Source of the DNA: Desulfobacteraceae bacterium
GTDB taxonomy: Bacteria; Desulfobacterota; Desulfobacteria; Desulfobacterales; Desulfosarcinaceae
NCBI GenBank assembly: GCA_013003715.1
Contig: JABDIN010000007.1
Span: 1 to 64,000, forward strand
Direction: 5' to 3'
DNA length: 64,000 nucleotides
Below, in pieces: positions 1-64,000 of the stretch. A program made the translations under genes and the position numbers. Each line of letters begins with the position of its first letter. Within the stretch, counting starts at the first letter, position 1. The notes under the pieces were generated by a model that saw nothing but the letters and a program-made list of their open reading frames with translations, had not been told where the DNA came from and ran no database searches.

Positions 1-90
1 CCCCATCACATACCCGTCCAGGGCCGTGCGGGATATCACGTGATAGGCCGTGGACTCTCCGGTGATCATGATTCGCGGTATGCGGGCCAT
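1..90 (-). CDS. REP-associated tyrosine transposase, N-terminal part only
   Basis: The first 30 codons read MARIPRIMITGESTAYHVIS followed by RTALDGYVMG. This is the typical opening of REP-associated tyrosine transposases (RAYT, Y1_Tnp family), single-strand transposases related to IS200/IS605 that act at palindromic REP repeats. A GGAGAA ribosome binding site lies just before the ATG (position 90). The gene runs off the left edge, so the HUH motif and catalytic tyrosine cannot be checked. The name rests on the N-terminal similarity alone. Confidence 0.6.
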   Translation of the reverse strand, partial: MARIPRIMITGESTAYHVISRTALDGYVMG

Positions 91-202
91 CTCGGGTTCT
101 CCTTATTCTGATTCAAACCTATGAAAAGCGCGTTCATTCCCTATTACATCCGGCATCAACCTGTCAAGCAGAGTTTACCTGTCCCCGTCTTTTAAACCAA
201 GG

Positions 203-243
203 TGGCTCAATTTTCGCTACCGAAAATAAAATGGCTCATTTTT
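203..243. repeat. Two direct TGGCTCA-type repeats resembling IS21-family ends
   Basis: The box TGGCTCAATTTT (203-214) recurs as TGGCTCATTTTT (232-243), 29 bp apart. IS21-family elements carry several short direct repeats of this kind just inside their ends. No istA or istB gene is nearby, so if this is an IS end the element itself is gone. Weak evidence on its own; the ATPase fragment at 2117-2236 makes past transposition here more likely. Confidence 0.35.
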
Positions 244-270
244 AAACGACCGTTGATAACAGGCGGTTGA

Positions 271-1788
271 TCAATCCGGTCGGTTATAGCCGTCTTTCAC
301 GGCCTGTTCCATGGCCGACAGTTCTTCATCGGTCAGGAAGTCAAAGTGAGCGGATCTCTTCCTTGCGGAAAGGCTGCCGTTATTCTGCAGGCACAGCTGG
401 ATGAACAGGTCGATCAGGCGGTCAGGCATATCAATGATGTCCTGTATCGACTTCTTGGTATTGTCGTAGTTGGATAGAAAGCTGAGCTCTTCCACAAGCT
501 CTTCTTCGATCGTTTTGGTTACAAACTCGTACAAGGCTTCTGACTGAGCTGTCATATCCATATATTGATACCAGCATGCGGTATCGTTCTCGACGGTCAT
601 TTGTCCCATTTCATCCAGTCTATAATCAATGAGTTGAGCCAATGGCCGAGAGAACGCTTCCAGCGATGCATCATAGTCCGCCGGATTTTTGAGCATGACA
701 GCTGAAACCGGGAACATCAGCCCGCATGGCACCAGTTCCTGCAACGACAGGATGTTGTGTATCAGAAACCGATGGATTCGTCCGTTCCCATCCTCAAACG
801 GATGCAGGAACACAAAGCCATAGGCGATGGTCGCTGCATGAATGACCGGGGATACATTTCCCGCTTTCATCCGCTTATGGGAGTCGATCAATCCCTCCAT
901 CAGACTTTGCAGGTCATCGGGTTTTGGACAAATGAAATGTATGATCTCTTTCTGATAGGCAACCGTCTGGCCGACATAATTCTGACTCACCCGATAGTCG
1001 CTGTCTTTGAAACGCGGATCGACGATGCGGTTCTGAAGCTCTATCAGCCTTTCTTTTTCACAGAAGTCTTCCTTTTCAGCAAGCTGCAGCGATGTGATAA
1101 ACTTTTCAGTTCTGGAGGCGTTGGGCTTGATGTGCTCAATTTCAAAAGATGACTTTGTTTCCTTGTTGTAAAGGTAGCTCAGAGCCCGGCGAAGCAGTTC
1201 CGGAGGATATGCGGTGACGATATCCTCACACCTTTTACGCAGGTCGCATGAATCCAGTTTGGCAAGCTTTTCGGTTCGTCTTATGACCGGACAAAACGAT
1301 TTGGGACCAAGGAGGTTGTTTACAATGCGGTGACGTGAAGATTTCTCTCCGTTCAGAACGGTGTAATAATCCTTGGCTTCCAATGCATCGACATAGTTCC
1401 CGGAAGTCAGGTCGTCGACAGGCAGGTACTTTCCGGTCAGGAACTCATAGAAAAACCAGATTCTCCGAGTATACTTTCCGGTAGGTTTGGATTTGATGTA
1501 CTCGGTGAGCTCATCCTGAGAAGCTTTTTCGAAGATGCGAGTCAGCAAGTCCAGGTTGACCCCATCATATTTCAGCGCGAATTCAAGATGATCACCGACC
1601 TTTTCCCCAGGCCAATATTGGGTCCTGAAAACTTCTTCAACAAACCCGTCCTGAATTTTTGAATAGTGAGTGCCAGTAGTGGAAACCGACGAGCTGTGCC
1701 AGTTAGGCATACCTGCGAGTGCAAATTTTTCCAGCAAGTATGCGTAACCTGCCGGTCGAAAGTCAAAAACGTTTATTTCCATGGGCAA
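271..1788 (-). CDS. Fic-domain protein (predicted AMP-transferase), 505 aa
   Basis: Contains the complete Fic active-site motif HPFEDGNGRIHR at residues 329-340, with the catalytic His and the Asn/Gly/Arg of the phosphate-binding loop. Fic proteins usually transfer AMP from ATP to a hydroxyl of a target protein. An inhibition-like motif SSFEIEH lies at 213-219, N-terminal to the Fic core; canonical class II proteins have Gly or Asn after the Glu, here His. The 500-residue length is that of the large Fic family with a C-terminal extension (about 380-505), unknown in function. The gene stands alone, with a sigma70-like promoter and repeated boxes just upstream and mobile-element debris on both sides, so horizontal acquisition is likely. 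The target is unknown. Confidence 0.85.
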   Translation of the reverse strand: MPMEINVFDFRPAGYAYLLEKFALAGMPNWHSSSVSTTGTHYSKIQDGFVEEVFRTQYWPGEKVGDHLEFALKYDGVNLDLLTRIFEKASQDELTEYIKSKPTGKYTRRIWFFYEFLTGKYLPVDDLTSGNYVDALEAKDYYTVLNGEKSSRHRIVNNLLGPKSFCPVIRRTEKLAKLDSCDLRKRCEDIVTAYPPELLRRALSYLYNKETKSSFEIEHIKPNASRTEKFITSLQLAEKEDFCEKERLIELQNRIVDPRFKDSDYRVSQNYVGQTVAYQKEIIHFICPKPDDLQSLMEGLIDSHKRMKAGNVSPVIHAATIAYGFVFLHPFEDGNGRIHRFLIHNILSLQELVPCGLMFPVSAVMLKNPADYDASLEAFSRPLAQLIDYRLDEMGQMTVENDTACWYQYMDMTAQSEALYEFVTKTIEEELVEELSFLSNYDNTKKSIQDIIDMPDRLIDLFIQLCLQNNGSLSARKRSAHFDFLTDEELSAMEQAVKDGYNRPD

Positions 1789-1810
1789 ACCTCACAAAAT
1801 CATTATTTCT

Positions 1811-1957
1811 CTGCAAATATAGTTATAATAGCAAAGTATGTCAACAAAAATAAATATAGAAAGCCTGTAATCTGCAAAAACAATTACTGCGTCAAGTGGT
1901 GCGGTTGGAATTTGGGGATTCCCTGCAAAAATCATTATCTCGCTGCAAAAACGATTA
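1811..1957. repeat. Four copies of a 15-bp CTGCAAA box upstream of fic
   Basis: Three near-identical boxes occur: CTGCAAAAACAATTA at 1872-1886, CTGCAAAAATCATTA at 1923-1937 and CTGCAAAAACGATTA at 1943-1957. A looser copy, CTGCAAATATAGTTA at 1811-1825, overlaps the -10 element of the predicted fic promoter. The arrangement would suit binding of a repressor, or of the Fic protein or a lost partner. Function is inferred; the repeats are directly visible. Confidence 0.5.
1816..1844 (-). promoter_or_regulatory. Sigma70-like promoter of the fic gene
   Basis: Reading the minus strand, TTGACA (1844-1839) is followed after 17 bp by TATATT (1821-1816), about 28 bp before the fic start codon. Both boxes are near consensus and the spacing is ideal. 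Confidence 0.6.
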
Positions 1958-2116
1958 GAAACAGACATGTGACTGAAAAAATCATTACAGAGGCCGCCGG
2001 TGTAGAAAGACCTTTATACAGCGCAAGTCACTGTTATTTTAGGTGTTATGCGGCAAGCGTAGAAAGTGTAGAAAGGTTTCAGAGGTTACTCCCCCTTACT
2101 GTTCATTTTTTCAAAT

Positions 2117-2236
2117 CATGGGAAGAATCGAAAAGACAACCATTTGGCCAGAGGCGCGTTGATTGCCGCAGCCATGGAAAAACAAACCAGCGTCAATGCC
2201 GAGCATGTACGTATTGCCGCATCAGAAATTTTTTAA
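2117..2236 (+). pseudogene. C-terminal fragment of an ExeA/TniB-like AAA+ ATPase
   Basis: Forty codons ending in TAA read as a C-terminal AAA+ lid region; the core is NHLARGALIAAAMEKQ followed by TSVNAEHVRIAASEIF. The NxLAxxALxAAA...VxAEHVxxAxxE pattern is characteristic of ExeA-type ATPases found next to IS481/IS21-like and Tn7-like transposases. No upstream part with Walker motifs is present in any frame, so this is a remnant. Recognition is from family memory, not a search. Confidence 0.5.
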
Positions 2237-2622
2237 AGGAGGAGGAAAACGACTCTTCTTTTCACTTTTATTTGATAATTGTGTTCCTTTTATTGTGACT
2301 TTCAACAATGGTTGTCTATCGCCTGATACAGCAAATGGATGTCTGGTCAAAAGATCTGAATCTTTTTGATACACAAGGAAAGATCCGAAAAATGTGATAG
2401 AATCTAAACATGTGTTCAGCAACATTTTACAGCCTGTAGACGCACAGTTGGGGTTGCTCAGGAGAGGTGTTCTTTTTTCTTGACAATACTTATCATGGAT
2501 GTCCCCAAATTTTATTTTTACGCTGTTTTTTACCCTGAATTCTGGACACCGTTGTTCACCTATCGTTCTTCATCTACTATAGCATATCTGAGTAAATATT
2601 GGAAGTTACTTCTCAGGAATCA
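2237..2622. other. AT-rich intergenic stretch without a recognisable gene
   Basis: No supported coding region. The string GGATGTCCCC occurs at about 2493 and again at about 2632, inside AT-rich sequence. Such short GTCCCC-containing repeats are often seen near RAYT transposases, one of which opens the window. Read as mobile-element debris (inference). Confidence 0.35.
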
Positions 2623-3065
2623 TTAATTAAGGATGTCCCCCATTGGTCTCCTCGATTTTTTATGTACTCTTAAAAGCTCGCCGGTCCCTCCTGAAACGCA
2701 TCCAATAAAGGCAGAATGCAACCCCTTATTAATTACAATGAGAAGTATATATAAAAAATCAGATGATATTGATTCTATCCCTATCTCCATAAAAACAGCG
2801 GTAATAAAGGATCCCAATAATCCAACAATTCCTCCAAGAATAATGCCAGAGCCACTTCCAATAAAACCAGCAAGAAAACTGGGAAGGACCCAGATAAACA
2901 AACTCAGCCAATATGAAACAAATTGACAAGTTACACCATCATAATCTTGATTAATGAAAGTTAGAGAACTTAAACTAAAATACTCATTAAAAAAAATAAA
3001 GAATTAAATACAGTAATGACCTGCATACAATTGATTTCCAATTTTCTATCATTGACGGCTCCCAT
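2623..3065 (-). pseudogene. Frameshifted small membrane protein in the immunity position of the Rhs locus
   Basis: An ATG at 3065 with an AGGGAAG ribosome binding site, 25 bp after the probable Rhs tail, opens a frame reading MGAVNDRKLEINCMQVITVF that stops early. After a run of eight A (2989-2996, plus strand) another frame continues through TFINQDYDGVTCQFVSYW into a very hydrophobic, glycine-rich section and ends at 2623. One base added to the homopolymer would join both halves into a protein of about 146 residues with three or four membrane segments. Rhs toxins are typically followed by a small immunity gene, so immunity is the natural guess; no sequence family is recognised. If the break is real, the downstream part could only start at a weak TTG at 2901. 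Confidence 0.45.
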
Positions 3066-3090
3066 TATACGTCTTCCCTAATAATAGCAA

Positions 3091-4568
3091 TCATTGTAAA
3101 GTGGATACCCATTTTGTACATTCAATTTTTGCTACTATTGTAGTTGCAGTCCATATTTTTACATCGGCTATTTCTTGATCGAACTCCCTTCTGCCTTTTT
3201 GATATGTATCTCCAGCCACTTCATATGATCTTCCCCAGGGAGTAACCCCGCAATCATTTACACAAATACCTCCTTCAATTCTTATTTTTCTTATTTGTAA
3301 GTATCTTGGTAATCACGATATTTTGAAGCGGAACAATGTGCAATTCCGTGCTTACTTAGAACTGTGTTGGGACCAACCGGAGACATTCTACGTATCGGAT
3401 TCACTGGAATAGATATCTCTGGAGAGTACATACCTAAACTCCATTCGCTCTCAAAAATCAATTGGGAATCAATTAAAGTGGAAAACCATGGAATATCAAA
3501 TGAAAAGGTTTTCCAACACTTTAAACCGTTCATGTCAAACATAGTGGTAGGATTATTTCTAGCATATAAATAAATATTTATGCCACCGATGAACCCAATC
3601 GGATCAACTCTCAAATACCTCCCTACGCCCGGATCATGATACCTTTGGTAATTATAATGCAACCCGGTTTCCTCATCAAAATACTGTCCCGCAAACCTCA
3701 AATTACTCACTACTGTCGATGAGGGATCAACCGTAGCTTTGCCAAAGGCAGTATAAACCGCGCTCCAGACAACCGATCCATTCACAGCGGTAATCTTCTG
3801 GGGCGTTCCCAGATGGTCGTTGTGATAGAAGTAATATTCACCGCCAACCTTCATGAACAGGGGATCGGTGGTCCAGGTGGAGCCGGGCTTGTAGCCGTAG
3901 GTCTTGATCTCCGTTCCCGCGGCGTCATATTCGCCTATCAAGCCCTCATCGGCGTAATGAAAATGGGTCTTTAATCCCCCCATTTCCTTCCACAGCCTGC
4001 GGCCGAAGGGTTCGTAGTATTACTCGGCAATGACGATTCCGGTACCGTCCTCCACCCGCTCCAGGCGATCTTCCAGATTGTAAAAGAACCGTTGCACCAC
4101 CACGCCGCCAACGGCCTTTTCGGTGGTATTTCCATTTACGTCATAATTGTAAGTGACATCCCCGTGGGATTGCAACTCATTATTGGTGTTGTACAGCCAA
4201 TCCCCGCTCACATCCGCCGATGTCTTCCGGTTGCCCACGGCGTCATAGGTATAGTCCTCGTTGTTTCCCGCCACGGCCGGATTGGCCACATCGATGGGCC
4301 GGTACAAGTCATCATAATCATACCCGTAAATACCGTGTTCGGTGATCTTCTGGGTGATATTGTCCATGGCATCGTAGGTGTAGGCATAATTCATCACCGA
4401 ATTGCCCGCCGGGTTTTTGCCGGTGATGCCGGTGACGCGCTGGAGTGGGTCATACTGATACTCCCGCCGCGGGCAGCAGAAGATTGTCAGGCCGTCACGG
4501 GTGCAGACGCCATCGGTGATGTACACCGCATTGGCCGTTTTTCCCATTAGGTTTCCGTCCTCGGCATA
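3091..4568 (-). pseudogene. Decayed Rhs/YD-repeat toxin remnant
   Basis: YD repeats such as YDPLQRVTGITG, YTYDAMDNITQK and YNYDVNGNTTEK are followed by the Rhs core hyperconserved end (YHNDHLGTPQKI, GLHYNYQRYHDPGVGRYLRVDPIGF, in pieces) and a variable tail after NPTTMFDMNGL. The frame is broken in at least three places: an in-frame TAA at 4569-4571, another in-frame TAA at 4020-4022 (the frame continues exactly, YYEPFGRRLWKEMGG), and a stop at 3291 after which a shifted frame carries on (RIEGGICVNDCGVTPWGRSY ... WVSTLQ) to a TGA at 3091. No N-terminal secretion or PAAR part exists upstream, so the gene is also 5'-truncated. Intact relatives deliver C-terminal toxins to rival cells; this copy should be inactive. 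Confidence 0.8.
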
Positions 4569-4642
4569 TTAGAAGACCGTTGCACGGAACTCGCTATTAC
4601 TCAAGATGTCGGGGTTTGTGTTTTAGGCAGCTGAACTCAGGG

Positions 4643-5554
4643 TTATTTGCATTGATAAGGCCAGACGCGTTTTGTATTGGCCGGCACTCTTGTTCCATCG
4701 GGCATCAGATACGGTACGAGTACGTATTTCTCTTTTCCGGGTAACTTCAACATTGATGGTGAATCGTACGGTGGTTTCAGACGATAAAAGGCATTTGGGT
4801 CCATGAAATATCCGTTCTTCGGTGTTACAACGATGCCGTCGTTGGACCACTCCGGAGAATTACTGTATAGAATTGCAAAGTGCAAGGCATCACGGCGAGT
4901 CCTTTTCCCCATTGCACCGGTATTGGCTGTTTTTCCAATTTTATCTCCCATTTTGACCCTTGTCCCTATGGCCAGCGGTGACATTTCCAGGAGATGGGTG
5001 TATTGAGAATATGTCCAGAATGACAGACCTGTCTCGTCCGGCGTGTGGCGAAGCATGACTTCAATACCTTTTCTATTTCCCCTGTTCTCAAATTTGCCAA
5101 CCACCACACCATCAGCAACGGCCACTATCGGTGTTCCTCTGGGCTGGGGAATGTCAATGCCTTTGTGCAATGCTTTCCGTGACCGCTTGTGAGAATAATC
5201 AATGGCCCACTTTTCACTATCAATTTCAGGGCAATCCGCTTTATCAACGAATACAGGCACAAGGCCGGTTTCAATGACACCTCTGGCCTTTTGGATAGCG
5301 ACATTTTCAGCGCCACCGCCACCTTTGTATTTGCCGACCAACTTGCGAATTTCATCATTAATCTGATCGGGTGGAACAAATCCATCCACGGCGTCACAGG
5401 CTTTGCATGGGGAGACCTGCGGACTGTCCGAAAATCCTGCGGCCGGAAACAGCATGGAGATGGCTACCCCCATACAAAAATATGTTTTCAGATTTTTCAT
5501 TTTCTTTTTTTCTAAACCTTTCTTTATTTTTTTACCACAGAAAGCACATGTCAT
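4643..5554 (-). CDS. Secreted M23-family metallopeptidase
   Basis: Signal-peptide-like N-terminus (MKNLKTYFCMGVAISMLFPA, residues 19-38) followed by an M23/LytM domain. Zinc ligands are visible: HxxxD at His130-Asp134 (LHKGIDIPQPRG) and His225 in ALHF, with His187 in YTHLL as the usual catalytic-site histidine. Such enzymes cut peptide cross-links in murein, acting in the periplasm. Translation could start at 5554, where AGGATAGAG precedes the ATG, or at 5500, which gives a cleaner signal peptide. The upstream variant begins with a CAFCGKK motif and may be real. The C-terminal 60 residues are not a recognised domain. The gene stands alone next to the Rhs remnant; no functional link is evident. 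Confidence 0.8.
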   Translation of the reverse strand: MTCAFCGKKIKKGLEKKKMKNLKTYFCMGVAISMLFPAAGFSDSPQVSPCKACDAVDGFVPPDQINDEIRKLVGKYKGGGGAENVAIQKARGVIETGLVPVFVDKADCPEIDSEKWAIDYSHKRSRKALHKGIDIPQPRGTPIVAVADGVVVGKFENRGNRKGIEVMLRHTPDETGLSFWTYSQYTHLLEMSPLAIGTRVKMGDKIGKTANTGAMGKRTRRDALHFAILYSNSPEWSNDGIVVTPKNGYFMDPNAFYRLKPPYDSPSMLKLPGKEKYVLVPYLMPDGTRVPANTKRVWPYQCK

Positions 5555-5629
5555 TGTCTCTATCCTGTGGTATGAAACATAAAAGTAATGCCCCTACCCC
5601 CCATTTACAAGCAGATAGGACCGATGGTC

Positions 5630-6799
5630 ATGGACAGCACATTCGAAAAACGGCTCAAGCGCCGGATGATCGGGCAGGAAAAGACTTTTTTCGTGGCGGT
5701 GAGTCCGGGTTTCGAGTCCGTATGCGAACAGGAACTCGGTGCCTCGCCCCTAGGGATTAAGGGCGGTCGGATTCAGAAAGGCGGGGTGAAGTTCAAGGGC
5801 CGGTTGACGGACTGTTATTCGGCCAATCTGCACCTGAGGACTGCAACCCGCATCCTCATGCGCATCGACGATTTTGCCTGCACCAATTTCCGGCAGTTGA
5901 CGAAAAAAATCGGGCGTACGGATTGGGAGTTGTATCTGTACAAAAACACATCCGTCGATGTCCGGGTGACCACCAGAAATTCGCGCTTATACCACTCAGC
6001 GGCCATTGGGGAAAGGATCCGGGATACCATCGGCGTTCACCTGGATAAAAACGGGATCGATGCCCCGACGGTGGTCCGCCAAACCCTTCACGTGCGGCTG
6101 AACGGGGATCGGTTGACGATATCCATCGACAGCAGCGGCGACCCGCTGTTCAAACGCGGCCTGAAGGTTCATGCTGCGCTGGCGCCGATTCGTGAGTCCC
6201 ACGCCGCATTTGGGCTGATCAAGGGCGGTTTCAACGGCGAAGCACCGCTGATCGACCCCATGTCCGGATCGGGCAGCTTCAGCCTTGAGGCGGCCATGAT
6301 GGCCAAATTGATTCCTACCGGGTATTTCCGGCAATTTGCATTCATGGTATGGCCGGCCTTCAAACCCCACCATTGGGAATACATTAAGAAAAAAGCCAGG
6401 GAACGGATAAAAGACCATGCGGCTCCCCTGATATTTGCATCGGAAGCGGACAGCGTAGCCTGTGAACGCCTGGCATCCTCTTTCCGGCAGAATAATTTGA
6501 CGGATGTGGCCACTGTCCGATGTGTGGATTTTTTCGATTTGCGGCCGTCCGAATTCACCGCCCGCAAAGGCATGGTGGCGCTTAACCCGCCATATGGCCA
6601 CCGGATTGGCGATCAGGAGCAAAGCCGGTCGATGCATATCCGTCTGATCCAAAAGTTGATAATGGATTACCAGGGGTGGAACCTGGTATTGTTCACGCCA
6701 GTCAAATTCAGGGCCAATGACATCCCGTTCAAGGTGCGATCCTTTCCCATATTCCATGGTGGTTTGCAGATATTCCTATACACCGGGTGCATCCGATGA
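5630..6799 (+). CDS. THUMP-domain class I rRNA methyltransferase, RlmL/YpsC type
   Basis: N-terminal THUMP RNA-binding region (FFVAVSPGFESVCEQEL opening) followed by a Rossmann methyltransferase with SAM motif DPMSGSGSFSLEAA and the N6/N2-methylation motif LNPPYGHRIG. Enzymes of this family make m2G2445 in 23S rRNA (RlmL N-terminal half) or a related mark. The length matches the single-domain YpsC/RlmL form, without the RlmK half. The ATG at 5630 is chosen because AGGA lies nine bases upstream; ATGs at 5588 and 5624 are in frame. The exact target base is not decided by sequence reading. Confidence 0.85.
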   Translation: MDSTFEKRLKRRMIGQEKTFFVAVSPGFESVCEQELGASPLGIKGGRIQKGGVKFKGRLTDCYSANLHLRTATRILMRIDDFACTNFRQLTKKIGRTDWELYLYKNTSVDVRVTTRNSRLYHSAAIGERIRDTIGVHLDKNGIDAPTVVRQTLHVRLNGDRLTISIDSSGDPLFKRGLKVHAALAPIRESHAAFGLIKGGFNGEAPLIDPMSGSGSFSLEAAMMAKLIPTGYFRQFAFMVWPAFKPHHWEYIKKKARERIKDHAAPLIFASEADSVACERLASSFRQNNLTDVATVRCVDFFDLRPSEFTARKGMVALNPPYGHRIGDQEQSRSMHIRLIQKLIMDYQGWNLVLFTPVKFRANDIPFKVRSFPIFHGGLQIFLYTGCIR

Positions 6800-6910
6800 A
6801 TGTCGGCACGGTTCGGCTTTGGTATGGACTATTCGTCAAATAAGCATTAGTAATACGCTTGTTAAAAATCATTTTAATCATCACCAGTATCGGTGTGTAA
6901 CGGAGGCGAT

Positions 6911-7366
6911 ATGGAACCAAAAGAATTCGAATCGATTATATCGGCAGCGATCAATAACGAAATAGACGCCCACAAATTCTACCTGGCGGCAGCTGAAACG
7001 GTCGCCGATCCGCATTTGAAAAAGATGTTTCATGACTTTGCCGAGGAAGAAAAAGGCCATCAGCGAATTCTGGAGAATGTGAAATCAAATAAAAAGGCCA
7101 ACGTTCATTTTGCATCACTTCCGGATTACAAGGTATCGGATACAATGGAGACGCCCCCGCTGACGATGGACATGAAACCGGCCGATGCCATTGCGCTGGC
7201 AATGAAAAATGAAGAAGCTGCAATGCAGCAATATACGCAACTGGCCGACGCCTGCACCGATGCGGACAAAAAGAAAATTTTCCTGGAGCTGGCAGCCATG
7301 GAACGACAGCATAAATTTAAAATGGAAAAAGCGTTTGTGGATATCGGATACCCTGAAGTGTGGTAA
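6911..7366 (+). CDS. Ferritin-like diiron protein (rubrerythrin family, no rubredoxin)
   Basis: A four-helix ferritin-like domain of 151 residues with two repeated E...ExxH patterns: NNEIDAHKFY and EEEKGHQRI in the first half, KNEEAAMQQY and AAMERQHKF in the second. These supply the diiron ligands of rubrerythrin-type proteins, which reduce peroxide or handle iron in anaerobes. The C-terminal rubredoxin domain of classical rubrerythrin is absent, so an external electron donor would be needed. Start at 6911 follows a perfect GGAGG; the upstream in-frame ATG at 6893 is less likely. Monocistronic. Confidence 0.85.
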   Translation: MEPKEFESIISAAINNEIDAHKFYLAAAETVADPHLKKMFHDFAEEEKGHQRILENVKSNKKANVHFASLPDYKVSDTMETPPLTMDMKPADAIALAMKNEEAAMQQYTQLADACTDADKKKIFLELAAMERQHKFKMEKAFVDIGYPEVW

Positions 7367-7737
7367 TTCATGTATGAAATGGATTTCGGTTTTTCACACC
7401 TGTTGAAAATCGATCTAATGCGTCAAGCACACACCCAGCCGGCAACTATACATCATTGCAGAACATCGCGGATCATTTAAGATTCAACTCATTGCGCCGA
7501 TATTATTCTGAGAAGCCTAAATTTCTGTCCACAGGTTCATCGCGCCGACGGGATTATCATGAACACCGCCGTTCACAGGTGACCCGGGTAACGGGCCGAA
7601 TGTATTGCCGTGGTCCCCGAATCCGGGTGATGGCACTCAGGGTCCGTGGCCAATTGCGCCTGCGGACAGTAAAGCCGACGGGGGGCATGGCTTTTGAGGG
7701 GCATTCCAAGATAAAAAGTACGAAATAGAGGCATTCA
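7367..7737. other. Intergenic region before the hybrid kinase
   Basis: No supported gene, terminator or consensus promoter seen. The open frame at 7456-7728 has an Arg-rich composition and no ribosome binding site and is judged spurious. AGAGG at 7726-7730 is the ribosome binding site of the next gene. Confidence 0.4.
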
Positions 7738-10700
7738 TTGAGTTTAAAAGAACCAACCGGCATATCAGTTCCACCCACTGCCCCTGAAAAACCCAAAAAG
7801 GGGAAGTTCCATAAGCCGGCCCCGGATGCCGAGGATTCCCCACAGGCCTACCACAGCCCAACGGCGCAAGAAATAAAAACGCTTCTGGAATTCATCAACA
7901 GCAAAGCAAAACAGCCCGATGACCATTTCAGGGATAACGTGGACCCTCAAAGTCCGCTGCTCCCGGTTATTGATGCCGTATCCGCAATCAAGGAAGAGTT
8001 TCAATCCATATACCGGAAACAAAAAAACACCGAAAAAATAAACCGGATTCTGTATAAAATTTCCACAGCGGTCAATACGACGTTCAACCTGGATGAACTC
8101 TATCGCTCCATTCATGCCACCCTGAGCGAAATTATCGATGTCACCCATTTTTTCATAGCCCTGTATGACAAAGAGAGAGATGCCATCGTATTTCCGTTCA
8201 ATACGGATGAGGTGGATGTGGATTGGACCGAAATCAGCGACGCCAGCAATTCCACCTGCCTGACCGGAGAGGTCATTCAAACCGGCAAGCCGTTGTTTAT
8301 AAAAAAAGAGGAGATGGAGGCTCGCGCAAAAAGACTGAATTCCGAAATTGTCGGTGTACCGTCCCATGTGTGGCTGGGGGTACCGCTGCACATAAAAGGT
8401 GAAGTCATCGGCGCCATGGTGGTGCAAAGCTACACCGATCAGGAACAATACGCACCAAAAGATGTTGAATTGCTGCATTCGGTTTCCGATCAGGTGGCCA
8501 TTGCCATCGAACGAAAGTTGACAACCGATTCATTGCGCGAAACCGAAGCCAGATACAGGCACTTGGCTGAAAACCTCGATGACATCATTTTTTTCACGGA
8601 CAGCAACTCCGCTTTTACGTATATCAGCCCGGCGATAAAACCCATGCTGGGTTACGACCCGGAGGAGCTGACGGGTCCGAAGGTCCGTTATGAGGGGCCC
8701 GAGGATGGCGGGAATCGAGACCGGTGGTTCCGCCATTGTGAAGAAAAGCGAAAAGATCAAGGCACATGCTATCAGGATTTGATTCATCCGGACGACCGGG
8801 CAGGGGTTCTCGCTGCCGTGACGCAAGCGATTCAAACCCTCACGCCATATCGCCTGGAATATCGGTTCAGAAAGAAAAACGGGAAATACCATCGTGTTTC
8901 CGAAAAAGGATATGTGTTCAGTACGGAAGATGGCGGCAAACGGATCGAAGGGGTGATCAACGATATCCAGGACCATCATCATACCAAAGAGATCAACCAG
9001 ACATTATTCGACATCTCCAATGCGGTCAACACCACGAAAAGTCTGGATGAACTTTATCGATCCATACATAAATCCCTGTCCCGGGTGATGGATGTGACCA
9101 ACTTTTTCATTGCTCTGTATGATGCGGAAACCAATACCGGTTTTTTCCCTTACTACGAAGACCAGTACGATGATTACACCAATTACACACAGAATTTCGA
9201 TAGTGAGAAATCCCTGACCGGCCTGCTCATCCGATCCCGGCGGCCGACCTTTTTCCGTAAGCCGGAGTTGATTCGGCTGAGCGGTGAAGGACGGGTTCGG
9301 GGTACCGTACCCCTGACCTGGGTCGGTGTACCGCTGCTGGTGGATGAAGAGGTGATCGGCAGCATGGTGGTGCAAAGCTATTCGGACCCGAATCTCTATG
9401 ATAACCGGGATGTGGATATCTTAAGTGCGGTGTCCGAGCAGGTGGCCATTGCCATCGATCGCAAACGTTCCGAAGAGGCATTGATTAAAAGCGAACGCCA
9501 GGTCAAGATGCTGTCCCAACAGACCGAACAATTCAGCCTGGCGGCCGCTTCGGTCATTACCATGGAGGATGATCGGTTGATCTATGGCAGAATAGCGAAA
9601 GCGATAGCCGAGTATTCCGATTTTAAACGGGTCATGATCTCATATTTCACGGACACGCCACCTTTCCGAAAAATTATCAGCCACCAGAATTATCATTCCG
9701 AAGAGGTAAAATCCATCGGCGCCCAGGTTCTGCCCCCCGATTATTATAAAAAATTGTTTAAAAAATCCCACCCTCTCGGCCAGTATTCATATTATCTGCC
9801 CAAAACCATTGAGAAGTGCAAAAAGAGATCGTCGGCGCCACTAGAATTTGAGTCCCGGGTCGAAGATGACAATGTATGGGATGCCGGGGACAATCTTCAT
9901 GTGGGATTGAAGGACAACACCGGTGAACTGATTGGGTTGATATCCGTTGACACCTCGAAATCCGGGAGCAAACCCTCCGACGAAACGGTCAAACCCCTCG
10001 AAATTTTTGCGAGCCTGGTCACCCAGATTATCATTCATAAACGGGCTCAGGAAGAGCTTGCCCGGACAAAAAAATACGTGGAATCCGCCAACCAGGAGCT
10101 GGTGGCGGTTAACGATCGGCTGGGGATCGCCATCAAGCGCGCTTCCGAAATGACCCGCAAGGCGGAAGCGGCGACACGGGCAAAAAGCGAATTCCTGGCG
10201 AATATGAGCCATGAAATCCGGACCCCGATCAATGCGGTCATCGGTTTCACCGAATTGCTGCTCAATACCGAGACAACTGAAAAACAACAGGATTATTTGA
10301 AAACACTCCAGGTATCCGGCCAATCCCTACTGGGGATCATCAACGATATACTGGATTTTTCAAAAATCGAAGCCGGAAAGCTGGAGCTGGAAAAAACCGA
10401 GATCATGATCGCCGATTTCATGCACACCATCGGGAATATGTTTTTCAATGCGGCCGCCGAAAAAAACATCAGGATTTCCATGGATCTGGACACCGGTTTG
10501 CCGGAATGGGTCTTGGGAGACCCATTACGTCTGAGACAAGTACTGGTGAATCTGATCAACAATGCCATCAAGTTCACCGAAGATGGTGTCGTGGATATCA
10601 GCTGCTCGCTGATCGAAAGGGTCGACAGCTCGGTTAAACTCGAATTCAAGGTTTCAGACACCGGTATCGGTATTACCCAGGAACAGCAAACCATGCTTTT

Positions 10701-11793
10701 TGATCCGTTTGCCCAGGCGGACGGATCAACCACCCGCAAATACGGTGGTACCGGCTTGGGATTGACCATAAGCAAACGTCTCGTGGAAATGATGGACGGT
10801 GTTATACGTCTCGACAGCAAACCCGGGGAAGGCAGTTCCTTCAGCTTTTACGCACGCTTTGAAGAAATCAGCGCTCCCGTGAATCTAAGGGCCGGGGATT
10901 TGCCCGATGGCGAAACGATGGCAAACACCTGCGTTGATACATTGGAGACGGACATATTTGCCGGCCGGCGGGTGCTCCTGGTGGAAGACAACCCCATCAA
11001 TCAACGGGTGGCCTTTGAAATGCTCACCGCATTGAACATCCACATAAAACCGGTATCCAACGGCGCGGAAGCGCTGAAGGCCATAGAAAATGGTGTTTTT
11101 GACATCATCCTCATGGACATCCAAATGCCGGAGATGGACGGTTACGAAGCCACGCGCTTGCTCCAAAAAATATTCCGGGATGATCGCGGGCACCGGCCCA
11201 TACCCATCATTGCCATGACGGCCCATGCCATGAAAGGTGATAGGGAAAAATGCCTGGCCACAGGCATGGATGATTATATGACCAAGCCCATCAGCATGAA
11301 AATTCTTCATACCGCCTTGAAGCATTGGCTGACCGTGTCCGAAAACATCGATCGCCGGCAGCAACGGTCCACAAGCGAGCGGACCGTTTACAAAGATACG
11401 ACGTCGAATGGCTCGTCTGACAAATGTCCGGCAGTCCATGGCGAGATACCTGGTGTGGAAATGGACTCCGCAATAAGGCGGTTTTCAGGTAATACGGACC
11501 TTTTGCTCGAATTGCTGGCCGAATTTGTCCGGGACTACGGAAATACACCCGAATCCATCCGGCATGAAATCAACTGCAATAATACCGAAACGGCCATACG
11601 GCTCGCGCATTCACTGAAAGGCGTAGCCGGCAATCTGTCGGCGACCGCAATTTACACCATGGCCTTTAATTTGGAAACGGCCATCAAAAAAGAGACGCCC
11701 GAAAACATAGACGTCGCCATTGAAGAATTGCACGAGGAGATGGACCGACTGGTGCATTTCATGAACACCCATAAGGACATCGCCAATGAGTAA
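7738..11793 (+). CDS. Hybrid sensor histidine kinase: GAF-PAS-GAF-GAF-HisKA-HATPase-REC-Hpt
   Basis: A 1351-residue soluble multi-sensor kinase without membrane segments. Order: GAF (about 100-260), PAS (272-415), a second GAF nearly duplicating the first (420-580; both share AVNTT, LDELYRSIH, GAMVVQSY or SMVVQSY), a third GAF-like sensor (590-770), coiled coil, HisKA with phospho-acceptor His825 in NMSHEIRTP, HATPase with N-box LVNLINNAIKFTE near 937, receiver with Asp1127 (LMDIQMPEMDG) and Hpt with His1291 (LAHSLKG). All four phosphorelay residues are present. The start is a TTG preceded by AGAGG; a stop codon three codons upstream excludes a longer form. Its stop overlaps the next gene by eight bases, so kinase and REC-GGDEF protein form a coupled pair. 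The signal is unknown. Confidence 0.9.
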   Translation: MSLKEPTGISVPPTAPEKPKKGKFHKPAPDAEDSPQAYHSPTAQEIKTLLEFINSKAKQPDDHFRDNVDPQSPLLPVIDAVSAIKEEFQSIYRKQKNTEKINRILYKISTAVNTTFNLDELYRSIHATLSEIIDVTHFFIALYDKERDAIVFPFNTDEVDVDWTEISDASNSTCLTGEVIQTGKPLFIKKEEMEARAKRLNSEIVGVPSHVWLGVPLHIKGEVIGAMVVQSYTDQEQYAPKDVELLHSVSDQVAIAIERKLTTDSLRETEARYRHLAENLDDIIFFTDSNSAFTYISPAIKPMLGYDPEELTGPKVRYEGPEDGGNRDRWFRHCEEKRKDQGTCYQDLIHPDDRAGVLAAVTQAIQTLTPYRLEYRFRKKNGKYHRVSEKGYVFSTEDGGKRIEGVINDIQDHHHTKEINQTLFDISNAVNTTKSLDELYRSIHKSLSRVMDVTNFFIALYDAETNTGFFPYYEDQYDDYTNYTQNFDSEKSLTGLLIRSRRPTFFRKPELIRLSGEGRVRGTVPLTWVGVPLLVDEEVIGSMVVQSYSDPNLYDNRDVDILSAVSEQVAIAIDRKRSEEALIKSERQVKMLSQQTEQFSLAAASVITMEDDRLIYGRIAKAIAEYSDFKRVMISYFTDTPPFRKIISHQNYHSEEVKSIGAQVLPPDYYKKLFKKSHPLGQYSYYLPKTIEKCKKRSSAPLEFESRVEDDNVWDAGDNLHVGLKDNTGELIGLISVDTSKSGSKPSDETVKPLEIFASLVTQIIIHKRAQEELARTKKYVESANQELVAVNDRLGIAIKRASEMTRKAEAATRAKSEFLANMSHEIRTPINAVIGFTELLLNTETTEKQQDYLKTLQVSGQSLLGIINDILDFSKIEAGKLELEKTEIMIADFMHTIGNMFFNAAAEKNIRISMDLDTGLPEWVLGDPLRLRQVLVNLINNAIKFTEDGVVDISCSLIERVDSSVKLEFKVSDTGIGITQEQQTMLFDPFAQADGSTTRKYGGTGLGLTISKRLVEMMDGVIRLDSKPGEGSSFSFYARFEEISAPVNLRAGDLPDGETMANTCVDTLETDIFAGRRVLLVEDNPINQRVAFEMLTALNIHIKPVSNGAEALKAIENGVFDIILMDIQMPEMDGYEATRLLQKIFRDDRGHRPIPIIAMTAHAMKGDREKCLATGMDDYMTKPISMKILHTALKHWLTVSENIDRRQQRSTSERTVYKDTTSNGSSDKCPAVHGEIPGVEMDSAIRRFSGNTDLLLELLAEFVRDYGNTPESIRHEINCNNTETAIRLAHSLKGVAGNLSATAIYTMAFNLETAIKKETPENIDVAIEELHEEMDRLVHFMNTHKDIANE

Positions 11794-12715
11794 TAGCAAC
11801 GAGAAGAAGAGTATCCTGATTGTGGATGATGTACCCGCGAATATACGTATTCTGGGAGAGTCGTTGAAAATGTTGTACAAGGTACGCTTGGCCACCAATA
11901 GCGGCAAGGCGTTGGAAATTGCCGGTTCCATGAATCCGCCAGATCTTATTTTATTGGATATTGTTATGCCGGGGATGGATGGCTATGAAATCTGCCGGCG
12001 CCTCAAATCAAGCAAACAGACGAAGAATATTCCCGTCATTTTCATCACGGCGATGGACCAGGAGGCGGACGAAACCCGTGGACTAAAAACCGGTGCAGTG
12101 GATTACATTACCAAGCCCTTCAGTCTACCCATCGTTAACGCGAGAATTAAAACCCATCTGGAGCTGAAACAACACCGTGATATTCTGGAAAACCTTTCCA
12201 AAATCGACGGATTGACCGGCATCCACAACCGGAGGCGCTTTGACGAGGCTTTGGAGATGGAATGGCACCGCGCCGCGCGAATCGGGAGTTGTCTGTCGCT
12301 GGTGATGATGGATATTGACAAGTTCAAAAACTATAACGATACTTATGGTCATACCACCGGGGATGATTGTTTGAAGCAGGTGGCCAATACCTTATTAGAA
12401 GCAGTGCACCGCCCCACGGATCTTGTGGCCCGCTATGGCGGAGAGGAATTCTCCTGCCTGCTGCCGCATACGGATATAGCCGGTGCCAATGCCATTGCAC
12501 TAAAAATGGTAGGGGCAGTGGAAGCTTTGAATATCCCCCACGAGATGTCGACGGTATCGGACAGGGTGACGATAAGTGCCGGAACATCAGTTATAATACC
12601 CAACCGGCGAACAGCACCAACCCAACTTATCAACCAAGCGGATCAATGCTTGTACCAGGCGAAAAAGGAAGGGCGCAATCGGGTCATATCAAGTGAATTG
12701 GTGAATCCTGCATAA
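11786..12715 (+). CDS. Response regulator diguanylate cyclase (REC-GGDEF)
   Basis: Receiver domain with phospho-acceptor Asp58 (LILLDIVMPGMDG), acidic pair Asp14-Asp15 and conserved Lys110, then a GGDEF domain with active motif GGEEF at 218-222 and an inhibitory RxxD site (RPTD, 209-212) exactly five residues before it. It should make c-di-GMP from GTP when phosphorylated and be feedback-inhibited by product. It is the obvious output of the upstream hybrid kinase, whose last codons overlap its start. A 177-bp gap then leads to the glyoxylate-shunt genes; whether c-di-GMP affects those is unknown. Confidence 0.92.
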   Translation: MSNSNEKKSILIVDDVPANIRILGESLKMLYKVRLATNSGKALEIAGSMNPPDLILLDIVMPGMDGYEICRRLKSSKQTKNIPVIFITAMDQEADETRGLKTGAVDYITKPFSLPIVNARIKTHLELKQHRDILENLSKIDGLTGIHNRRRFDEALEMEWHRAARIGSCLSLVMMDIDKFKNYNDTYGHTTGDDCLKQVANTLLEAVHRPTDLVARYGGEEFSCLLPHTDIAGANAIALKMVGAVEALNIPHEMSTVSDRVTISAGTSVIIPNRRTAPTQLINQADQCLYQAKKEGRNRVISSELVNPA

Positions 12716-12892
12716 GAAAAGGCTGTAGATTTTACCCGATGATGTAATCGACGGTCCACACCCCGTCCGCTCCAAACCGCCGCTCCCCCAAATTGCTCAC
12801 CGGCATCCGCAATCCGCTAAAGCCCATATACATCGACTTGAGGAAAAGATGGAAGACCCCGCCAATACTTGCTTGGCTGAGGATGCCGTTCA

Positions 12893-14626
12893 ATGAGACA
12901 ACACCCGGAACACGACAACATGGCTTTTCAACTGGCAACATACATCCGTTCCCGTGCCGACGCGTATCTCAACGATTTCAGACGAATGACGCAACAAGCC
13001 GAAAAAATATTTGTGGACCGGAATTGGCCGCGCATGCAGGCGCTCACCCGGGAACGGATCGACCTCTACAAGAACCTTGTCCAAGGGGCTGAAATAGAGA
13101 TCCGTAACACATATCCGGAACGGATTCATCTGGTTGCCACTTGGGAGAGCGCCAAGGGCATATACGGCGACTTGATCCGGGACAGAGACGACGGGCAAAT
13201 CGCGGCAACGGTTTTCAACTCCTTATCGCGCCGGATTTTATCCACCATCGGACATAACCCAGCCGCTGAATTCAGCACCGAAACAAGCGCCGACAACATC
13301 CCGGAGATTCCTCCGGACCAGTGCTTCCATTATCGCGTGGACCGGATATCAGCGGATGCGATAAAAGGATTGCTATCAAAATATGCTTTTCTGCCCCCAG
13401 ATTACAGGCCGGATCGTGATTCGCGATCCATCACCGATTGTATATCCAGACACCTTACCACCGAAAATCAAAAGCTTTCGGGAGCAACAATGGAGATGTT
13501 GAAATCGCCTTTCTACAGAGGCCGCGGCGCTTATCTGGTCGGGCGAATCCAAACCTGTGATCGGATGTTTCCCCTGGTCATTGCATTTGAAAACACGGCG
13601 GCCGGCCTGACGGCGGATGCCGTGCTGTTAACAGAAAAAGCCGTCAGTATTTTGTTTTCTTTTACGCGAAGCTATTTTTTTGTGGATGCCTTCCCCTGCA
13701 CGCATGTCATCCGATTTTTGATGGCACTTTTACCCCAAAAACGTCTTGCCGAATTGTATATCGCCATCGGTTTCAACAAGCATGGAAAGACGGAACTATT
13801 TCGTGATTTGACCGCACAACTATCCTCGTGCAGCGGCGATGAATTCGATATCTCGGCCGGCAAGAAAGGACTGGTGATGATAGCCTTCAACATGCCCCGC
13901 GACGACATGGTTTTCAAGGTAATCCGGGACCGTTTCGGCCATCCGAAAACCACCACGCGACAGCAGGTAATGGACAAATATAATTATGTTTTCAGGCATG
14001 ACCGGGCAGGACGGCTTCTGGATGCACAGGTATTTGAGCACCTGAAAATCGACCGGTGCCATTTCAGCGGGAATCTCTTAGGCGAACTCATCCAGGAAAC
14101 ACAAAAATCCGTAAAAATAATGGCAGACTCTATTATTCTCGACACCTGCTACGTTGAACGGCGGGTGACCCCCCTGGATCTCTATCTCAGAGAGGGAAGC
14201 CCCGCTCAGAACCGGGCAGCCGTCATCGATCTCGGCAATGCCATCAAGGATCTGGCGGCAAGTAACATATTTCCCGGTGATATGCTCATTAAAAACTTCG
14301 GGGTTACCCGGCACGGCCGTATCGTATTCTATGATTATGACGAATTATGCCCCTTAACGGATTGCCGCTTTCGACAAATACCCCAGCCGAGAAACGAAAT
14401 GGAAGCCTTGTCCGATCAACCATGGTATCATGTGGGGGAAAACGATGTTTTCCCCGAAGAGTTCAAGCTCTTTCTGGGGTTACCGGGCCACCTGCGGCAT
14501 ATTTTCACGACAACCCATGCGGATTTGTTTCAGGTGGCGTTCTGGCAGGTCACACAACAGCACATTCGAAGCGGCACCTGGATACCGATATACCCATATG
14601 AATCGGAACTGCGCCTGTATTCATGA
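12893..14626 (+). CDS. aceK: Isocitrate dehydrogenase kinase/phosphatase
   Basis: A 577-residue full-length AceK. The kinase core is recognisable by the ATP-loop signature FNKHGKTELFRDL and by the catalytic/metal segment with Asp463, Asn468 (IKNFGVTRHG) and Asp481 (FYDYDE), which sit at a constant +6 offset from Asp457, Asn462 and Asp475 of the E. coli enzyme. AceK phosphorylates isocitrate dehydrogenase to push isocitrate into the glyoxylate shunt and reverses this in glucose-type conditions. It precedes aceB and aceA here, whereas the E. coli order is aceB-aceA-aceK. A second in-frame ATG at codon 10 is also possible. Its presence implies a phosphorylatable isocitrate dehydrogenase elsewhere in the genome. 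Confidence 0.92.
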   Translation: MRQHPEHDNMAFQLATYIRSRADAYLNDFRRMTQQAEKIFVDRNWPRMQALTRERIDLYKNLVQGAEIEIRNTYPERIHLVATWESAKGIYGDLIRDRDDGQIAATVFNSLSRRILSTIGHNPAAEFSTETSADNIPEIPPDQCFHYRVDRISADAIKGLLSKYAFLPPDYRPDRDSRSITDCISRHLTTENQKLSGATMEMLKSPFYRGRGAYLVGRIQTCDRMFPLVIAFENTAAGLTADAVLLTEKAVSILFSFTRSYFFVDAFPCTHVIRFLMALLPQKRLAELYIAIGFNKHGKTELFRDLTAQLSSCSGDEFDISAGKKGLVMIAFNMPRDDMVFKVIRDRFGHPKTTTRQQVMDKYNYVFRHDRAGRLLDAQVFEHLKIDRCHFSGNLLGELIQETQKSVKIMADSIILDTCYVERRVTPLDLYLREGSPAQNRAAVIDLGNAIKDLAASNIFPGDMLIKNFGVTRHGRIVFYDYDELCPLTDCRFRQIPQPRNEMEALSDQPWYHVGENDVFPEEFKLFLGLPGHLRHIFTTTHADLFQVAFWQVTQQHIRSGTWIPIYPYESELRLYS

Positions 14627-14972
14627 ATGTTCGATGGTTCATCCGGAAACGGTGCAGGTTTTCAATCAGTATCTCCAATTCACCCCGAAGCGGTGTAACG
14701 GTCTCCGTGATCGAACCGAATCCCCCCCCCATTGGCCGGGTATACTTGTAATCTGTCCGTTGGTTGTTACATTAAATTCATTATTAATCCGGCAACTAAA
14801 TAGGTAAAGTGACGTATCGCTGATTCGCGCAATGAGTTTCCGGCGGAACTTACTGGGGACAAGCCTTCTTGCAGCCACCGCCTCCCATAAATCAGACATA
14901 CGAGTTTTGCATATTTATCCGCCGGAGCATTAAAATCAACCTTTCAACAAAATCGGGAAAGGAGAAGATTAT
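14627..14972. other. Spacer between aceK and aceB
   Basis: 346 bp with no supported gene. A run of nine C (14721-14735 area) and scattered short inverted repeats are visible but no consensus promoter or T-tailed hairpin. GGAAAGGAGAAG just before 14973 is the aceB ribosome binding site. The length suggests aceB may have its own promoter. Confidence 0.35.
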
Positions 14973-16571
14973 ATGAGCGAAGACATCCGAATCGGGGGCT
15001 TGTCCATCAAGGCCCCGGTGACTGAAGCATATGACAGGATACTCACCGATGAAGCCCTGCAATTTGTCGGCGCCCTGGCCAGGAAGTTCGAACCGGCACG
15101 TCAGCGTCTGCTGAAACGGCGGGAGGAAGTTCAACAGAAGATTGACAGAGGTGCCTTGCCCGATTTTCCGGAAGAAACACGGCATATCAGGGAAGCGCAA
15201 TGGCAAATAGGCGCCATCCCGGTGGATCTACAGGACCGGCGAGTGGAAATTACCGGTCCGGTGGACCGAAAAATGATCATCAATGCCTTGAATTCCGGGG
15301 CATCGACGTTTATGGCGGATTTTGAAGATTCCCACGCGCCCACATGGACCGGCACCATGAACGGACAACTGAATTTGTCGGATGCCGTCAACGGAACCAT
15401 AGACTTCACCAGCCCTGACGGCAGCAAACAGTATCGACTGAAGGACAATCCGGCCACCCTCATTGTCAGGCCCCGGGGATGGCATTTGACGGATAAACAC
15501 ATCGAAGTTGACGGTTTGCCCATATCCGGAAGTATTCTCGATTTCGGGCTTTATTTCTTTCATAATGCCCAAATACTCATCAACATGGGTACCGGTCCCT
15601 ATTTCTACCTGCCGAAGCTTGAGAATCATCTGGAAGCCCGTTTGTGGAATGATGTCTTCCTCGCCGCACAGGAACTATTGAACATCCCCAAGGGAACGAT
15701 CAAGGCGACCGTACTCATCGAGACCATCCTGGCGGCGTTCGAGACCGAGGAAATCCTCTATGAGCTGAAGGATCATATCGTCGGGCTCAATTGCGGAAGA
15801 TGGGATTATATTTTCAGTTTCATAAAGAAATTTAAAAATGTGCCGGGCTACCTGTTTCCGGATCGGGCTCAAATCACCATGACAAGTCATTGTATGCATG
15901 CCTATTCACTTCTGGTCATTCAAACCTGCCATAAAAGAGGTGCCATGGCCATCGGTGGCATGGCGGCACAAATACCCATAAAGACGGACCCGGCAGAAAA
16001 CCGGGCGGCATTTGAAAAGGTGAAAACGGATAAGACCCGCGAAGCCGAGGACGGCCACGACGGCACCTGGGTGGCCCACCCCGGTCTGGTGTCATTGGCC
16101 AGGGACGAGTTCGATCGTGTGATGCCCACTCCCAATCAGATCCACAAACAACGTGCCGATGTCCATGTAAGCGCCGCCGACCTGCTGAGACTTCCCGAAG
16201 GCACAATTACTGAAGCAGGATTACGAACGAATATCAGCGTAGGTGTCCAGTATATGACCCACTGGCTCAACGGCAACGGTTGCGTCCCTTTGTATAATCT
16301 GATGGAAGACGCGGCAACCGCCGAAATATCCAGGACCCAGGTCTGGCAATGGGTGCATCACCAACACGGACAGCTATCCGACGGGCGAAAGGTTACCCTG
16401 GAACTGGTTCGCACCATTATGGCGGAGGAGTTGGACAACATCAGAGAATCCGTGGGCGATGATCAATATGAGAAATACAATTATCCGCTGGCGGCTCGAT
16501 TATTTGAAGAGATCGTCGCCGCCGATGCACTTTCGGAATTCCTAACACTGCGTGTCTATGAGTACCTGTGA
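14973..16571 (+). CDS. aceB: Malate synthase A
   Basis: A 532-residue malate synthase of the A form: glyoxylate + acetyl-CoA + H2O gives malate + CoA. Family signatures include TFMADFEDSHAPTW, RPRGWHL, PKLENHLEARLWND and the catalytic region NLMEDAATAEISR with Asp446 in the usual position of the general base. Length agrees with the family (about 530). The ribosome binding site AAGGAG is ten bases upstream. It lies 45 bp before isocitrate lyase, with which it forms the glyoxylate shunt that lets the cell grow on acetate or fatty acids. Confidence 0.96.
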   Translation: MSEDIRIGGLSIKAPVTEAYDRILTDEALQFVGALARKFEPARQRLLKRREEVQQKIDRGALPDFPEETRHIREAQWQIGAIPVDLQDRRVEITGPVDRKMIINALNSGASTFMADFEDSHAPTWTGTMNGQLNLSDAVNGTIDFTSPDGSKQYRLKDNPATLIVRPRGWHLTDKHIEVDGLPISGSILDFGLYFFHNAQILINMGTGPYFYLPKLENHLEARLWNDVFLAAQELLNIPKGTIKATVLIETILAAFETEEILYELKDHIVGLNCGRWDYIFSFIKKFKNVPGYLFPDRAQITMTSHCMHAYSLLVIQTCHKRGAMAIGGMAAQIPIKTDPAENRAAFEKVKTDKTREAEDGHDGTWVAHPGLVSLARDEFDRVMPTPNQIHKQRADVHVSAADLLRLPEGTITEAGLRTNISVGVQYMTHWLNGNGCVPLYNLMEDAATAEISRTQVWQWVHHQHGQLSDGRKVTLELVRTIMAEELDNIRESVGDDQYEKYNYPLAARLFEEIVAADALSEFLTLRVYEYL

Positions 16572-16616
16572 GCAGCACATAAATCAGCACCTTAATAATT
16601 TTTGGAGGGGTTAATT

Positions 16617-17954
16617 ATGAAAACTATTGAAGAGAGCGCCCGGGACTTATGCGAAAGACTATCGTGTCATGAGATTCAAACGGATGATGTGGCGGGATTG
16701 TCACAAGAGTGGGCGACGGATCCTCGCTGGGCCGGAATCGTTCGGCCTTACACCCCCGACGATGTGCTAAAGCTGAGGGGGACATTAAAAATCGATTACT
16801 CCTTTGCCAAAGCCGGTGCGCAAAGGCTCTGGCACCTGTTGTTGAATGAATCCTATATTGCAGCCCTGGGTGCCTTGACAGGGAATCAGGCGGTTCAGCA
16901 GGTCGAAGCCGGTCTAAAGGCCATCTACCTCAGCGGCTGGCAAGTGGCAGCGGATGCCAATCTCGCCGGTGAAATGTATCCGGACCAAAGCCTGTATCCG
17001 GCCAATAGTGTGCCGGAGGTGGTTCGTCGAATCAACAATGCCCTTCGCCGGGCGGATCAGATCCAGGTGTTGGATGGACGGAAAAATGGCCCCTACTGGT
17101 ATGCCCCGATCATTGCTGATGCGGAAGCCGGATTCGGCGGCCCCCTCAATGCCTACGAACTCATGAAATCCATGATCGAAGCCGGTGCAGCCGGTGTGCA
17201 TTTTGAAGATCAATTGGCATCTGCGAAAAAATGCGGGCATATGGGCGGTAAAGTACTGGTACCGACACAGGAATTCATCACCAAACTCATCGCCGCCCGG
17301 TTGGCCGCCGATGTATGCGGTGTCCCCACAATCCTGGTCGCTCGCACAGATGCGGAGGCTGCGCGCCTGTTGACCAGTGATATTGATGACCGGGACAAGC
17401 CGTATATCAACAGCTCCCAGCGTTCTTCGGAAGGTTTTTATTATGTGGACAGCGGCATTGACCTGGCCATCGCCCGGGGACGTGCCTATGCGCCGTATGC
17501 CGATATGGTGTGGTGTGAAACCTCTCACCCGGATCTGAAGGAGGCGAAAAAATTCGCCGAAGGCATCAAAACGGATTATCCAGATAAATTATTGTGTTAC
17601 AATTGTTCTCCGTCGTTCAATTGGAAGGGGAATTTGGATGATGCCACCATTGCCAAATTTCAGCGCGAGTTGGGGGCGATGGGCTATAAGTTCCAGTTCG
17701 TCACCCTGGCCGGTTTCCATGCCCTGAACCTGGGCATGTTCGATCTGGCTCACAGTTATAAGAAAGAAGGGATGCTGGCATACTCCAAATTTCAGCAGGC
17801 GGAATTCGTCCATGGCAAGGAAGACGGCTACATGGCGGTTACACATCAGAAATTCGTGGGCACGGGATATTTTGACCGCGTCATGAACTGCATTACCCAA
17901 GGCGAGTCGTCGGTGGAAGCGTTGGCGGAGTCCACAGAGACCGCACAATTTTGA
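16617..17954 (+). CDS. aceA: Isocitrate lyase
   Basis: A 445-residue isocitrate lyase splitting isocitrate into glyoxylate and succinate. The catalytic signature [10 protein letters not shown] is intact with Cys206, as are the metal-binding DAEAGFGGP and the substrate segment NCSPSFNW. The ATG at 16617 is chosen because GGAGGGG lies seven bases upstream; a TTG at 16602 only adds residues read from that ribosome binding site. Follows aceB directly, probably cotranscribed. Confidence 0.96.
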
Positions 17955-18090
17955 AAACGCGCCATTTAATCCAAGAGTTGATTAATATCGTGAAATATGG
18001 ATAGGCTGAGAATCACGGCTTCCCGGAATATGAACCGGTAATGCCATTTATTGATGGGTACAAATTAACGACTATTGGAAATGAGGTATC

Positions 18091-18558
18091 ATGACCCAAA
18101 AAGCATTCCAGGACTATTACAAAGACCACTCCAGCCATTGCTATGGATGCGGCCGGCTGAATGAACATGGTCACCGGATCAAAAGCTATTGGGATGGTGA
18201 CGAAACCATCTGCCGCTTTTTACCCAAGGCGTTCCATACGGCAATGCCGGGATTTGTATACGGCGGTCTCATCGCTTCGGTGATCGATTGTCACGGGACC
18301 GCCTCAGCCGCGGCGGCGGCCTATCGCCAGCAGGAACGCGGTATGGACACCGATCCCGAGCTGCGGTTTGTCACGGCTTCCATAAAAGTGGATTATCTCC
18401 GCCCGACGCCCATCGACAAACCCATGGAATTACGCGGGACCATTAAGGAGATCAAGGGGCGCAAGGTCATCATCGCCATTTCCCTGTCTTCAGACGGTGA
18501 GGTGTGTGCAAAAGGTAAAGTCATCGCGGTTCAGATACCGGAAAACATGATCAGCTAA
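18091..18558 (+). CDS. PaaI/YbgC-like hotdog thioesterase
   Basis: A 155-residue single hotdog-fold protein. The segment FVYGGLIASVIDCHGTASA is the helix region of PaaI-type acyl-CoA thioesterases, with Asp in the catalytic position and Gly-Gly before it, and VDYLRPTPIDKPMELRG is the matching strand. An N-terminal CYGCGRLNEHGHRI segment, typical of this branch, looks like a metal- or thiol-rich extension. It should hydrolyse an acyl-CoA of unknown chain. It follows aceA by 136 bp and may share the acetyl/acyl-CoA theme. ATGAGGT gives a modest ribosome binding site. Confidence 0.75.
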   Translation: MTQKAFQDYYKDHSSHCYGCGRLNEHGHRIKSYWDGDETICRFLPKAFHTAMPGFVYGGLIASVIDCHGTASAAAAAYRQQERGMDTDPELRFVTASIKVDYLRPTPIDKPMELRGTIKEIKGRKVIIAISLSSDGEVCAKGKVIAVQIPENMIS

Positions 18559-18656
18559 AATGGGTATCCCGGGGCTCCAATAATTCCGCGCCAATATTTG
18601 TGTTCTGCCGGTCGTACGATAAATATACGGCCTTGTCTGGCCTGCGTATATTCCAT
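18555..18656 (-). pseudogene. Truncated PPC/DUF296 DNA-binding protein, first 33 codons
   Basis: A strong ribosome binding site GGGAGGTG precedes an ATG at 18656 that opens MEYTQARQGRIFIVRPAEHK. This is the standard beginning of PPC (plants and prokaryotes conserved, DUF296) domain proteins. After about 18 residues the similarity is lost and a TAG follows at codon 34, overlapping the hotdog gene's last codons on the other strand. The rest of the roughly 140-residue domain is missing, so this is a remnant or a very short residual ORF. Recognition is from memory of the family. Confidence 0.5.
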
Positions 18657-19360
18657 ATCGACACACCTCCCTCTGATTTTAATTTCCTGTGAACTGCATC
18701 AATTTGCCGGAATTCATTTACCGGTTTCGTTATCATCCGGCAAGGAATTGTTGGCCTGAAATCATCCGGGACCTGCCTTAAACCACCAGGATACAACTGT
18801 ATAATCATCCGGCTGATAATGTCCTTTTTTCCCAAAAAATGGACAACATTTGGTTTTTAAGGGCAATCCACGGTCTTGACGGTTTTTTATTTTAGCGCGT
18901 ATACGCCCATCTACAAAGGCTTTCTTTGTAGGATACCGAAAAAACAGTGTTTATTCCATTGTCTTTTGCCACACATCGCAGTATTAAGAATAAATGACCG
19001 CCGGATCACCCCCCGGGCATCTCTGAGATGCAGACAATGGCGAATCTTATGGCAAAATCTTGCCGTTGCCCAGTGGGCGTATACCCCACCGGTTTATTTT
19101 GCTTTATTAAATTATAGCACAGCGAAATTATGAAAAAGAGTGTTGATGATTTCGTTGGAAGTCAGTATTATTAGAATTGGTCAGGAACAAAGAAGCCGCA
19201 GAACCAGGAATCATGATATAACGGCAACAATCTTCTTATGCTTCCTCTATTCACTGTTTTCAATTTTTCCAAAACTGGTTGAATACTAAGAAGGAACGAT
19301 TTCCCCCATAGAGGCAACCGTTAAATATTACCCATAAGTGACACTTAAGGAGATGTGTGA
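18657..19360. other. 700-bp non-coding stretch with two perfect hairpins
   Basis: No supported gene. CTACAAAG-GCTTT-CTTTGTAG (18911-18931) forms an eight-bp stem, and GCATCTC-T-GAGATGC (19017-19031) is a nearly perfect palindrome that could be a protein site. Neither has a T-tract. AAGGAG near 19350 belongs to khpA. Confidence 0.45.
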
Positions 19361-19591
19361 ATGAAAAACTTGATCCACAAAATTGCAGAGGCGCTGGTAG
19401 ATCAACCGGATAAAATAAACATTTCAGAGATTGTCGGCACCCAAAGCATTGTGTTGGAATTGAAAGTTGCAAAGGAAGATACCGGGAAAATAATTGGAAA
19501 ACACGGTCGAACCGCTCATGCCATCAGAACGATCCTAAATGGGGCTTCCGGAAAACTTAAAAAACAGATTATCCTCGAAATTTTGGAATAA
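19361..19591 (+). CDS. khpA: KH-domain RNA-binding protein KhpA
   Basis: A 76-residue protein that is a single type II KH domain with the RNA-contacting loop GKIIGKHGRTAHAIR (GxxG = GKHG). KhpA/YlqC proteins bind structured RNAs and often work with KhpB/Jag in cell-division and sRNA control. Length and sequence fit the family well. Start is supported by AAGGAG ten bases upstream. It usually sits in the rpsP-rimM-trmD cluster; here it is a lone gene, so this may be an additional copy. A hairpin with T-rich arm follows at 19639. Confidence 0.85.
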   Translation: MKNLIHKIAEALVDQPDKINISEIVGTQSIVLELKVAKEDTGKIIGKHGRTAHAIRTILNGASGKLKKQIILEILE

Positions 19592-19638
19592 ACCGCGCTA
19601 TTGATGCACTGCTTAAGGTATTTTATTATCCTGAAACC

Positions 19639-19672
19639 AGGCGTAAAAATAGTGCCGTGGTTTTTTACGCCT
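19639..19672 (+). terminator. Hairpin after khpA
   Basis: AGGCGTAAAAA pairs with TTTTTACGCCT over a 12-base loop. The descending arm contains six T but the sequence continues with GCC, so this is a moderate terminator candidate 48 bp after khpA. Confidence 0.5.
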
Positions 19673-19787
19673 TTCCCGGGATGATGAGGACGTGCAGTAT
19701 CTGCCCACCCGACATGCAACTACGTCTTGTGTACAATCTCCATTGATGAAATTCTCGTCGTCTCATCGGCATGTTACATTTTTTTTA

Positions 19788-19815
19788 TTGACATAATGGT
19801 TTTCTTGAATATAAT
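19788..19815 (+). promoter_or_regulatory. Consensus sigma70 promoter
   Basis: Perfect TTGACA (19788-19793), 16-bp spacer and perfect TATAAT (19810-19815), the strongest promoter match seen in the window. It faces the short unit ending in the terminator at 20013-20046. Confidence 0.75.
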
Positions 19816-19921
19816 GCGCCAATCTTTCTCTTCGCTATTTTTGATTAAGATGACTCGCGTTCATTTCATCCAACCATCTATGCAATGACAGAGGACAATA
19901 CCATGAAAGGAGACGTAAAAT

Positions 19922-19987
19922 ATGAATCAATTACACAAGTATGACCAATATCATGCGTCTTCGCATCCCGGGGGATTCCTCTTATGA
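19922..19987 (+). CDS. Possible 21-residue micro-protein
   Basis: ATG at 19922 preceded by AAAGGAG at seven to ten bases, the best ribosome binding site in the unit. The product reads MNQLHKYDQYHASSHPGGFL plus Leu; it is His- and Tyr-rich with a short hydrophobic end. A 13-codon frame (19903-19944) overlaps it, an arrangement suggesting translational coupling. No family recognised. It may instead be a chance frame in a regulatory RNA. Confidence 0.35.
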   Translation: MNQLHKYDQYHASSHPGGFLL

Positions 19988-20012
19988 GCTTTGTGACATA
20001 AACAGAGACTCA

Positions 20013-20046
20013 AACCGCGGATGTGAAATTATCCGCGGTTTTTTTT
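20013..20046 (+). terminator. Strong rho-independent terminator
   Basis: AACCGCGGAT-GTGAAATT-ATCCGCGGTT is a perfect ten-bp stem followed by a run of T. It closes the short transcription unit that begins at the 19788 promoter. Confidence 0.9.
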
Positions 20047-20342
20047 ATTCCATTCAAAGAAACCGCGGACCATATTGATCCCGGTTTGTCGCTTTTTTCG
20101 CTATAGCTACCTGAAATTCTAAGCGTCTGATCATTCAAAAAACGCCAAAGGTATTAATGGCGCACGTCGCCAGGTTACACTGCATCAGTGGCGTCATCAT
20201 TCGACTAATTGTTTTCAACTTCAACCCATAACCCGATGGCTGGTTTGGGAACCACCATGGCCAGGGCCTTAAATTCCGGTCTCCCATATGACTCAAGTCT
20301 CAAACCACAGTCCATCTCATCAACCGAAACAGGAGGTTTCAC

Positions 20343-20486
20343 ATGAATCACCATCCGATCAACGTCAATGGCAATCTTATGCAAATGGAACGCAACGCTA
20401 ACGATCATCTGGCATTTCCCTACTACTTCAACCAAGTACCTTTTAAAATATGGAGGCAATTATGTATGCTCATCCTGCAGCAATAG
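20343..20486 (+). CDS. Small hypothetical protein, 47 aa
   Basis: ATG at 20343 with a textbook CAGGAGG ribosome binding site. The product begins MNHHPINVNGNLMQMERNAN and ends with a hydrophobic IWRQLCMLILQQ. Its last eight codons overlap the start of the next gene in another frame, and the next gene's ribosome binding site lies within it, so translation may be coupled. No family recognised. About 300 bp of sequence upstream (20047-20342) has an ACGCCA/TGGCGT hairpin-prone stretch but no other gene. Confidence 0.45.
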   Translation: MNHHPINVNGNLMQMERNANDHLAFPYYFNQVPFKIWRQLCMLILQQ

Positions 20487-20719
20487 AAACAATGATGAAA
20501 GAGCGGCATGGCGATCTTTTACGCTACGCCGAAAAGGAACGAGTAATTAATACACTTAAACTTAACTTGGATAAACGGCCCAGAATGAGGGCAAGAGCTA
20601 TTCTTAAAATGGCGGAATTCCTGATTTCAACAGGCTCCAAGATTAAGCGCAAGTACAATCCATTAGTATATCCGGGTACAGAAGCCTATGGTACAAGTGC
20701 AAAAAGAACATACATTTAA
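20462..20719 (+). CDS. Small basic hypothetical protein, 85 aa
   Basis: Start at 20462 is set by GGAGG six bases upstream. The protein begins MYAHPAAIETMMKERHGDLL and continues with an amphipathic Arg/Lys-rich helix and a basic C-terminus ending KRTYI. The pattern HP..IE...KERH.DLLRYAE resembles short unnamed deltaproteobacterial proteins of 60-90 residues, but no function is known to me. A long perfect hairpin ends the unit at 20724-20771. Confidence 0.6.
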   Translation: MYAHPAAIETMMKERHGDLLRYAEKERVINTLKLNLDKRPRMRARAILKMAEFLISTGSKIKRKYNPLVYPGTEAYGTSAKRTYI

Positions 20720-20723
20720 AACA

Positions 20724-20771
20724 GAAAAGCTTCGCTCTGAACGGCAAGTCGGTGTTCAGGCGAAGCTTTTC
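20724..20771. terminator. Long hairpin ending the small-gene cluster
   Basis: GAAAAGCTTCGC pairs perfectly with GCGAAGCTTTTC, and an inner CTGAAC/GTTCAG stem extends the structure. The T/A-rich base makes it a likely bidirectional terminator between the small gene and the convergent acyltransferase. A second structure (CTACCTTCGGTAT with ATACC and GAAGGTAG, 20775-20837) follows directly. Confidence 0.65.
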
Positions 20772-20852
20772 AACCTACCTTCGGTATATCCGTGAGAAAT
20801 TAGAGGTCCGAAAATACCGGGACCGGGTTGAAGGTAGTTTACCCCGGTGGCC

Positions 20853-21797
20853 TTATTCCTTCATTTTCAATTTATAGTCTGCAAGGCCTGTGGCAACTTC
20901 CTGCCATTGATACCATTGGTCCGGATACCGCCCAATATATTTCTTTAGAATTTTCCAGGAGCGATATGACACATCAACCTTCTGAACACCGTCCCCCACC
21001 TTGGAAAGGTGCAGGTGAAACTTGCGCTTTTCTCGTCTCATGAGGCCAAAATACGTCGGTGCCTTGGTAAGCCTGTAGAGCAGGTTAAGTGTGCGGTCGC
21101 GGGGAACAATATCGCCAAACAATTCAATCGTTTTACCCGGTGTGGGCAGCCAATGCTTAAACTCGTCACCCAGGGTAATCAGGGTACGCCCCCGGTTTAT
21201 GGCTTTAATTGCTTTCAGAATCACGTTTTTTCCCGAAGCATCAATGAGTTGAAGATCCACATATTTGGATTTTTCCGTGAGTATCCGGTGCAGTCCATGC
21301 GTCTTTGAACGCATGATGATGCTTGGCTTGAATCCTCTGATGGTAAAAAAAAGCGGTAAATATTCCACCGCGCCAAAATGCCCTGAAATAAATAATGCAC
21401 CCCTTGTACCGGTTTTTATCTCATCGGCCCAAACCGGGTTTTCGATTGAAACATTGGCATCCAGATAATTCAATATTTCATCAAGCGGTCGATATGCGTT
21501 GACAAGCTTTTCATAATAATGGTCGAGAACTCCTTGGTAGGACCTTATGCCAGGGTTTTTCAACCGCTGCCCATTGCGCCCGTTGTCAACGAAAAATTGA
21601 TCGAGTGCATTGCTCATCGCCGCTCTCTTATCCGGATGGAGTGTATAGTAAATCATACCCAGAGAATAGATATATGCGCGAAACAAGGGAATAGGGAGAA
21701 TTCGAGCTAATTGAGCACTAACCGGCATTTGAATGAACGTGCTCAAATCCATGTCCGGGCTGTGGTACTGCTTAGACGGCTTCAATTTTTCACTCAT
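20853..21797 (-). CDS. LpxL/HtrB-like acyltransferase family protein
   Basis: A 314-residue member of the lysophospholipid/lipid A acyltransferase superfamily: catalytic HX4E motif as HFGAVE in SGHFGAVEYLP, followed by RSKTH and a PRDRTLNLLYRLTKAPTYFG segment. These enzymes move acyl chains to lipid A or glycolipids at the inner membrane. There is no clear N-terminal membrane helix beyond a weakly hydrophobic IPLFRAYIYSLGMIYY stretch, so lipid A activity is not certain. No good ribosome binding site precedes the ATG. It is a single gene, convergent with the small-gene cluster. Confidence 0.7.
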   Translation of the reverse strand: MSEKLKPSKQYHSPDMDLSTFIQMPVSAQLARILPIPLFRAYIYSLGMIYYTLHPDKRAAMSNALDQFFVDNGRNGQRLKNPGIRSYQGVLDHYYEKLVNAYRPLDEILNYLDANVSIENPVWADEIKTGTRGALFISGHFGAVEYLPLFFTIRGFKPSIIMRSKTHGLHRILTEKSKYVDLQLIDASGKNVILKAIKAINRGRTLITLGDEFKHWLPTPGKTIELFGDIVPRDRTLNLLYRLTKAPTYFGLMRREKRKFHLHLSKVGDGVQKVDVSYRSWKILKKYIGRYPDQWYQWQEVATGLADYKLKMKE

Positions 21798-22315
21798 GGA
21801 TAGGATCAGTAATTACGAATAAGAGTAACGTTGAGTTCAATTCGGATGTCAGCGTCTGGTAACAGCGAACTTTTGAAATTACTGAAATAGCTTATATATT
21901 TTGGACTAGGAAAATACTGATCTGGAGCAAAAAGGTTAATGGATAAAGGACAATGTTTTTTAATAGAGAGTATACGCTACGACCTTTCCATTCGATTTAC
22001 AAACGCTCAATTGAATGTATTTAATTCTTATCTAATCATATCGGCATATCTTTCTCAAGTAAACAATAAAAAATGTGTGGGTTTACGAGTGGTTTTCATC
22101 TCGACAGGTATGCCACCGGAGACCTGATTTTTCTTCTAAAGTTAATCGTTAAATCACCGATTAATATGGTTATAATCTGATTGTTTCATCGTTGGCACTT
22201 CAATCAATAGAGGAATACTGCTCTTACCGTGTACAGATCATGATCTCCGTATGAAACTGTAACGGTCTTGTAATAAAGCCACTATATCCGTCTGTGCTGT
22301 GCAGGAGACCTGTAA
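21798..22315. other. AT-rich divergent regulatory region
   Basis: Separates the acyltransferase from the chemoreceptor. TTAATCG-N9-CGATTAA (22142-22164) is a perfect seven-bp inverted repeat, followed by TATAAT at 22171-22176, so it would overlap the -35 area of a promoter for the chemoreceptor. The frame at 21939-22127 lacks a ribosome binding site and is rejected. Confidence 0.4.
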
Positions 22316-24253
22316 ATGATAAAGCATCTATCCCTGGGGAAGAAAATCGGCATCGGTTTTTCCATGTTGCTCGTTTTGGCCCTACTGGTCGGCTTGACCG
22401 GTTATGCGGCCTTGAAACGCGTCATTGCCGGATCCGGTTTAAACCATTCCATCAACGGCATCCAACATGGTTTTGCATCTGCTAAGCAAAAAACAGACCA
22501 GTACATGTTGTATAATCATGCGGAAACAAGGGGATACCAGAAGGAAGTCAAAAAGAGCCTGATTGAAGATTTAGAAAAGAGTGTCGCCGGTTTCAAGTCT
22601 ATGAAGACCCGACCGGGCATCACCCACGCTGAAATCAAGGCCATGGATGATGCCGGCAAGGACGTCACCTCATACATGTCCACTTTTCAGCAGTTCGACA
22701 GGATCGAATCTGAAAAGGAGATATTGTCATCAGAGATCACGAATACTTCAAAAAAACTGTCATCCGATATCGGGGAACTCAGTTTCTGGCATGAAGAGAT
22801 GCTGAGCGCATGCAATTTCATGGCATCCTATGGTGAGGCCTACATAGACAGAAATACCGAAATCCGGTGGCAACGCCTGCATATAATGACAGTCCGGTTA
22901 GGAAAGGCCATTGAAGAGTGGCGCAAAAAAATTGACAACAGCGATCAATTAAGGGTTGTGGGCCAGGACTTGGAAAAAGCGCACCAGCAGATCTCCCTGA
23001 AATTGGCTGAACATCAACAGCTGGTGGCCGCGCAAAATGAAATGCTGCAGTCCATGAACCTTAGTAAAGAATCGTTAAACCGCCATCTGCGCGAGTTCGC
23101 TGATGCCAGCCGGTCCAAGATGATAGAGATCGAGCGGTTCTCTTTTTTGATCATCGCCATCGCCATAATGGCCGCCGTTGCCCTGGGTATTTTCTTCGGG
23201 CTCATCGCCACCCGCTCGATTGTCATGCCCATCAAGCACATCTCGGATAGCTTAAAAGATATCGCGCGAGGGGATGGGGATCTGACAATGCGACTGACGA
23301 TAGACAGCCGGGATGAGATCGGTGTGCTCGCACGCTATTTCAACCAATTCATGGAAAAATTGCAAAAAATAATACAGGAAGTCGCGGAAAATGCGACTTC
23401 TCTGATCGGCGCTTCCGGCGGCCTGTTCGATCTGTCCAACAAACTTTCCAGCGTATCCTCAAGCCTGTCCGACCGGTCAACTTCCGTGGCCGGTTCCGCA
23501 AAGGATATGAGCGCGCAGATGAATTCCGTTGCCGCAGCCAGCAAACAGGCCGCCGTCAATGTAAAAATGGTGGCGGCAGCGGTGGAAGAGATGACGGCCA
23601 CCGTGAATCAAATTTCCAACAATACCGGAAATGCCCGCAGGGTGACGGCTAAAGCGGTTTCCCAGACCCAGGGAGCCTCCGAGAGAGTGGACGAGCTTGG
23701 ACATGCCGCGAATGAAATCAATAAAGTCACCGAGGTGATAACTGAAATCTCCGAACAAACAAACCTGCTGGCGTTGAACGCCACCATTGAAGCTGCACGG
23801 GCCGGTGAGGCAGGTAAAGGCTTCGCGGTTGTCGCAAATGAGATAAAAGCACTGGCCAGGCAAACGGCTGATGCCACAGGGGAAATAAAGGCCAAAATAC
23901 AGAGTATTCAATCCACCACAGAGGGCACCGTCACCGAGATCGATCGCATAAAGAAGGTCATCACCGAAGTCGACGATATCGTCTCCACCATTGCCGCCGC
24001 CGTGGAAGAACAATCCGTCACCACCCGGGAAATCGCCGGCAACATCAATCAAGCCGCCAGAGGCATCGATGATGTAAATCAAAATGTAGCGGAAAGCTCG
24101 GAAACAGCAGAGATTATTGCCCAGGAAATTAACCGCGTGGACCATGATGCGGCCCAGGTATCGGAAGAAAGCAATCAAACCAGCCTGAGTGCCGATCAGT
24201 TGTCAAAAATGGCTGAACTTCTCAAAAGTCTGGTCGGTCAGTTTAAAGTATAG
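22316..24253 (+). CDS. Methyl-accepting chemotaxis protein
   Basis: A 645-residue chemoreceptor: membrane helix about 13-33, a mostly helical periplasmic ligand domain (34-275), second membrane helix at about 276-296 ([17 protein letters not shown]), HAMP, then the cytoplasmic coiled coil. The kinase-contacting tip [20 protein letters not shown] and [18 protein letters not shown] is intact. There is no C-terminal CheR-binding pentapeptide. It probably signals to CheA/CheW encoded elsewhere. Ribosome binding site AGGAG. The ligand is unknown. Confidence 0.95.
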
Positions 24254-24384
24254 CCCGTGGGCGAAAAAAAAACTAATTTTTACAATAGAAAACTTGCAAA
24301 AAGATAAGGAAGTGGGTAAGTGTACCCGTGATCGTCTAACCGTTCAAGTTAACCGCAGATCCGGATCCCCATCGGAGGTTACCA

Positions 24385-24891
24385 ATGCAAAGCAAGCCCA
24401 ATCTACTCATCCGTGCCCTCGTGGCGCTTGTCATATTCGCATCAATTGTGTTTTTCCACATGGGTGTACACGCCTTGGAGCTCACGCTGGCATGGGATAA
24501 AAACAATCAAGCAGAAGAGATCATATGCTATAAAATCTATTGGTCACGCCAGCCCTTCAGCACTGCAACCAAACCGGATTCACCGCATTCCTGCATGGAA
24601 GTGCCGGTGGGATTCTTGGATGCCTCTGACGAGCTTGATGTTGCCGGTGATATCGACGAAAACACGGCCGTGTATGGTATAACCCTCGATGACCTTCAAC
24701 CGCACGAGACGTATCACATTGCCGTAACAGCCGTAAGCCCGGAATCGGAGAGCAGAATTTCGAATTGTATTGAAGTCGATGCCGAGGGGAACATGATCAG
24801 CAACGGGATGACATCTAAAAATTCAGGTATGGGCGGCGGCTCCGGCGGAGCCGGGGTCGGCGGCAGCTGTTTTATACAATCCGTTAAATAG
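24385..24891 (+). CDS. Exported fibronectin type III-like protein with a short CFI-type tail
   Basis: A 168-residue protein with an N-terminal export helix (LIRALVALVIFASIVFFHMG), then one domain with the ordered features of FnIII: LTLAWDKN start, CYKIYWS strand, and YGITLDDLQPHETYHIAVTA end. After it comes a Gly/Ser-rich linker and GGSCFIQSVK at the extreme C-terminus. Deltaproteobacterial exported proteins often carry a Gly-rich linker plus CFIATAAYGS and a membrane anchor; here the CFI box is present but the rest is absent. GGAGG ribosome binding site. Ligand and location (periplasm or surface) are inferred. Confidence 0.65.
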   Translation: MQSKPNLLIRALVALVIFASIVFFHMGVHALELTLAWDKNNQAEEIICYKIYWSRQPFSTATKPDSPHSCMEVPVGFLDASDELDVAGDIDENTAVYGITLDDLQPHETYHIAVTAVSPESESRISNCIEVDAEGNMISNGMTSKNSGMGGGSGGAGVGGSCFIQSVK

Positions 24892-24934
24892 CGTACATCC
24901 AGAGATAGCATCCCACATTCCGACCGTCCATTCG

Positions 24935-25588
24935 TTACAATCCCATATCCGCGTTTATCATCACTATTTTTATCCGTCCCCTGGGAAATGATTTTTCGAT
25001 GATCGACCAGGTATTGCAAATGCGGTCCGGGCTGCTGCACTCCTCGCACCTGGCGGTTTTCACACAAGGCGTCTTTTTATCCAGCCGCATGGCATTCACT
25101 GGAGCTGTATAATTTTTGATCCGTTGCATTGCCGCCGGTATATCCGGTACGATCTTATTCCGCCCCACAAACAGCAGTACATTTTTGGGCCCGAAGGTCA
25201 ACGCGCCGACACGATTGCCGATCATGTCCAGATTCACCAACCGGCCATCCTCTGTAAGGGCATTGGTACCGGTAATAAACAAATCCACGAAGAGTGCCTG
25301 CTTTCGCCGATCCAGCCCTTCCTCCGGCGTTACGCTTTTATCATAAGTATCGATAATATCCAGGTCCTCATTGTTTTTCAGGACGTTATACAACTCCGTG
25401 GAAGTGAATGTCATGGATCCGCCCCAGGAGAGACTCGTCGGATTCAAGTCGGGTATGATCGTGTCGAGCGCCAGTTTCCTGGCCTGGTGCGGTGAATCGG
25501 TGATATAGGCATCAAAATGATTTTTCTCCAACACTTTTTGCACCTGACGCAAGCGCAAGGTCCAATAGTGATCAATGGGTTTCTCCAT
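24935..25588 (-). CDS. LUD-domain protein (lactate utilisation LutC/YkgG-like)
   Basis: A 217-residue LUD (DUF162) protein. The segments SLSWGGSMTFTSTELYNVLK, GTNALTEDGRLVNLDMIGNR and FGPKNVLLFVGRNKI are hallmarks of this family, whose known members (LutC, LldG) form part of an iron-sulfur lactate oxidation complex. No LutA or LutB partner is adjacent, and the C-terminus has a Cys cluster CVKTARCEECSSPDRIC suited to metal binding, as in the stand-alone desulfobacterial branch. Start at 25588 chosen from CGGAGAC; 25621 is an upstream alternative. Function beyond the fold is uncertain. Confidence 0.8.
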   Translation of the reverse strand: MEKPIDHYWTLRLRQVQKVLEKNHFDAYITDSPHQARKLALDTIIPDLNPTSLSWGGSMTFTSTELYNVLKNNEDLDIIDTYDKSVTPEEGLDRRKQALFVDLFITGTNALTEDGRLVNLDMIGNRVGALTFGPKNVLLFVGRNKIVPDIPAAMQRIKNYTAPVNAMRLDKKTPCVKTARCEECSSPDRICNTWSIIEKSFPRGRIKIVMINADMGL

Positions 25589-25964
25589 CACATGTCTCCG
25601 TTCGTCATGTTTCGGCTGCAATAGTTCATAAAATTAGGATGAAGCGAAATCGCGGATTTTCTTTAATCAATTAGTGTCCATACAGGATTCAGTGTTGGGG
25701 GTAAATATAAATCTGGGGATGTGTGGGCCGATTGCATGGAGATAAGCCGCATTATCAAACATGCGGTCACCCCGGGGGAGGTTCTGTGTAAAGCGCTATA
25801 ATTTGAGTAGCTTGTAATGGTATTGTTCGACAAATAGATATATACAAAACAAGGGCGACTATGATATTTATATGGTTTTGGCAATGAAGGTGCTGTTGTG
25901 TATCAATGGATGATACGCAACCGCTGCGAGTCTGTTACCCAACGTCAAACCCATCGGCGGTACT
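25589..25964. other. Intergenic region between LUD gene and eboD
   Basis: No gene or clear terminator seen. The sequence is AT-rich around 25800-25880 and may contain the divergent promoters, but no consensus pair is convincing. Confidence 0.35.
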
Positions 25965-27116
25965 ATGATTCTGAAACAAAAATTCAGTGTGATGTTTGAA
26001 TACAATGTGGTTTACACCAGCAACCTGTTTTCAATTAAAAACACTGCACTTAAAAAAATATTCAATCAGGCACAAAATCCCCGGGTGATGATTTTCGTGG
26101 ATGAAAATGTGGCCTCGTCATTTCCACTGCTGCAATCGGATATAATGGATTGGGCGACCCATCATCAGCAGGTGATGGAAGTGGTGACACCCATAGGAAT
26201 TATACCCGGCGGCGAAAAAATTAAAAACGGCCTCCACCACGTTGAAGCCATGATTGCATCCATGGCTGAAGCCAACTTGTGCCGGCATTCCTATGTTATG
26301 GTTATCGGCGGGGGTGCGGTGTTGGATGCCGCCGGCTTTGCGGCGTCCATATTTCATCGCGGTATTCGGCAGATCCGTGTCCCTACTACGGTGCTAAGCC
26401 AGGACGATTCAGCCGTGGGCGTTAAAAATGGTGTAAACTACAATGGGTTAAAAAACCTGTACGGCAGTTTTTTCCCACCCGAAGCCGTCATTATCGATGA
26501 TCGTTTCTTAAGCACATTGAACTTGCGTGATATCCGTTCCGGTGTGGCGGAGGCATATAAAGTTGCCGTCATCAAAGATGCTGAGCTGTATGATTACATC
26601 CGTACCAATACGCAGGCGATAAAGGATTGTAATCCTGAAATCATTTCACAGCTCGTCCAACGGAGTTCAAAACTCCACCTGGATCACATTCGCACCGGTG
26701 GGGATCCCTTTGAGCGAGGCTCATCAAGACCCCTGGATTTCGGTCACTGGTCAGCGCACAAACTCGAAGTGATGACCGGCAACGACCTTCGTCATGGTGA
26801 AGCTGTCGCCATCGGCATGGCCATGGACCTGTATTGCGCAGCACTGCTGGGAATGCTGAATATGAACTTAGCCGAAGAGATGTTGTTTACGCTGGCGGAT
26901 TGCGGGCTGGCACTCTGGCATCCGGCCATCGACAGCCGCAATAACGCCGGTGAACTTGAAATTCTGGAAGGCCTTCGGGATTTTCAGGAACATCTGGGGG
27001 GAGAGCTTACCCTGGCCATGCCGGTCGAAATCGGGCGTTGCCTGGATTGCCATGATCTACCGGCTGAAATTGTGGAAAAAGCGGTAACGCTCATGAAAAA
27101 GAATTTTCAACCGTGA
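25965..27116 (+). CDS. 3-dehydroquinate synthase-like sugar-phosphate cyclase, EboD type
   Basis: A 383-residue member of the dehydroquinate synthase superfamily with the NAD-binding GGGAVLDAAGFAAS, the segment RVPTTVLSQDDSAVGVKNGVN and the metal-site region RHGEAVAIGMAMD. Because the next, overlapping gene is EboE-like, this is best read as EboD from the ebo gene set, where its substrate is unsettled, rather than the shikimate enzyme AroB. In ebo clusters it is accompanied by eboA, eboB, eboC and eboF; none is in this window. The stop codon overlaps the next gene's GTG start. Confidence 0.75.
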   Translation: MILKQKFSVMFEYNVVYTSNLFSIKNTALKKIFNQAQNPRVMIFVDENVASSFPLLQSDIMDWATHHQQVMEVVTPIGIIPGGEKIKNGLHHVEAMIASMAEANLCRHSYVMVIGGGAVLDAAGFAASIFHRGIRQIRVPTTVLSQDDSAVGVKNGVNYNGLKNLYGSFFPPEAVIIDDRFLSTLNLRDIRSGVAEAYKVAVIKDAELYDYIRTNTQAIKDCNPEIISQLVQRSSKLHLDHIRTGGDPFERGSSRPLDFGHWSAHKLEVMTGNDLRHGEAVAIGMAMDLYCAALLGMLNMNLAEEMLFTLADCGLALWHPAIDSRNNAGELEILEGLRDFQEHLGGELTLAMPVEIGRCLDCHDLPAEIVEKAVTLMKKNFQP

Positions 27117-28222
27117 AGATCGGGGACGTCCATTTAGGCTTTTGCACCAATATTTATACCGGTGGCGACTGGGAACAAATCCGCGGACAATGCCTCGAAC
27201 ATATACCCATTGTAAAGGCCGGGGTATCTCCGGACGCCGAGCTTGGCTTCGGCCTGTGGCTGCCGGCCCATGCCGTAGCAGGCATGGCGGCAGATGCTGA
27301 CAGCTTCAAACAGGCGCTGAAAGACCGGGGAATTTATATATTCACTGTTAATGCCTTCCCCTATGACAAATTTCATTCCGGTATTGTAAAGGAGAAGGTT
27401 TATTTTCCGGATTGGTCGTCTGCCAGGCGGGTCGCTTATACCTGTGAAATGGCCGATCTCCTGGCATTCGTCCTGCCATCAGGTGTTGCCGGCTCTATTA
27501 GCACCGTACCGGTCACCTACGGGAAGACATGCCCTTCGGATGCCCAAAAAAACATTTTGAAAACCGCCGCACATTTTCAAAAAATAGAATCAACCACCGG
27601 TCGCTTCATCCAATTGGCATTGGAGCCTGAACCGGATTGTTATCTTGAATCCATCGATGAGTGTCTGGCCTTTTTTGACGATCTTCACCGGATGGATCGT
27701 GATCTCACGCAACGCTATCTGGGGGTGTGTGTCGATACCTGCCATCTGGCGGTGGGATTTGAATCGCCGGCAGCCGGTATAGAGCGATTGGCCGAGGCCG
27801 GCATCAATATAGGCAAAATCCAACTCTCGTCCGCCTTGGTGTATACGAACGATGCCGGGAACAAACCGGAGGTCATCTCGAATTTTGATGATGGCAGGTT
27901 CCTGCACCAGACACGAATCAACCAGAATGGCAGAATCACATCATATGGGGACCTGCCCGAGGCATCACACAAAATGACAGCCGGTGAATGGCGGATTCAC
28001 TACCATGTACCACTCCATTATGTCGGGGATGGACACAGGCTCGGAACGACAATAGCGTCATTGGATCAACACTTTTTCAACACGGCGGCGCAGGTGTGCC
28101 GGCATTTTGAAATTGAGACATACACCTTTACGCTATTGCCCGGACAAAAGATGGATATTGACCAATCGATAATCCGCGAGTTCGAATTTGCACTCTCCGC
28201 AATGGGCTCCATGGGACCTTGA
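27113..28222 (+). CDS. eboE: EboE-like TIM-barrel metabolite protein
   Basis: A 369-residue xylose-isomerase-like TIM-barrel protein. The opening LGFCTNIYTGGDWEQI, LALEPEPDCYLES and GVCVDTCHLAVGFE match the EboE family (metabolite traffic protein), with Glu/Asp/His residues suited to metal binding. Ebo clusters take part in export or localisation of precursors such as scytonemin monomer in cyanobacteria and varied metabolites elsewhere. Start is GTG overlapping eboD's TGA (GTGA), so the two are translationally coupled. The pair may act in its own small pathway here. Confidence 0.75.
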   Translation: MKIGDVHLGFCTNIYTGGDWEQIRGQCLEHIPIVKAGVSPDAELGFGLWLPAHAVAGMAADADSFKQALKDRGIYIFTVNAFPYDKFHSGIVKEKVYFPDWSSARRVAYTCEMADLLAFVLPSGVAGSISTVPVTYGKTCPSDAQKNILKTAAHFQKIESTTGRFIQLALEPEPDCYLESIDECLAFFDDLHRMDRDLTQRYLGVCVDTCHLAVGFESPAAGIERLAEAGINIGKIQLSSALVYTNDAGNKPEVISNFDDGRFLHQTRINQNGRITSYGDLPEASHKMTAGEWRIHYHVPLHYVGDGHRLGTTIASLDQHFFNTAAQVCRHFEIETYTFTLLPGQKMDIDQSIIREFEFALSAMGSMGP

Positions 28223-28344
28223 AATTTGGACCTAAATCCCGGGATTTCGGAAATGCCGACGATCAGCCGTGTCCATTCGGCATACGCTGATGGCCCACAA
28301 ATTGCTTGTCTACCACAATGGGTGTTATAACGATTGACACCCGG

Positions 28345-28368
28345 CCGGGGTTGACCGTATAACCCCGG
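28345..28368 (+). terminator. GC-rich hairpin after eboE
   Basis: CCGGGGTT-GACCGTAT-AACCCCGG is a perfect eight-bp stem 123 bp downstream of eboE. No T-tract follows, so it is a weak terminator or a structure in the leader of the next gene. Confidence 0.35.
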
Positions 28369-28493
28369 GATAAACAAGCGTTCAGATTCTATCATTGTGC
28401 CGTTTCATGTCCCGGGAAAGTGTCTGTGAGCCTGCATGCGCTCGATATCAGCGAGATATGACAATAGTGATGATCGCCTAAAAAGGAAAACCC

Positions 28494-29654
28494 ATGACAT
28501 ACCCCAAAATCTTATTCGTGGATGATGATAACGATATTTTGTCAATGGTCCACAAGTATTTGACGTCCAAAGGCTACAATACCAAAATCGTGGACAACGG
28601 CCTTACAGCACTTGGTCTGGTCAAAGATGAAGGATACGACATTGTGTTCACGGATTTCAAGATGCCGGAATTCAGTGGATTGGAGTTATTGGCGGCGATT
28701 AAAAAATATCGGCCGGAAACGGAGGTCATCATCGTTACCGGTTATGCAACCATGGAATCCGCCATTGAGGCCATGAAATACGGCAGCTATGACTATCTGC
28801 AAAAACCGTTTAAACTGGATCACCTGAAGCTCATCATCGATAGAATCGCGGAAGAGCGAAAAATCCAGGATAAAAACAAACTCATTCGCAAACGCGCACG
28901 ATCCCGCCACCGATTCGGCGATCTCTTGGGGATGAGCCCGAAAATGCAGGAAATATATGAATTGATCGAAACCTTGCGGATGGAGAACCCGATGATTCTC
29001 ATTCAGGGGGAATCCGGGACCGGCAAGGAACTGGTGGCCAGAACCATACATGCCGAGAGCAGTCGAAAGGACAAACCGTTTATACCGTTAAATTGCAATA
29101 GTATCGGTGACGACTTTCCGGTGGATAAACTGCAGGAGCATGTCCAGGGGCTCGTGCAAACCGCCATGGGCGGCACAATTTACCTAGACGAAATTTCCGA
29201 GCTTGCCTCAAGTCTGAGGCTCAAGCTGCTGCAAACACTCGAAGCCGAAAAAAAGAATACCCGGAAAGACGCCACGGACGTACGTATCATCGCAGCCACC
29301 CAAAAGGAGCTGGAAGATATCATCAAGAGCGGCGCCTTAAAAAAGGACATCATCAATTTACTGAATGCGGTGTTCATTAAACTCCCCCCCCTGCGGGAAC
29401 GCAAAGAAGATATATGCCTGTTGATCAATCACTTTTTTCATAAAATTGCCTGTGATCATGACCAGAAGGTGTTGAATGTCACACCGGAAACCCTGGATAT
29501 CTTATTGAGCTATCATTGGCCCGGCAATCTGATTCAACTCCAAAATGTCTTCGAACGCGCCTATGCGCTCAATGTCGAATCCAGCATTCAACCGGAGGAC
29601 CTGCCTGCGGAAATCCGCACATTCAGTGAAATATCCAAAGCAAGGCAGGACTGA
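28494..29654 (+). CDS. Receiver-AAA+ protein related to NtrC, without GAFTGA or HTH
   Basis: An N-terminal receiver (Asp54 in FTDFKMPE, Lys103) is joined to a sigma54-activator-type AAA+ domain with Walker A GESGTGKELVA and Walker B GGTIYLDEI. Between them canonical activators carry about 45 residues that include the GAFTGA loop touching sigma54; here the section (PLNCNSIGDDFPVDKLQEHV) is shorter and has no GAFTGA. The C-terminal Fis-type helix-turn-helix is also absent, the protein ending at residue 386 after the lid. It therefore should neither bind DNA through an HTH nor remodel sigma54 in the usual way. A role as phosphorylation-controlled AAA+ switch on another target is plausible but unproven. 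No kinase is adjacent. Confidence 0.85.
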   Translation: MTYPKILFVDDDNDILSMVHKYLTSKGYNTKIVDNGLTALGLVKDEGYDIVFTDFKMPEFSGLELLAAIKKYRPETEVIIVTGYATMESAIEAMKYGSYDYLQKPFKLDHLKLIIDRIAEERKIQDKNKLIRKRARSRHRFGDLLGMSPKMQEIYELIETLRMENPMILIQGESGTGKELVARTIHAESSRKDKPFIPLNCNSIGDDFPVDKLQEHVQGLVQTAMGGTIYLDEISELASSLRLKLLQTLEAEKKNTRKDATDVRIIAATQKELEDIIKSGALKKDIINLLNAVFIKLPPLRERKEDICLLINHFFHKIACDHDQKVLNVTPETLDILLSYHWPGNLIQLQNVFERAYALNVESSIQPEDLPAEIRTFSEISKARQD

Positions 29655-29697
29655 GCAGGCGTTATGCTAAACCGCGTCCGCCCCCGGGCCACCACGG

Positions 29698-31356
29698 ATG
29701 TTGCCCCCCGTGCCTGAGATCCTGCTTGTCCAGCCCCCTGTCCGGGACTTTTACATGACCCGGAAGCGATCCATTCCCTATGGCCTGGCCTGTATTGCCG
29801 CCGCACTGCTCAAGGCGGAATTCAGCGTGGAGATCATAGATGCACTGGCCACCGGAAAAACCAGAAACATTGCATTGCCGGAACCGATGACGTATCTGTT
29901 GCCGATTTACGGCCGCCACGACCGTTCCCCTTTCGGGCTCTTCCACCAATACAAACACTTCGGTTACAGTTACGAACACCTCGCCGGTCTGGTCGCCGAA
30001 TCCGGTGCCTGGCTGGTGGGCATTTCATCCCTGTTCAGCGCGTATAGCGATGAAGCCTTGATTACCGCCGTAGCCGTTAAAAAGGCAGCCCCGAATTGTA
30101 AAATCGTCCTTGGCGGACATCATCCCACGGTATTGCCCGAATCCGCAATCTCCAATCCGGCGGTGGATTTCGTCTTGCGTGGAGATGGGGAAATCGCCAT
30201 GCCCCGGCTTGCATCTGTATTGAAAAGCGGCGGGGATATCGGAACGGTTCCAGGCATTTGCTACAGGGACTCCGGCGGGCAGGTGCACATATCCGCACCC
30301 GCTGTCCTGGCGGATCTGGACGCTGCCCCCATACCGGCCATCAGCCTGACGAACGGCCGTTATTACCGCCGCCGCAAAAAAACATCAGCTGTGGTTACGG
30401 CCTCCCGCGGCTGCCCCTTGGCCTGCAGTTATTGCGCCGTGGGGGCCGGTTCCGACTACCCCTACCGGCGAAGAACGGTTTCCGCGGTCATGTCGGAACT
30501 GGAGGTGTTGTTCGACAACCATGACGTTGGCTTCATTGATTTTGAGGATGAAAATATCTCATTGGATTCCCGCTGGTTTCTGGAACTCCTCACCATCATT
30601 ACCAAACGCTATGGAAGCCGGAATATCGAACTTCGGGCCATGAACGGGCTCTTTCCCCCATCGTTGAACCGTAAGGTAATCGCGGCCATGAAAGCTGCCG
30701 GATTCAAAACCCTCAATCTCTCGCTGGGGACCATATGTCCGGAACAAAGCCGGCGGTTCAAACGGCCGGATGTTCGCCCTGCATTTGAAAAAGTCATCAC
30801 CATTGTCCAAGAGATGGGTATGGATGCGGTGGGATACATGATCACCGGCGCTCCGGATCAAACAGCCGAGACCAGCCTCGCAGACCTCATTTATCTGGCC
30901 GGTCAGCGTGTCTTGATCGGCACTTCCATATATTATCCGGCACCGGGCAGTATGGATTATCACCGTTGCCTGGAATTGGGTCTGCTGCCCGGATCTTTTT
31001 CACTGATGCGATCCAGTGTCTTTCCGATTGCCCATAAAATCGACCGCATATCCGCGGCCACCCTGCTCCGATTATCCAGAATCGTGAACTTTATCAAACA
31101 CCTGATCGATCGAGGCATCGCTATTCCGACACCAACAAAATGCGATAAACACACGATACCGATGGAAAATCGTGAAGAGGCCGGCGGTCATCTGCTCTCC
31201 TGGTTTCTACACGACGGTCGGATTCGGGGGGTTGAACCCAGCGGCAAAATTTTCGATCATAAAATTGATCAAGAGTTGACCATCTCATTTGTAGGGAAGC
31301 TCAAAAAGAAGGATATCCGGGGAGTAGCCTCAGCGATATCCCGTCGGTTACCATGA
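29698..31356 (+). CDS. B12-binding-type radical SAM protein
   Basis: A 552-residue radical SAM enzyme with an N-terminal cobalamin-binding-like Rossmann domain (EILLVQPPVRDFY opening, LGGHHPTVLPE strand-turn) followed by the [4Fe-4S] motif SRGCPLACSYC, with Cys239, Cys243 and Cys246. This is the architecture of class B methylases and of BchE-type and Elp3-like uncharacterised proteins. The cobalamin DxHxxG motif is not obvious, so B12 use is uncertain. The substrate is unknown. It starts 43 bp after the receiver-AAA+ gene, without a convincing ribosome binding site; a GTG at 29710 is an alternative. Convergent with the HD-domain gene. Confidence 0.75.
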   Translation: MLPPVPEILLVQPPVRDFYMTRKRSIPYGLACIAAALLKAEFSVEIIDALATGKTRNIALPEPMTYLLPIYGRHDRSPFGLFHQYKHFGYSYEHLAGLVAESGAWLVGISSLFSAYSDEALITAVAVKKAAPNCKIVLGGHHPTVLPESAISNPAVDFVLRGDGEIAMPRLASVLKSGGDIGTVPGICYRDSGGQVHISAPAVLADLDAAPIPAISLTNGRYYRRRKKTSAVVTASRGCPLACSYCAVGAGSDYPYRRRTVSAVMSELEVLFDNHDVGFIDFEDENISLDSRWFLELLTIITKRYGSRNIELRAMNGLFPPSLNRKVIAAMKAAGFKTLNLSLGTICPEQSRRFKRPDVRPAFEKVITIVQEMGMDAVGYMITGAPDQTAETSLADLIYLAGQRVLIGTSIYYPAPGSMDYHRCLELGLLPGSFSLMRSSVFPIAHKIDRISAATLLRLSRIVNFIKHLIDRGIAIPTPTKCDKHTIPMENREEAGGHLLSWFLHDGRIRGVEPSGKIFDHKIDQELTISFVGKLKKKDIRGVASAISRRLP

Positions 31357-31424
31357 CCAGATGAGGTGGTGCGCCCCCGGCCGTTTGGTCCGACGGATAA
31401 CCCGGTCACATCACCTGGCCATGA

Positions 31425-31991
31425 TCATCGCTCCGTTGGACCGGATCCGTTCAAGCGTTCCGGCAATTCGTCAGGCGTGTAGGTCAGATTGGAAAAAAGC
31501 CGAGCTTCAAGTCCCCTGGTTTTGTCCCACAGGTGGAAAACCCGTTGACGATCGCATAGCGTTTTGCCATACCTTTTCAGTATGTACTCCATTCGAACCG
31601 GTAGAGACACGATCCGATCATGCAAAACCCGCTTGTCTGAATAATTTACGATTTCGGCTTCAGTAAGCGATTCCGAGCTTAAATAGTCATCCAGAACAAC
31701 ATGTTGCCGGATAATCGTGCCGACTTCCGAGAATCCCAGCTCTTCGACAAGAAGGGCGCCGGTTTGGGCATGATTTTCCCCTGTGTCGAAACTTCGGGTC
31801 TTGGTGATATCATGCAGCAGAGCACCGGCTTGAACCACGACACGGTTCAGACGCAAGCCGTTGTGACGGGCAAGTTCATCCGCCAAATGGCAGGCCACAC
31901 GGCATACCTGCTCGGAATGACTCACAATATGCTTCATCATCCGCATATTGGCCATTAATTTCCGGCACTCTTTCAGGGTGGGGATGTTCAT
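31425..31991 (-). CDS. HD-domain phosphohydrolase
   Basis: A 188-residue HD-superfamily protein: His25 in HSEQV, His60-Asp61 in ALLHDITKTRS, and a further His/Asp pair downstream (RQHVVLDDYL) supply the metal ligands. Its size and single domain fit the HDIG/YqeK-like group, which acts on nucleotides or nucleotide second messengers. The substrate cannot be inferred. The gene has its own predicted promoter at 32027-32056 and stands alone, convergent with the radical SAM gene. Confidence 0.75.
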   Translation of the reverse strand: MNIPTLKECRKLMANMRMMKHIVSHSEQVCRVACHLADELARHNGLRLNRVVVQAGALLHDITKTRSFDTGENHAQTGALLVEELGFSEVGTIIRQHVVLDDYLSSESLTEAEIVNYSDKRVLHDRIVSLPVRMEYILKRYGKTLCDRQRVFHLWDKTRGLEARLFSNLTYTPDELPERLNGSGPTER

Positions 31992-32026
31992 CCTGCCGAC
32001 CTTGCTAAGGGGTTGTCATCGAACGA

Positions 32027-32056
32027 AGAATAGGAATATCTCTTTCCATTTGTCAA
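32027..32056 (-). promoter_or_regulatory. Probable promoter of the HD-domain gene
   Basis: On the minus strand TTGACA (32056-32051), an 18-bp spacer and TATTCT (32032-32027), ending 36 bp before the start codon at 31991. Confidence 0.45.
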
Positions 32057-32199
32057 ATTTTAAAGTATGAGAAAACCCCATATCATCGACCGCTGCGACA
32101 AATGATGGGAGTGGACCGATCCCGACAACAGCGCCAGATGTTTATTTCTTGAATTAGGAAAATCCGTAATCTGAACATGCGGACCAGGAGATCATCAGT

Positions 32200-33216
32200 A
32201 TGAAATTAGGAATCATCGGACTGCCCGGTTCGGGGAAAGCCACTGTATTCGACGCCCTCACCCAGAGCACCATATCATCGCCACAGCATGAGGATCGCAT
32301 CGGCACGATCACGGTTCCAGATCCACGGGTGGAGGAGCTGTCTGCTATGTATAAGCCGCGGAAGACCATATTTGCCCAAGTGGAGTATTTTCTTCCCGGC
32401 GGGATGGCCGGACCGGAAGAAAGTCCCCTGACCCGTGTTCGCGATTGTGATGCATTGATTCAGGTGGTTCGAAATTTCAGCATCTACGGTGCCGAAGCCC
32501 AAACGCCGGTTGCCGATGTGAAGGCCATGGACCAGGAATTGATCATCTCCGATCTGGTTGTGGTGGAAAAACGGTTGGAACGGCTGGCGCTGGATAAACG
32601 GCGGGGCAAGGATGTCATTAACGAAGAACTTTCCCTGCTGGAGCAATGCAAATCATACCTCGATAATGAAACACCACTTCGACGGTTCCCGGAAATTACC
32701 GGTGCCAAATTGCTGAGGGGATTTGCCTTCCTATCGGCGAAACCCCTGCTGGTTCTCTTCAACAATGAAGATGAAGAGGTAACATTGCCGGACATGAAGG
32801 GCACCCTGGCAGATGAAAGAGGCATGGTTATCCGCGGCAAGCTGGAACAGGAATTGGCACAGATGGATGAAGATGAAAAAGAGGTGTTTTTATCCGAGTT
32901 CAATATCACGGCGTCCGCCACGGATCGCGTGCTGCAAAGTTCCTATGATATTATGGGGTTGATCTCCTTTTTTACCGTCGGTGAAGATGAGGTCCGGGCC
33001 TGGACCATCAACAAACAGACGGCGGCAGTGGATGCAGCCGAAGTCATTCACTCGGATATAAAAAAAGGATTCATCAGAGCGGAAGTGCTGCACTACGATG
33101 ACCTGATGGATGCCGGCAACTACGCCGAAGCCCGCAAAAAAGGTACGGTTCGCCTTGAAGGCAAGACCTATGAAGTAAAGAACGGCGACATCATTAATTT
33201 CCGCTTCAATGTATAG
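32200..33216 (+). CDS. YchF-like GTPase/ATPase with degenerate nucleotide motifs
   Basis: A 338-residue protein of the Obg/YchF family ending in a TGS domain (GKTYEVKNGDIINFRFNV) with a DUF933-like region before it (SFFTVGEDEVRAWTI). The G1 loop reads GLPGSGKAT: the Ser/Thr that normally follows the lysine to hold Mg is Ala. The G3 position lacks the DxAG motif (EYFLPGGMAG instead), and the NxxE base motif is replaced by LFNNEDEE. Canonical YchF binds ATP and the ribosome; this may be a divergent paralogue with weak or lost hydrolysis. It lies 25 bp before the KamA-family gene, probably in one transcript. Confidence 0.75.
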   Translation: MKLGIIGLPGSGKATVFDALTQSTISSPQHEDRIGTITVPDPRVEELSAMYKPRKTIFAQVEYFLPGGMAGPEESPLTRVRDCDALIQVVRNFSIYGAEAQTPVADVKAMDQELIISDLVVVEKRLERLALDKRRGKDVINEELSLLEQCKSYLDNETPLRRFPEITGAKLLRGFAFLSAKPLLVLFNNEDEEVTLPDMKGTLADERGMVIRGKLEQELAQMDEDEKEVFLSEFNITASATDRVLQSSYDIMGLISFFTVGEDEVRAWTINKQTAAVDAAEVIHSDIKKGFIRAEVLHYDDLMDAGNYAEARKKGTVRLEGKTYEVKNGDIINFRFNV

Positions 33217-33241
33217 TGTGAAATAGTTCCAACAAACCCCA

Positions 33242-34288
33242 ATGAATGATGATAACACCTGGAAATCGCTTCTGTCCGAGAGCATTTCTCTTCCGGACGA
33301 CCTTCCTGAGCAGATCGTTTCGGACCGGCACGCCATAGACCGGGTCATCCGCACCTACCCCATGCGTGTGAATCCGTACTATCTATCCCTGATCGGCGAC
33401 GTCGACGACCCCATCTGGAAGCAGGCCATCCCCAGTTTACAGGAACTCGAGGGCGGCATGTGGCAGCCCGATCCTCTGGATGAGGAAAGCCAATCACCCG
33501 TGCCGTGCATTATTCACCGTTACCCGAACCGGGTGGTGTTTCTCGTATCCAATCGCTGTGCCGTCTATTGCCGCCATTGTATGCGAAAACGCCGGGTGGG
33601 GAAAAGGGAATCTCCCGGCGTTCAGGCACTGAACAAAGGTGTGGCGTATATTCGATCCCATACCGGTATCAGCGATGTCATCCTGTCCGGTGGGGACCCG
33701 CTGCTGCTCGACGACAGCACCCTGGACGGATTGCTATATCGATTGGCTGGAATTCCACATGTCCGGTTGATTCGCATCCACAGTCGGGTTCCGTGCACGC
33801 TGCCGCAACGCATAACCGGAAAACTGTTGCGGGTCCTTAAAAAGTTTCAGCCCCTGTACCTGAACACCCAGTTCAACCATCCCGATGAAATTACCAACGT
33901 CTCCACCGGCGCCTGCCGGTTGCTCGCCGATGCCGGTATTGTGCTGGGATGCCAGACCGTGCTGCTCAAGGGTGTCAACGACTCTCCGGCAACCATGAAA
34001 AAACTGATGGAAAAGCTAGTTGATATCCGTATCCGTCCATATTATCTGCACCATCCTGATCTGGTACAAGGTACCCATCACTTTCAACCGGACATCGCCA
34101 AAGGACTATCCATCATGTCATCACTCCGTGGACATTGTTCCGGGCTGGCGGTACCGCAATATATGATTGATCTGCCCGGCGGTGGCGGTAAAATCCCATT
34201 GTTGCCTGAATATATTGTGGAAAAGAAAAGTACCTTTTGGCGGATACGAAATCACCAGGGTGGAATATACGAATATCCAACCCATTAA
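33242..34288 (+). CDS. KamA-family radical SAM aminomutase (EpmB/lysine 2,3-aminomutase-like)
   Basis: Radical SAM cluster Cys106, Cys110, Cys113 in RCAVYCRHCMRKRRVG and the PLP-lysine motif PGGGGK with Lys317 identify the lysine 2,3-aminomutase family. Conserved SGGDPLLLDD and QFNHPDEI support it. At 348 residues it lacks the C-terminal extension of KamA and is close in length to E. coli EpmB, which converts alpha- to beta-lysine for elongation factor P. The family also includes AblA (N-epsilon-acetyl-beta-lysine, osmoprotectant). No AblB or EpmA gene is adjacent, so substrate and pathway stay open. Shares a short spacer with the YchF-like gene. Confidence 0.85.
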   Translation: MNDDNTWKSLLSESISLPDDLPEQIVSDRHAIDRVIRTYPMRVNPYYLSLIGDVDDPIWKQAIPSLQELEGGMWQPDPLDEESQSPVPCIIHRYPNRVVFLVSNRCAVYCRHCMRKRRVGKRESPGVQALNKGVAYIRSHTGISDVILSGGDPLLLDDSTLDGLLYRLAGIPHVRLIRIHSRVPCTLPQRITGKLLRVLKKFQPLYLNTQFNHPDEITNVSTGACRLLADAGIVLGCQTVLLKGVNDSPATMKKLMEKLVDIRIRPYYLHHPDLVQGTHHFQPDIAKGLSIMSSLRGHCSGLAVPQYMIDLPGGGGKIPLLPEYIVEKKSTFWRIRNHQGGIYEYPTH

Positions 34289-34509
34289 AAACGGCAAACC
34301 TCAACGTCTTTACGACTTCCTCCTAAAATTTCCATTATCACCTTGATATTGATCGGATTCGGGTGAGGAAACATCCACTGGGGAAACTCAACTTCGGATC
34401 ATCACGAATATGACCGGATTCTCGGTGGAAGCGGGCCGTTTGAAGCACCACGCCGCTTGCTGCGGGGAATCTTTGACAGTAAGGATATATTTCTGATCCG
34501 TATTTGTTT

Positions 34510-34539
34510 GCTAACCCCGTATCAAGCCACGGGGTTAGC
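34510..34539. terminator. Hairpin in the 308-bp convergent spacer after the KamA-family gene
   Basis: GCTAACCCCGT-ATCAAGCC-ACGGGGTTAGC is a perfect 11-bp stem lying between two convergent genes. T-tracts are poor on both sides, so rho-independent termination is plausible but not certain. The rest of 34289-34596 holds nothing I can support. Confidence 0.55.
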
Positions 34540-34596
34540 ACTTGTTATTACGGTTCAACTGCAGGCGACCACCGGAACCGGTCCTGATCGCCGTCA

Positions 34597-35007
34597 TTAT
34601 ACTGCCTGAACGACTATTTTACGCGGCGATGCTTTTTCCACTTTCGGCAGCGTCAGCCTTAACACACCATGATTGAGTTGTGCATCGATGCGTTCCTGAT
34701 CGATGACTTCAGACAAGGAAAACTGGCGGTAGTACTTTCCCATCTCATATTCGATCAGTATTTCCTCTTCTTTGTCACTAAATAGGGGCTCGACATCACC
34801 TGAGATCGTCAAGGTATCATCTCGCAAGTCGATATTGAGACCTTTTGCCTGAACACCCGGCATATCCGCCATCAACACAAGTTCCTTTTCATTTTCAAAA
34901 ATATCCACACTCGGCGAAAAAACCAAGCCCGGTGTTGTCTGTTCGGCCGGCGAAGTCATTTCCTGTTTTTCTTTTACCTGAAGCTCATGTTTTTTGTTGT
35001 CAGACAT
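34597..35007 (-). CDS. Small heat-shock protein, Hsp20 family (downstream copy)
   Basis: An alpha-crystallin domain of about 90 residues in a 136-residue protein: VDIFENEKELVLMADMPGV opening, GLNIDLRDDTLTISGD, and the C-terminal GVLRLTLPKVEKASPRKIVV with the LxLP motif. Small heat-shock proteins hold unfolding proteins for refolding. The ATG at 35007 is used because AAGGAGG lies ahead of it; a GTG nine bases upstream is the alternative. It is the second gene of a two-gene unit, 28 bp after the other Hsp20, and the two differ in sequence, so they may form hetero-oligomers. Confidence 0.9.
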   Translation of the reverse strand: MSDNKKHELQVKEKQEMTSPAEQTTPGLVFSPSVDIFENEKELVLMADMPGVQAKGLNIDLRDDTLTISGDVEPLFSDKEEEILIEYEMGKYYRQFSLSEVIDQERIDAQLNHGVLRLTLPKVEKASPRKIVVQAV

Positions 35008-35035
35008 GGCTGTCACCTCCTTGAATTTATTTTAA

Positions 35036-35494
35036 TCAATTGATCGTAATCTGGCGCGGTTTAGCGGCTTCGGCTTTGGGAATGAATACGGTCAGGATAC
35101 CATTTTCCATTTTGGCTTCTATCTTATCCGGATCGATTTCAGTGGGCAGCGAAACGACCCTGGAAAACTTTCCGGCGTCACGTTCACGTCGATGGTACCT
35201 TACACCTTCGTCTTCCTTCGCAATCTTTCGTTCCCCTGTAATAGACAAGGTTTTGGACGTGGCCTGAATCTCGAGGTCGTTTGCCGCAATACCCGGCAGC
35301 TCGGCACGGGCGTAAAATTTACCGGCATCTTCGGTTAAATTGATTTGCGGAAACACACCGGCGGAAACCCGGGGATCCCTCTGACCGGGCCAGTCCGTAA
35401 ACAGCCTGTCCATTTGTCGTCTCATCCGTTCAAATTCTGAAGACGGGCTTCGTAACCCTAAGCTTGGATAATCAAAAAATCTTCTGTAAATCAT
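35036..35494 (-). CDS. Small heat-shock protein, Hsp20 family (upstream copy)
   Basis: A 152-residue Hsp20: an N-terminal arm (SSEFERMRRQMDRLFTDW), crystallin domain starting FPQINLTEDAGKFYARAELP and ending GILTVFIPKAEAAKPRQITIN with the IxIxx C-terminal anchor (ITIN). CAGGAGG precedes the ATG. First gene of the hsp pair. A 23-bp inverted repeat lies in its 5' untranslated region at 35526-35548, a place where heat-sensing RNA or a repressor could act. Confidence 0.92.
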   Translation of the reverse strand: MIYRRFFDYPSLGLRSPSSEFERMRRQMDRLFTDWPGQRDPRVSAGVFPQINLTEDAGKFYARAELPGIAANDLEIQATSKTLSITGERKIAKEDEGVRYHRRERDAGKFSRVVSLPTEIDPDKIEAKMENGILTVFIPKAEAAKPRQITIN

Positions 35495-35525
35495 CTTTGC
35501 ACCTCCTGATGTGATAACGTTGGCA

Positions 35526-35548
35526 AAAGATCATCGGTGCTGATCTTT
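35526..35548 (-). promoter_or_regulatory. Inverted repeat upstream of the hsp20 pair
   Basis: AAAGATCA-TCGGTGC-TGATCTTT is a perfect eight-bp palindrome 31 bp before the hsp20 start. It is not a CIRCE element (TTAGCACTC-N9-GAGTGCTAA) and no consensus heat-shock promoter was seen. It could be an operator or an RNA hairpin. Confidence 0.45.
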
Positions 35549-35665
35549 CGTTTAGAAAAAAATTAATGCAAATATTTTTGGTGTCAATATTAATATTCGT
35601 TTTTTTATTCCATTACTATACTATTTTTTCCGATACAGTAATGCCTATACCGGAACTCCGCACAT

Positions 35666-35703
35666 AAAAAAGGCAGAGCCTCAAAGAGGCCCTGCCTTTT
35701 TTT
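35666..35703 (-). terminator. Strong bidirectional terminator
   Basis: A-rich arm then GGCAG-A-GCCTC-AAA-GAGGC-C-CTGCC and seven T. It faces the end of the small acidic gene (35765-35920) and separates it from the hsp20 promoter region. Confidence 0.85.
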
Positions 35704-35764
35704 GGTGCACCTGTCAGCGGTGCTGATATATTTAAACGCCTATGTTAGAAGCTCTGCCGGTTTC

Positions 35765-35920
35765 TTAACCCGCGACATCGATGCCGGGGTCGCATCCAAG
35801 GTGTTCATCCTTATTTTCACATTCGAAATTTTGTGATCGGGTGTCGACATGTCCCTCTTCCCGTTCTTTATCGGATTCGAAATAATCATTCTTTTTAGAT
35901 TTAGCTTTATTTTCAGTCAT
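35765..35920 (-). CDS. Small acidic hydrophilic protein, 51 aa
   Basis: Start at 35920 set by AAGGAGG eight bases upstream (an in-frame ATG farther up lacks one). The product opens MTENKAKSKKNDYFESDKER and is highly charged with two Cys (NFECENKDEHLGCDPG). It has no hydrophobic core, so it is probably disordered or a small metal-binding protein. No family recognised. Followed by a strong terminator. Its position beside stress genes is suggestive only. Confidence 0.6.
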   Translation of the reverse strand: MTENKAKSKKNDYFESDKEREEGHVDTRSQNFECENKDEHLGCDPGIDVAG

Positions 35921-36205
35921 GATGGATCCTCCTTGCCGGTTGTGTGATTGGTTTTGCTTTGTTGTTAACAAAATGCGTATCAAAACAAGAATGGCAATGG
36001 GAGAAAACAGAGGGCCTAATGAGGGGTAATACCACCCATATACGTTGTCCGCGCCTTATGTCATGGGCGAACAGACAGGCTACCCCATGGAGTGGACCGA
36101 CTAAAAGGGCGCGCCGACACATTCTGCACTTAACCGCTATAAAGTGAGGGCTTGAAATATCGGATCAATTTGTTGGGAAAAGGCGACACAGGCGGCCACC
36201 GGCAA

Positions 36206-36874
36206 TCATTTTTTGAAAATCGCGTCAAGCCGTTCAAGGTCATTGATGCGATCCCACACACCACCATGCGATCGACCTGACTCATCGCGTTGCTCGACTT
36301 TCTGCCGCCACACTTCCACACGCTTCAGGTATTGTTTGGGGTCTTTGATATCGGTTCGCAACTTGGTGACGTTCAACGCGATAACCTTGAAACCCTCAAG
36401 CTCAAACGGTACATCCCGTATGTGCCCGTCGGCCAGTTCTTCCTTCAGGTCGGAAAAAATGAGGATATATTTTTTCCCGGTACCGACTTCATTAAGATAA
36501 TCGATGGCCTGTAACACCCCGCCTGAAATATCGGTATACTTGCTTTTGGAGACATTTTGAACGAATTCATCAATTTTTTTGATAAACAACCGTTTTTGAT
36601 TGTTCGTGGTGGAGGGACGTTGGTCAAAGGTCATTTTGGCGACAATGTCCTTCTCACTGAAACTGCCGGTATCGATACTGGCCACTGCAAACGTATCACC
36701 CGGCTCCAAGGTACCCAGCAAGTAATTTATAATGGATCTGGCCTTTTTGAGTTCCAGTGCATACGTCCCGGAGGTATCCAACAGAAGAAAGACACCGCGG
36801 TTTCGATTCTCAGTCTGTGAACAACCGGCCAGTAAACAGATGACAACCCCTAACATGATATAAAGCTTTTTCAT
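36206..36874 (-). CDS. Von Willebrand A-domain lipoprotein
   Basis: Start at 36874 (AGGAGAG ribosome binding site) gives a lipoprotein signal MKKLYIMLGVVICLLAGCSQ with the lipobox LAGC and Cys18 as lipidation site. The mature part is a vWA fold with a partial metal-ion-dependent adhesion motif (LLLDTSGTYALE, DTSGT instead of DxSxS) and the typical YILIFSDLKEEL strand. It should sit anchored in a membrane and bind protein. It begins 23 bp after the stop of the coiled-coil membrane protein upstream in the transcript, so the two are probably one unit. Function unknown. Confidence 0.8.
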   Translation of the reverse strand: MKKLYIMLGVVICLLAGCSQTENRNRGVFLLLDTSGTYALELKKARSIINYLLGTLEPGDTFAVASIDTGSFSEKDIVAKMTFDQRPSTTNNQKRLFIKKIDEFVQNVSKSKYTDISGGVLQAIDYLNEVGTGKKYILIFSDLKEELADGHIRDVPFELEGFKVIALNVTKLRTDIKDPKQYLKRVEVWRQKVEQRDESGRSHGGVWDRINDLERLDAIFKK

Positions 36875-36897
36875 TTTGAATTCTCTCCTTTGCCACA

Positions 36898-38364
36898 TCA
36901 TTCCACCTCTTCGACCAACAGGGGAGACTCCTTCAGCTTCGTGGAAGCCGCATCCTGTTTGCCCGGCGTGCCGGTTTGCATCTTTGCGAGAATGACACCT
37001 TCCACCCAGATTGCCGGATAGATGATCATATCATAAACATTGCTGATAAGCCTTCCCATGTAAAATCCAAGGTTCCCGATCAATCGCAGTAAAAAAGCGA
37101 CAAGAAGCAGAAACCCCACCGCGACATAGCCGAGGACGGTTCGGGAGGACGAAATAAACGATTCCAGCGGAATGGCCACAAAAGTAAGGGCAAATGGTAA
37201 AATAAAACCCATGATCATCTGGCCATAGGTCGGTATCATCCTGAACGCCGCTTCGGATTGTTCCACGCCGGCGAGGGTCTGGCGAAGGGCCGCCATATCC
37301 GCGGCAATCCGGTCCCGCATGAATGCCAGGGCGGATTCAACCCCGGCCAGGATAAATAAGATGGAAAAAGTAATCCAGATCATTCGCCGCCGCATCCGGT
37401 CGTCCATGCTGCCGATCACGGGAAACAAACGCGTGATACGAAGGGATTCCATTAAAAACAACCCCATGGTAACTTCAATGAGAATAATGACGAGTCCCGC
37501 CACATCCGATGTTTTAAACGGCCCGATATAATTGCCCCCGCCGACCATTTCCGACATGGGTAAGGCGATAAGATTGAAATTGATCACCGCCCCGCCGAAT
37601 GCGATCAGCAATACCAGGCCGGCGGTAAAAAATTGGGTGAGCGATGATGATGACAGCTTTTGCCCGGCGCCGTCAGTTTCCTGACGTATTTGTCGATGTT
37701 CATCGATGAACAGGTCTATGGTTTTAGCCCGCTTAATCAGATCCGCTAAAAAAAGACTCATTTTCTCGATGTTCTTGTTGAGTGATCTGAAAGAGGGCAT
37801 CATATTGCTCAGGATACCATGCCGCTTGGACACATCTTCCCGGTGTTTTTCAACAGCCGAACGATGCTGATTCTGAAGTGTCTCATTAATGTCTTCAAGC
37901 ATCTTTGCAACCATGCTGTCGCCGGTGGGTTTTATGTCTGCAACCGCCTTGATGACCTTTACCCAATCTGGCAGGGCCTGGGGTATTTCAGCACTGCTGG
38001 TATAGTCCTCTTCCAGTTGAACGATGGTCTCGGTGAGTTGACGCTGGAGCTGTGGGTAGCCGCCCAAATCCCGTTCTATGGCGGTACTCATGCGCTCAAG
38101 TTCCCGATGCAGAGCACGATCCGCACTTTCAAGTCCGGCTGCCATCAGAACGGCTTTATTCCGCTGACGCAATAAACCGGCCGAGCGTGCCACGGCAAAA
38201 GCCGACAACCTCATTGAACTGTGAATTATTTTCGAGAAGGACGCCATGGACCGATGAAACGGCTTTCTCGCAAAATACATGGCCAGAAGCAAGGTAATGA
38301 GACATATCAAAATGCTGAGCTCCTGGTATGGGGTGATATTGAGGATAAAACTGCCGATACTCAT
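36898..38364 (-). CDS. Large membrane protein with central coiled coils, unknown
   Basis: A 488-residue protein with one membrane helix near the N-terminus (about 14-32), a long charged, coiled-coil-prone region (about 75-235, e.g. LHRELERMSTAIERDL and NQHRSAVEKHREDVSKR), then about five hydrophobic helices (245-270, 290-312, 335-355, 393-415, 418-445) and a basic tail. Resembles scaffold or mechanosensitive-type proteins in layout, but no named family is recognised. It is cotranscribed with the downstream vWA lipoprotein, whose start lies 23 bp after its end, so the two may form a membrane complex. No ATP-binding motif seen. Confidence 0.65.
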   Translation of the reverse strand: MSIGSFILNITPYQELSILICLITLLLAMYFARKPFHRSMASFSKIIHSSMRLSAFAVARSAGLLRQRNKAVLMAAGLESADRALHRELERMSTAIERDLGGYPQLQRQLTETIVQLEEDYTSSAEIPQALPDWVKVIKAVADIKPTGDSMVAKMLEDINETLQNQHRSAVEKHREDVSKRHGILSNMMPSFRSLNKNIEKMSLFLADLIKRAKTIDLFIDEHRQIRQETDGAGQKLSSSSLTQFFTAGLVLLIAFGGAVINFNLIALPMSEMVGGGNYIGPFKTSDVAGLVIILIEVTMGLFLMESLRITRLFPVIGSMDDRMRRRMIWITFSILFILAGVESALAFMRDRIAADMAALRQTLAGVEQSEAAFRMIPTYGQMIMGFILPFALTFVAIPLESFISSSRTVLGYVAVGFLLLVAFLLRLIGNLGFYMGRLISNVYDMIIYPAIWVEGVILAKMQTGTPGKQDAASTKLKESPLLVEEVE

Positions 38365-39117
38365 GGGAACCTCACTTTTTTCTATTGGTTATCATCCATC
38401 AGGTCAGAACTGATATCAAAAGACTGTCCTTTTGTCTTTTGCCACCCCGTTGATCGCCCGTCCGGGAAATCTCCAGTGCAAGAAAAATGTTCAGGTGACA
38501 AATTATATCCCAAGGTAATTTAGCAATATACGTGCCTTGCTGTGTTATTACCATGAAAAACACCACGGTCGGCAATCGGATTAATCCCCGATTTAACATA
38601 TTGTTATTATATTAAAAATCGACACCACCCGACTGCACTCCACATATGGCATGGATGGCAAGATTAATATTATCAGGTAAGAAAGTACTAATTTGTATAC
38701 AGACTTATCAATATGTGCAAAATGTGCAAATTACGTACCCGGCGGACATGAATCGTGCGTGAAACTCCTTTGGGGCGACAGCTTTCTATTCAATCGTTTT
38801 TGATGCGGTTCGTCAATACACAATTTCAACTTCCGATATACAATGATTCACCGGTAGGACCCAGGACGCAAATGCCGTTAATTACATCAACCGTCGAATT
38901 CATCCCGCCTACGACATACCGGTATCACCTGCACTCAGGATTGATGCCGAACTCTTCGGGCGCAATGCAGACAGTGTGACGAACCGGACCTGAGATATGA
39001 GATGAGAATAGCAGTGGAAATGAAAGATGAGGTATTCGACCTGCATTTTACCGTCAGGATTGCATCGAAAAACGGAAATTCAAACCGCCATCGCATGAAG
39101 GGACGGAAAGGTATGGA
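38365..39117. other. 750-bp spacer between the membrane protein and aspartokinase
   Basis: No supported gene apart from the remnant at 38763-38993. AT-rich, with the promoter of the minus-strand membrane gene presumably between 38365 and 38600. No consensus sites could be named with confidence. Confidence 0.35.
38763..38993 (+). pseudogene. Possible decayed coding remnant
   Basis: One frame reads protein-like on both sides of an internal TGA at 38844: before it TAFYSIVFDAVRQYTIST, after it NAVNYINRRIHPAYDIPV and ALRIDAELFGRNADSV, then a TGA at 38991. There is no start codon or ribosome binding site. The surrounding 38365-39117 holds no other gene. No family recognised; could be chance. Confidence 0.2.
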
Positions 39118-40470
39118 TCACTCAAACAACTTTTGGTGCAAACGAAGCAACACCTCGTCCGACTGGCTTTCCGAGACAAAAAAAGTAATATTATGAAAAG
39201 AGGCGCCGATGCTGACTGTATAAATCCTGTATGGGGTGAGAATTTCAAAAATGGCGGAAATGAGTTGCGCGTCATGACTCACATTTGATCCTATGACGCA
39301 GATTTTCGCCAGGTCCGGATGGAGATCGACATGCGCGATTTTTGACAGGTTTTTGAACAGGCGCCGGGAATAATCCGAGGCGGCGATGGAGCTGGTGAAG
39401 GATATTTCAGAAGTGGCACAAACATCCACGGAGATATTATGCTGCACAAACACTTGACTGCACCGCTGGATAAATCCGAAAGCATGGAGCATTTCCGGAG
39501 TTTGTAAATGAATGAGCATTTGCCCCTTGACACACTGCACCCCTTTCAAACCCCGCCGGCTGTCCGCAGTAATCAATGTGCCCGGTGCTGAAGGATTGAA
39601 GGTGTTCTTGATATAGACCGGGATGGCTTTTCGAACAGCGGCTGTTATGGTTTTCGGATGGAGAACCTTTGCCCCGCTGTTGGCCATTTCGGCCATTACA
39701 TCGATGTTCATCTTCGGCCAGAGTTTGACAGTGGATATCAGTCTGGGGTCCGCGGACATCACACCATCCACATCCGTCCAGATTTGGATCTGATCCGCAT
39801 CCATACTGATCCCCACCAAAGAGGCGGTAAAATCGCTGCCTCCCCGCCCCAGCAAGGTCGTATCACCGTGGGTGTCTTTACCGATAAATCCCATGACCAC
39901 GGGGACAAAACCATCCTTGATCGATGGCAGGAGAATACGCCGGCAGCTTTCACGTGTTCGCCTCATATCCACTTCGGCTTCCAGGTACTCACTATTGGTA
40001 CGGATAATCCTCCGCCCATGGACCTGGAGGCTGCTCATACCGCTGTTAATAAGAGCATACCTCATGATCTGGCTGGACAACATCTCACCGAAGGAACATA
40101 TAAAAGCATATGTCTTTTTCGTCAGTTCACCGACATAGCTGATGCCCGTCAGAACGTATCGCAGTTTCTTCAAGGACGGCGAGAACTCTTTTTCCCAGAT
40201 CAGTTGGAATTCCCGGGGGCTTACAAATGCCTGTAAAATCGTTTTGTGTGTTTCCTCAAGCCGGTTCAGACGACCCGCAATCAAACGCTGTTTCTGTTTT
40301 TTCGCCAGATCCACCAATCCGATCAAATCATCCGTCACGCCGCCGACGGCCGAAACCACCACGATCGGGTGCCGATGCCGGGTCTCCTTTTTCACGATGC
40401 GGACACTCCGGTCGAAAGCCTCAACTGAACCAACGGAAGTACCACCAAATTTCAATATTGACATTTTCAT
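39118..40470 (-). CDS. lysC: Aspartate kinase
   Basis: A 450-residue aspartokinase (aspartate + ATP gives aspartyl-4-phosphate), the first step to lysine, methionine and threonine. The amino acid kinase core is marked by KFGGTSVGS at 7-15, GFIGKDTHGDTTLLGRGGSD and the segment WTDVDGVMSADPR. Two C-terminal ACT-like regions (around LIHLQTPEMLHAFGF and AKICVIGSNVSH) would bind feedback inhibitors. The length fits the monofunctional LysC/ThrA-type kinase III. It is alone here, away from other lysine genes. Which amino acid inhibits it is not evident from sequence. Confidence 0.93.
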   Translation of the reverse strand: MKMSILKFGGTSVGSVEAFDRSVRIVKKETRHRHPIVVVSAVGGVTDDLIGLVDLAKKQKQRLIAGRLNRLEETHKTILQAFVSPREFQLIWEKEFSPSLKKLRYVLTGISYVGELTKKTYAFICSFGEMLSSQIMRYALINSGMSSLQVHGRRIIRTNSEYLEAEVDMRRTRESCRRILLPSIKDGFVPVVMGFIGKDTHGDTTLLGRGGSDFTASLVGISMDADQIQIWTDVDGVMSADPRLISTVKLWPKMNIDVMAEMANSGAKVLHPKTITAAVRKAIPVYIKNTFNPSAPGTLITADSRRGLKGVQCVKGQMLIHLQTPEMLHAFGFIQRCSQVFVQHNISVDVCATSEISFTSSIAASDYSRRLFKNLSKIAHVDLHPDLAKICVIGSNVSHDAQLISAIFEILTPYRIYTVSIGASFHNITFFVSESQSDEVLLRLHQKLFE

Positions 40471-40721
40471 TATGGTTAATTTTACCGTCTGAATTATTTA
40501 AATGGGACAATACGTCTACAAGAGTTATAGTTCCATTATTACAATTAGATACCACATAAATGATTTCAATATAAAATAAATAATCTGATGTCAATTTCTT
40601 ATTTTACTATTTCACCCCTGATACGAAAACAGTCCATCACATTGACTTTAAGGAAAAGGACAGGCAAAGGTGGATTGCGCGGTTCAAACAGGCCAACCCC
40701 AACGGCGGGAAGAACTTATCC

Positions 40722-41507
40722 ATGAATGTAAAAACCATCAGTTCCCATCAAACCACACAGGTCTTACTTCCCATAATCGAGCTTGGCAGGGGATGGCTGG
40801 TGGTGGATAAACCACAGGGTATCAGTGTTCACAACGATCCCGGCAAAGATCTTATCTCCATACTCAATCGCAGGGTGGCCGCAGACAGGCAGCTCGCCAC
40901 GAGCTTGGATTGTGATCCGGAATTCAAGGTCAATGCGGTGCATCGATTGGATAGGGAAACCAGCGGGGTTATATTGCTGGCCTGCCGCCCCGAGGTGTTT
41001 GCCCACCTGTCCACGGCATTCCGGAGGAGGCTTGTCCGCAAGCGATATGTCGCTGTGGTTCACGGCCAAATGCCGGCATCGGAAAAGGAAAACGGCTTTC
41101 AGATGTGGGAATGGGAATTGACCCGCTCGGCGGGCGGACGACATAATCCGGCAGGAAAGGGTAAACGGATGGCATGCCGCACCCGTTTCCGGGTGATCAA
41201 CCACAGCGGCCACTACACCATGATCGCGTGTGAGCCGCTGACCGGGCGCAAACACCAGATACGACGGCACGCCAAGATCGCAGGTCATGCCGTCGTCGGT
41301 GACGTGCGATACGGCTCTAAACGATCCATCCGCCACCTGATACGCACACGCGGCACCTGCAACCTCTGTCTCCATGCCCAGTCGCTGGAGTTCATCCCAC
41401 CGGACCGCAGTCAACCCGTTTGCACACGTGCCGAAACACCGGAAACAATGTTGCGTTTGTTCAGCGACGATACAACGAACACGGGTGACTATGACCGTCA
41501 GCCGTGA
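40722..41507 (+). CDS. RluA-family pseudouridine synthase
   Basis: A 261-residue pseudouridine synthase with the RluA motif NAVHRLDRETSG (catalytic Asp77) and the conserved LTGRKHQIRRH and HAVVGDVRYG. It isomerises a uridine in rRNA or tRNA; the target cannot be told. No S4 RNA-binding domain is present. The ATG has no clear ribosome binding site. The same frame stays open upstream (about 40605-40721) without a start codon and reads protein-like (KEKDRQRWIARFKQANPNGG), so the true start or an upstream frameshift should be considered. Convergent with the EamA gene, one base apart. Confidence 0.88.
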   Translation: MNVKTISSHQTTQVLLPIIELGRGWLVVDKPQGISVHNDPGKDLISILNRRVAADRQLATSLDCDPEFKVNAVHRLDRETSGVILLACRPEVFAHLSTAFRRRLVRKRYVAVVHGQMPASEKENGFQMWEWELTRSAGGRHNPAGKGKRMACRTRFRVINHSGHYTMIACEPLTGRKHQIRRHAKIAGHAVVGDVRYGSKRSIRHLIRTRGTCNLCLHAQSLEFIPPDRSQPVCTRAETPETMLRLFSDDTTNTGDYDRQP

Positions 41508-41508
41508 A

Positions 41509-42459
41509 CTAAGCCGATGCTTCGCAGGCCGGTTCTAAACAAGGCCCATTCTCTGATACCGAGTTCTGGTTTACGGTGATTTTGACAATCGCAAACAACA
41601 TGACGCTTGCACTGACCCATTGAATCGGGCTGAGGACGTTACCATTGAACACATAGTCGAAGAAAATACTTGAAATGGGGAAGCATAATTCACAAATTGT
41701 CGAAACACTGGCGGAAATATGTCTCAGCGCATAATAATAGAGCAAAATCGCTCCACTGCCCGTGGTCAGTCCGATGATCACAAAAAAGGTCCAATTTGTC
41801 GGTGTTGTGACGGACAACTGACTATACTTCCCGTTTATCAGCACCATTGCCAGCATCAGAACCGATGTTATGCCGTAGCGAAAAAAGAGCGCGGTCTGAA
41901 ACGGAACTTTAAACAAAACCCTTTTCCCAAACACAGTGGCACTACCGAATGAAAAGGCGGCGAGCAAGGCATACAAAGCGGCGGGCAGCATCTTGCCGCC
42001 GTGTACGATTTCTGGCACATGGAATTGAAAGGTCAGGAAATACCCGCCACAGATCGCCACGGATGCCCACAGGATAAAATTCTTGCCGATCCGTTCCTTT
42101 AACAAAATGCCGGCGAGCAGGATGGCGAATACCGGTTGAAGTTTATTCAACAGGGCCACAACGGTTAAATGTTTGAATTCCACGAGAAACAGCGCCTTCA
42201 CAATGGACAGTGTCCCCAGCGCCCCGCCAAACAAGGCGATTAGAAAGAAAAACAGCAAGTCGCTTCGGCTCATTCGGCCAATCCATTTGTATTCTTTGTA
42301 TAAAATCAGATTCATGCCTAAAAATGGAAGCGCATGCAGTATAAATACCACGTAGCTGACATCCAGGTTATAGAGCCGGGGTGTCAAAACCACCCCGTCA
42401 AATCCCCACATCGCCGCCGAGACACAGACCAGAAATGCACTCAAATATTTTGTGTTCAT
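41509..42459 (-). CDS. EamA/DMT-family transporter under an FMN riboswitch (candidate flavin transporter)
   Basis: A 316-residue drug/metabolite transporter protein with about ten membrane helices in two EamA repeats. Its mRNA leader contains an FMN riboswitch (42738-42852) and an internal terminator (42513-42544), so expression should fall when flavin is plentiful. Riboflavin importers of the EamA fold (RibN) are controlled this way in other proteobacteria, which makes flavin uptake the best hypothesis; sequence alone does not show the substrate. The C-terminus carries CLEPACEAS. Ribosome binding site AGGTAAGG is unusual but close to GAGG. Confidence 0.8.
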   Translation of the reverse strand: MNTKYLSAFLVCVSAAMWGFDGVVLTPRLYNLDVSYVVFILHALPFLGMNLILYKEYKWIGRMSRSDLLFFFLIALFGGALGTLSIVKALFLVEFKHLTVVALLNKLQPVFAILLAGILLKERIGKNFILWASVAICGGYFLTFQFHVPEIVHGGKMLPAALYALLAAFSFGSATVFGKRVLFKVPFQTALFFRYGITSVLMLAMVLINGKYSQLSVTTPTNWTFFVIIGLTTGSGAILLYYYALRHISASVSTICELCFPISSIFFDYVFNGNVLSPIQWVSASVMLFAIVKITVNQNSVSENGPCLEPACEASA

Positions 42460-42512
42460 CCTTACCTCGCTTTACCCCGCACCCTGAAATTCAGGACACG
42501 GGCATATCCAAT

Positions 42513-42544
42513 AAAAAAAGCCCCGCACATGGTGAGGGGCTTTT
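42513..42544 (-). terminator. Riboswitch-controlled terminator
   Basis: On the minus strand AAAAGCCCC-TCACCATGTGC-GGGGCTTTTTTT: a nine-bp stem and U-tract placed between the FMN aptamer and the transporter start, the expected expression platform. Confidence 0.85.
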
Positions 42545-42737
42545 GGTCTTCGGGAATACCCGTGTCAAAACAGTCTGTGCCATCTGTGTCCCCGCATAGG
42601 GTTCAGACAACAAAAGCAACGGCACTGACCGCTCTGATGGCAGTGGTAATTCGATACAGTCCCGGCAGTCAACCGGACGGAACCACAAACCGCGTCAACT
42701 CAACGGACTGGAAACACTTCCATCACAGGTACATTAA

Positions 42738-42852
42738 ATCTTTATCCCATCCAGACTATAACTGTCGGTACCGGATTTACACCGGTTCCTGCCGAATACT
42801 CGGCTCACGGACTTTAACCGCCGGTCGGGAATTACACCCAGCCCCTAAAGAT
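42738..42852 (-). ncRNA. FMN riboswitch aptamer (RFN element)
   Basis: Read on the minus strand: GGGGCTGGGTGTAATTCCCG, then ACCGGCGGTTAAAGTCCGTG, AGCCG, GGAACCGGTGTAAATCCGGT, ACCGACAGTTATAGTCTGGAT and GGGAT. These are all conserved RFN blocks in order, and the closing P1 stem ATCTTTA/TAAAGAT is perfect. It senses flavin mononucleotide and acts on the terminator 190 bp downstream. Confidence 0.95.
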
Positions 42853-42879
42853 CTAATGCGCATATCAATTTATCGACGG

Positions 42880-42909
42880 ATTGTATGGGGATATGGATTT
42901 AGATGTCAA
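42880..42909 (-). promoter_or_regulatory. Promoter of the FMN-riboswitch transcript
   Basis: Minus-strand TTGACA (42909-42904), an 18-bp spacer and TACAAT (42885-42880), ending 27 bp before the aptamer. Confidence 0.6.
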
Positions 42910-43018
42910 GAAAATTCAAATGAGATGGACTGAACGCCCGCATTCTTACAGAATAGTTCAAACGATTGACCTCAAGATTGCCCAGGGGACGTAAATCACC
43001 CTTTAAGATCATCATAAA

Positions 43019-43318
43019 TTACGTGGAATTCTTTGGACCAATGATTGTAGTGGGTTTGTATTCAATTATCCTGGTTTCGCTTGCCGCCGGGGATCGCGGT
43101 GAAGTGGAGGCGGCGGCAATCTGAGTGGTGGAGTGGAGATGTTCGATATTTTCCTGGTACTTTCGTCTGGCTATGCTGGAAATCGTCACCTTGTCGATTA
43201 TACCGAATGGGTGCGATTGGACGTTTCGTTCGCTGAACTTGCGGGATCTGTGGACCGGGTGTACGGGTCTGACATAACCCGTTGCAGGGGGCAACGTTAT
43301 GAGCTTACCAATACCCAA
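43019..43318 (-). CDS. Small hypothetical protein, 99 aa
   Basis: TTG start at 43318 preceded by AGGA eight bases upstream. The Arg/Ser-rich product has a helix-like middle (DKVTISSIARRKYQENIEHL) and ends EYKPTTIIGPKNST. The DKVTISSxARxKY pattern recalls short deltaproteobacterial proteins related in style to anti-sigma FlgM-like or DUF peptides, but no assignment is possible. Codon usage is like the neighbours. The other frames here look worse. Confidence 0.45.
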   Translation of the reverse strand: MGIGKLITLPPATGYVRPVHPVHRSRKFSERNVQSHPFGIIDKVTISSIARRKYQENIEHLHSTTQIAAASTSPRSPAASETRIIEYKPTTIIGPKNST

Positions 43319-43742
43319 TGGAAAAGTCCTTTAGTGAAATATGGTGGTGATTGCTTCCGGCCGGAGCGATGATTGATGCTGGATTACATAACAACATAAT
43401 TGGAATATGGCAACTCCCGAGTTTGGATATCCGCACCCGAATCAAGTTTTTCCATCTGAAACCCCGGCATGAAAAACCGAACACCGAAGGCCTTCGAAAG
43501 GTGTTTCCCGGCCATTAGCTTTTGCATATAAAAACAAAATGTATTAGAAGTCATCTCAAAAAAGTCTATTTGCTTAATATTGCAGCTGCAAGTGAGCCAT
43601 CTTAAAACAGGCATAAAACGGTCTATAATCAGAATTATCGGCTCTCTAAAAATAGCCAATCCTATGAGAATTTTTTTTTTGAGATACCTTGTAATGAACG
43701 ATTGTCTTTTTATAACATAATGAAAAAGGAGCTTTTCGCAAG
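43319..43742. other. AT-rich spacer with an 11-bp inverted repeat 110 bp apart
   Basis: ATCTCAAAAAA (43553-43563) and TTTTTTGAGAT (43675-43685) flank about 110 bp. The spacing and A/T-run would suit a tiny mobile-element remnant or a terminator-like fold. The minus-strand frame 43384-43809 spans it but lacks a ribosome binding site and is not called. AAGGAG near 43727 serves the next gene. Confidence 0.35.
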
Positions 43743-44084
43743 ATGACCCCATATGAATTGGCAAAAATGATCCATCGGGATATCTCACCGATTGCCCCGC
43801 GGCTGTCATCAGCCATTAACCGGGCATTAATCGAAATCGGAGAAGGATCCGCACTGGTGGGCCTGGGACCCGGTACCCATGAAAACGATGCCGTATCATT
43901 CCAGGAGTTCGAGGAAATCGCTTTGAAAGACAGCGACGGTGCCGACATCCTGTCCAAGATTAACGAGGTGATCTCTTCATTGGAAAAAAAATCGTCGTGG
44001 CGGGTCATTGTCGATAAAAAGCCAGGCCGGTCCGGGAAAGCCCTTGAATTGCTTTATACCTTGATACGGTCGAAAGCGTTTTAG
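43743..44084 (+). CDS. Hypothetical protein, 113 aa
   Basis: ATG at 43743 follows AAGGAG at a long 12-base spacing. Product is soluble and mixed in charge, with an amphipathic helical core (SSAINRALIEIGEGSALVGL ... SKINEVISSLEKKSSW). No family recognised. Several hairpins follow directly, suggesting the transcript ends at 44085-44233. Confidence 0.5.
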   Translation: MTPYELAKMIHRDISPIAPRLSSAINRALIEIGEGSALVGLGPGTHENDAVSFQEFEEIALKDSDGADILSKINEVISSLEKKSSWRVIVDKKPGRSGKALELLYTLIRSKAF

Positions 44085-44290
44085 GCCCGTCGCCCGGACC
44101 GAAGGATATCCGGTTCGGCGGCGGGCATCCGCTCAAAAGGATACGGGGCAACCCGAAGGTTGCCCCGTAAATAAAGGAAGTAAATATAAAAAATGAATAG
44201 GATTTAACAGAGGCTCCCCCCGAGAAGCCTCTGGATCTAATATCGGCCGATGAGGGGCTTACTTTAGCCTTAGCTTCGTCTCCTGAGCCT
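44085..44290. terminator. Cluster of three stem-loops, probable convergent terminator region
   Basis: Three stems lie in 206 bp: GCCCG...GCGGGC (44085-44126), ACGGGGCAACC-CGAA-GGTTGCCCCGT (44143-44168, perfect 11 bp) and CAGAGGCT...AGCCTCTG (44208-44233). A fourth, weaker pairing lies near 44248-44290. Genes converge on it from both sides. T-tracts are weak, so not all need to terminate. Confidence 0.6.
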
Positions 44291-44295
44291 CCCCG

Positions 44296-44673
44296 TCAAT
44301 GCATTTGATGCACTTCTTTATTTTCCCTCAATATCTTCAATATCTTTTCTGCCACTTTTAATTCGTCCGGCAGCAACAGTCCCGCGGATATCCATCTTTC
44401 AATGGCTTCACCGGGGATGGTCAATCCCCGGGCATAGTTTTCCAGGTCGCCCTGCCATGCAAAATCGACTTCCTGATCCATGGAAACTTCAGGTATGACC
44501 GTATGCGGCGATTCTACCTGGAAATCAATGTTATCATTCATGCTATCATGGAAAGAGATTTTTTCCCGGACAACTTTTTCCAAAGGATCATTTTGAATTC
44601 CGACATTGTCGTATGTCCCTTTCATCGAGAAATGCCGGACGAAAAATCGCCTTAATCTGTTGATGGCCATCAT
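44296..44673 (-). CDS. Hypothetical protein, 125 aa
   Basis: Reads MMAINRLRRFFVRHFSMKGT at the start and a clearly helical, protein-like end (GEAIERWISAGLLLPDELKV, AEKILKILRENKEVHQMH). The ribosome binding site is weak at both the first ATG and the inner Met17. A plus-strand frame (44606-44887) overlaps it but lacks a ribosome binding site. Function unknown. Confidence 0.45.
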   Translation of the reverse strand: MMAINRLRRFFVRHFSMKGTYDNVGIQNDPLEKVVREKISFHDSMNDNIDFQVESPHTVIPEVSMDQEVDFAWQGDLENYARGLTIPGEAIERWISAGLLLPDELKVAEKILKILRENKEVHQMH

Positions 44674-44962
44674 AGTTGTAAAACCCCTGTATTATTATAT
44701 ATTTTTCATTTTTGACCGGGTGATCATACCCATAAGGGTAATCATATCCCGCATGGGCCGCAAGCAGCGCCCGCGTAATCAGGGTCTGAACGCTCAGATC
44801 ATCAGTGAAAAAGAGATTGACTCAGAAGTTACGGATGGTGAAACGAAAGGAGAAGGAGGCACCGATCAATTTTCGTCCAACCTATAATCTATAACGCTTC
44901 GGACCTTGACAAATACGTGATCATATTATCGGCCTGATCCGGGCGGATCGTTAGTTTTTTTG

Positions 44963-45820
44963 TTAGAAAACAATTCCCACATAACCCACGAAACTGTCAC
45001 CGGGGCTTTTATCATAACTGGTGGCATATGCGATCGTCTCGGCGGTTGAAGATCCCATGGCCAATCCGGCCGCGATAGCTGTGGCGGCAGCGCCCGCACA
45101 ACATGCATTGTTATTGGCCAGAGCCTCATCAATAACAGTGTCTGCATCCAATGAAAGCATGGCTTCAATTACCCTTCGGTCATTTTCATCCCGAACCCAG
45201 TTTACCGCCGCAGCCCCTGTTCCTTTTGCCGTGAATCCATAGTTGGCGCCATAGTGGGTTAAATCCGTTGAACCGAGAACAGCGGCCTTCAACCCCAGTT
45301 CTCTGGTAATCTCCACTACCTGAGATCCAATTTCAAGGGATTGTTTGGTTGGTGGCACCCCCATGGCGACGATTTTCACCTGCGGAAAAAAATATTTTAT
45401 AAACGGAAGTTGGAGCTCAATGGTGTTGTCCTGCGAATATTTCGAGGTGGTTTCGACATGGAAAGAAAACCGTCCGACAAGCGCTTCAGCCAAATGCGTC
45501 TCAACCGGCAACAAGCCGAACGGGGTTTCCCATGCCCCTTCCGCCATAATATAGGCAGCCGACCCCGGATGCAGATGCATGCCAAAAATAACAATGACAT
45601 CCGGTGGATTTTCCGTTACAAGTGCCTGGATGACATTGCAGGCGATGGCGCCGGAATAATACCAACCGGCATGGGGTACAATGCCGCCGACCCAATTCGA
45701 GGGCTGTTTTTCCGGGGTTTTACCGATTTTAATAAATTCATTTATTTGGGACTCACATTCACGGGCTGTCGATGGATACCAACTGCCGGCATAAACCGGT
45801 TTTCTGGTTTTCATTTTCAT
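44963..45820 (-). CDS. MEMO1-family protein (AmmeMemoRadiSam system protein B)
   Basis: A 285-residue MEMO1-like protein related to class III extradiol dioxygenases. Conserved features include KPVYAGSWYPS, the histidine-bearing GGIVPHAGWYYSG, VIVIFGMHLHPGS, NTIELQLPFIKYFF and GSTDLTHYGANYGF. In prokaryotes it often accompanies an AMMECR1 protein and a radical SAM enzyme (the AmmeMemoRadiSam set), whose product is not settled. Neither partner is adjacent here. Start at 45820 is preceded by GGGGGAGG; the longer frame to 45904 has none. Ends 80 bp from a short unexplained stretch. Confidence 0.88.
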   Translation of the reverse strand: MKMKTRKPVYAGSWYPSTARECESQINEFIKIGKTPEKQPSNWVGGIVPHAGWYYSGAIACNVIQALVTENPPDVIVIFGMHLHPGSAAYIMAEGAWETPFGLLPVETHLAEALVGRFSFHVETTSKYSQDNTIELQLPFIKYFFPQVKIVAMGVPPTKQSLEIGSQVVEITRELGLKAAVLGSTDLTHYGANYGFTAKGTGAAAVNWVRDENDRRVIEAMLSLDADTVIDEALANNNACCAGAAATAIAAGLAMGSSTAETIAYATSYDKSPGDSFVGYVGIVF

Positions 45821-46251
45821 TGCCTCCCCCGCATACGTCAGTAAATATTGACTGTACTGGAAAATTTCCGATATTGAAGGGTCAAGCTTGTCAAACCGGA
45901 ACACGTCTGAATACTCCCGGTTCTCATTTTGTCATAAGTGCCGGGGAATGTCCACTGTGATACACGGCTTCAACAGGATGATCTCAAGTAGAATTGACAT
46001 TACCTTTTATCACCGGACACTGCTTCAACCGTATCATTTATTACATACGTCAACCCTGTCTGCTGCAAAGGGATACACAGTTGAAAAAGGTATCGGATAT
46101 GCATTAAAACAAAACACAAGTCCCTATCTCCACTTTTCATTTTGTTTTTTATGATTATAGTTAGGACAACTTTGGTATATCAGATAATCAGAAGATTTAT
46201 GAAAGCGATAAGCCAAACGACTTTGTTCAACTCAATTATCAGGAGGTTATC
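45821..46251. other. Divergent spacer before nifU
   Basis: 431 bp with no supported gene. AT-rich towards 46100-46250, where the nifU promoter should lie; no consensus Rrf2/IscR site or promoter pair is convincing. CAGGAGG (46240-46248) is the nifU ribosome binding site. Confidence 0.35.
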
Positions 46252-47076
46252 ATGTGGGAATATACGGATAAGGTCAAAGAACATTTTTTGAATCCACGAA
46301 ATGTGGGTATTGTGGATGATGCCGACGGCGTGGGAGAAGTGGGATCCTTGGCTTGCGGTGATGCATTGAAACTGTCCATAAAACTCGACGAAAACAAACT
46401 CATCAAAGAAGCCAAGTTTCAAACGTTCGGATGCGCCAGTGCCATAGCCTCCTCGTCTGCATTAACCGAGATGGTCATCGGGAAAACACTTGAAGAAGCC
46501 CGCCGGATTACCAATGAAAATATTGCCGAGTATCTTGGCGGTCTGCCCAAAGAAAAAATGCATTGTTCCGTCATGGGCCGCGATGCCCTTGAAAAAGCCA
46601 TCGAATGCTATTTGGGCGAAGAAGCCAAGGCGGTCGAAGGTGAAATCGTTTGTGAATGTTTCGGTGTCACCGATATACAGATTGAACGTGCCGTCCGTGA
46701 GAACAGCCTCAAGAGCATTGAAGATGTCACCGACTATGTGAAGGCAGGCGGTGGATGCGGTAATTGCCACGATAAAATCCAGGATATCATAGATGACATA
46801 ATGGGTAGCGAGGCTGCGCCAAGAACCAAGAAAAAAGCCCTGACCAATCTGCAGAAGATACGAATGATTGAAGAGATCCTTGAAAGTGAAATCAAACCCG
46901 CCCTGGAAAAAGACGGCGGCAATATCGAACTCGTGGATGTTGCGGGCAACAAGGTCACCGTCAGGATGCGAGGCGCCTGTGCCACCTGCAGCAGATCCCA
47001 GATGACCCTGAACAACTACGTGGAAACGGTATTGAAAGACCGCGTGTCGCATGAACTCGTGGTTGAGGAGGTATAA
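46252..47076 (+). CDS. nifU: Iron-sulfur cluster scaffold NifU
   Basis: A 274-residue three-domain NifU. N-terminal IscU-like scaffold with Cys35 (ACGD), Cys61 (FGCAS) and Cys104 (HCSVMG); central BFD-like [2Fe-2S] domain with CECFG and GGGCGNC; C-terminal Nfu domain with CATCSRSQ. It assembles clusters from sulfur delivered by NifS and passes them to target enzymes. It sits five bases before nifS. In anaerobic non-diazotrophic deltaproteobacteria the NIF pair often serves general maturation, so nitrogen fixation is not implied. Confidence 0.96.
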   Translation: MWEYTDKVKEHFLNPRNVGIVDDADGVGEVGSLACGDALKLSIKLDENKLIKEAKFQTFGCASAIASSSALTEMVIGKTLEEARRITNENIAEYLGGLPKEKMHCSVMGRDALEKAIECYLGEEAKAVEGEIVCECFGVTDIQIERAVRENSLKSIEDVTDYVKAGGGCGNCHDKIQDIIDDIMGSEAAPRTKKKALTNLQKIRMIEEILESEIKPALEKDGGNIELVDVAGNKVTVRMRGACATCSRSQMTLNNYVETVLKDRVSHELVVEEV

Positions 47077-47081
47077 CCGGA

Positions 47082-48269
47082 ATGGCAAAGATTATCTATG
47101 TGGACAATAATGCCACGACTCAGGTTGCACCTGAAGTGGTTGAGTCGATGATTCCCTATCTGGGTGAGTACTATGGCAATCCATCCAGCATCCATGCCTT
47201 CGGTGGTGATGTCGGATTGAAACTCAAGGAAGCTCGCCGGGAGCTATCGGATTTAATCGGCGCTGATCCGGAAGAGCTGGTATTTACCAGTTGCGGAACT
47301 GAAAGTGACAGCACGGCCATACGGTCTGCCCTGAAAGCGCAACCGGACAAGCGTCACATCATCACCACCAGTGTCGAGCATCCGGCGGTCAAAAACCTTG
47401 TGGAACAATTGGGAAAAGAGGGATATCGGACCACAACGGTCCCGGTGGACAGTAAGGGAAGATTGGATTTGGTGTATCTCTACCAGAATCTCTCCGACGA
47501 CACCGCCGTCGTCAGCGTCATGTGGGCCAACAACGAAACCGGTGTCATCTTCCCCATCGAGGAGATTGCCGGGAAAGTCAAGGAAAAAGGCATCCTGTTT
47601 CACACTGATGCCGTGCAGGCGGTTGGCAAAATTCCCATTGATGTACACAAACTGGACATAGACATGTTGTCCCTGTCCGGTCACAAGCTCCATGCCCCCA
47701 AGGGCGTCGGCGTACTTTACGTCAAAAAAGGGACAACGTTTTCCCCATTTTTGATGGGTGGACATCAGGAGCACGGCCGAAGGGCCGGAACAGAGAACGT
47801 CGCTTCCATCATTGCTTTGGGAAAAGCAGCTCGATTCACGGCAGCTCACATGGAAGAGGAAAACACTCGAGTTCGTCAGTTACGGGATAAACTCGAGAAT
47901 GCACTACTGGACAAAATTCCCCACTCCATGGTGAACGGAGACCCGGAAAACCGACTTCCCAACACCACCAGTATCGCCTTTGAGTTCGTGGAGGGTGAAT
48001 CCATACTCATGCTCATGGATCAGCATGGCATTTGCGCCTCTTCGGGCTCGGCCTGCACCTCCGGATCATTGGAACCTTCCCATGTCCTGCGGGCCATGAA
48101 TGTGCCGTTTACAGCTGCACATGGTTCCATACGATTCAGCCTGAGCGTTTTCAATACCGAAGCGGAAATTGATTTCATTGTCGAAAAACTACCGCCGATC
48201 ATTGAACGGCTCCGCAAAATGTCGCCGTTTTGGGAAGACGCTCAATTGAAAGACAGAATGATCACGTAA
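47082..48269 (+). CDS. nifS: Cysteine desulfurase NifS
   Basis: A 395-residue class I cysteine desulfurase. PLP lysine Lys202 in SLSGHKLHAPKG and active Cys325 in the loop SSGSACTSGSLEPSHVL are intact; HTDAVQAVGK supports the PLP site. It abstracts sulfur from cysteine as persulfide for NifU. Four-base gap from nifU (GGAGG ribosome binding site overlaps nifU's end). A terminator follows at 48284. Confidence 0.96.
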   Translation: MAKIIYVDNNATTQVAPEVVESMIPYLGEYYGNPSSIHAFGGDVGLKLKEARRELSDLIGADPEELVFTSCGTESDSTAIRSALKAQPDKRHIITTSVEHPAVKNLVEQLGKEGYRTTTVPVDSKGRLDLVYLYQNLSDDTAVVSVMWANNETGVIFPIEEIAGKVKEKGILFHTDAVQAVGKIPIDVHKLDIDMLSLSGHKLHAPKGVGVLYVKKGTTFSPFLMGGHQEHGRRAGTENVASIIALGKAARFTAAHMEEENTRVRQLRDKLENALLDKIPHSMVNGDPENRLPNTTSIAFEFVEGESILMLMDQHGICASSGSACTSGSLEPSHVLRAMNVPFTAAHGSIRFSLSVFNTEAEIDFIVEKLPPIIERLRKMSPFWEDAQLKDRMIT

Positions 48270-48283
48270 GCCGTTCAAACACA

Positions 48284-48322
48284 ATACCCGCCTCCTGTAC
48301 ATATTGAAGGCGGGTATTTTTT
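48284..48322 (+). terminator. Terminator after nifUS
   Basis: ATACCCGCCT...AGGCGGGTAT with a 19-base loop and six T. It sits 15 bp after the nifS stop and overlaps the upstream TTG reading of the next gene, which supports the ATG at 48361 there. Confidence 0.85.
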
Positions 48323-48360
48323 CAAATCATGATCTGATCTCCAAACGCACCCCCGCTGTC

Positions 48361-48780
48361 ATGAAGAACTCATTTGAATTAAAACAAATCGGTACGATCC
48401 GAAACACGGAAACCAGCGCCTGGATTGAGGTTAACGAATCTTATGCCGCCGGTCTAAAAGGTTTGGAACAATTTTCTCACATCCTCGTTTTTTATTGGTT
48501 CCATGAAAACGATAAACCGGAAAATCGAAATACCCTTGAGGTGCATCCCTGCCACAACGCCGCCAACCCACTCACCGGTGTATTCGCCACCCATTCACCG
48601 GCAAGGCCGAATCTCATCGCCATTACCCGGTGCAGGATGACTTCAATGGAAAACAACATCATTCACATTGACGGCATTGACGCGCTGGACAACTCGCCAT
48701 TGATCGATATAAAGTCTTACTTCCCGTGGGAAGATGAAGATGTACGATACCCGAATTGGGAAGACCGGCGGAAAACATAG
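48361..48780 (+). CDS. TsaA/TrmO-family tRNA methyltransferase
   Basis: A 139-residue protein with the TrmO/UPF0066 fold marks: LKQIGTIRNTET at the start, FSHILVFYWFHEND, VFATHSPARPNLIAITRCRM and IDGIDALDNSPLIDIKSYFP. TrmO methylates N6-threonylcarbamoyladenosine at tRNA position 37 using SAM. The family has several substrate types, so the assignment is at family level. Start at 48361 is preferred because an upstream TTG lies within the nifS terminator; no good ribosome binding site is visible. Confidence 0.82.
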   Translation: MKNSFELKQIGTIRNTETSAWIEVNESYAAGLKGLEQFSHILVFYWFHENDKPENRNTLEVHPCHNAANPLTGVFATHSPARPNLIAITRCRMTSMENNIIHIDGIDALDNSPLIDIKSYFPWEDEDVRYPNWEDRRKT

Positions 48781-48825
48781 TGGATGCCATGGACCCTGGT
48801 TGTTAGCGTCCCTTTTTTAACACCG

Positions 48826-49098
48826 TTATGGTCGACGCACCCTGAAAAAGAATCGATGGTTCTTTTCGCAACGGTCGACCGCTTGTTTTGAAGCTAAAAA
48901 ATTCAAATCCTGCAAATCTATATTCAGGACGGATAGACAGTGGCGAAAAGCATTTTCGCAAACATCCCGATTCAGACCGGTGTCGACAATCAAGGACCTG
49001 GGTGTGGTTACGATGGCATAAACATTTATCGTTTTTAACGGGGTTTCCGGCAAAGGAATCTCTAAACAATAAAAATTATTGAATATCTTGTTGATCAT
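48826..49098 (-). pseudogene. Truncated metallo-beta-lactamase-fold gene
   Basis: ATG at 49098 opens MINKIFNNFYCLEIPLPETP, then LKTINVYAIVT, LIVDTGLNRDVCENAF and LDLQDLNFL. This is the N-terminal third of an MBL-fold hydrolase of the type that next reads ITHxHADH. Instead the frame continues ASKQAVDRCEKNHRFFFR and stops, so the metal-binding HxHxDH motif is missing. It is a 5' remnant with no active site. Confidence 0.6.
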
Positions 49099-49342
49099 GG
49101 TCTCACTTTCATCGTTATTAGTTTGTCGCAGGTAAAAGTTCAAGGCGCAGGTATTACATGTAATGCGCTGCGCATTGAAACCGATATCCGGTGAATAGTT
49201 AATAGAAAATGGTTGATTAGACCATAAAGCCCAACCTTGGCCTCCCAATTCACGAAGTATCGATCCCATCGGGCATCAGCTGCCGTATCGAAATTATATT
49301 TCATTATAATTTCAGTTATATATCCCCCATCTGGAATTATCC

Positions 49343-49388
49343 TTGACAATCGAAGAGACACCTATGTAATATGACTGAGCGTTCGCTC
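49343..49388 (+). promoter_or_regulatory. Promoter and operator of the TetR-icmF operon
   Basis: TTGACA (49343-49348), an 18-bp spacer and TAATAT (49367-49372), then an inverted repeat CTGAGCG-TT-CGCTCGG (49375-49390) centred on the expected transcript start. TetR regulators typically bind such palindromes over their own promoter, so autoregulation and control of the acyl-CoA genes is likely. The 49099-49342 spacer upstream holds nothing supported. Confidence 0.6.
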
Positions 49389-49415
49389 GGATTACCAACT
49401 TAAAATATACAATAC

Positions 49416-50075
49416 ATGCTCATGATCTCCAAAACACAAGCCAAAACCGATATCCCGACCCAGATCAAAAACTCGGAACTGGTCGAAATCCGGCGGCGCC
49501 AGATCGTCGATGCCGCGGTGGAATTATTCATCGAACAGGGTTTCCATAAATCCACGACCCGCCAGATCGCCCGGGCCTCCGGCTTGTCCATCGGCTCCTT
49601 ATATGAATATATCGCATCAAAGGAAGATATCCTTTTCCTGGTTTGTGATGCCATCCATGCCGAAGTGGAAAAGGGTGTGGCGGATGCCCTGGAGCGTGCC
49701 GAAAAGGGACCGAACACGCTGGCGGAGGTGATCAAGGAGTATTTCTGGGTCTGCCACCAGATGAACGACCACATCCTGCTGATCTATCAGGAAACCCAAT
49801 CCCTGCCGAAAAAGTTTCGCAAATTGGTTCTTGAAAATGAAGTCAGGATTACCGGTTTGTTCACGGGTGTCATCGCCCGGCTCATGGGCACCGGAGACTT
49901 GCCGGGGATGGACGAAAAAACCGTTGACCTGATTGCCCACAATATTTCCGTGCTGGGTCATATGTGGACATTCCGCCGATGGTTTTTGGCCAACCACTAC
50001 AGCATCGACATGTACATTGACTTGCAGACCCGGTACATCCTCGGAATGTGCCGGGCAACGGCAACCATGGTCTAG
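49416..50075 (+). CDS. TetR-family regulator of the acyl-CoA operon
   Basis: A 219-residue TetR protein with an N-terminal HTH (RQIVDAAVELFIEQGFHKST then TRQIARASGLSIGSLYEYI) and a mainly helical ligand domain. Fatty-acid TetR regulators of this shape (FadR/PsrA-like) respond to acyl-CoA. It starts the operon with icmF, thiolase, Hbd and acyl-CoA dehydrogenase, so an acyl-CoA ligand is reasonable. No ribosome binding site is seen before either ATG (49416, 49422). The promoter/operator lies just upstream. Confidence 0.85.
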   Translation: MLMISKTQAKTDIPTQIKNSELVEIRRRQIVDAAVELFIEQGFHKSTTRQIARASGLSIGSLYEYIASKEDILFLVCDAIHAEVEKGVADALERAEKGPNTLAEVIKEYFWVCHQMNDHILLIYQETQSLPKKFRKLVLENEVRITGLFTGVIARLMGTGDLPGMDEKTVDLIAHNISVLGHMWTFRRWFLANHYSIDMYIDLQTRYILGMCRATATMV

Positions 50076-50126
50076 CTTTTTTTAATATCAGATTACGATG
50101 AAGAATCTACTCAATAAGGAGGGGTC

Positions 50127-53100
50127 ATGACCGGCGAAATCGAAATATACCAGCCAAAGCATCACCTGCGTGTTGTAACCGCTACATCCCTGTTTGACGG
50201 CCATGATGCATCGATAAATATTTTCAGGAGGATTCTGCAGGGAACCGGTGTTGAGGTCGTGCACCTCGGACACAATCGTTCCGTTAAGGAAATCGTGGAT
50301 GCCGCCATACAGGAAGATGCCCAGGGTATCGCCATATCCAGCTACCAGGGCGGCCATGTTGAATATTTCAAATATATGATCGATCTATTAAAAGAAAATG
50401 AAGCGACCCATATCCGGGTTTTCGGCGGTGGCGGCGGCGTGATCGTACCCGAGGAAATCAAGGAACTCGAGGATTACGGCGTAAGGAAAATTTACTCCCC
50501 GGCCGACGGTGCCCGGATGGGTTTGCAGGGCATTATCAATCACCTGGTCGAGGCTATTGACTTTCCCACTACCGACGGCAGCAACATCGATGTGAAGGCC
50601 TTAAAGCCGGACAATAAGGTTAAAATTGCCAATGCCATCTCCACTATGGAAATCGCTGTAGCCGACCAAAACGGGCATCTTGAAAAATTAAGATCGGACA
50701 TCACACAGCGAATCGGGAAGAAAAAAATCCCGGTGATCGGTATCACCGGGACAGGGGGGGCCGGCAAATCCTCCCTCACCGATGAATTGATCATCAGATT
50801 GTTGCATGATTTTCCGGATATCCGGCTGGCCGTTATCAGCAGCGATCCCTCACGGCGGAAAACCGGCGGTGCCCTGTTGGGCGACCGCATCCGCATGAAC
50901 GCCATCGGTAATGACCGCGTGTACATGCGGTCTTTGGCCACCCGTCGGTCACAGACCGAAATCCCGGATGCCCTCGGGGATATATTGTCGGTGGTCAAGG
51001 CGGCCGGTTATGATCTGATCATCGCCGAAACCGCCGGTATCGGCCAGGGGGACTCCCAGATTATCGACCTGGTGGATGCCTCCATGTATATTATGACCAG
51101 CGAATTCGGCGCGGCCTCTCAGTTGGAAAAAATCGACATGCTGGATTTTGCCGATCTCGTGGCCGTAAACAAATATGAAAAAAGAGGCAGTGAAGACGCT
51201 GTCCGGGATGTTCGGAAACAAGTCCAACGGAACCGGAACGCTTATGAATGGGCTCCCGAGAAGATGCCGGTGTACGGCACCATTGCATCAAAATTCAATG
51301 ATGACGGTGTAACCGCCCTCTACCATGGTATCCTGGACACCATTGCCGAAAAGACCGGCCGGCGATTTGAATCCAGTCTTCCGAAACCCGACACCAATGT
51401 CTCCACATCAAAGACGATTATAATCCCGCCGGAACGGACACGCTATCTGGCGGAAATCGCCGATACCGTCAGAGATTACCACCGGCGCACCGATGCACAG
51501 GCCGAACAGCTCAGAAAGGTCTGGCACCTGAAACAGGCCGCGGCGGTGCTATCCAGCGAATATCCTGGAGAGGAGACCGTCACCCTTCTGGATCCGCTGA
51601 ACAAATCCCTGGGAAAAGCACGGGAAACACTGGACAAGGAGACGGTTTCCCTTGTGGAAAAATGGCAGGAGATCAAGACAGATTATACCAAGGATGAATT
51701 GGTGTATACCGTCCGGGATAAAGAGATACGCATCCCGCTGTTTCAAGAGTCTTTATCGCGACAGCGGATCCCCAAAATCTCCTTGCCGAAATTTGAAGAC
51801 CCCGGCGAAATATACAGGTGGATGCGGCGTGAAAACCTGCCGGGTTATTTCCCGTATACCGCCGGTGTTTTTCCGCTCAAACGGGTGGGTGAGGATCCCA
51901 CGCGGATGTTTGCGGGTGAAGGCGATCCGGCGCGGACCAATCGCAGGTTCAAATTGTTGTCGGCTGAATCCGCGGCCAAACGCCTTTCCACGGCGTTCGA
52001 CTCGGTTACCCTGTATGGATACGATCCGGAAGTGCGTCCGGATATTTACGGCAAGGTGGGCACTTCGGGTGTGAGTATCTGCACCCTGGATGATATGAAA
52101 GTCCTGTATGGCGGATTCGAGCTCTGTGCACCCGGCACATCGGTCTCCATGACAATCAATGGGCCGGCACCCATCATCCTGGCCATGTTTCTCAACACGG
52201 CGGTGGAACAGCAGGTGGACGAGTATTCGCAGAAACATGGCAAAAGTCCCTCGGCCGGTGAGTATATCAAGATAAAGGCGGACGTTTTGGCAAATGTCCG
52301 GGGGACCGTCCAGGCCGATATTCTCAAAGAGGACCAGGGACAGAACACCTGCATTTTTTCCATCGAATTCGCACTGAAAATGATGGGTGACATCCAGGAA
52401 TACTTTATTGATAACGATGTCAGAAATTTTTACTCCGTGTCCATTTCCGGGTACCACATCGCAGAGGCTGGAGCCAATCCCATCACCCAACTGGCCCTCA
52501 CGCTTTCCAACGGATTTACCTACGTGGAGTATTATCTGTCCAGAGGGATGCCGTTGGATAGTTTCGCACCGAACTTGTCATATTTCTTTTCCAATGGTAT
52601 GGATCCGGAGTACACTGTCATCGGCCGGGTGGCACGCCGGATATGGTCCATAGCCATGCGCGAAAAATACAATGCGTCGGCACGATCCCAAATGCTCAAA
52701 TACCATATTCAGACCTCAGGGCGTTCACTGCACAGCCAGGATATCCAGTTCAACGATATCCGCACCACCCTGCAGGCCCTGTGTGCGGTATATGACAATT
52801 GCAACAGCCTGCATACCAATGCATTTGACGAAGCCATCACCACCCCCAGCAAGGAGTCGGTACGCCGTGCATTGGCCATTCAGCAGATCATTAACCGTGA
52901 ATGGGGACTGACAAAAAATGAAAACATGAGCCAGGGCAGTTTTATCGTGGAGGAGCTGACCGACCTGGTTGAAGAAGCCGTACTCATTGAATTTGAACGG
53001 ATCACCGAACGGGGCGGCGTTTTAGGTGCCATGGAAACCGGCTACCAGCGCAGCAAGATTCAGGAAGAATCCATTTATTATGAAACCCTGAAACACAATG

Positions 53101-53414
53101 GAAAAATGCCGATCATCGGCGTCAACTCGTTCATCGATCCGGATACCGACGCTGACGACCCCTTCCAGGGCTCCATGGGACTCGAACTGGCCCGTGCCAC
53201 TGAGGCGGAAAAGCAATCCCAACTCAACCGGTTGAAGGATTTTCAGGACAGGCATGCCGCCAAATCCGGCATTGCGTTAAAAAAATTACAGGAAACCGCC
53301 CTATCCGGCGGAAATATCTTTACGGAATTGATGGAAACTGTCAAATTCTGCTCTCTAGGTCAAATTACCCGCGCCCTCTACGACGTAGGTGGGCAGTATC
53401 GAAGAAATATGTAA
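50127..53414 (+). CDS. icmF: Fused isobutyryl-CoA mutase
   Basis: A 1095-residue IcmF: N-terminal cobalamin domain with the [13 protein letters not shown] signature (DxHxxx, axial His26), a central MeaB-type G-protein chaperone with P-loop GTGGAGKSS (208-216), and the C-terminal mutase barrel ([38 protein letters not shown]). It interconverts isobutyryl-CoA and butyryl-CoA. The residues that separate IcmF from methylmalonyl-CoA mutase are Phe595 (RMF) and Gln739 (GQNTCIF), matching Phe598 and Gln742 of the Geobacillus enzyme with 144-residue spacing, so butyryl specificity is supported. GGAGG ribosome binding site. Adenosylcobalamin synthesis genes are not here. Confidence 0.95.
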
Positions 53415-53430
53415 ACAAAGGAGATTTTTC

Positions 53431-54606
53431 ATGCGAGATGCAGTTATTGTAAGCGCCGTGCGGACCCCCCTCGGCAATTTTAACGGATCTTTAGGTTCCA
53501 TCGGTGCCACCGACCTCGGCGCAATTGTTATCAAGGCGGCAGTGGGCCGCGCCGGTATCAACAGCGAAGAGGTCAATGAGGTGATCATGGGACAGGTATT
53601 GCCTTGCGGATATGGCCAAAACCCCGCCAAACAGGCAGCGGTAAAAGCGGGTATGCCCTGGGAAGCGGAATGTTTCACCATAAACAAGGTATGCGGTTCA
53701 GCGCTGAAATCCGTCATGCTGGCCGCACAGGCGATCCAGACCGGTGATGCCGACGTGGTTGTGGCCGGCGGCATGGAAAATATGACCATGGCCCCCTACT
53801 ACCTGGAGAAGGCCCGATTCGGCTACCGGATGGGACCCGGGCAGCTCACGGATTCGATGATACATGACGGCCTCTGGGACATCGTCAACGATTTCCATAT
53901 GGGCATGTCCAACGAAATGTGTTCTGAAAAATACAATGTCAGCCGTGAAGACCAGGACCGGTATGCGGCCATGTCCTACGAGCGCACCTTGCACGCCATC
54001 GGCACTGGAATGTTTAGAAGAGAGATCATTCCCGTCGAGATCCCCCAACGAAAAGGCGATCCGGTGCTCTTCGACACCGATGAATGTGCGCGTGAAACAA
54101 ACTATGAGGCCCTGGCCAAAATGCGGCCGGCGTTTAAAAAAGACGGTGTGGGCACTGCGGGAAATGCTTCAATTATCAGCGATGGTGCCGCCGCCGTGGT
54201 CGTCATGGCCAAAGAAAAAGCAGAGGCACTGGGTTGCGAGATCATCGCCACCATCGGTGCTCAAGCATCCTACGGCATCGACATGAAGTATGTACTCGTG
54301 GCACCGATCTGGGCGATTCCGAAATGCCTGAAAAAAGAAGGACTGGACATCCCGGATGTGGACTTGTTTGAAGTGAATGAGGCATTCAGCGGTTCAACCG
54401 TGGCAGTGTCCCGGGAGTTGGGTCTGGACCCTGAGAAAACCAACGTCTGCGGTGGCAGCGTTGCCCTGGGCCATCCCATCGGTGCCAGCGGGTGCCGGGT
54501 ACTGGTGACCCTCCTTCATGAAATGATGAGGCGGGACAGCAAAACCGGTATCGCATCCCTGTGCCTGGGCGGTGGAGAGGCAGTGGCCATGGTCGTGAAG
54601 CGCTAA
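53431..54606 (+). CDS. Acetyl-CoA C-acetyltransferase (thiolase)
   Basis: A 391-residue thiolase. Catalytic Cys88 in NKVCGSALKSV, the His of NEAFSG (here NEAFS with the downstream GHPIGASG) and the terminal CLGGG are intact. It condenses or cleaves acetoacetyl-CoA. The ATG at 53431 has a perfect AAAGGAG; the upstream in-frame ATG at 53389 overlaps icmF. Downstream Hbd completes the first two steps of butyryl-CoA turnover. Cytoplasmic. Confidence 0.93.
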   Translation: MRDAVIVSAVRTPLGNFNGSLGSIGATDLGAIVIKAAVGRAGINSEEVNEVIMGQVLPCGYGQNPAKQAAVKAGMPWEAECFTINKVCGSALKSVMLAAQAIQTGDADVVVAGGMENMTMAPYYLEKARFGYRMGPGQLTDSMIHDGLWDIVNDFHMGMSNEMCSEKYNVSREDQDRYAAMSYERTLHAIGTGMFRREIIPVEIPQRKGDPVLFDTDECARETNYEALAKMRPAFKKDGVGTAGNASIISDGAAAVVVMAKEKAEALGCEIIATIGAQASYGIDMKYVLVAPIWAIPKCLKKEGLDIPDVDLFEVNEAFSGSTVAVSRELGLDPEKTNVCGGSVALGHPIGASGCRVLVTLLHEMMRRDSKTGIASLCLGGGEAVAMVVKR

Positions 54607-54668
54607 CTTCGGCTAACAATCAAGGTCGATTTATTATACTCTAATTTCAGAATTGAGGGAGACTAAAA

Positions 54669-55517
54669 ATGGAAGTGAAAACATTTGGCGTAATCGGTGC
54701 CGGACAAATGGGAAATGGTATCGCACAAGTGGCCGCCAACAGCGGCATCAATGTCATTATGAATGATATCGCCCCGGAATTCGTTGAAAGCGGGCTCAAC
54801 AATATTTCAAAACTGCTGGCGCGAAGCGTTGAAAAAGGTAAAGTCACCGCAGAAGCGAAAGAGGCGGTGCTGGGCCGTATAAAAACCAGCACGGATATCA
54901 AGGACATGGCCGATGCGGACTTCGTGGTGGAAGCAGCCACTGAAAAGGAACACCTGAAATTCCAAATTTTCAAAGACCTGGATAAAATCTGCCGGGCAGA
55001 GGTCATCCTTGCCACCAATACCTCATCCATCCCCATCGGCCGGATTGCCGCCCAGACCAATCGGCCGGAGAAAGTGATCGGTATGCACTTCATGAACCCG
55101 GTGCCGGTGATGAAGCTGATTGAGGTGATCCGCGGCATCGCCACATCAGACGAGACATTTGATTTCACCTGGGAACTATCCAAAAAATTCGGAAAAACCC
55201 CGGCACAGGCCAACGATTTTCCGGGCTTCATCGCCAACCGGATTCTGTTGCCGATGATCAACGAAGCGGTCTTTGCCCTTTATCATAATGTTGGTACACG
55301 CGAGGATATTGATATGGTGATGAAACTGGGCATGAACCACCCCATGGGACCCCTGGCGCTGGCGGACCTGATCGGCCTGGATACCTGCCTGGCCATCATG
55401 GAAACCCTTTACGAGGGATTTAAGGATTCAAAATACCGCCCCTGCCCCCTATTGCGCAAATATGTGGAAGCCGGATGGCTGGGCCGAAAAACCAAAAGAG
55501 GCTTTTACGAATATTGA
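54669..55517 (+). CDS. 3-hydroxybutyryl-CoA dehydrogenase
   Basis: A 282-residue NAD-dependent 3-hydroxyacyl-CoA dehydrogenase of the Hbd type: Rossmann start GVIGAGQMGNGIAQVAA, then MHFMNPVPVMKLIEVIRG carrying the catalytic His, NDFPGFIANRILLPMINEA and the MGPLALADLIGLD dimer region. It reduces acetoacetyl-CoA to 3-hydroxybutyryl-CoA, or the reverse. Same length as clostridial Hbd. In the operon between thiolase and the XRE-cupin regulator. No enoyl-CoA hydratase is encoded in the operon. Confidence 0.93.
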   Translation: MEVKTFGVIGAGQMGNGIAQVAANSGINVIMNDIAPEFVESGLNNISKLLARSVEKGKVTAEAKEAVLGRIKTSTDIKDMADADFVVEAATEKEHLKFQIFKDLDKICRAEVILATNTSSIPIGRIAAQTNRPEKVIGMHFMNPVPVMKLIEVIRGIATSDETFDFTWELSKKFGKTPAQANDFPGFIANRILLPMINEAVFALYHNVGTREDIDMVMKLGMNHPMGPLALADLIGLDTCLAIMETLYEGFKDSKYRPCPLLRKYVEAGWLGRKTKRGFYEY

Positions 55518-55579
55518 TTCCCTGAATCTTGCATGAAAATTAATGAGAAATATATAATCCACAAGACCAAGGAGATTTT

Positions 55580-56131
55580 ATGCCTAAAAAAAAAGCCGGC
55601 GCATTTACACCTGTGGGCAAAAAAATAAAAACGGCAAGGCTTGAGCAAAATCTCACCTACGAAAACATCGCCAATGATACCGGTTTCAGCATCGAATTTT
55701 TGAAAAATGTGGAGAATGGAAAAGAAACCCCGCCGGTGGGAACGCTTTTACAGATCGCCAAAGCCTTGAGAATCGATTCATCTTTTTTGCTCAAAGAGCA
55801 GGAATTAAAGATGAAGGATCGCGTCAAGGAATATACCAAGCGAACCAGCAACTACGCCTATGCCACACTGACGCCCGGTGCAGAGAACAAACATCTGAAG
55901 GCATTTCGCGTATCCATTGAGGCCATGCAGGAACACGAGGGCGTCGGATATCACCATGAGGGTGAAGAATTCGTCTACGTTTTGAGTGGTACCATCGAGG
56001 TGATGGTTGGCGATCATGTCAACAAACTGAAAAAAAGTGAGTCATTGCATTTTAATTCAGGAATCCGGCACAAGATGAAAAATATCGGAAAAACATCCGC
56101 CGAATTGCTGGTCGTGATATACAATCAATAG
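55580..56131 (+). CDS. XRE-family regulator with cupin domain
   Basis: A 183-residue protein: helix-turn-helix XRE domain (GKKIKTARLEQNLTYENIAN, residues about 12-66), a short linker, then a cupin (GVGYHHEGEEFVYVLSGTIE, with the HxH...E metal motif, and LHFNSGIRHKMKN). Such regulators bind a small metabolite or metal in the cupin. It sits between hbd and the acyl-CoA dehydrogenase, so regulation of this operon is likely, alongside the TetR at its head. Ribosome binding site AAGGAG. The ligand is unknown. Confidence 0.88.
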   Translation: MPKKKAGAFTPVGKKIKTARLEQNLTYENIANDTGFSIEFLKNVENGKETPPVGTLLQIAKALRIDSSFLLKEQELKMKDRVKEYTKRTSNYAYATLTPGAENKHLKAFRVSIEAMQEHEGVGYHHEGEEFVYVLSGTIEVMVGDHVNKLKKSESLHFNSGIRHKMKNIGKTSAELLVVIYNQ

Positions 56132-56244
56132 CATCGCCCCGGCTGCGCCGCAGAAAGATGGATTTTACCCGTTATAGCTACGCCGGCATCGACCTGGCCC
56201 TTGCCCCGGAAGATGAATAAAGACGTTTATCAGGAGAACTCTGC

Positions 56245-57399
56245 ATGTCATCCAAACTCACAGACGAACAACTCATGATCCAGTCCATGGTGCGTGAATT
56301 CTCACGGGAGGTGCTTTCCCAGACCGCAGCGGAAAGAGACCGCACCAAGGAATTTCCTGCAGAAAACCTTCAGCAGATGGCGGAACTCGGCCTATTGGGG
56401 ATGATGGTGCCACCGGAATATGATGGTGCCGGATCGGATACGGTGGGCTACGTGCTGGCACTTTCTGAAATTGCCTACTCCTGCGCCTCAACGGCAGTGG
56501 TGATGTCGGTGCACAACTCCATCGTCTGCGAGAGTATACTCAAATTCGGCAGTGAGCATCAAAAACAGACGTATTTGAAAGAACTGGCCGCCGGCAAATA
56601 TATCGGTGCCTTTGCACTCACCGAACCGCAGGCCGGGTCGGATCCGGTCAGCCAATACACAACGGCGGTTCAGGATGGCGATCACTATATCATCAACGGC
56701 ACCAAAAGATTCATAACCACCGGTAAAAACGCCGGGTTGGTGATCGTTACGGCGAAAACCGACCCGGAGCTCAAACATAAAGGTATCAGCGCATTTCTCG
56801 TGTCAAAGGACAACCCCGGCATGAAAGCCGGGGCCCTGGAGGATAAAATGGGGCTCCGGGCATCGGACACCGTGGACCTGATTTTCGATGATTGCCGGGT
56901 GCCTGCCGGTGACCGTCTGGGTAGTGAAGGTGACGGATTCAAAATTGCCATGACCGGACTGGATGGTGGACGGATCGGTATCGCCGCGCAATCCGTGGGC
57001 GTTGCCCAGGCCGCCCTGGACGCGTCTGTGACCTATGCCCAGGAGCGGGAACAATTCAACCGGAAGATATCCAAGTTCCAGGGGTTGCGGTGGATGTTCG
57101 CCGATATGGCCACCGAAATCGAAGCGGCCCGCCAGCTGATGCTGTCGGCCGCCGCCATGAAGGATAACGGCCAGAAACACACCATGCAAGCGTCCATGGC
57201 CAAGCTGTTTGCCTCGGAAATGGTAAACCGCATTACGGCCAAAGCCATACAAATCCACGGTGGCTACGGGTTCACGAAAGAGTACCCGGTGGAGCGGTTT
57301 TATCGGGATGCGCGGGTCTTCACAATTTACGAGGGCACCTCGGAAATTCAACGGGTGGTGATATCCAACAACATCTTCAACGACAAACGCAAGCCGTAA
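56245..57399 (+). CDS. Short-chain acyl-CoA dehydrogenase
   Basis: A 384-residue FAD-dependent acyl-CoA dehydrogenase. Motifs FALTEPQAGSD, DKMGLRASDT and IQIHGGYGFTKEYPVERFYRD are canonical, and the catalytic base Glu363 is in IYEGTSEIQR. It oxidises butyryl- or isobutyryl-CoA to the enoyl form, passing electrons to ETF. Placement after icmF-thiolase-hbd points to butyryl/isobutyryl-CoA. CAGGAG ribosome binding site. No etfAB in the window. Followed by a terminator. Confidence 0.93.
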   Translation: MSSKLTDEQLMIQSMVREFSREVLSQTAAERDRTKEFPAENLQQMAELGLLGMMVPPEYDGAGSDTVGYVLALSEIAYSCASTAVVMSVHNSIVCESILKFGSEHQKQTYLKELAAGKYIGAFALTEPQAGSDPVSQYTTAVQDGDHYIINGTKRFITTGKNAGLVIVTAKTDPELKHKGISAFLVSKDNPGMKAGALEDKMGLRASDTVDLIFDDCRVPAGDRLGSEGDGFKIAMTGLDGGRIGIAAQSVGVAQAALDASVTYAQEREQFNRKISKFQGLRWMFADMATEIEAARQLMLSAAAMKDNGQKHTMQASMAKLFASEMVNRITAKAIQIHGGYGFTKEYPVERFYRDARVFTIYEGTSEIQRVVISNNIFNDKRKP

Positions 57400-57437
57400 T
57401 GCTCTCACCGGTGAATTGAACAGGATAGAAATACACG

Positions 57438-57468
57438 AAAAGCCGCTGCTCACCTGTAGCGGCTTTTT
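57438..57468. terminator. Bidirectional terminator after the acyl-CoA operon
   Basis: AAAAGCCGCT-GCTCACCTGT-AGCGGCTTTT is a perfect ten-bp stem with A/T-rich flanks between two convergent genes. Confidence 0.85.
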
Positions 57469-57521
57469 CCGGGCCATCCAGTCAGTCTTCCGGTCGCCGT
57501 ATCAGGTCATCCGCACCTTGA

Positions 57522-58004
57522 TCAATCCTGAAAAATCTTCGCTGCATGTTCGATGTCTTCGGGGCAAAAAACAAAGAGACAATTCTCCTGTGGTGAGGAT
57601 ACGGATCCATAGACATAGTTGATATTGATGCCTTCCTCGCCGAACTTGGAGGTCACCTTGGCCAGTTCGCCGGGGGAGTTGGTCAGTTGTATGGCGATAA
57701 CCGGCAATATATCAAACAGGTAATCGTTTTTGGAGAGCAGGTCCACGGCTTTATCGGTATTGTCCGCCAGAAGCCGGATCAGTGCGAAGTCGGCCGAATC
57801 TTTACTCATGGAATTGTAACTGGCGGCCGAGGCAATCCGTTTAAGGGACTTCCCGCGTGCTTTAAATAATCCTTTCACATAATCCGAGGCATCCTGAATG
57901 GCCAGGGCATCGATATTGATGTGGGCGTCGGCGAACAAGGTGGCCAACCTGCCCAATTCTCCGGGAACATTTTGCAAAAATAAAGAAATTTCCGTTCGCA
58001 CCAT
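57522..58004 (-). CDS. Tandem ACT-domain protein
   Basis: A 160-residue protein made of two ACT-like domains (ISLFLQNVPGELGRLATLFA and VIAIQLTNSPGELAKVTSKF, both with the PGEL turn). ACT domains bind amino acids and regulate enzymes or transcription; no enzyme domain is fused. It may be a free regulatory subunit or acetolactate-synthase-like small partner, but no partner is near. GAGGAG ribosome binding site. Convergent with the acyl-CoA operon. Confidence 0.8.
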   Translation of the reverse strand: MVRTEISLFLQNVPGELGRLATLFADAHINIDALAIQDASDYVKGLFKARGKSLKRIASAASYNSMSKDSADFALIRLLADNTDKAVDLLSKNDYLFDILPVIAIQLTNSPGELAKVTSKFGEEGININYVYGSVSSPQENCLFVFCPEDIEHAAKIFQD

Positions 58005-58363
58005 CGTTCACTCTCCTCGTTTTTTAACCATCCCGAATAGTTCAGGAATTCGTTTAGGGTTCACGAAAAAATAAATTGCCGAATTTCCGTGGGTCAGGCG
58101 CCCAGCCACCAAGGCTCGAAAATAAAGGAATAGTTTAAAGGATATAACCATACTACCGAACAGAATTCAAAATTAATTTGAACTCTGCAGCGGTTAACCC
58201 GGCACCGCATAACCGTTTCAGTCGCCGATCGCAGACCGCCCGGGCGACGGTGGATAGGTAAAAGGAAAACGGGACGGCGTTCGTTTAAATACCATGAAGA
58301 TATCTATGGGTATGTTAGGTTTGAAGCCGTCTTCACGATTAATAACCAGACGGTCCGTCGCTT
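58005..58363. other. Intergenic region between ACT gene and the acyl-CoA ligase
   Basis: 359 bp without a supported gene. TTCAAA...TTTGAA (about 58167-58182) and GTCGCC...GGCGAC (58221-58248) could form hairpins; neither has a T-tract. The ligase at 58364 ends here on the minus strand. Confidence 0.35.
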
Positions 58364-60310
58364 TCAGGACGATTTCCCGGCCACCGTCCTGATCGTCAAA
58401 TCGATGCCCATTGGCCCGGATTGTTCAGGCCTGACGCCTTCGGAAGTGTTGTATCGGATAAAAATGTCGTTGGCATAAATGGCCTTGAGCAGGGGCCGGT
58501 ATCGCCGTTCCACAACAGACCGGCGAAGTTTACGGGTCCTTGTCAACTCGCCAGCATCCGTTTCCAGTGGTTTATGAAGATTGATGAACTTTTTAATTTT
58601 CATATGGTCCGGGAGGTCCTCATTTGCCTTTAAAACCTGCTCAGCGATCAATGTATACACATCCGGCATTTGGGAAAGCGCCTGGTATGACAAGCTTTTC
58701 GATTTATCGTGAGCTTTCCCGGCCATCACCTCGTCAATGCATATAATGGCGGCGATAAACGGCCGTTTATCACCGATAACCCAGGCATCTTTTATGTATT
58801 GATTTCGCTTAAGCCGTGTTTCAAGAAAATGGGCGCTGAAACATTGTCCGTTCATCAGGGTGAAAATCTCCTTGGTTCGGTCAAAAACCACCAAATGGCC
58901 ATCTTTGTCGAAAAAACCTTTATCATCTGAAGCAAAACCGCCATCCCAGGTGACTTCGGCAGTTGCTGACGGATCTTTGTGGTACCCCCCGAAAAAAGTA
59001 TCGCCGGTGGTTATGATCCTTCCCTCCGGGGATATTCGAATAAAGGTTCCCGGAAGGGGTTTGCCGACGGTATCGAATTTAATATCACCGGTCCGGTGCA
59101 CCGCCGTGATGCCGGTCACCTCTGTCCGGCCGTAGAATTGTTTCAGGTTGACGCCGAGGGCATGGAAAAAATAAAAATGCGAGGGACGCAGCGCGGCTCC
59201 GGCGACATAGGCATTTCGTAACCGGGACAAACCCAATTGTTTCCGGAGGCCTTTCAAGACACCGTGAAACGCTATCCGGTGGTAAACGGACAGCAGCAAG
59301 GGGACCGGTTTTTTCGCCAACATCAGTTCAGCGACACGCTGGCCGACACTCAAGGCTTGGTTAAAGAGTGGTTGGAACAATCCTTTCGCCCTGAAATAAC
59401 GATCCAGCGCATGTCGCATGATCTGCCCATATACTCTGGGCGGGGCGAACAGGATCGTCGGGCTGACCGCCTGCAAATCCGCCAATCGGGTGTCGGCATG
59501 TTCCGTAAAGTTGACCGTGCTGCCCACCAGAACGCTAGAACAAATCGTCATCATCTGCTCGCCGATCCATCCCACCGGCAGGTAAGACAGATAATCATCT
59601 GTTTTTTGACAGGGATCCACAGCCATTAATTGTTTTGCGGCGGATATGACATTCCGGTGGGACAACATCGCCCCTTTGGGCAATACACCGTGATCGGCGG
59701 TGTAAGAAATGAATGCACAATCATCTCCGTCAACCCGACCGGTCAGTTCCTCGAAGGTCCCTGCGGCGGCCATTTCCAATTCTACACCCCGCAAACCCAA
59801 AGCGTCGAAACCGATCACACCATCGCTACCCTGGTCATCGGCATCGGCAATGGTATCAGTGATAATTGTCTGCAAACCGGCACATTCGTTTAACAATGAC
59901 AATGCCGGTGTGATGATCGATTCATGGCCTGAAACGACCAGACATTTGGCACCCGAATGATCCACGATGTAGCGTATCTCATCCATGACACTGTTATCGG
60001 CTATCCAGACCACCACGCCACCGGTGCAGAGCACAGCCATTTCAACGATTACACTTTCCGGATGTTTTACCCCCCAGATCGCGACTTTATCACCCCGTAC
60101 AACTCCAACATCGACCAAACCCATGGCAACCCGCTTTACTTCGGCAAAGTATTCAAACCATGACAGGGCGGTCTCTTGCCCGGAAGAATGGACGCTCAAT
60201 GCGATACGGTCTGCATCCGGACCGGTTCCCCGATCATAAAAAAGGGATGGGATGGTGATGTCTCTTGAATGATCCGGAGCGATTGGTTCGACCTGACCAC
60301 TGGCTGTCAT
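58364..60310 (-). CDS. Long-chain acyl-CoA synthetase-like protein with altered ATP loop
   Basis: A 648-residue AMP-forming ligase of the FAA1/FadD15 branch. The usual P-loop YTSGTTGxPKG reads YTADHGVLPKGAMLSH: the Ser/Thr-Gly cluster is lost while the terminal PKG is kept. The A5 motif is YGRTEVTG, the A7 region TTGDTFFGGY is recognisable, and the C-terminal TRTRKLRR aligns with the catalytic-lysine segment TPTxKLKR. The final part retains the family's MKIKKFINLH. Whether it still activates fatty acids is uncertain; it could be a binding or ATP-poor variant. Ribosome binding site GAGG. Transcribed separately from the ligase at 60600. Confidence 0.8.
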   Translation of the reverse strand: MTASGQVEPIAPDHSRDITIPSLFYDRGTGPDADRIALSVHSSGQETALSWFEYFAEVKRVAMGLVDVGVVRGDKVAIWGVKHPESVIVEMAVLCTGGVVVWIADNSVMDEIRYIVDHSGAKCLVVSGHESIITPALSLLNECAGLQTIITDTIADADDQGSDGVIGFDALGLRGVELEMAAAGTFEELTGRVDGDDCAFISYTADHGVLPKGAMLSHRNVISAAKQLMAVDPCQKTDDYLSYLPVGWIGEQMMTICSSVLVGSTVNFTEHADTRLADLQAVSPTILFAPPRVYGQIMRHALDRYFRAKGLFQPLFNQALSVGQRVAELMLAKKPVPLLLSVYHRIAFHGVLKGLRKQLGLSRLRNAYVAGAALRPSHFYFFHALGVNLKQFYGRTEVTGITAVHRTGDIKFDTVGKPLPGTFIRISPEGRIITTGDTFFGGYHKDPSATAEVTWDGGFASDDKGFFDKDGHLVVFDRTKEIFTLMNGQCFSAHFLETRLKRNQYIKDAWVIGDKRPFIAAIICIDEVMAGKAHDKSKSLSYQALSQMPDVYTLIAEQVLKANEDLPDHMKIKKFINLHKPLETDAGELTRTRKLRRSVVERRYRPLLKAIYANDIFIRYNTSEGVRPEQSGPMGIDLTIRTVAGKSS

Positions 60311-60495
60311 GGAAACCTCATTCGGGATGTTTATTCCGGCCTTTCCCCCACACCGGCGTCTAACACAGTGTGGGAAAAAATGTCCTGTCCATTGGCACCT
60401 GGCGGATAAGACAACATTATGGAGAACGAAAAGCGGTTGTCAAGCGCATATGGAAAGAATTGACAGCTGCACATCAAAAAGGAGGGGAAAATAAA

Positions 60496-60759
60496 ATGGA
60501 TAATAGACCCGACACCACGGTTGTTGCAGTATGCATCGGCAAACGGGAGAAACAACTGCCGGTTCCCCCGGACACACCAGGTGGAACCCGATCGCGGTCT
60601 CAACTATACAACGCCTTGACCTTGTCCCGGTCGATTTCTCCGGATGGGGTCATCGGCAAGGCGTCGACAAACTCCACATATTGGGGTTTTTTGAAACTGG
60701 CAATACGCCGGCCGACAAACCTGATCAGGTCTTTTGAAGTGAGGGATTGCCCTTTTTGA
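60496..60759 (+). pseudogene. Possible 5' remnant of a MOSC-domain gene
   Basis: AAAGGAGGGGAAAATAAA precedes an ATG at 60496 opening MDNRPDTTVVAVCIGKREKQ then LPVPPDTPGG. The VVAVCIGKREK start matches the beginning of MOSC-domain proteins, which handle molybdopterin sulfur. The rest runs antisense across the end of the ligase gene at 60600 and reads as nonsense. It looks like a start left after insertion or deletion. Recognition is from memory and could be chance. Confidence 0.35.
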
Positions 60760-62111
60760 AGCAGGCATACCGCCTTAATACCTTCTTTCCACTTGGGATC
60801 AGGCACGCCGAAAACAACGGTTTTCTCAACCGCCGGATGAGCGAGGATCGCTTTTTCGACTTCCGCCGGATAGACATTCTCACCACCGGGTTTGATGAGT
60901 TCCTTTTCCGCTTTACGTCCGGCATACCACAGGTATCCACCGCCATCGATACGCCCAAGATCACCGGTATGGTGCCATCCGTCGCGAAATGTCCGGGCCG
61001 TCTCCTCTTCCAACCCCCAGTACCCCTTAAACACCATGGGGCCGCGAACGAGAATTTCGCCGGCTTTTCCCACCGGAACCGCGCAGCCATCGTCATCGGA
61101 CAGCATTATATCGCAAAGCGGTATGGGCCGACCGGCAGACCCGGGTTGATGGTTATACGGAGACAGGGAAACCAGGCAGGATGTTTCGGTTTGACCATAC
61201 ATGCTGAAAAAAGTACCACCGGTGAGTTTCTGATACCTCTCGATCGTCTCCGGCGAATCAAGTCCGATCACCTTCTGAAGCGAACTGATATCCCGACCGC
61301 TTTTCTCGTGTTCATCCAGGACATTTCCCAGTATGGGGGAGAAATCAAACAACAGCGAAACGTTTTTTTCCGCGATGAGTTCCACAGCCCGGTTGCCATC
61401 AAATTTGGGCATATTGATATTCTGCACGCCGGCATGGAAGGCGGAAAATGCCATAAACAACCCCCCCACATGAAACAAGGGCAGCAGGTTCAGGTGAACA
61501 TCCGAACTGCTAAGGTTCAGCCCGTCCCGGAGGTGCATGTTCGCGCACAACACGTTTGAATGCGTCAACAGGGCGCCACGGGGCCGTCCCGCTACGGCGG
61601 CGGTATGAATAATGATATACCCGTCATCGGAAAACACTTCGATGGATCTGAATTCACTGCCGTTATCAAACAGGGCATCAAAATCACCGAATCCGCCGCC
61701 GTCGGACAGATTATGACATATCTCCACGGACGGAATGCGATCCAGCGCATCGCTGATGATCTCCTGAAATTCTTTGTCCACAAAGAGCATTTTAGGTTCG
61801 CCGTCGTTGAGATTGAATATCATCTCATCGGCGGAGAGCCTCCAGTTAATCGGCAGAACGATTGCACCGATGGCCGCCGCAGCACCGTAGATCATGAAAT
61901 ATTCCAGGCTGTTCTTACCGATCACGCCGATACGGTCGCCCTTTGCGATTCCGGATTGCTGAAGCCCGCAGGCCAGCTCGTCCACGTTTTTCATGAACTC
62001 GGCAAATGTGGTGGACCTATTTTTGTGTTCTTCGAGCCACGCCGGGACGTCTTTGTACATCCATGCGTTACGGCGTATGATATCGTAGCAGGTTAAGTCG
62101 TATATGCCCAT
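60600..62111 (-). CDS. AMP-binding acyl-CoA synthetase with Lys-to-Glu change at the catalytic site
   Basis: A 503-residue ANL-superfamily ligase: HTAAVAGRPRGALLTHSN as the modified P-loop, MYGQTETSC (A5), HHTGDLGRIDGGGYLWYAGR (A7-A8). The terminal motif reads MTPSGEIDRDKV, where the canonical form is SGKIxR; the catalytic lysine that holds the adenylate is glutamate. This should impair adenylation, though the next reaction step could remain. Start at 62111 follows AGGAG at long spacing; the frame to 62174 is less likely. Its neighbour ligase at 58364 is altered in another motif. Substrate unknown. Confidence 0.85.
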   Translation of the reverse strand: MGIYDLTCYDIIRRNAWMYKDVPAWLEEHKNRSTTFAEFMKNVDELACGLQQSGIAKGDRIGVIGKNSLEYFMIYGAAAAIGAIVLPINWRLSADEMIFNLNDGEPKMLFVDKEFQEIISDALDRIPSVEICHNLSDGGGFGDFDALFDNGSEFRSIEVFSDDGYIIIHTAAVAGRPRGALLTHSNVLCANMHLRDGLNLSSSDVHLNLLPLFHVGGLFMAFSAFHAGVQNINMPKFDGNRAVELIAEKNVSLLFDFSPILGNVLDEHEKSGRDISSLQKVIGLDSPETIERYQKLTGGTFFSMYGQTETSCLVSLSPYNHQPGSAGRPIPLCDIMLSDDDGCAVPVGKAGEILVRGPMVFKGYWGLEEETARTFRDGWHHTGDLGRIDGGGYLWYAGRKAEKELIKPGGENVYPAEVEKAILAHPAVEKTVVFGVPDPKWKEGIKAVCLLQKGQSLTSKDLIRFVGRRIASFKKPQYVEFVDALPMTPSGEIDRDKVKALYS

Positions 62112-62282
62112 GTGTATTTGTTTTCTCCTTAGCCATCTCAGATTCTCCACTGGGAGCGAGGTCTTATTGATCACCCGGTGGAAATAATCCTGTCGGCCAG
62201 TGGATAATCGGGGCTCACCATCAACAATGCCGCGAAAATATCCAAACGTGAATAGTAGTTGTGCTGGTATCAGGTGCGGCGC

Positions 62283-62678
62283 TCAGGGACGAACGGTGGT
62301 CACCGGGCAAGGTGCCTTCAGGATAATGTATTGGGCGGTGGAGCCCAACAGCAGTTTACCGACCCGCGAGAGCTTTTCAATGCCCAGGAAAATATGATCG
62401 ACATCGTTTTCTTTGGCAAACCGGATCAAATCCTTCCCCGGTGCCATGCCGCGGGCGAGTTGACTGGTTTCATAAGTGACGCCTTGGCCATCCAGGTATG
62501 CCTTGGCTTCTTCCAAAATGAGCTGGGCTTTCTGGATCTCATCGGGTTTTTCACCGGATCCGCCCTCCATGGAGGTCATCACATACAGGACGGCATCATA
62601 TGTTTTAGAATGGGTTGACGCCAGTTCCAAGGCTCGTTTGGATGCCGTCGATCCATTGTAACCGACAAGAATTTTCAT
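62283..62678 (-). CDS. Universal stress protein UspA family
   Basis: A 131-residue Usp domain: KILVGYNGSTASKRALELA opening and the nucleotide-binding end GIEKLSRVGKLLLGSTAQYI, followed by APCPVTTVRP. The G-2x-G-9x-GS-type motif is present in slightly changed form, so it may bind ATP. Such proteins act in stress or regulation. GAGGAGAAAA ribosome binding site. Lies between the ligase and the Liv transporter, on the same strand as both. Confidence 0.92.
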   Translation of the reverse strand: MKILVGYNGSTASKRALELASTHSKTYDAVLYVMTSMEGGSGEKPDEIQKAQLILEEAKAYLDGQGVTYETSQLARGMAPGKDLIRFAKENDVDHIFLGIEKLSRVGKLLLGSTAQYIILKAPCPVTTVRP

Positions 62679-62757
62679 AGTTTTCTCCTCTTTGGGAAAG
62701 GTCGTACCCGGTACCTGGGCCGAAGGAAAATGAACACCTAAAACAATGGCCGAGGAC

Positions 62758-63576
62758 CTACATCCAACGCTTCCGGCGCTTATACGATTTTACTTTCTTA
62801 AACGATTTACGCCCGCCCCCCTGGGTGATTCCCATATAGAATTCTTTCACATCAGGGTTGTTCTGTAATTCCCCGGACGGTCCTTCCAGAACAATCTTGC
62901 CGGATTCCATGATATAGGCATAATCGGAAACAGTCAGGGCGACCTTTGCGTTCTGCTCAACAACAAGGATGGTCGTATCTAGTTCCTTGTTGATGGTTTT
63001 CACATTTTCAAAAATTTCCTTCACCAACAATGGGGCCAACCCCAACGAAGGCTCATCCAGCATCAACATTTTTGGCGCAGCCATCAATGCCCTGGCAATA
63101 GCGATCATTTGCTGCTCACCGCCGGAACAATAACCGGCAAGTCGATTGGTGATGTTGGAGAGGCGTGGAAAATGATCATACATCTGACGGTGATCCAAAC
63201 GGATGTTCTGCGCCCCGTCCTTACGGGTGATCGAACCGACACGAATATTCTCATCTACGGTAAGATGCTTGAAAATACGGCGGCCCTCCGGAACCATCAC
63301 CGCACCATATTTCACCACATTCGTACCTAAAACGTTGGTAATGTCATTTCCCTTGAACGTGATGTGGCCGTCCCGGATATAACCGTTCTCAGGTTTGAGC
63401 AGGCCGCTGATGGCGCGTAGTGTGGTTGTTTTTCCCGCACCATTGGTCCCCAGAAGGGATACGATACTCCCTTCCTTTACCTGCAAACTGACACCGCGCA
63501 GCACTTGAATGATATCGTTATAAACAACTTCTATGTTGTTGACGACCAGCAGATTCTCTTGTGTGTGTTTATCCAT
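62758..63576 (-). CDS. livF: Branched-chain amino acid ABC transporter ATP-binding protein LivF
   Basis: A 272-residue ABC ATPase with Walker A GTNGAGKTT (43-51), signature CSGGEQQ (150-156) and Walker B MLMLDEPSLG (Asp174-Glu175), plus VMVPEGRRIFKHLTVDENI typical of LivF. It energises uptake of leucine/isoleucine/valine or a similar substrate. The C-terminus is unusual: a Lys/Arg-rich tail RKSFKKVKSYKRRKRWM of about 17 residues. It follows the binding-protein gene; LivH, LivM and LivG are not in the window. Ribosome binding site CAGGAGAG. Confidence 0.93.
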   Translation of the reverse strand: MDKHTQENLLVVNNIEVVYNDIIQVLRGVSLQVKEGSIVSLLGTNGAGKTTTLRAISGLLKPENGYIRDGHITFKGNDITNVLGTNVVKYGAVMVPEGRRIFKHLTVDENIRVGSITRKDGAQNIRLDHRQMYDHFPRLSNITNRLAGYCSGGEQQMIAIARALMAAPKMLMLDEPSLGLAPLLVKEIFENVKTINKELDTTILVVEQNAKVALTVSDYAYIMESGKIVLEGPSGELQNNPDVKEFYMGITQGGGRKSFKKVKSYKRRKRWM

Positions 63577-63631
63577 GATACGGTTAGCTGTCTCTCCTGG
63601 TAATTTTTAAATTACCCCTGAAGGGTGTTTC

Positions 63632-63662
63632 CCCGGCACCACCCGTCTAAAATGGTGCCGGG
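63632..63662 (-). terminator. Hairpin between livK and livF
   Basis: CCCGGCACCA pairs with TGGTGCCGGG over an 11-base loop, between the binding-protein and ATPase genes. No T-tract, so it may attenuate or protect mRNA and keep the abundant binding protein in excess. Confidence 0.45.
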
Positions 63663-63696
63663 AAAATGCGCGCACAATGGTTCGATATCTTAAAAA

Positions 63697-64000
63697 CTAT
63701 ATCTTGCCGGTATATATAGGAATGAATGGTGTGCCGACGGACTTGAAGGCCCCGTTTTTAACCGCATAGAGCTGCAAGGTGTCGACACCGGCTTTATCCG
63801 TTGCCGAGTAAGTCACCGGACCGACAGTCGTAACCGGATAAAAGGCATTGATACCGTTCATTTCCAACAGCTCCTGGTAAAGGCTTTCCTTGTTCACCGC
63901 TTTTCCCCTGGCCTTGGCCCGCAAAATACATTCAGTGGCCACCTGGGCAACCATTACACCATTGGCATAATTATGGGATTGTGCCGCCTTATCATCCCGG
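63697..64000 (-). CDS. ABC transporter substrate-binding protein (LivK-like), C-terminal part
   Basis: The visible 100 residues (RDDKAAQSHNYANGVMVAQV ... NGINAFYPVTTVGPVTYSAT, DTLQLYAVKNGAFKSVG, ending YTGKI) match the C-terminus of periplasmic Leu/Ile/Val-binding proteins. The rest, including the signal peptide, lies beyond the right edge. It is followed by livF, so ligand capture and ATP hydrolysis are from one operon. Substrate, an amino acid or amide, is inferred. Confidence 0.8.
   Translation of the reverse strand, partial: RDDKAAQSHNYANGVMVAQVATECILRAKARGKAVNKESLYQELLEMNGINAFYPVTTVGPVTYSATDKAGVDTLQLYAVKNGAFKSVGTPFIPIYTGKI

What the first reader, a model, noticed from the sequence alone, without database searches (positions are those of the whole stretch)
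19788..20046. Compact promoter-peptide-terminator unit of unknown role
A perfect TTGACA-16-TATAAT promoter and perfect terminator enclose about 225 nt with only two tiny overlapping ORFs. This is the shape of a regulatory RNA, a toxin/antitoxin peptide or a micro-protein gene, and it is next to khpA, an RNA-binding protein gene.
Basis: partly seen in the sequence, partly recalled or inferred. Interest (0 to 1): 0.7.

Follow-up and report, generated by a model that had tools for sequence, protein, structure and literature searches.

The report
Leader-peptide attenuator before small genes
The stretch looks like a genetic switch in which ribosomes reading a 21-residue peptide decide whether RNA polymerase stops or reads on into small genes of unknown function; the kind of switch is known, but the same arrangement before relatives of one of these genes in two other genera makes it a lead to what those genes do.

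Summary
A perfect TTGACA-16-TATAAT promoter and a strong terminator (20012-20041) enclose two overlapping short ORFs. The promoter is one of 7 such sites in 5.5 Mb. Part of the 21-aa ORF can pair over 12 bp with the terminator's 5' arm and loop, giving an antiterminator. It exceeds chance and scores with E. coli leader-peptide attenuators, not sRNAs. Modelled ribosome positions switch the fold as in 6 of 7 known attenuators. The comparison that settled my reading came late. Relatives of the downstream 85-aa protein (p85) in two other genera follow the same arrangement: SD-led ORF of 25 or 22 aa, antiterminator in it, terminator, p85-like gene. So I read it as a ribosome-dependent transcription attenuator for p47-p85, whose function is unknown. 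The three leader peptides share no significant sequence, the signal is unknown, and nothing about expression is tested. The adjacent 'khpA' is an extra paralogue.

The parts
19788..19815 (+). Promoter TTGACA-16-TATAAT; T-rich stretch just upstream and GCGCC just after the -10 (seen by eye)
19822..20047 (+). Predicted attenuated leader RNA, about 225 nt (start inferred from the -10)
   Evidence: inference from promoter and terminator; folds
19903..19944 (+). ORF1, 13 aa, weaker SD (GAGG), overlaps the start of ORF2
19922..19987 (+). ORF2, 21 aa MNQLHKYDQYHASSHPGGFLL plus stop; proposed leader peptide; SD AAAGGAG 19906-19912
19909..19962 (+). Hairpin 1:2 (19909-19917 with 19954-19962) that covers the SD of ORF2
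   Evidence: z -3.63
19960..19971 (+). Antiterminator strand 2 (UUCGCAUCCCGG), inside ORF2
19985..20012 (+). Small hairpin between the antiterminator strands
   Evidence: z -3.75
20015..20027 (+). Antiterminator strand 3: terminator 5' arm plus part of its loop
20012..20047 (+). Intrinsic terminator 3:4, stem 20012-20041 plus T-tract
20056..20069 (+). Strand 5, complementary 13 of 14 to terminator 3' arm and T-tract (20032-20045); 4:5 hairpin possible in read-through RNA
20343..20486 (+). p47, 47-aa ORF with strong SD, overlaps p85; candidate regulated gene
   Evidence: no family match
20462..20719 (+). p85, 85-aa protein of unknown function (ATG 20450 also possible); candidate regulated gene; relatives in two other genera follow a like leader

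Best explanation
It is a ribosome-dependent transcription attenuator for the p47-p85 genes. A strong promoter starts a leader RNA with a 21-aa leader peptide (ORF2). If ribosomes translate ORF2 past about codon 11 they cover strand 2 (19960-19971), strand 3 stays free, the terminator forms and a short RNA of about 225 nt is released. If a ribosome is held in the first 9 or so codons (or in the overlapping ORF1), strand 2 pairs with strand 3, the terminator is pre-empted and polymerase reads on into p47-p85. Without translation, a hairpin covers the SD of ORF2 and termination is the expected default. In read-through RNA the terminator's 3' arm can pair with strand 5 further on. Shown in sequence or computation: promoter, SD-led ORF, the exclusive pairings 2:3 against 3:4 and 3:4 against 4:5, position-dependent energies, and two like units before p85 relatives. 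Inferred: transcription, translation, ribosome control, p47-p85 as target. Not known: the signal that holds the ribosome, and what p85 does.
For: Antiterminator of -19.3 kcal/mol in ORF2, reached by 2 of 1000 shuffles; SD-led ORF of 15+ codons with one this strong inside it: 0 of 5000. First by z of 19 terminator-like sites in the window. Calibration with equal upstream length of 60 nt: this unit z -4.28, 7 E. coli attenuators -4.40 to -1.00, 11 sRNAs -0.43 to +1.43. Ribosome-position profile falls to 4.7 kcal/mol at codon 8 and rises to 17.4, as in 6 of 7 attenuators. Recurrence: of 12 p85-family loci scored, own included, 3 have a terminator with antiterminator z about -3.5 or lower and an SD-led ORF: this one; G005 (same family, other genus; 25-aa ORF, antiterminator -23.5); G048 (other family; 22-aa ORF, -19.4, profile 3.3 to -0.8 to 14.6). 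In 258,124 bases of other held loci, 0 of 6 strong terminators has such an antiterminator. No + strand sigma70-like site of 9/12 or better between terminator and p47.
Against: A less targeted test is not significant: refolding gain reached by 124 of 1000 shuffles. Without the terminator the leader folds only as well as shuffles (z -0.93). 1:2 and 2:3 share only 3 nt and coexist in the fold to 20031, so 1:2 is at best a weak competitor. ORF2 has no codon run: His 3 of 20, P 0.014 before correction for six residues tested. The three leader peptides are no more alike than shuffles (1664, 1046 and 5000 of 5000). The ORF2 stop lies 13 nt past strand 2, so a ribosome there covers strand 2 only partly. 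The terminator wins at equilibrium at every position. The profile is not a clean classifier: hisL shows no clear dip, and SgrT dips to 4.6. The p85 loci were inspected after the idea was formed; 9 of 12 lack the arrangement; the control holds only 6 terminators. No expression data.
Confidence: 0.72

Rival explanations
1. A free-standing trans-acting small RNA, possibly dual-function like SgrS or Spot 42, with a strong promoter and its own terminator.
For: Promoter-to-terminator length of about 225 nt, weakly folded 5' end (z +0.48 for 19822-19889), SD-led ORF.
Against: sRNA terminators lack an upstream antiterminator of this strength; like units before p85 relatives in two other genera; no Rfam family at gathering score; 6S RNA lies elsewhere.
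Confidence: 0.12
2. An attenuator or riboswitch that senses a small molecule, protein or RNA and not the ribosome; the short ORFs are incidental.
For: The 2:3 and 3:4 pairings do not by themselves need a ribosome; the three leader peptides are not alike.
Against: In all three units the antiterminator strand lies in or at the end of an SD-led ORF; for this one 0 of 5000 shuffles; no Rfam match above gathering score.
Confidence: 0.08
3. A messenger for a 21-aa small protein whose translation is dampened by the hairpin that covers its SD.
For: Good SD and spacing for ORF2; SD-covering hairpin z -3.63.
Against: No convincing relative of the peptide in 388 other genomes of the order (best outside E 0.012, on the strand opposite an open frame that reads like a membrane protein), nor its exact first 9 residues in genome contigs; 152 of 5000 shuffles give such an ORF.
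Confidence: 0.05
4. Chance arrangement: a real promoter and terminator around non-functional sequence.
For: No sequence conservation found; the antiterminator was noticed after folding.
Against: Several departures from chance and recurrence before p85 relatives.
Confidence: 0.03

Closest known systems
Leader-peptide transcription attenuators of enterobacteria (thrL, pheL, hisL, trpL, ilvL, leuL, ivbL, pheM)
   Same: SD-led short ORF; antiterminator strand in or near the end of the ORF that pairs with the terminator 5' arm; position-dependent switch
   Different: No amino-acid run; target of unknown function; strand 2 ends 13 nt before the stop here; extra 4:5 pairing absent in the 7 attenuators tested
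Drug- or stress-sensing leader peptides: B. subtilis yxjB (PMC6851288) and E. coli toiL-topAI (PMC12121999); abstract and outline seen of each
   Same: Short ORF as ribosome sensor without an amino-acid run (recalled for yxjB); SD-covering structure in the leader; a terminator as well in yxjB
   Different: In toiL the control is translation and Rho; as I take the abstracts, the hidden SD there is that of the gene, here it is that of the leader ORF; no rRNA methylase or toxin-antitoxin pair here
Sinorhizobium trp attenuator with trans-acting peptide peTrpL (PMC7298713, abstract and outline seen)
   Same: Leader peptide encoded by an attenuator
   Different: Whether this peptide or RNA acts in trans is untested
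E. coli dual-function sRNAs SgrS and Spot 42
   Same: Short RNA with own promoter, small ORF and intrinsic terminator
   Different: Their terminators lack a comparable antiterminator (z -0.43 and -0.21 against -4.28 at 60 nt)

Membership tests
Ribosome-dependent leader-peptide attenuator | Short ORF with ribosome-binding site in the leader | tested here: met
   SD energy -8.7 against -6.9 to -11.0 for six neighbouring genes
Ribosome-dependent leader-peptide attenuator | Intrinsic terminator after the ORF with a competing antiterminator | tested here: met
Ribosome-dependent leader-peptide attenuator | Ribosome position in the ORF decides between the two folds | tested here: inconclusive
   energies agree with 6 of 7 known attenuators, but no kinetics, and a ribosome at the stop covers strand 2 only partly
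Ribosome-dependent leader-peptide attenuator | Codon run for the sensed amino acid (defines the amino-acid kind only) | tested here: not met
   no run; His 3 of 20; so not filed as an amino-acid attenuator
Ribosome-dependent leader-peptide attenuator | Downstream gene on the same strand expressed by read-through | not testable with these tools
   p47-p85 lie downstream and p85 relatives follow like leaders; the transcript itself is unknown
Trans-acting sRNA | Own promoter and terminator | tested here: met
Trans-acting sRNA | Known RNA family or conserved RNA in relatives | tested here: inconclusive
   none found, but no relative of the same genus was available
6S RNA | Match to RF00013 | tested here: not met
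   the genome's only match is at C93
Type I toxin or small membrane peptide | Hydrophobic membrane-spanning peptide | tested here: not met
   by eye, ORF2 is mostly polar with a short hydrophobic end

The most novel reading that the evidence does not exclude
A new class of attenuator tied to the p85 protein family: fast-changing leader peptides that sense ribosome stalling in general rather than one amino acid, with, in this genome, a second leader ORF overlapping the first, a 4:5 hairpin that locks the read-through state, and a released 225-nt RNA or peptide that also acts in trans. p85 would then be a translation-stress protein.
Probability: 0.2. Interest if true: 0.65.

Novelty: new member of a known kind. 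Interest (0 to 1): 0.5.

Why it matters
If right, it gives an orphan family of tiny proteins a regulatory handle: in three genera a p85 relative would be made when ribosomes stall in a leader peptide, which points to translation stress or tRNA charging as the place to look for its function. It also shows that an 'sRNA-like' unit can be told from an sRNA by a calibrated test of antiterminator strength and by reading upstream of relatives of the downstream gene. [quoted passage not shown]

Tried and rejected
KhpA partner RNA: unsupported; the window gene is one of 5 matches in this genome, and the copy between genes that I read by eye as rpsP and rimM is on C93.

6S RNA: rejected. Rfam below threshold: 10 matches at E 0.075-7.8, among them a His leader and a trpB motif, far under gathering scores; treated as chance.

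Peptide relatives: 41 of 389 genomes at E up to 1, own included; I inspected six loci and found none convincing. Class-wide search 4 of 389 at E up to 0.1, own included; all rows shown there are of the same order or family. Exact patterns: 0 in genome contigs, 0 in viral contigs; records of the own genome may be left out there. Leader RNA model: own genome plus one match at E 0.139 among 291 genomes, not followed. lpxL-like neighbour as probe for close relatives: none confirmed. p85 in viral contigs: none.

p85: no family in Pfam, NCBIfam or PHROGs for the window protein; best among 8 members E 0.052 (Pfam) and 0.046 (NCBIfam); one weak PADLOC match, E 0.014. Single-sequence AlphaFold model: two helices, pLDDT 69.5, pTM 0.27, too poor to search. 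Relatives in 8 of 291 genomes of the order, own included, at E up to 0.01, three of those matches weak (E above 0.005); in 134 genomes of the phylum only the own genome at E up to 0.001. Two p85 relatives sit beside ArsR-type regulators.

Read on the right side, L101 has one and in the other three I see none. The script scored the places of L096, L101 and L102 again (as L127, L134 and L135); it did not score L097. It also showed a like leader in L133 (the place of L067), 497 nt before the p85 match, which I had not seen. These facts raised my odds for the attenuator from 0.55 to 0.72.

Leader peptide likeness: tested and not significant. Residues with NAU/NAC codons (His, Tyr, Asn, Asp) are 7 of 20, 4 of 24 and 5 of 21 in the three leaders against 15.2% in four window proteins (P 0.024, 0.51, 0.21): not pursued.

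Papers: searches listed nothing on this locus; (leader peptide, transcription attenuation, antiterminator, Desulfo) found 0 papers.

Full report
WHAT IS THERE. The window has a perfect promoter at 19788-19815; 197 nt after its end starts a 12-bp terminator stem, 20012-20041, with a T-tract. Both exceed chance. A search of the whole genome for TTGACA-N15..18-TATAAT gives 7 places and 1 for the reversed control. Two of the 7 lead into tRNA-Glu and tRNA-Leu, one precedes a gene that I read by eye as an ArsR-type regulator, one is ours, and three I did not assign. That the -10 and the GCGCC after it resemble E. coli rrnB P1 is recalled, not tested.

Between promoter and terminator lie ORF1 (13 aa, 19903-19944) and ORF2 (21 aa, 19922-19987 with stop). 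ORF2 has a good SD. A hairpin 19909-19917/19954-19962 covers that SD and folds better than shuffles (z -3.63, 2 of 200 as good). The leader with the terminator has z -3.20, without it only -0.93, so the terminator carries much of that signal.

THE SWITCH. Folding the RNA up to the terminator loop put the terminator's 5' arm in a helix with ORF2: UUCGCAUCCCGG (19960-19971) with 20015-20027, 12 bp with one bulge. In the same fold most of hairpin 1:2 is kept, so 1:2 and 2:3 exclude each other only marginally. The duplex energy of -19.3 kcal/mol is reached by 2 of 1000 shuffles of 19922-20011 and by 16 of 5000 shuffles of the whole leader; an SD-led ORF of at least 15 codons occurs in 102 of 5000, and both with the strand inside the ORF in 0 of 5000. 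A less targeted measure, the gain in folding energy, is not significant (124 of 1000).

CALIBRATION. Among 19 terminator-like sites that my script found in the window, this one has the lowest z at both upstream lengths; at 190 nt two others tie with it in the share of shuffles reached, and one of these has a stronger raw duplex; these two have poor T-tracts by eye. I then fetched 8 E. coli K-12 attenuators and 15 sRNA genes and scored them in the same way. The 8 attenuators score z -4.82 to -0.80. Of the 15 sRNAs, ArcZ gave no terminator, GlmZ (-2.10) was scored on a wrong hairpin of -2.7 kcal/mol, and the other 13 score -0.75 to +1.80. The picks for pheM, RprA and MicA took in part of the T-tract, and upstream lengths were shorter for several sRNAs. 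The window scores -3.9, third of 23. With equal lengths (7 attenuators and 11 sRNAs, leaving out pheM, GlmZ, ArcZ, RprA and MicA) the window scores -4.28 at 60 nt, attenuators -4.40 to -1.00, sRNAs -0.43 to +1.43; at 90 nt the window -3.86, attenuators -5.01 to -0.92, sRNAs -1.25 (OmrA) to +1.20, so the two groups overlap there. The window lies with the clear attenuators in each case. Four of eight attenuators score above -1.5, so the measure is not sensitive.

RIBOSOME POSITIONS. Leaving free only RNA 15 nt or more downstream of the P site, I compared the antiterminator and terminator states. The gap in favour of the terminator is 13.2 kcal/mol without a ribosome, 5.4-9.8 for ORF2 codons 1-7, 4.7 and 5.8 at codons 8 and 9, 11.8 at codon 10, and 15.1-17.4 from codon 11 on. 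A dip followed by a rise at the end of the ORF is also seen in thrL, pheL, trpL, leuL, ilvL and ivbL; hisL shows no clear dip (20.8-28.1). Of two sRNA ORFs, SpfP stays at 14.2-22.5, and SgrT wanders between 4.6 and 11.2 and ends low. A ribosome anywhere in ORF1 leaves the antiterminator free (gap 4.9-9.8). The model ignores kinetics and RNA upstream of the ribosome. The ORF2 stop lies 13 nt beyond strand 2, less tidy than in textbook cases.

LIKE UNITS BEFORE p85 RELATIVES. On the same strand downstream are p47 (20343-20486) and p85 (20462-20719), overlapping, each with a strong SD, then an inverted repeat at 20725-20770 (by eye) facing an lpxL-like gene on the other strand. A profile of p85 relatives (8 rows) found matches in 8 of 291 genomes of the order. 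I scored 12 such loci, own included, for a terminator with antiterminator and an SD-led ORF within 500 nt upstream. Three have them. Besides the window, G005 (same family, another genus; L101/L134 turned) has an SD-led 25-aa ORF, MTKVHTAYHQIQASVSRMRPHWRSP (1284-1361), an antiterminator of -23.5 kcal/mol in it (z -3.45 to -3.56), a terminator of -25.3, and the p85 relative 81 nt later. G048 (another family; L133) has TTGACA-16-GATAGC (9 of 12), an SD-led 22-aa ORF, MKHFWFTQNILTQYDGKGGSDG (149-217), an antiterminator of -19.4 that overlaps the end of the ORF (z -5.1 to -5.2), a terminator of -18.2, then an ORF at 377 that looks p85-like by eye, and the p85 match 497 nt after the terminator. Their profiles go 14.6 to 9.2 to 22.1 and 3.3 to -0.8 to 14.6. 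The three leader peptides are not more alike than shuffles. Nine of the 12 loci, some of them weak matches, lack the arrangement; one of these has a TTGACA-15-TATAAT site of its own by eye (L066).

THE EXTRA PAIRING. 20056-20069 is complementary at 13 of 14 positions to the terminator's 3' arm and T-tract. It scores z -5.57 (0 of 500), while 7 of the 8 attenuators and 8 of the 15 sRNAs, those that I scored, give -0.76 to +1.24. For 19822-20090 the states with 2:3 and with 3:4 forced lie at -71.3 and -72.2, and the best fold (-72.7) has 4:5 with strand 3 paired further downstream; for 19822-20342 the best fold has 2:3 and 4:5. As strand 5 is made after the decision, I take it as a lock or stabiliser, not a sensor; this is inference.

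CONSERVATION OF SEQUENCE. None found: DNA, own genome plus three matches of 23-27 nt among 60 genomes; peptide; RNA model; exact patterns. The relatives include no other member of the genus. Attenuators are called rapidly evolving in PMC2965389 (abstract).

KHPA. The KH protein at 19361-19591 is KhpA-like (Pfam KH_KhpA-B); NCBIfam's closest model is just under its cut-off (99.7 of 106 bits). The genome has 5 such matches and one relative has 10. The copy between genes that I read as rpsP and rimM is on another contig.

VERDICT. The unit is real in sequence, and the best reading is a leader-peptide attenuator, a known kind of regulation, here before a family of small proteins of unknown function, with an unknown signal. 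No call names the organism.

Noticed in passing
window 19361-19591: KhpA-like KH protein is an extra paralogue; one relative has 10 such matches; the copy in the usual gene order is at C93.
   Followed up: partly
L133 (G048:C124) 149-273 and 285-322: A like leader unit with two successive terminator-like hairpins before p85-like ORFs; the second hairpin has a weaker antiterminator (z about -2).
   Followed up: partly
L134/L101 turned (G005:C110) 1284-1420: A like leader unit 81 nt before a p85 relative.
   Followed up: partly
window 42735-42855 (-): FMN riboswitch, 108 bits.
   Followed up: no
window 34509 (+) and 44169 (-): Two other hairpins with strong upstream pairing to their 5' arm (z -2.9 and -2.4), but poor T-tracts.
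   Followed up: no
L088, L085 (own genome): Perfect promoters leading into tRNA-Glu and tRNA-Leu, a sign that perfect consensus sites in this genome are used.
   Followed up: yes
L066 1390-1500: p85 relative behind a TTGACA-15-TATAAT site whose -10 lies in a palindrome, with an ArsR-type gene after it.
   Followed up: no
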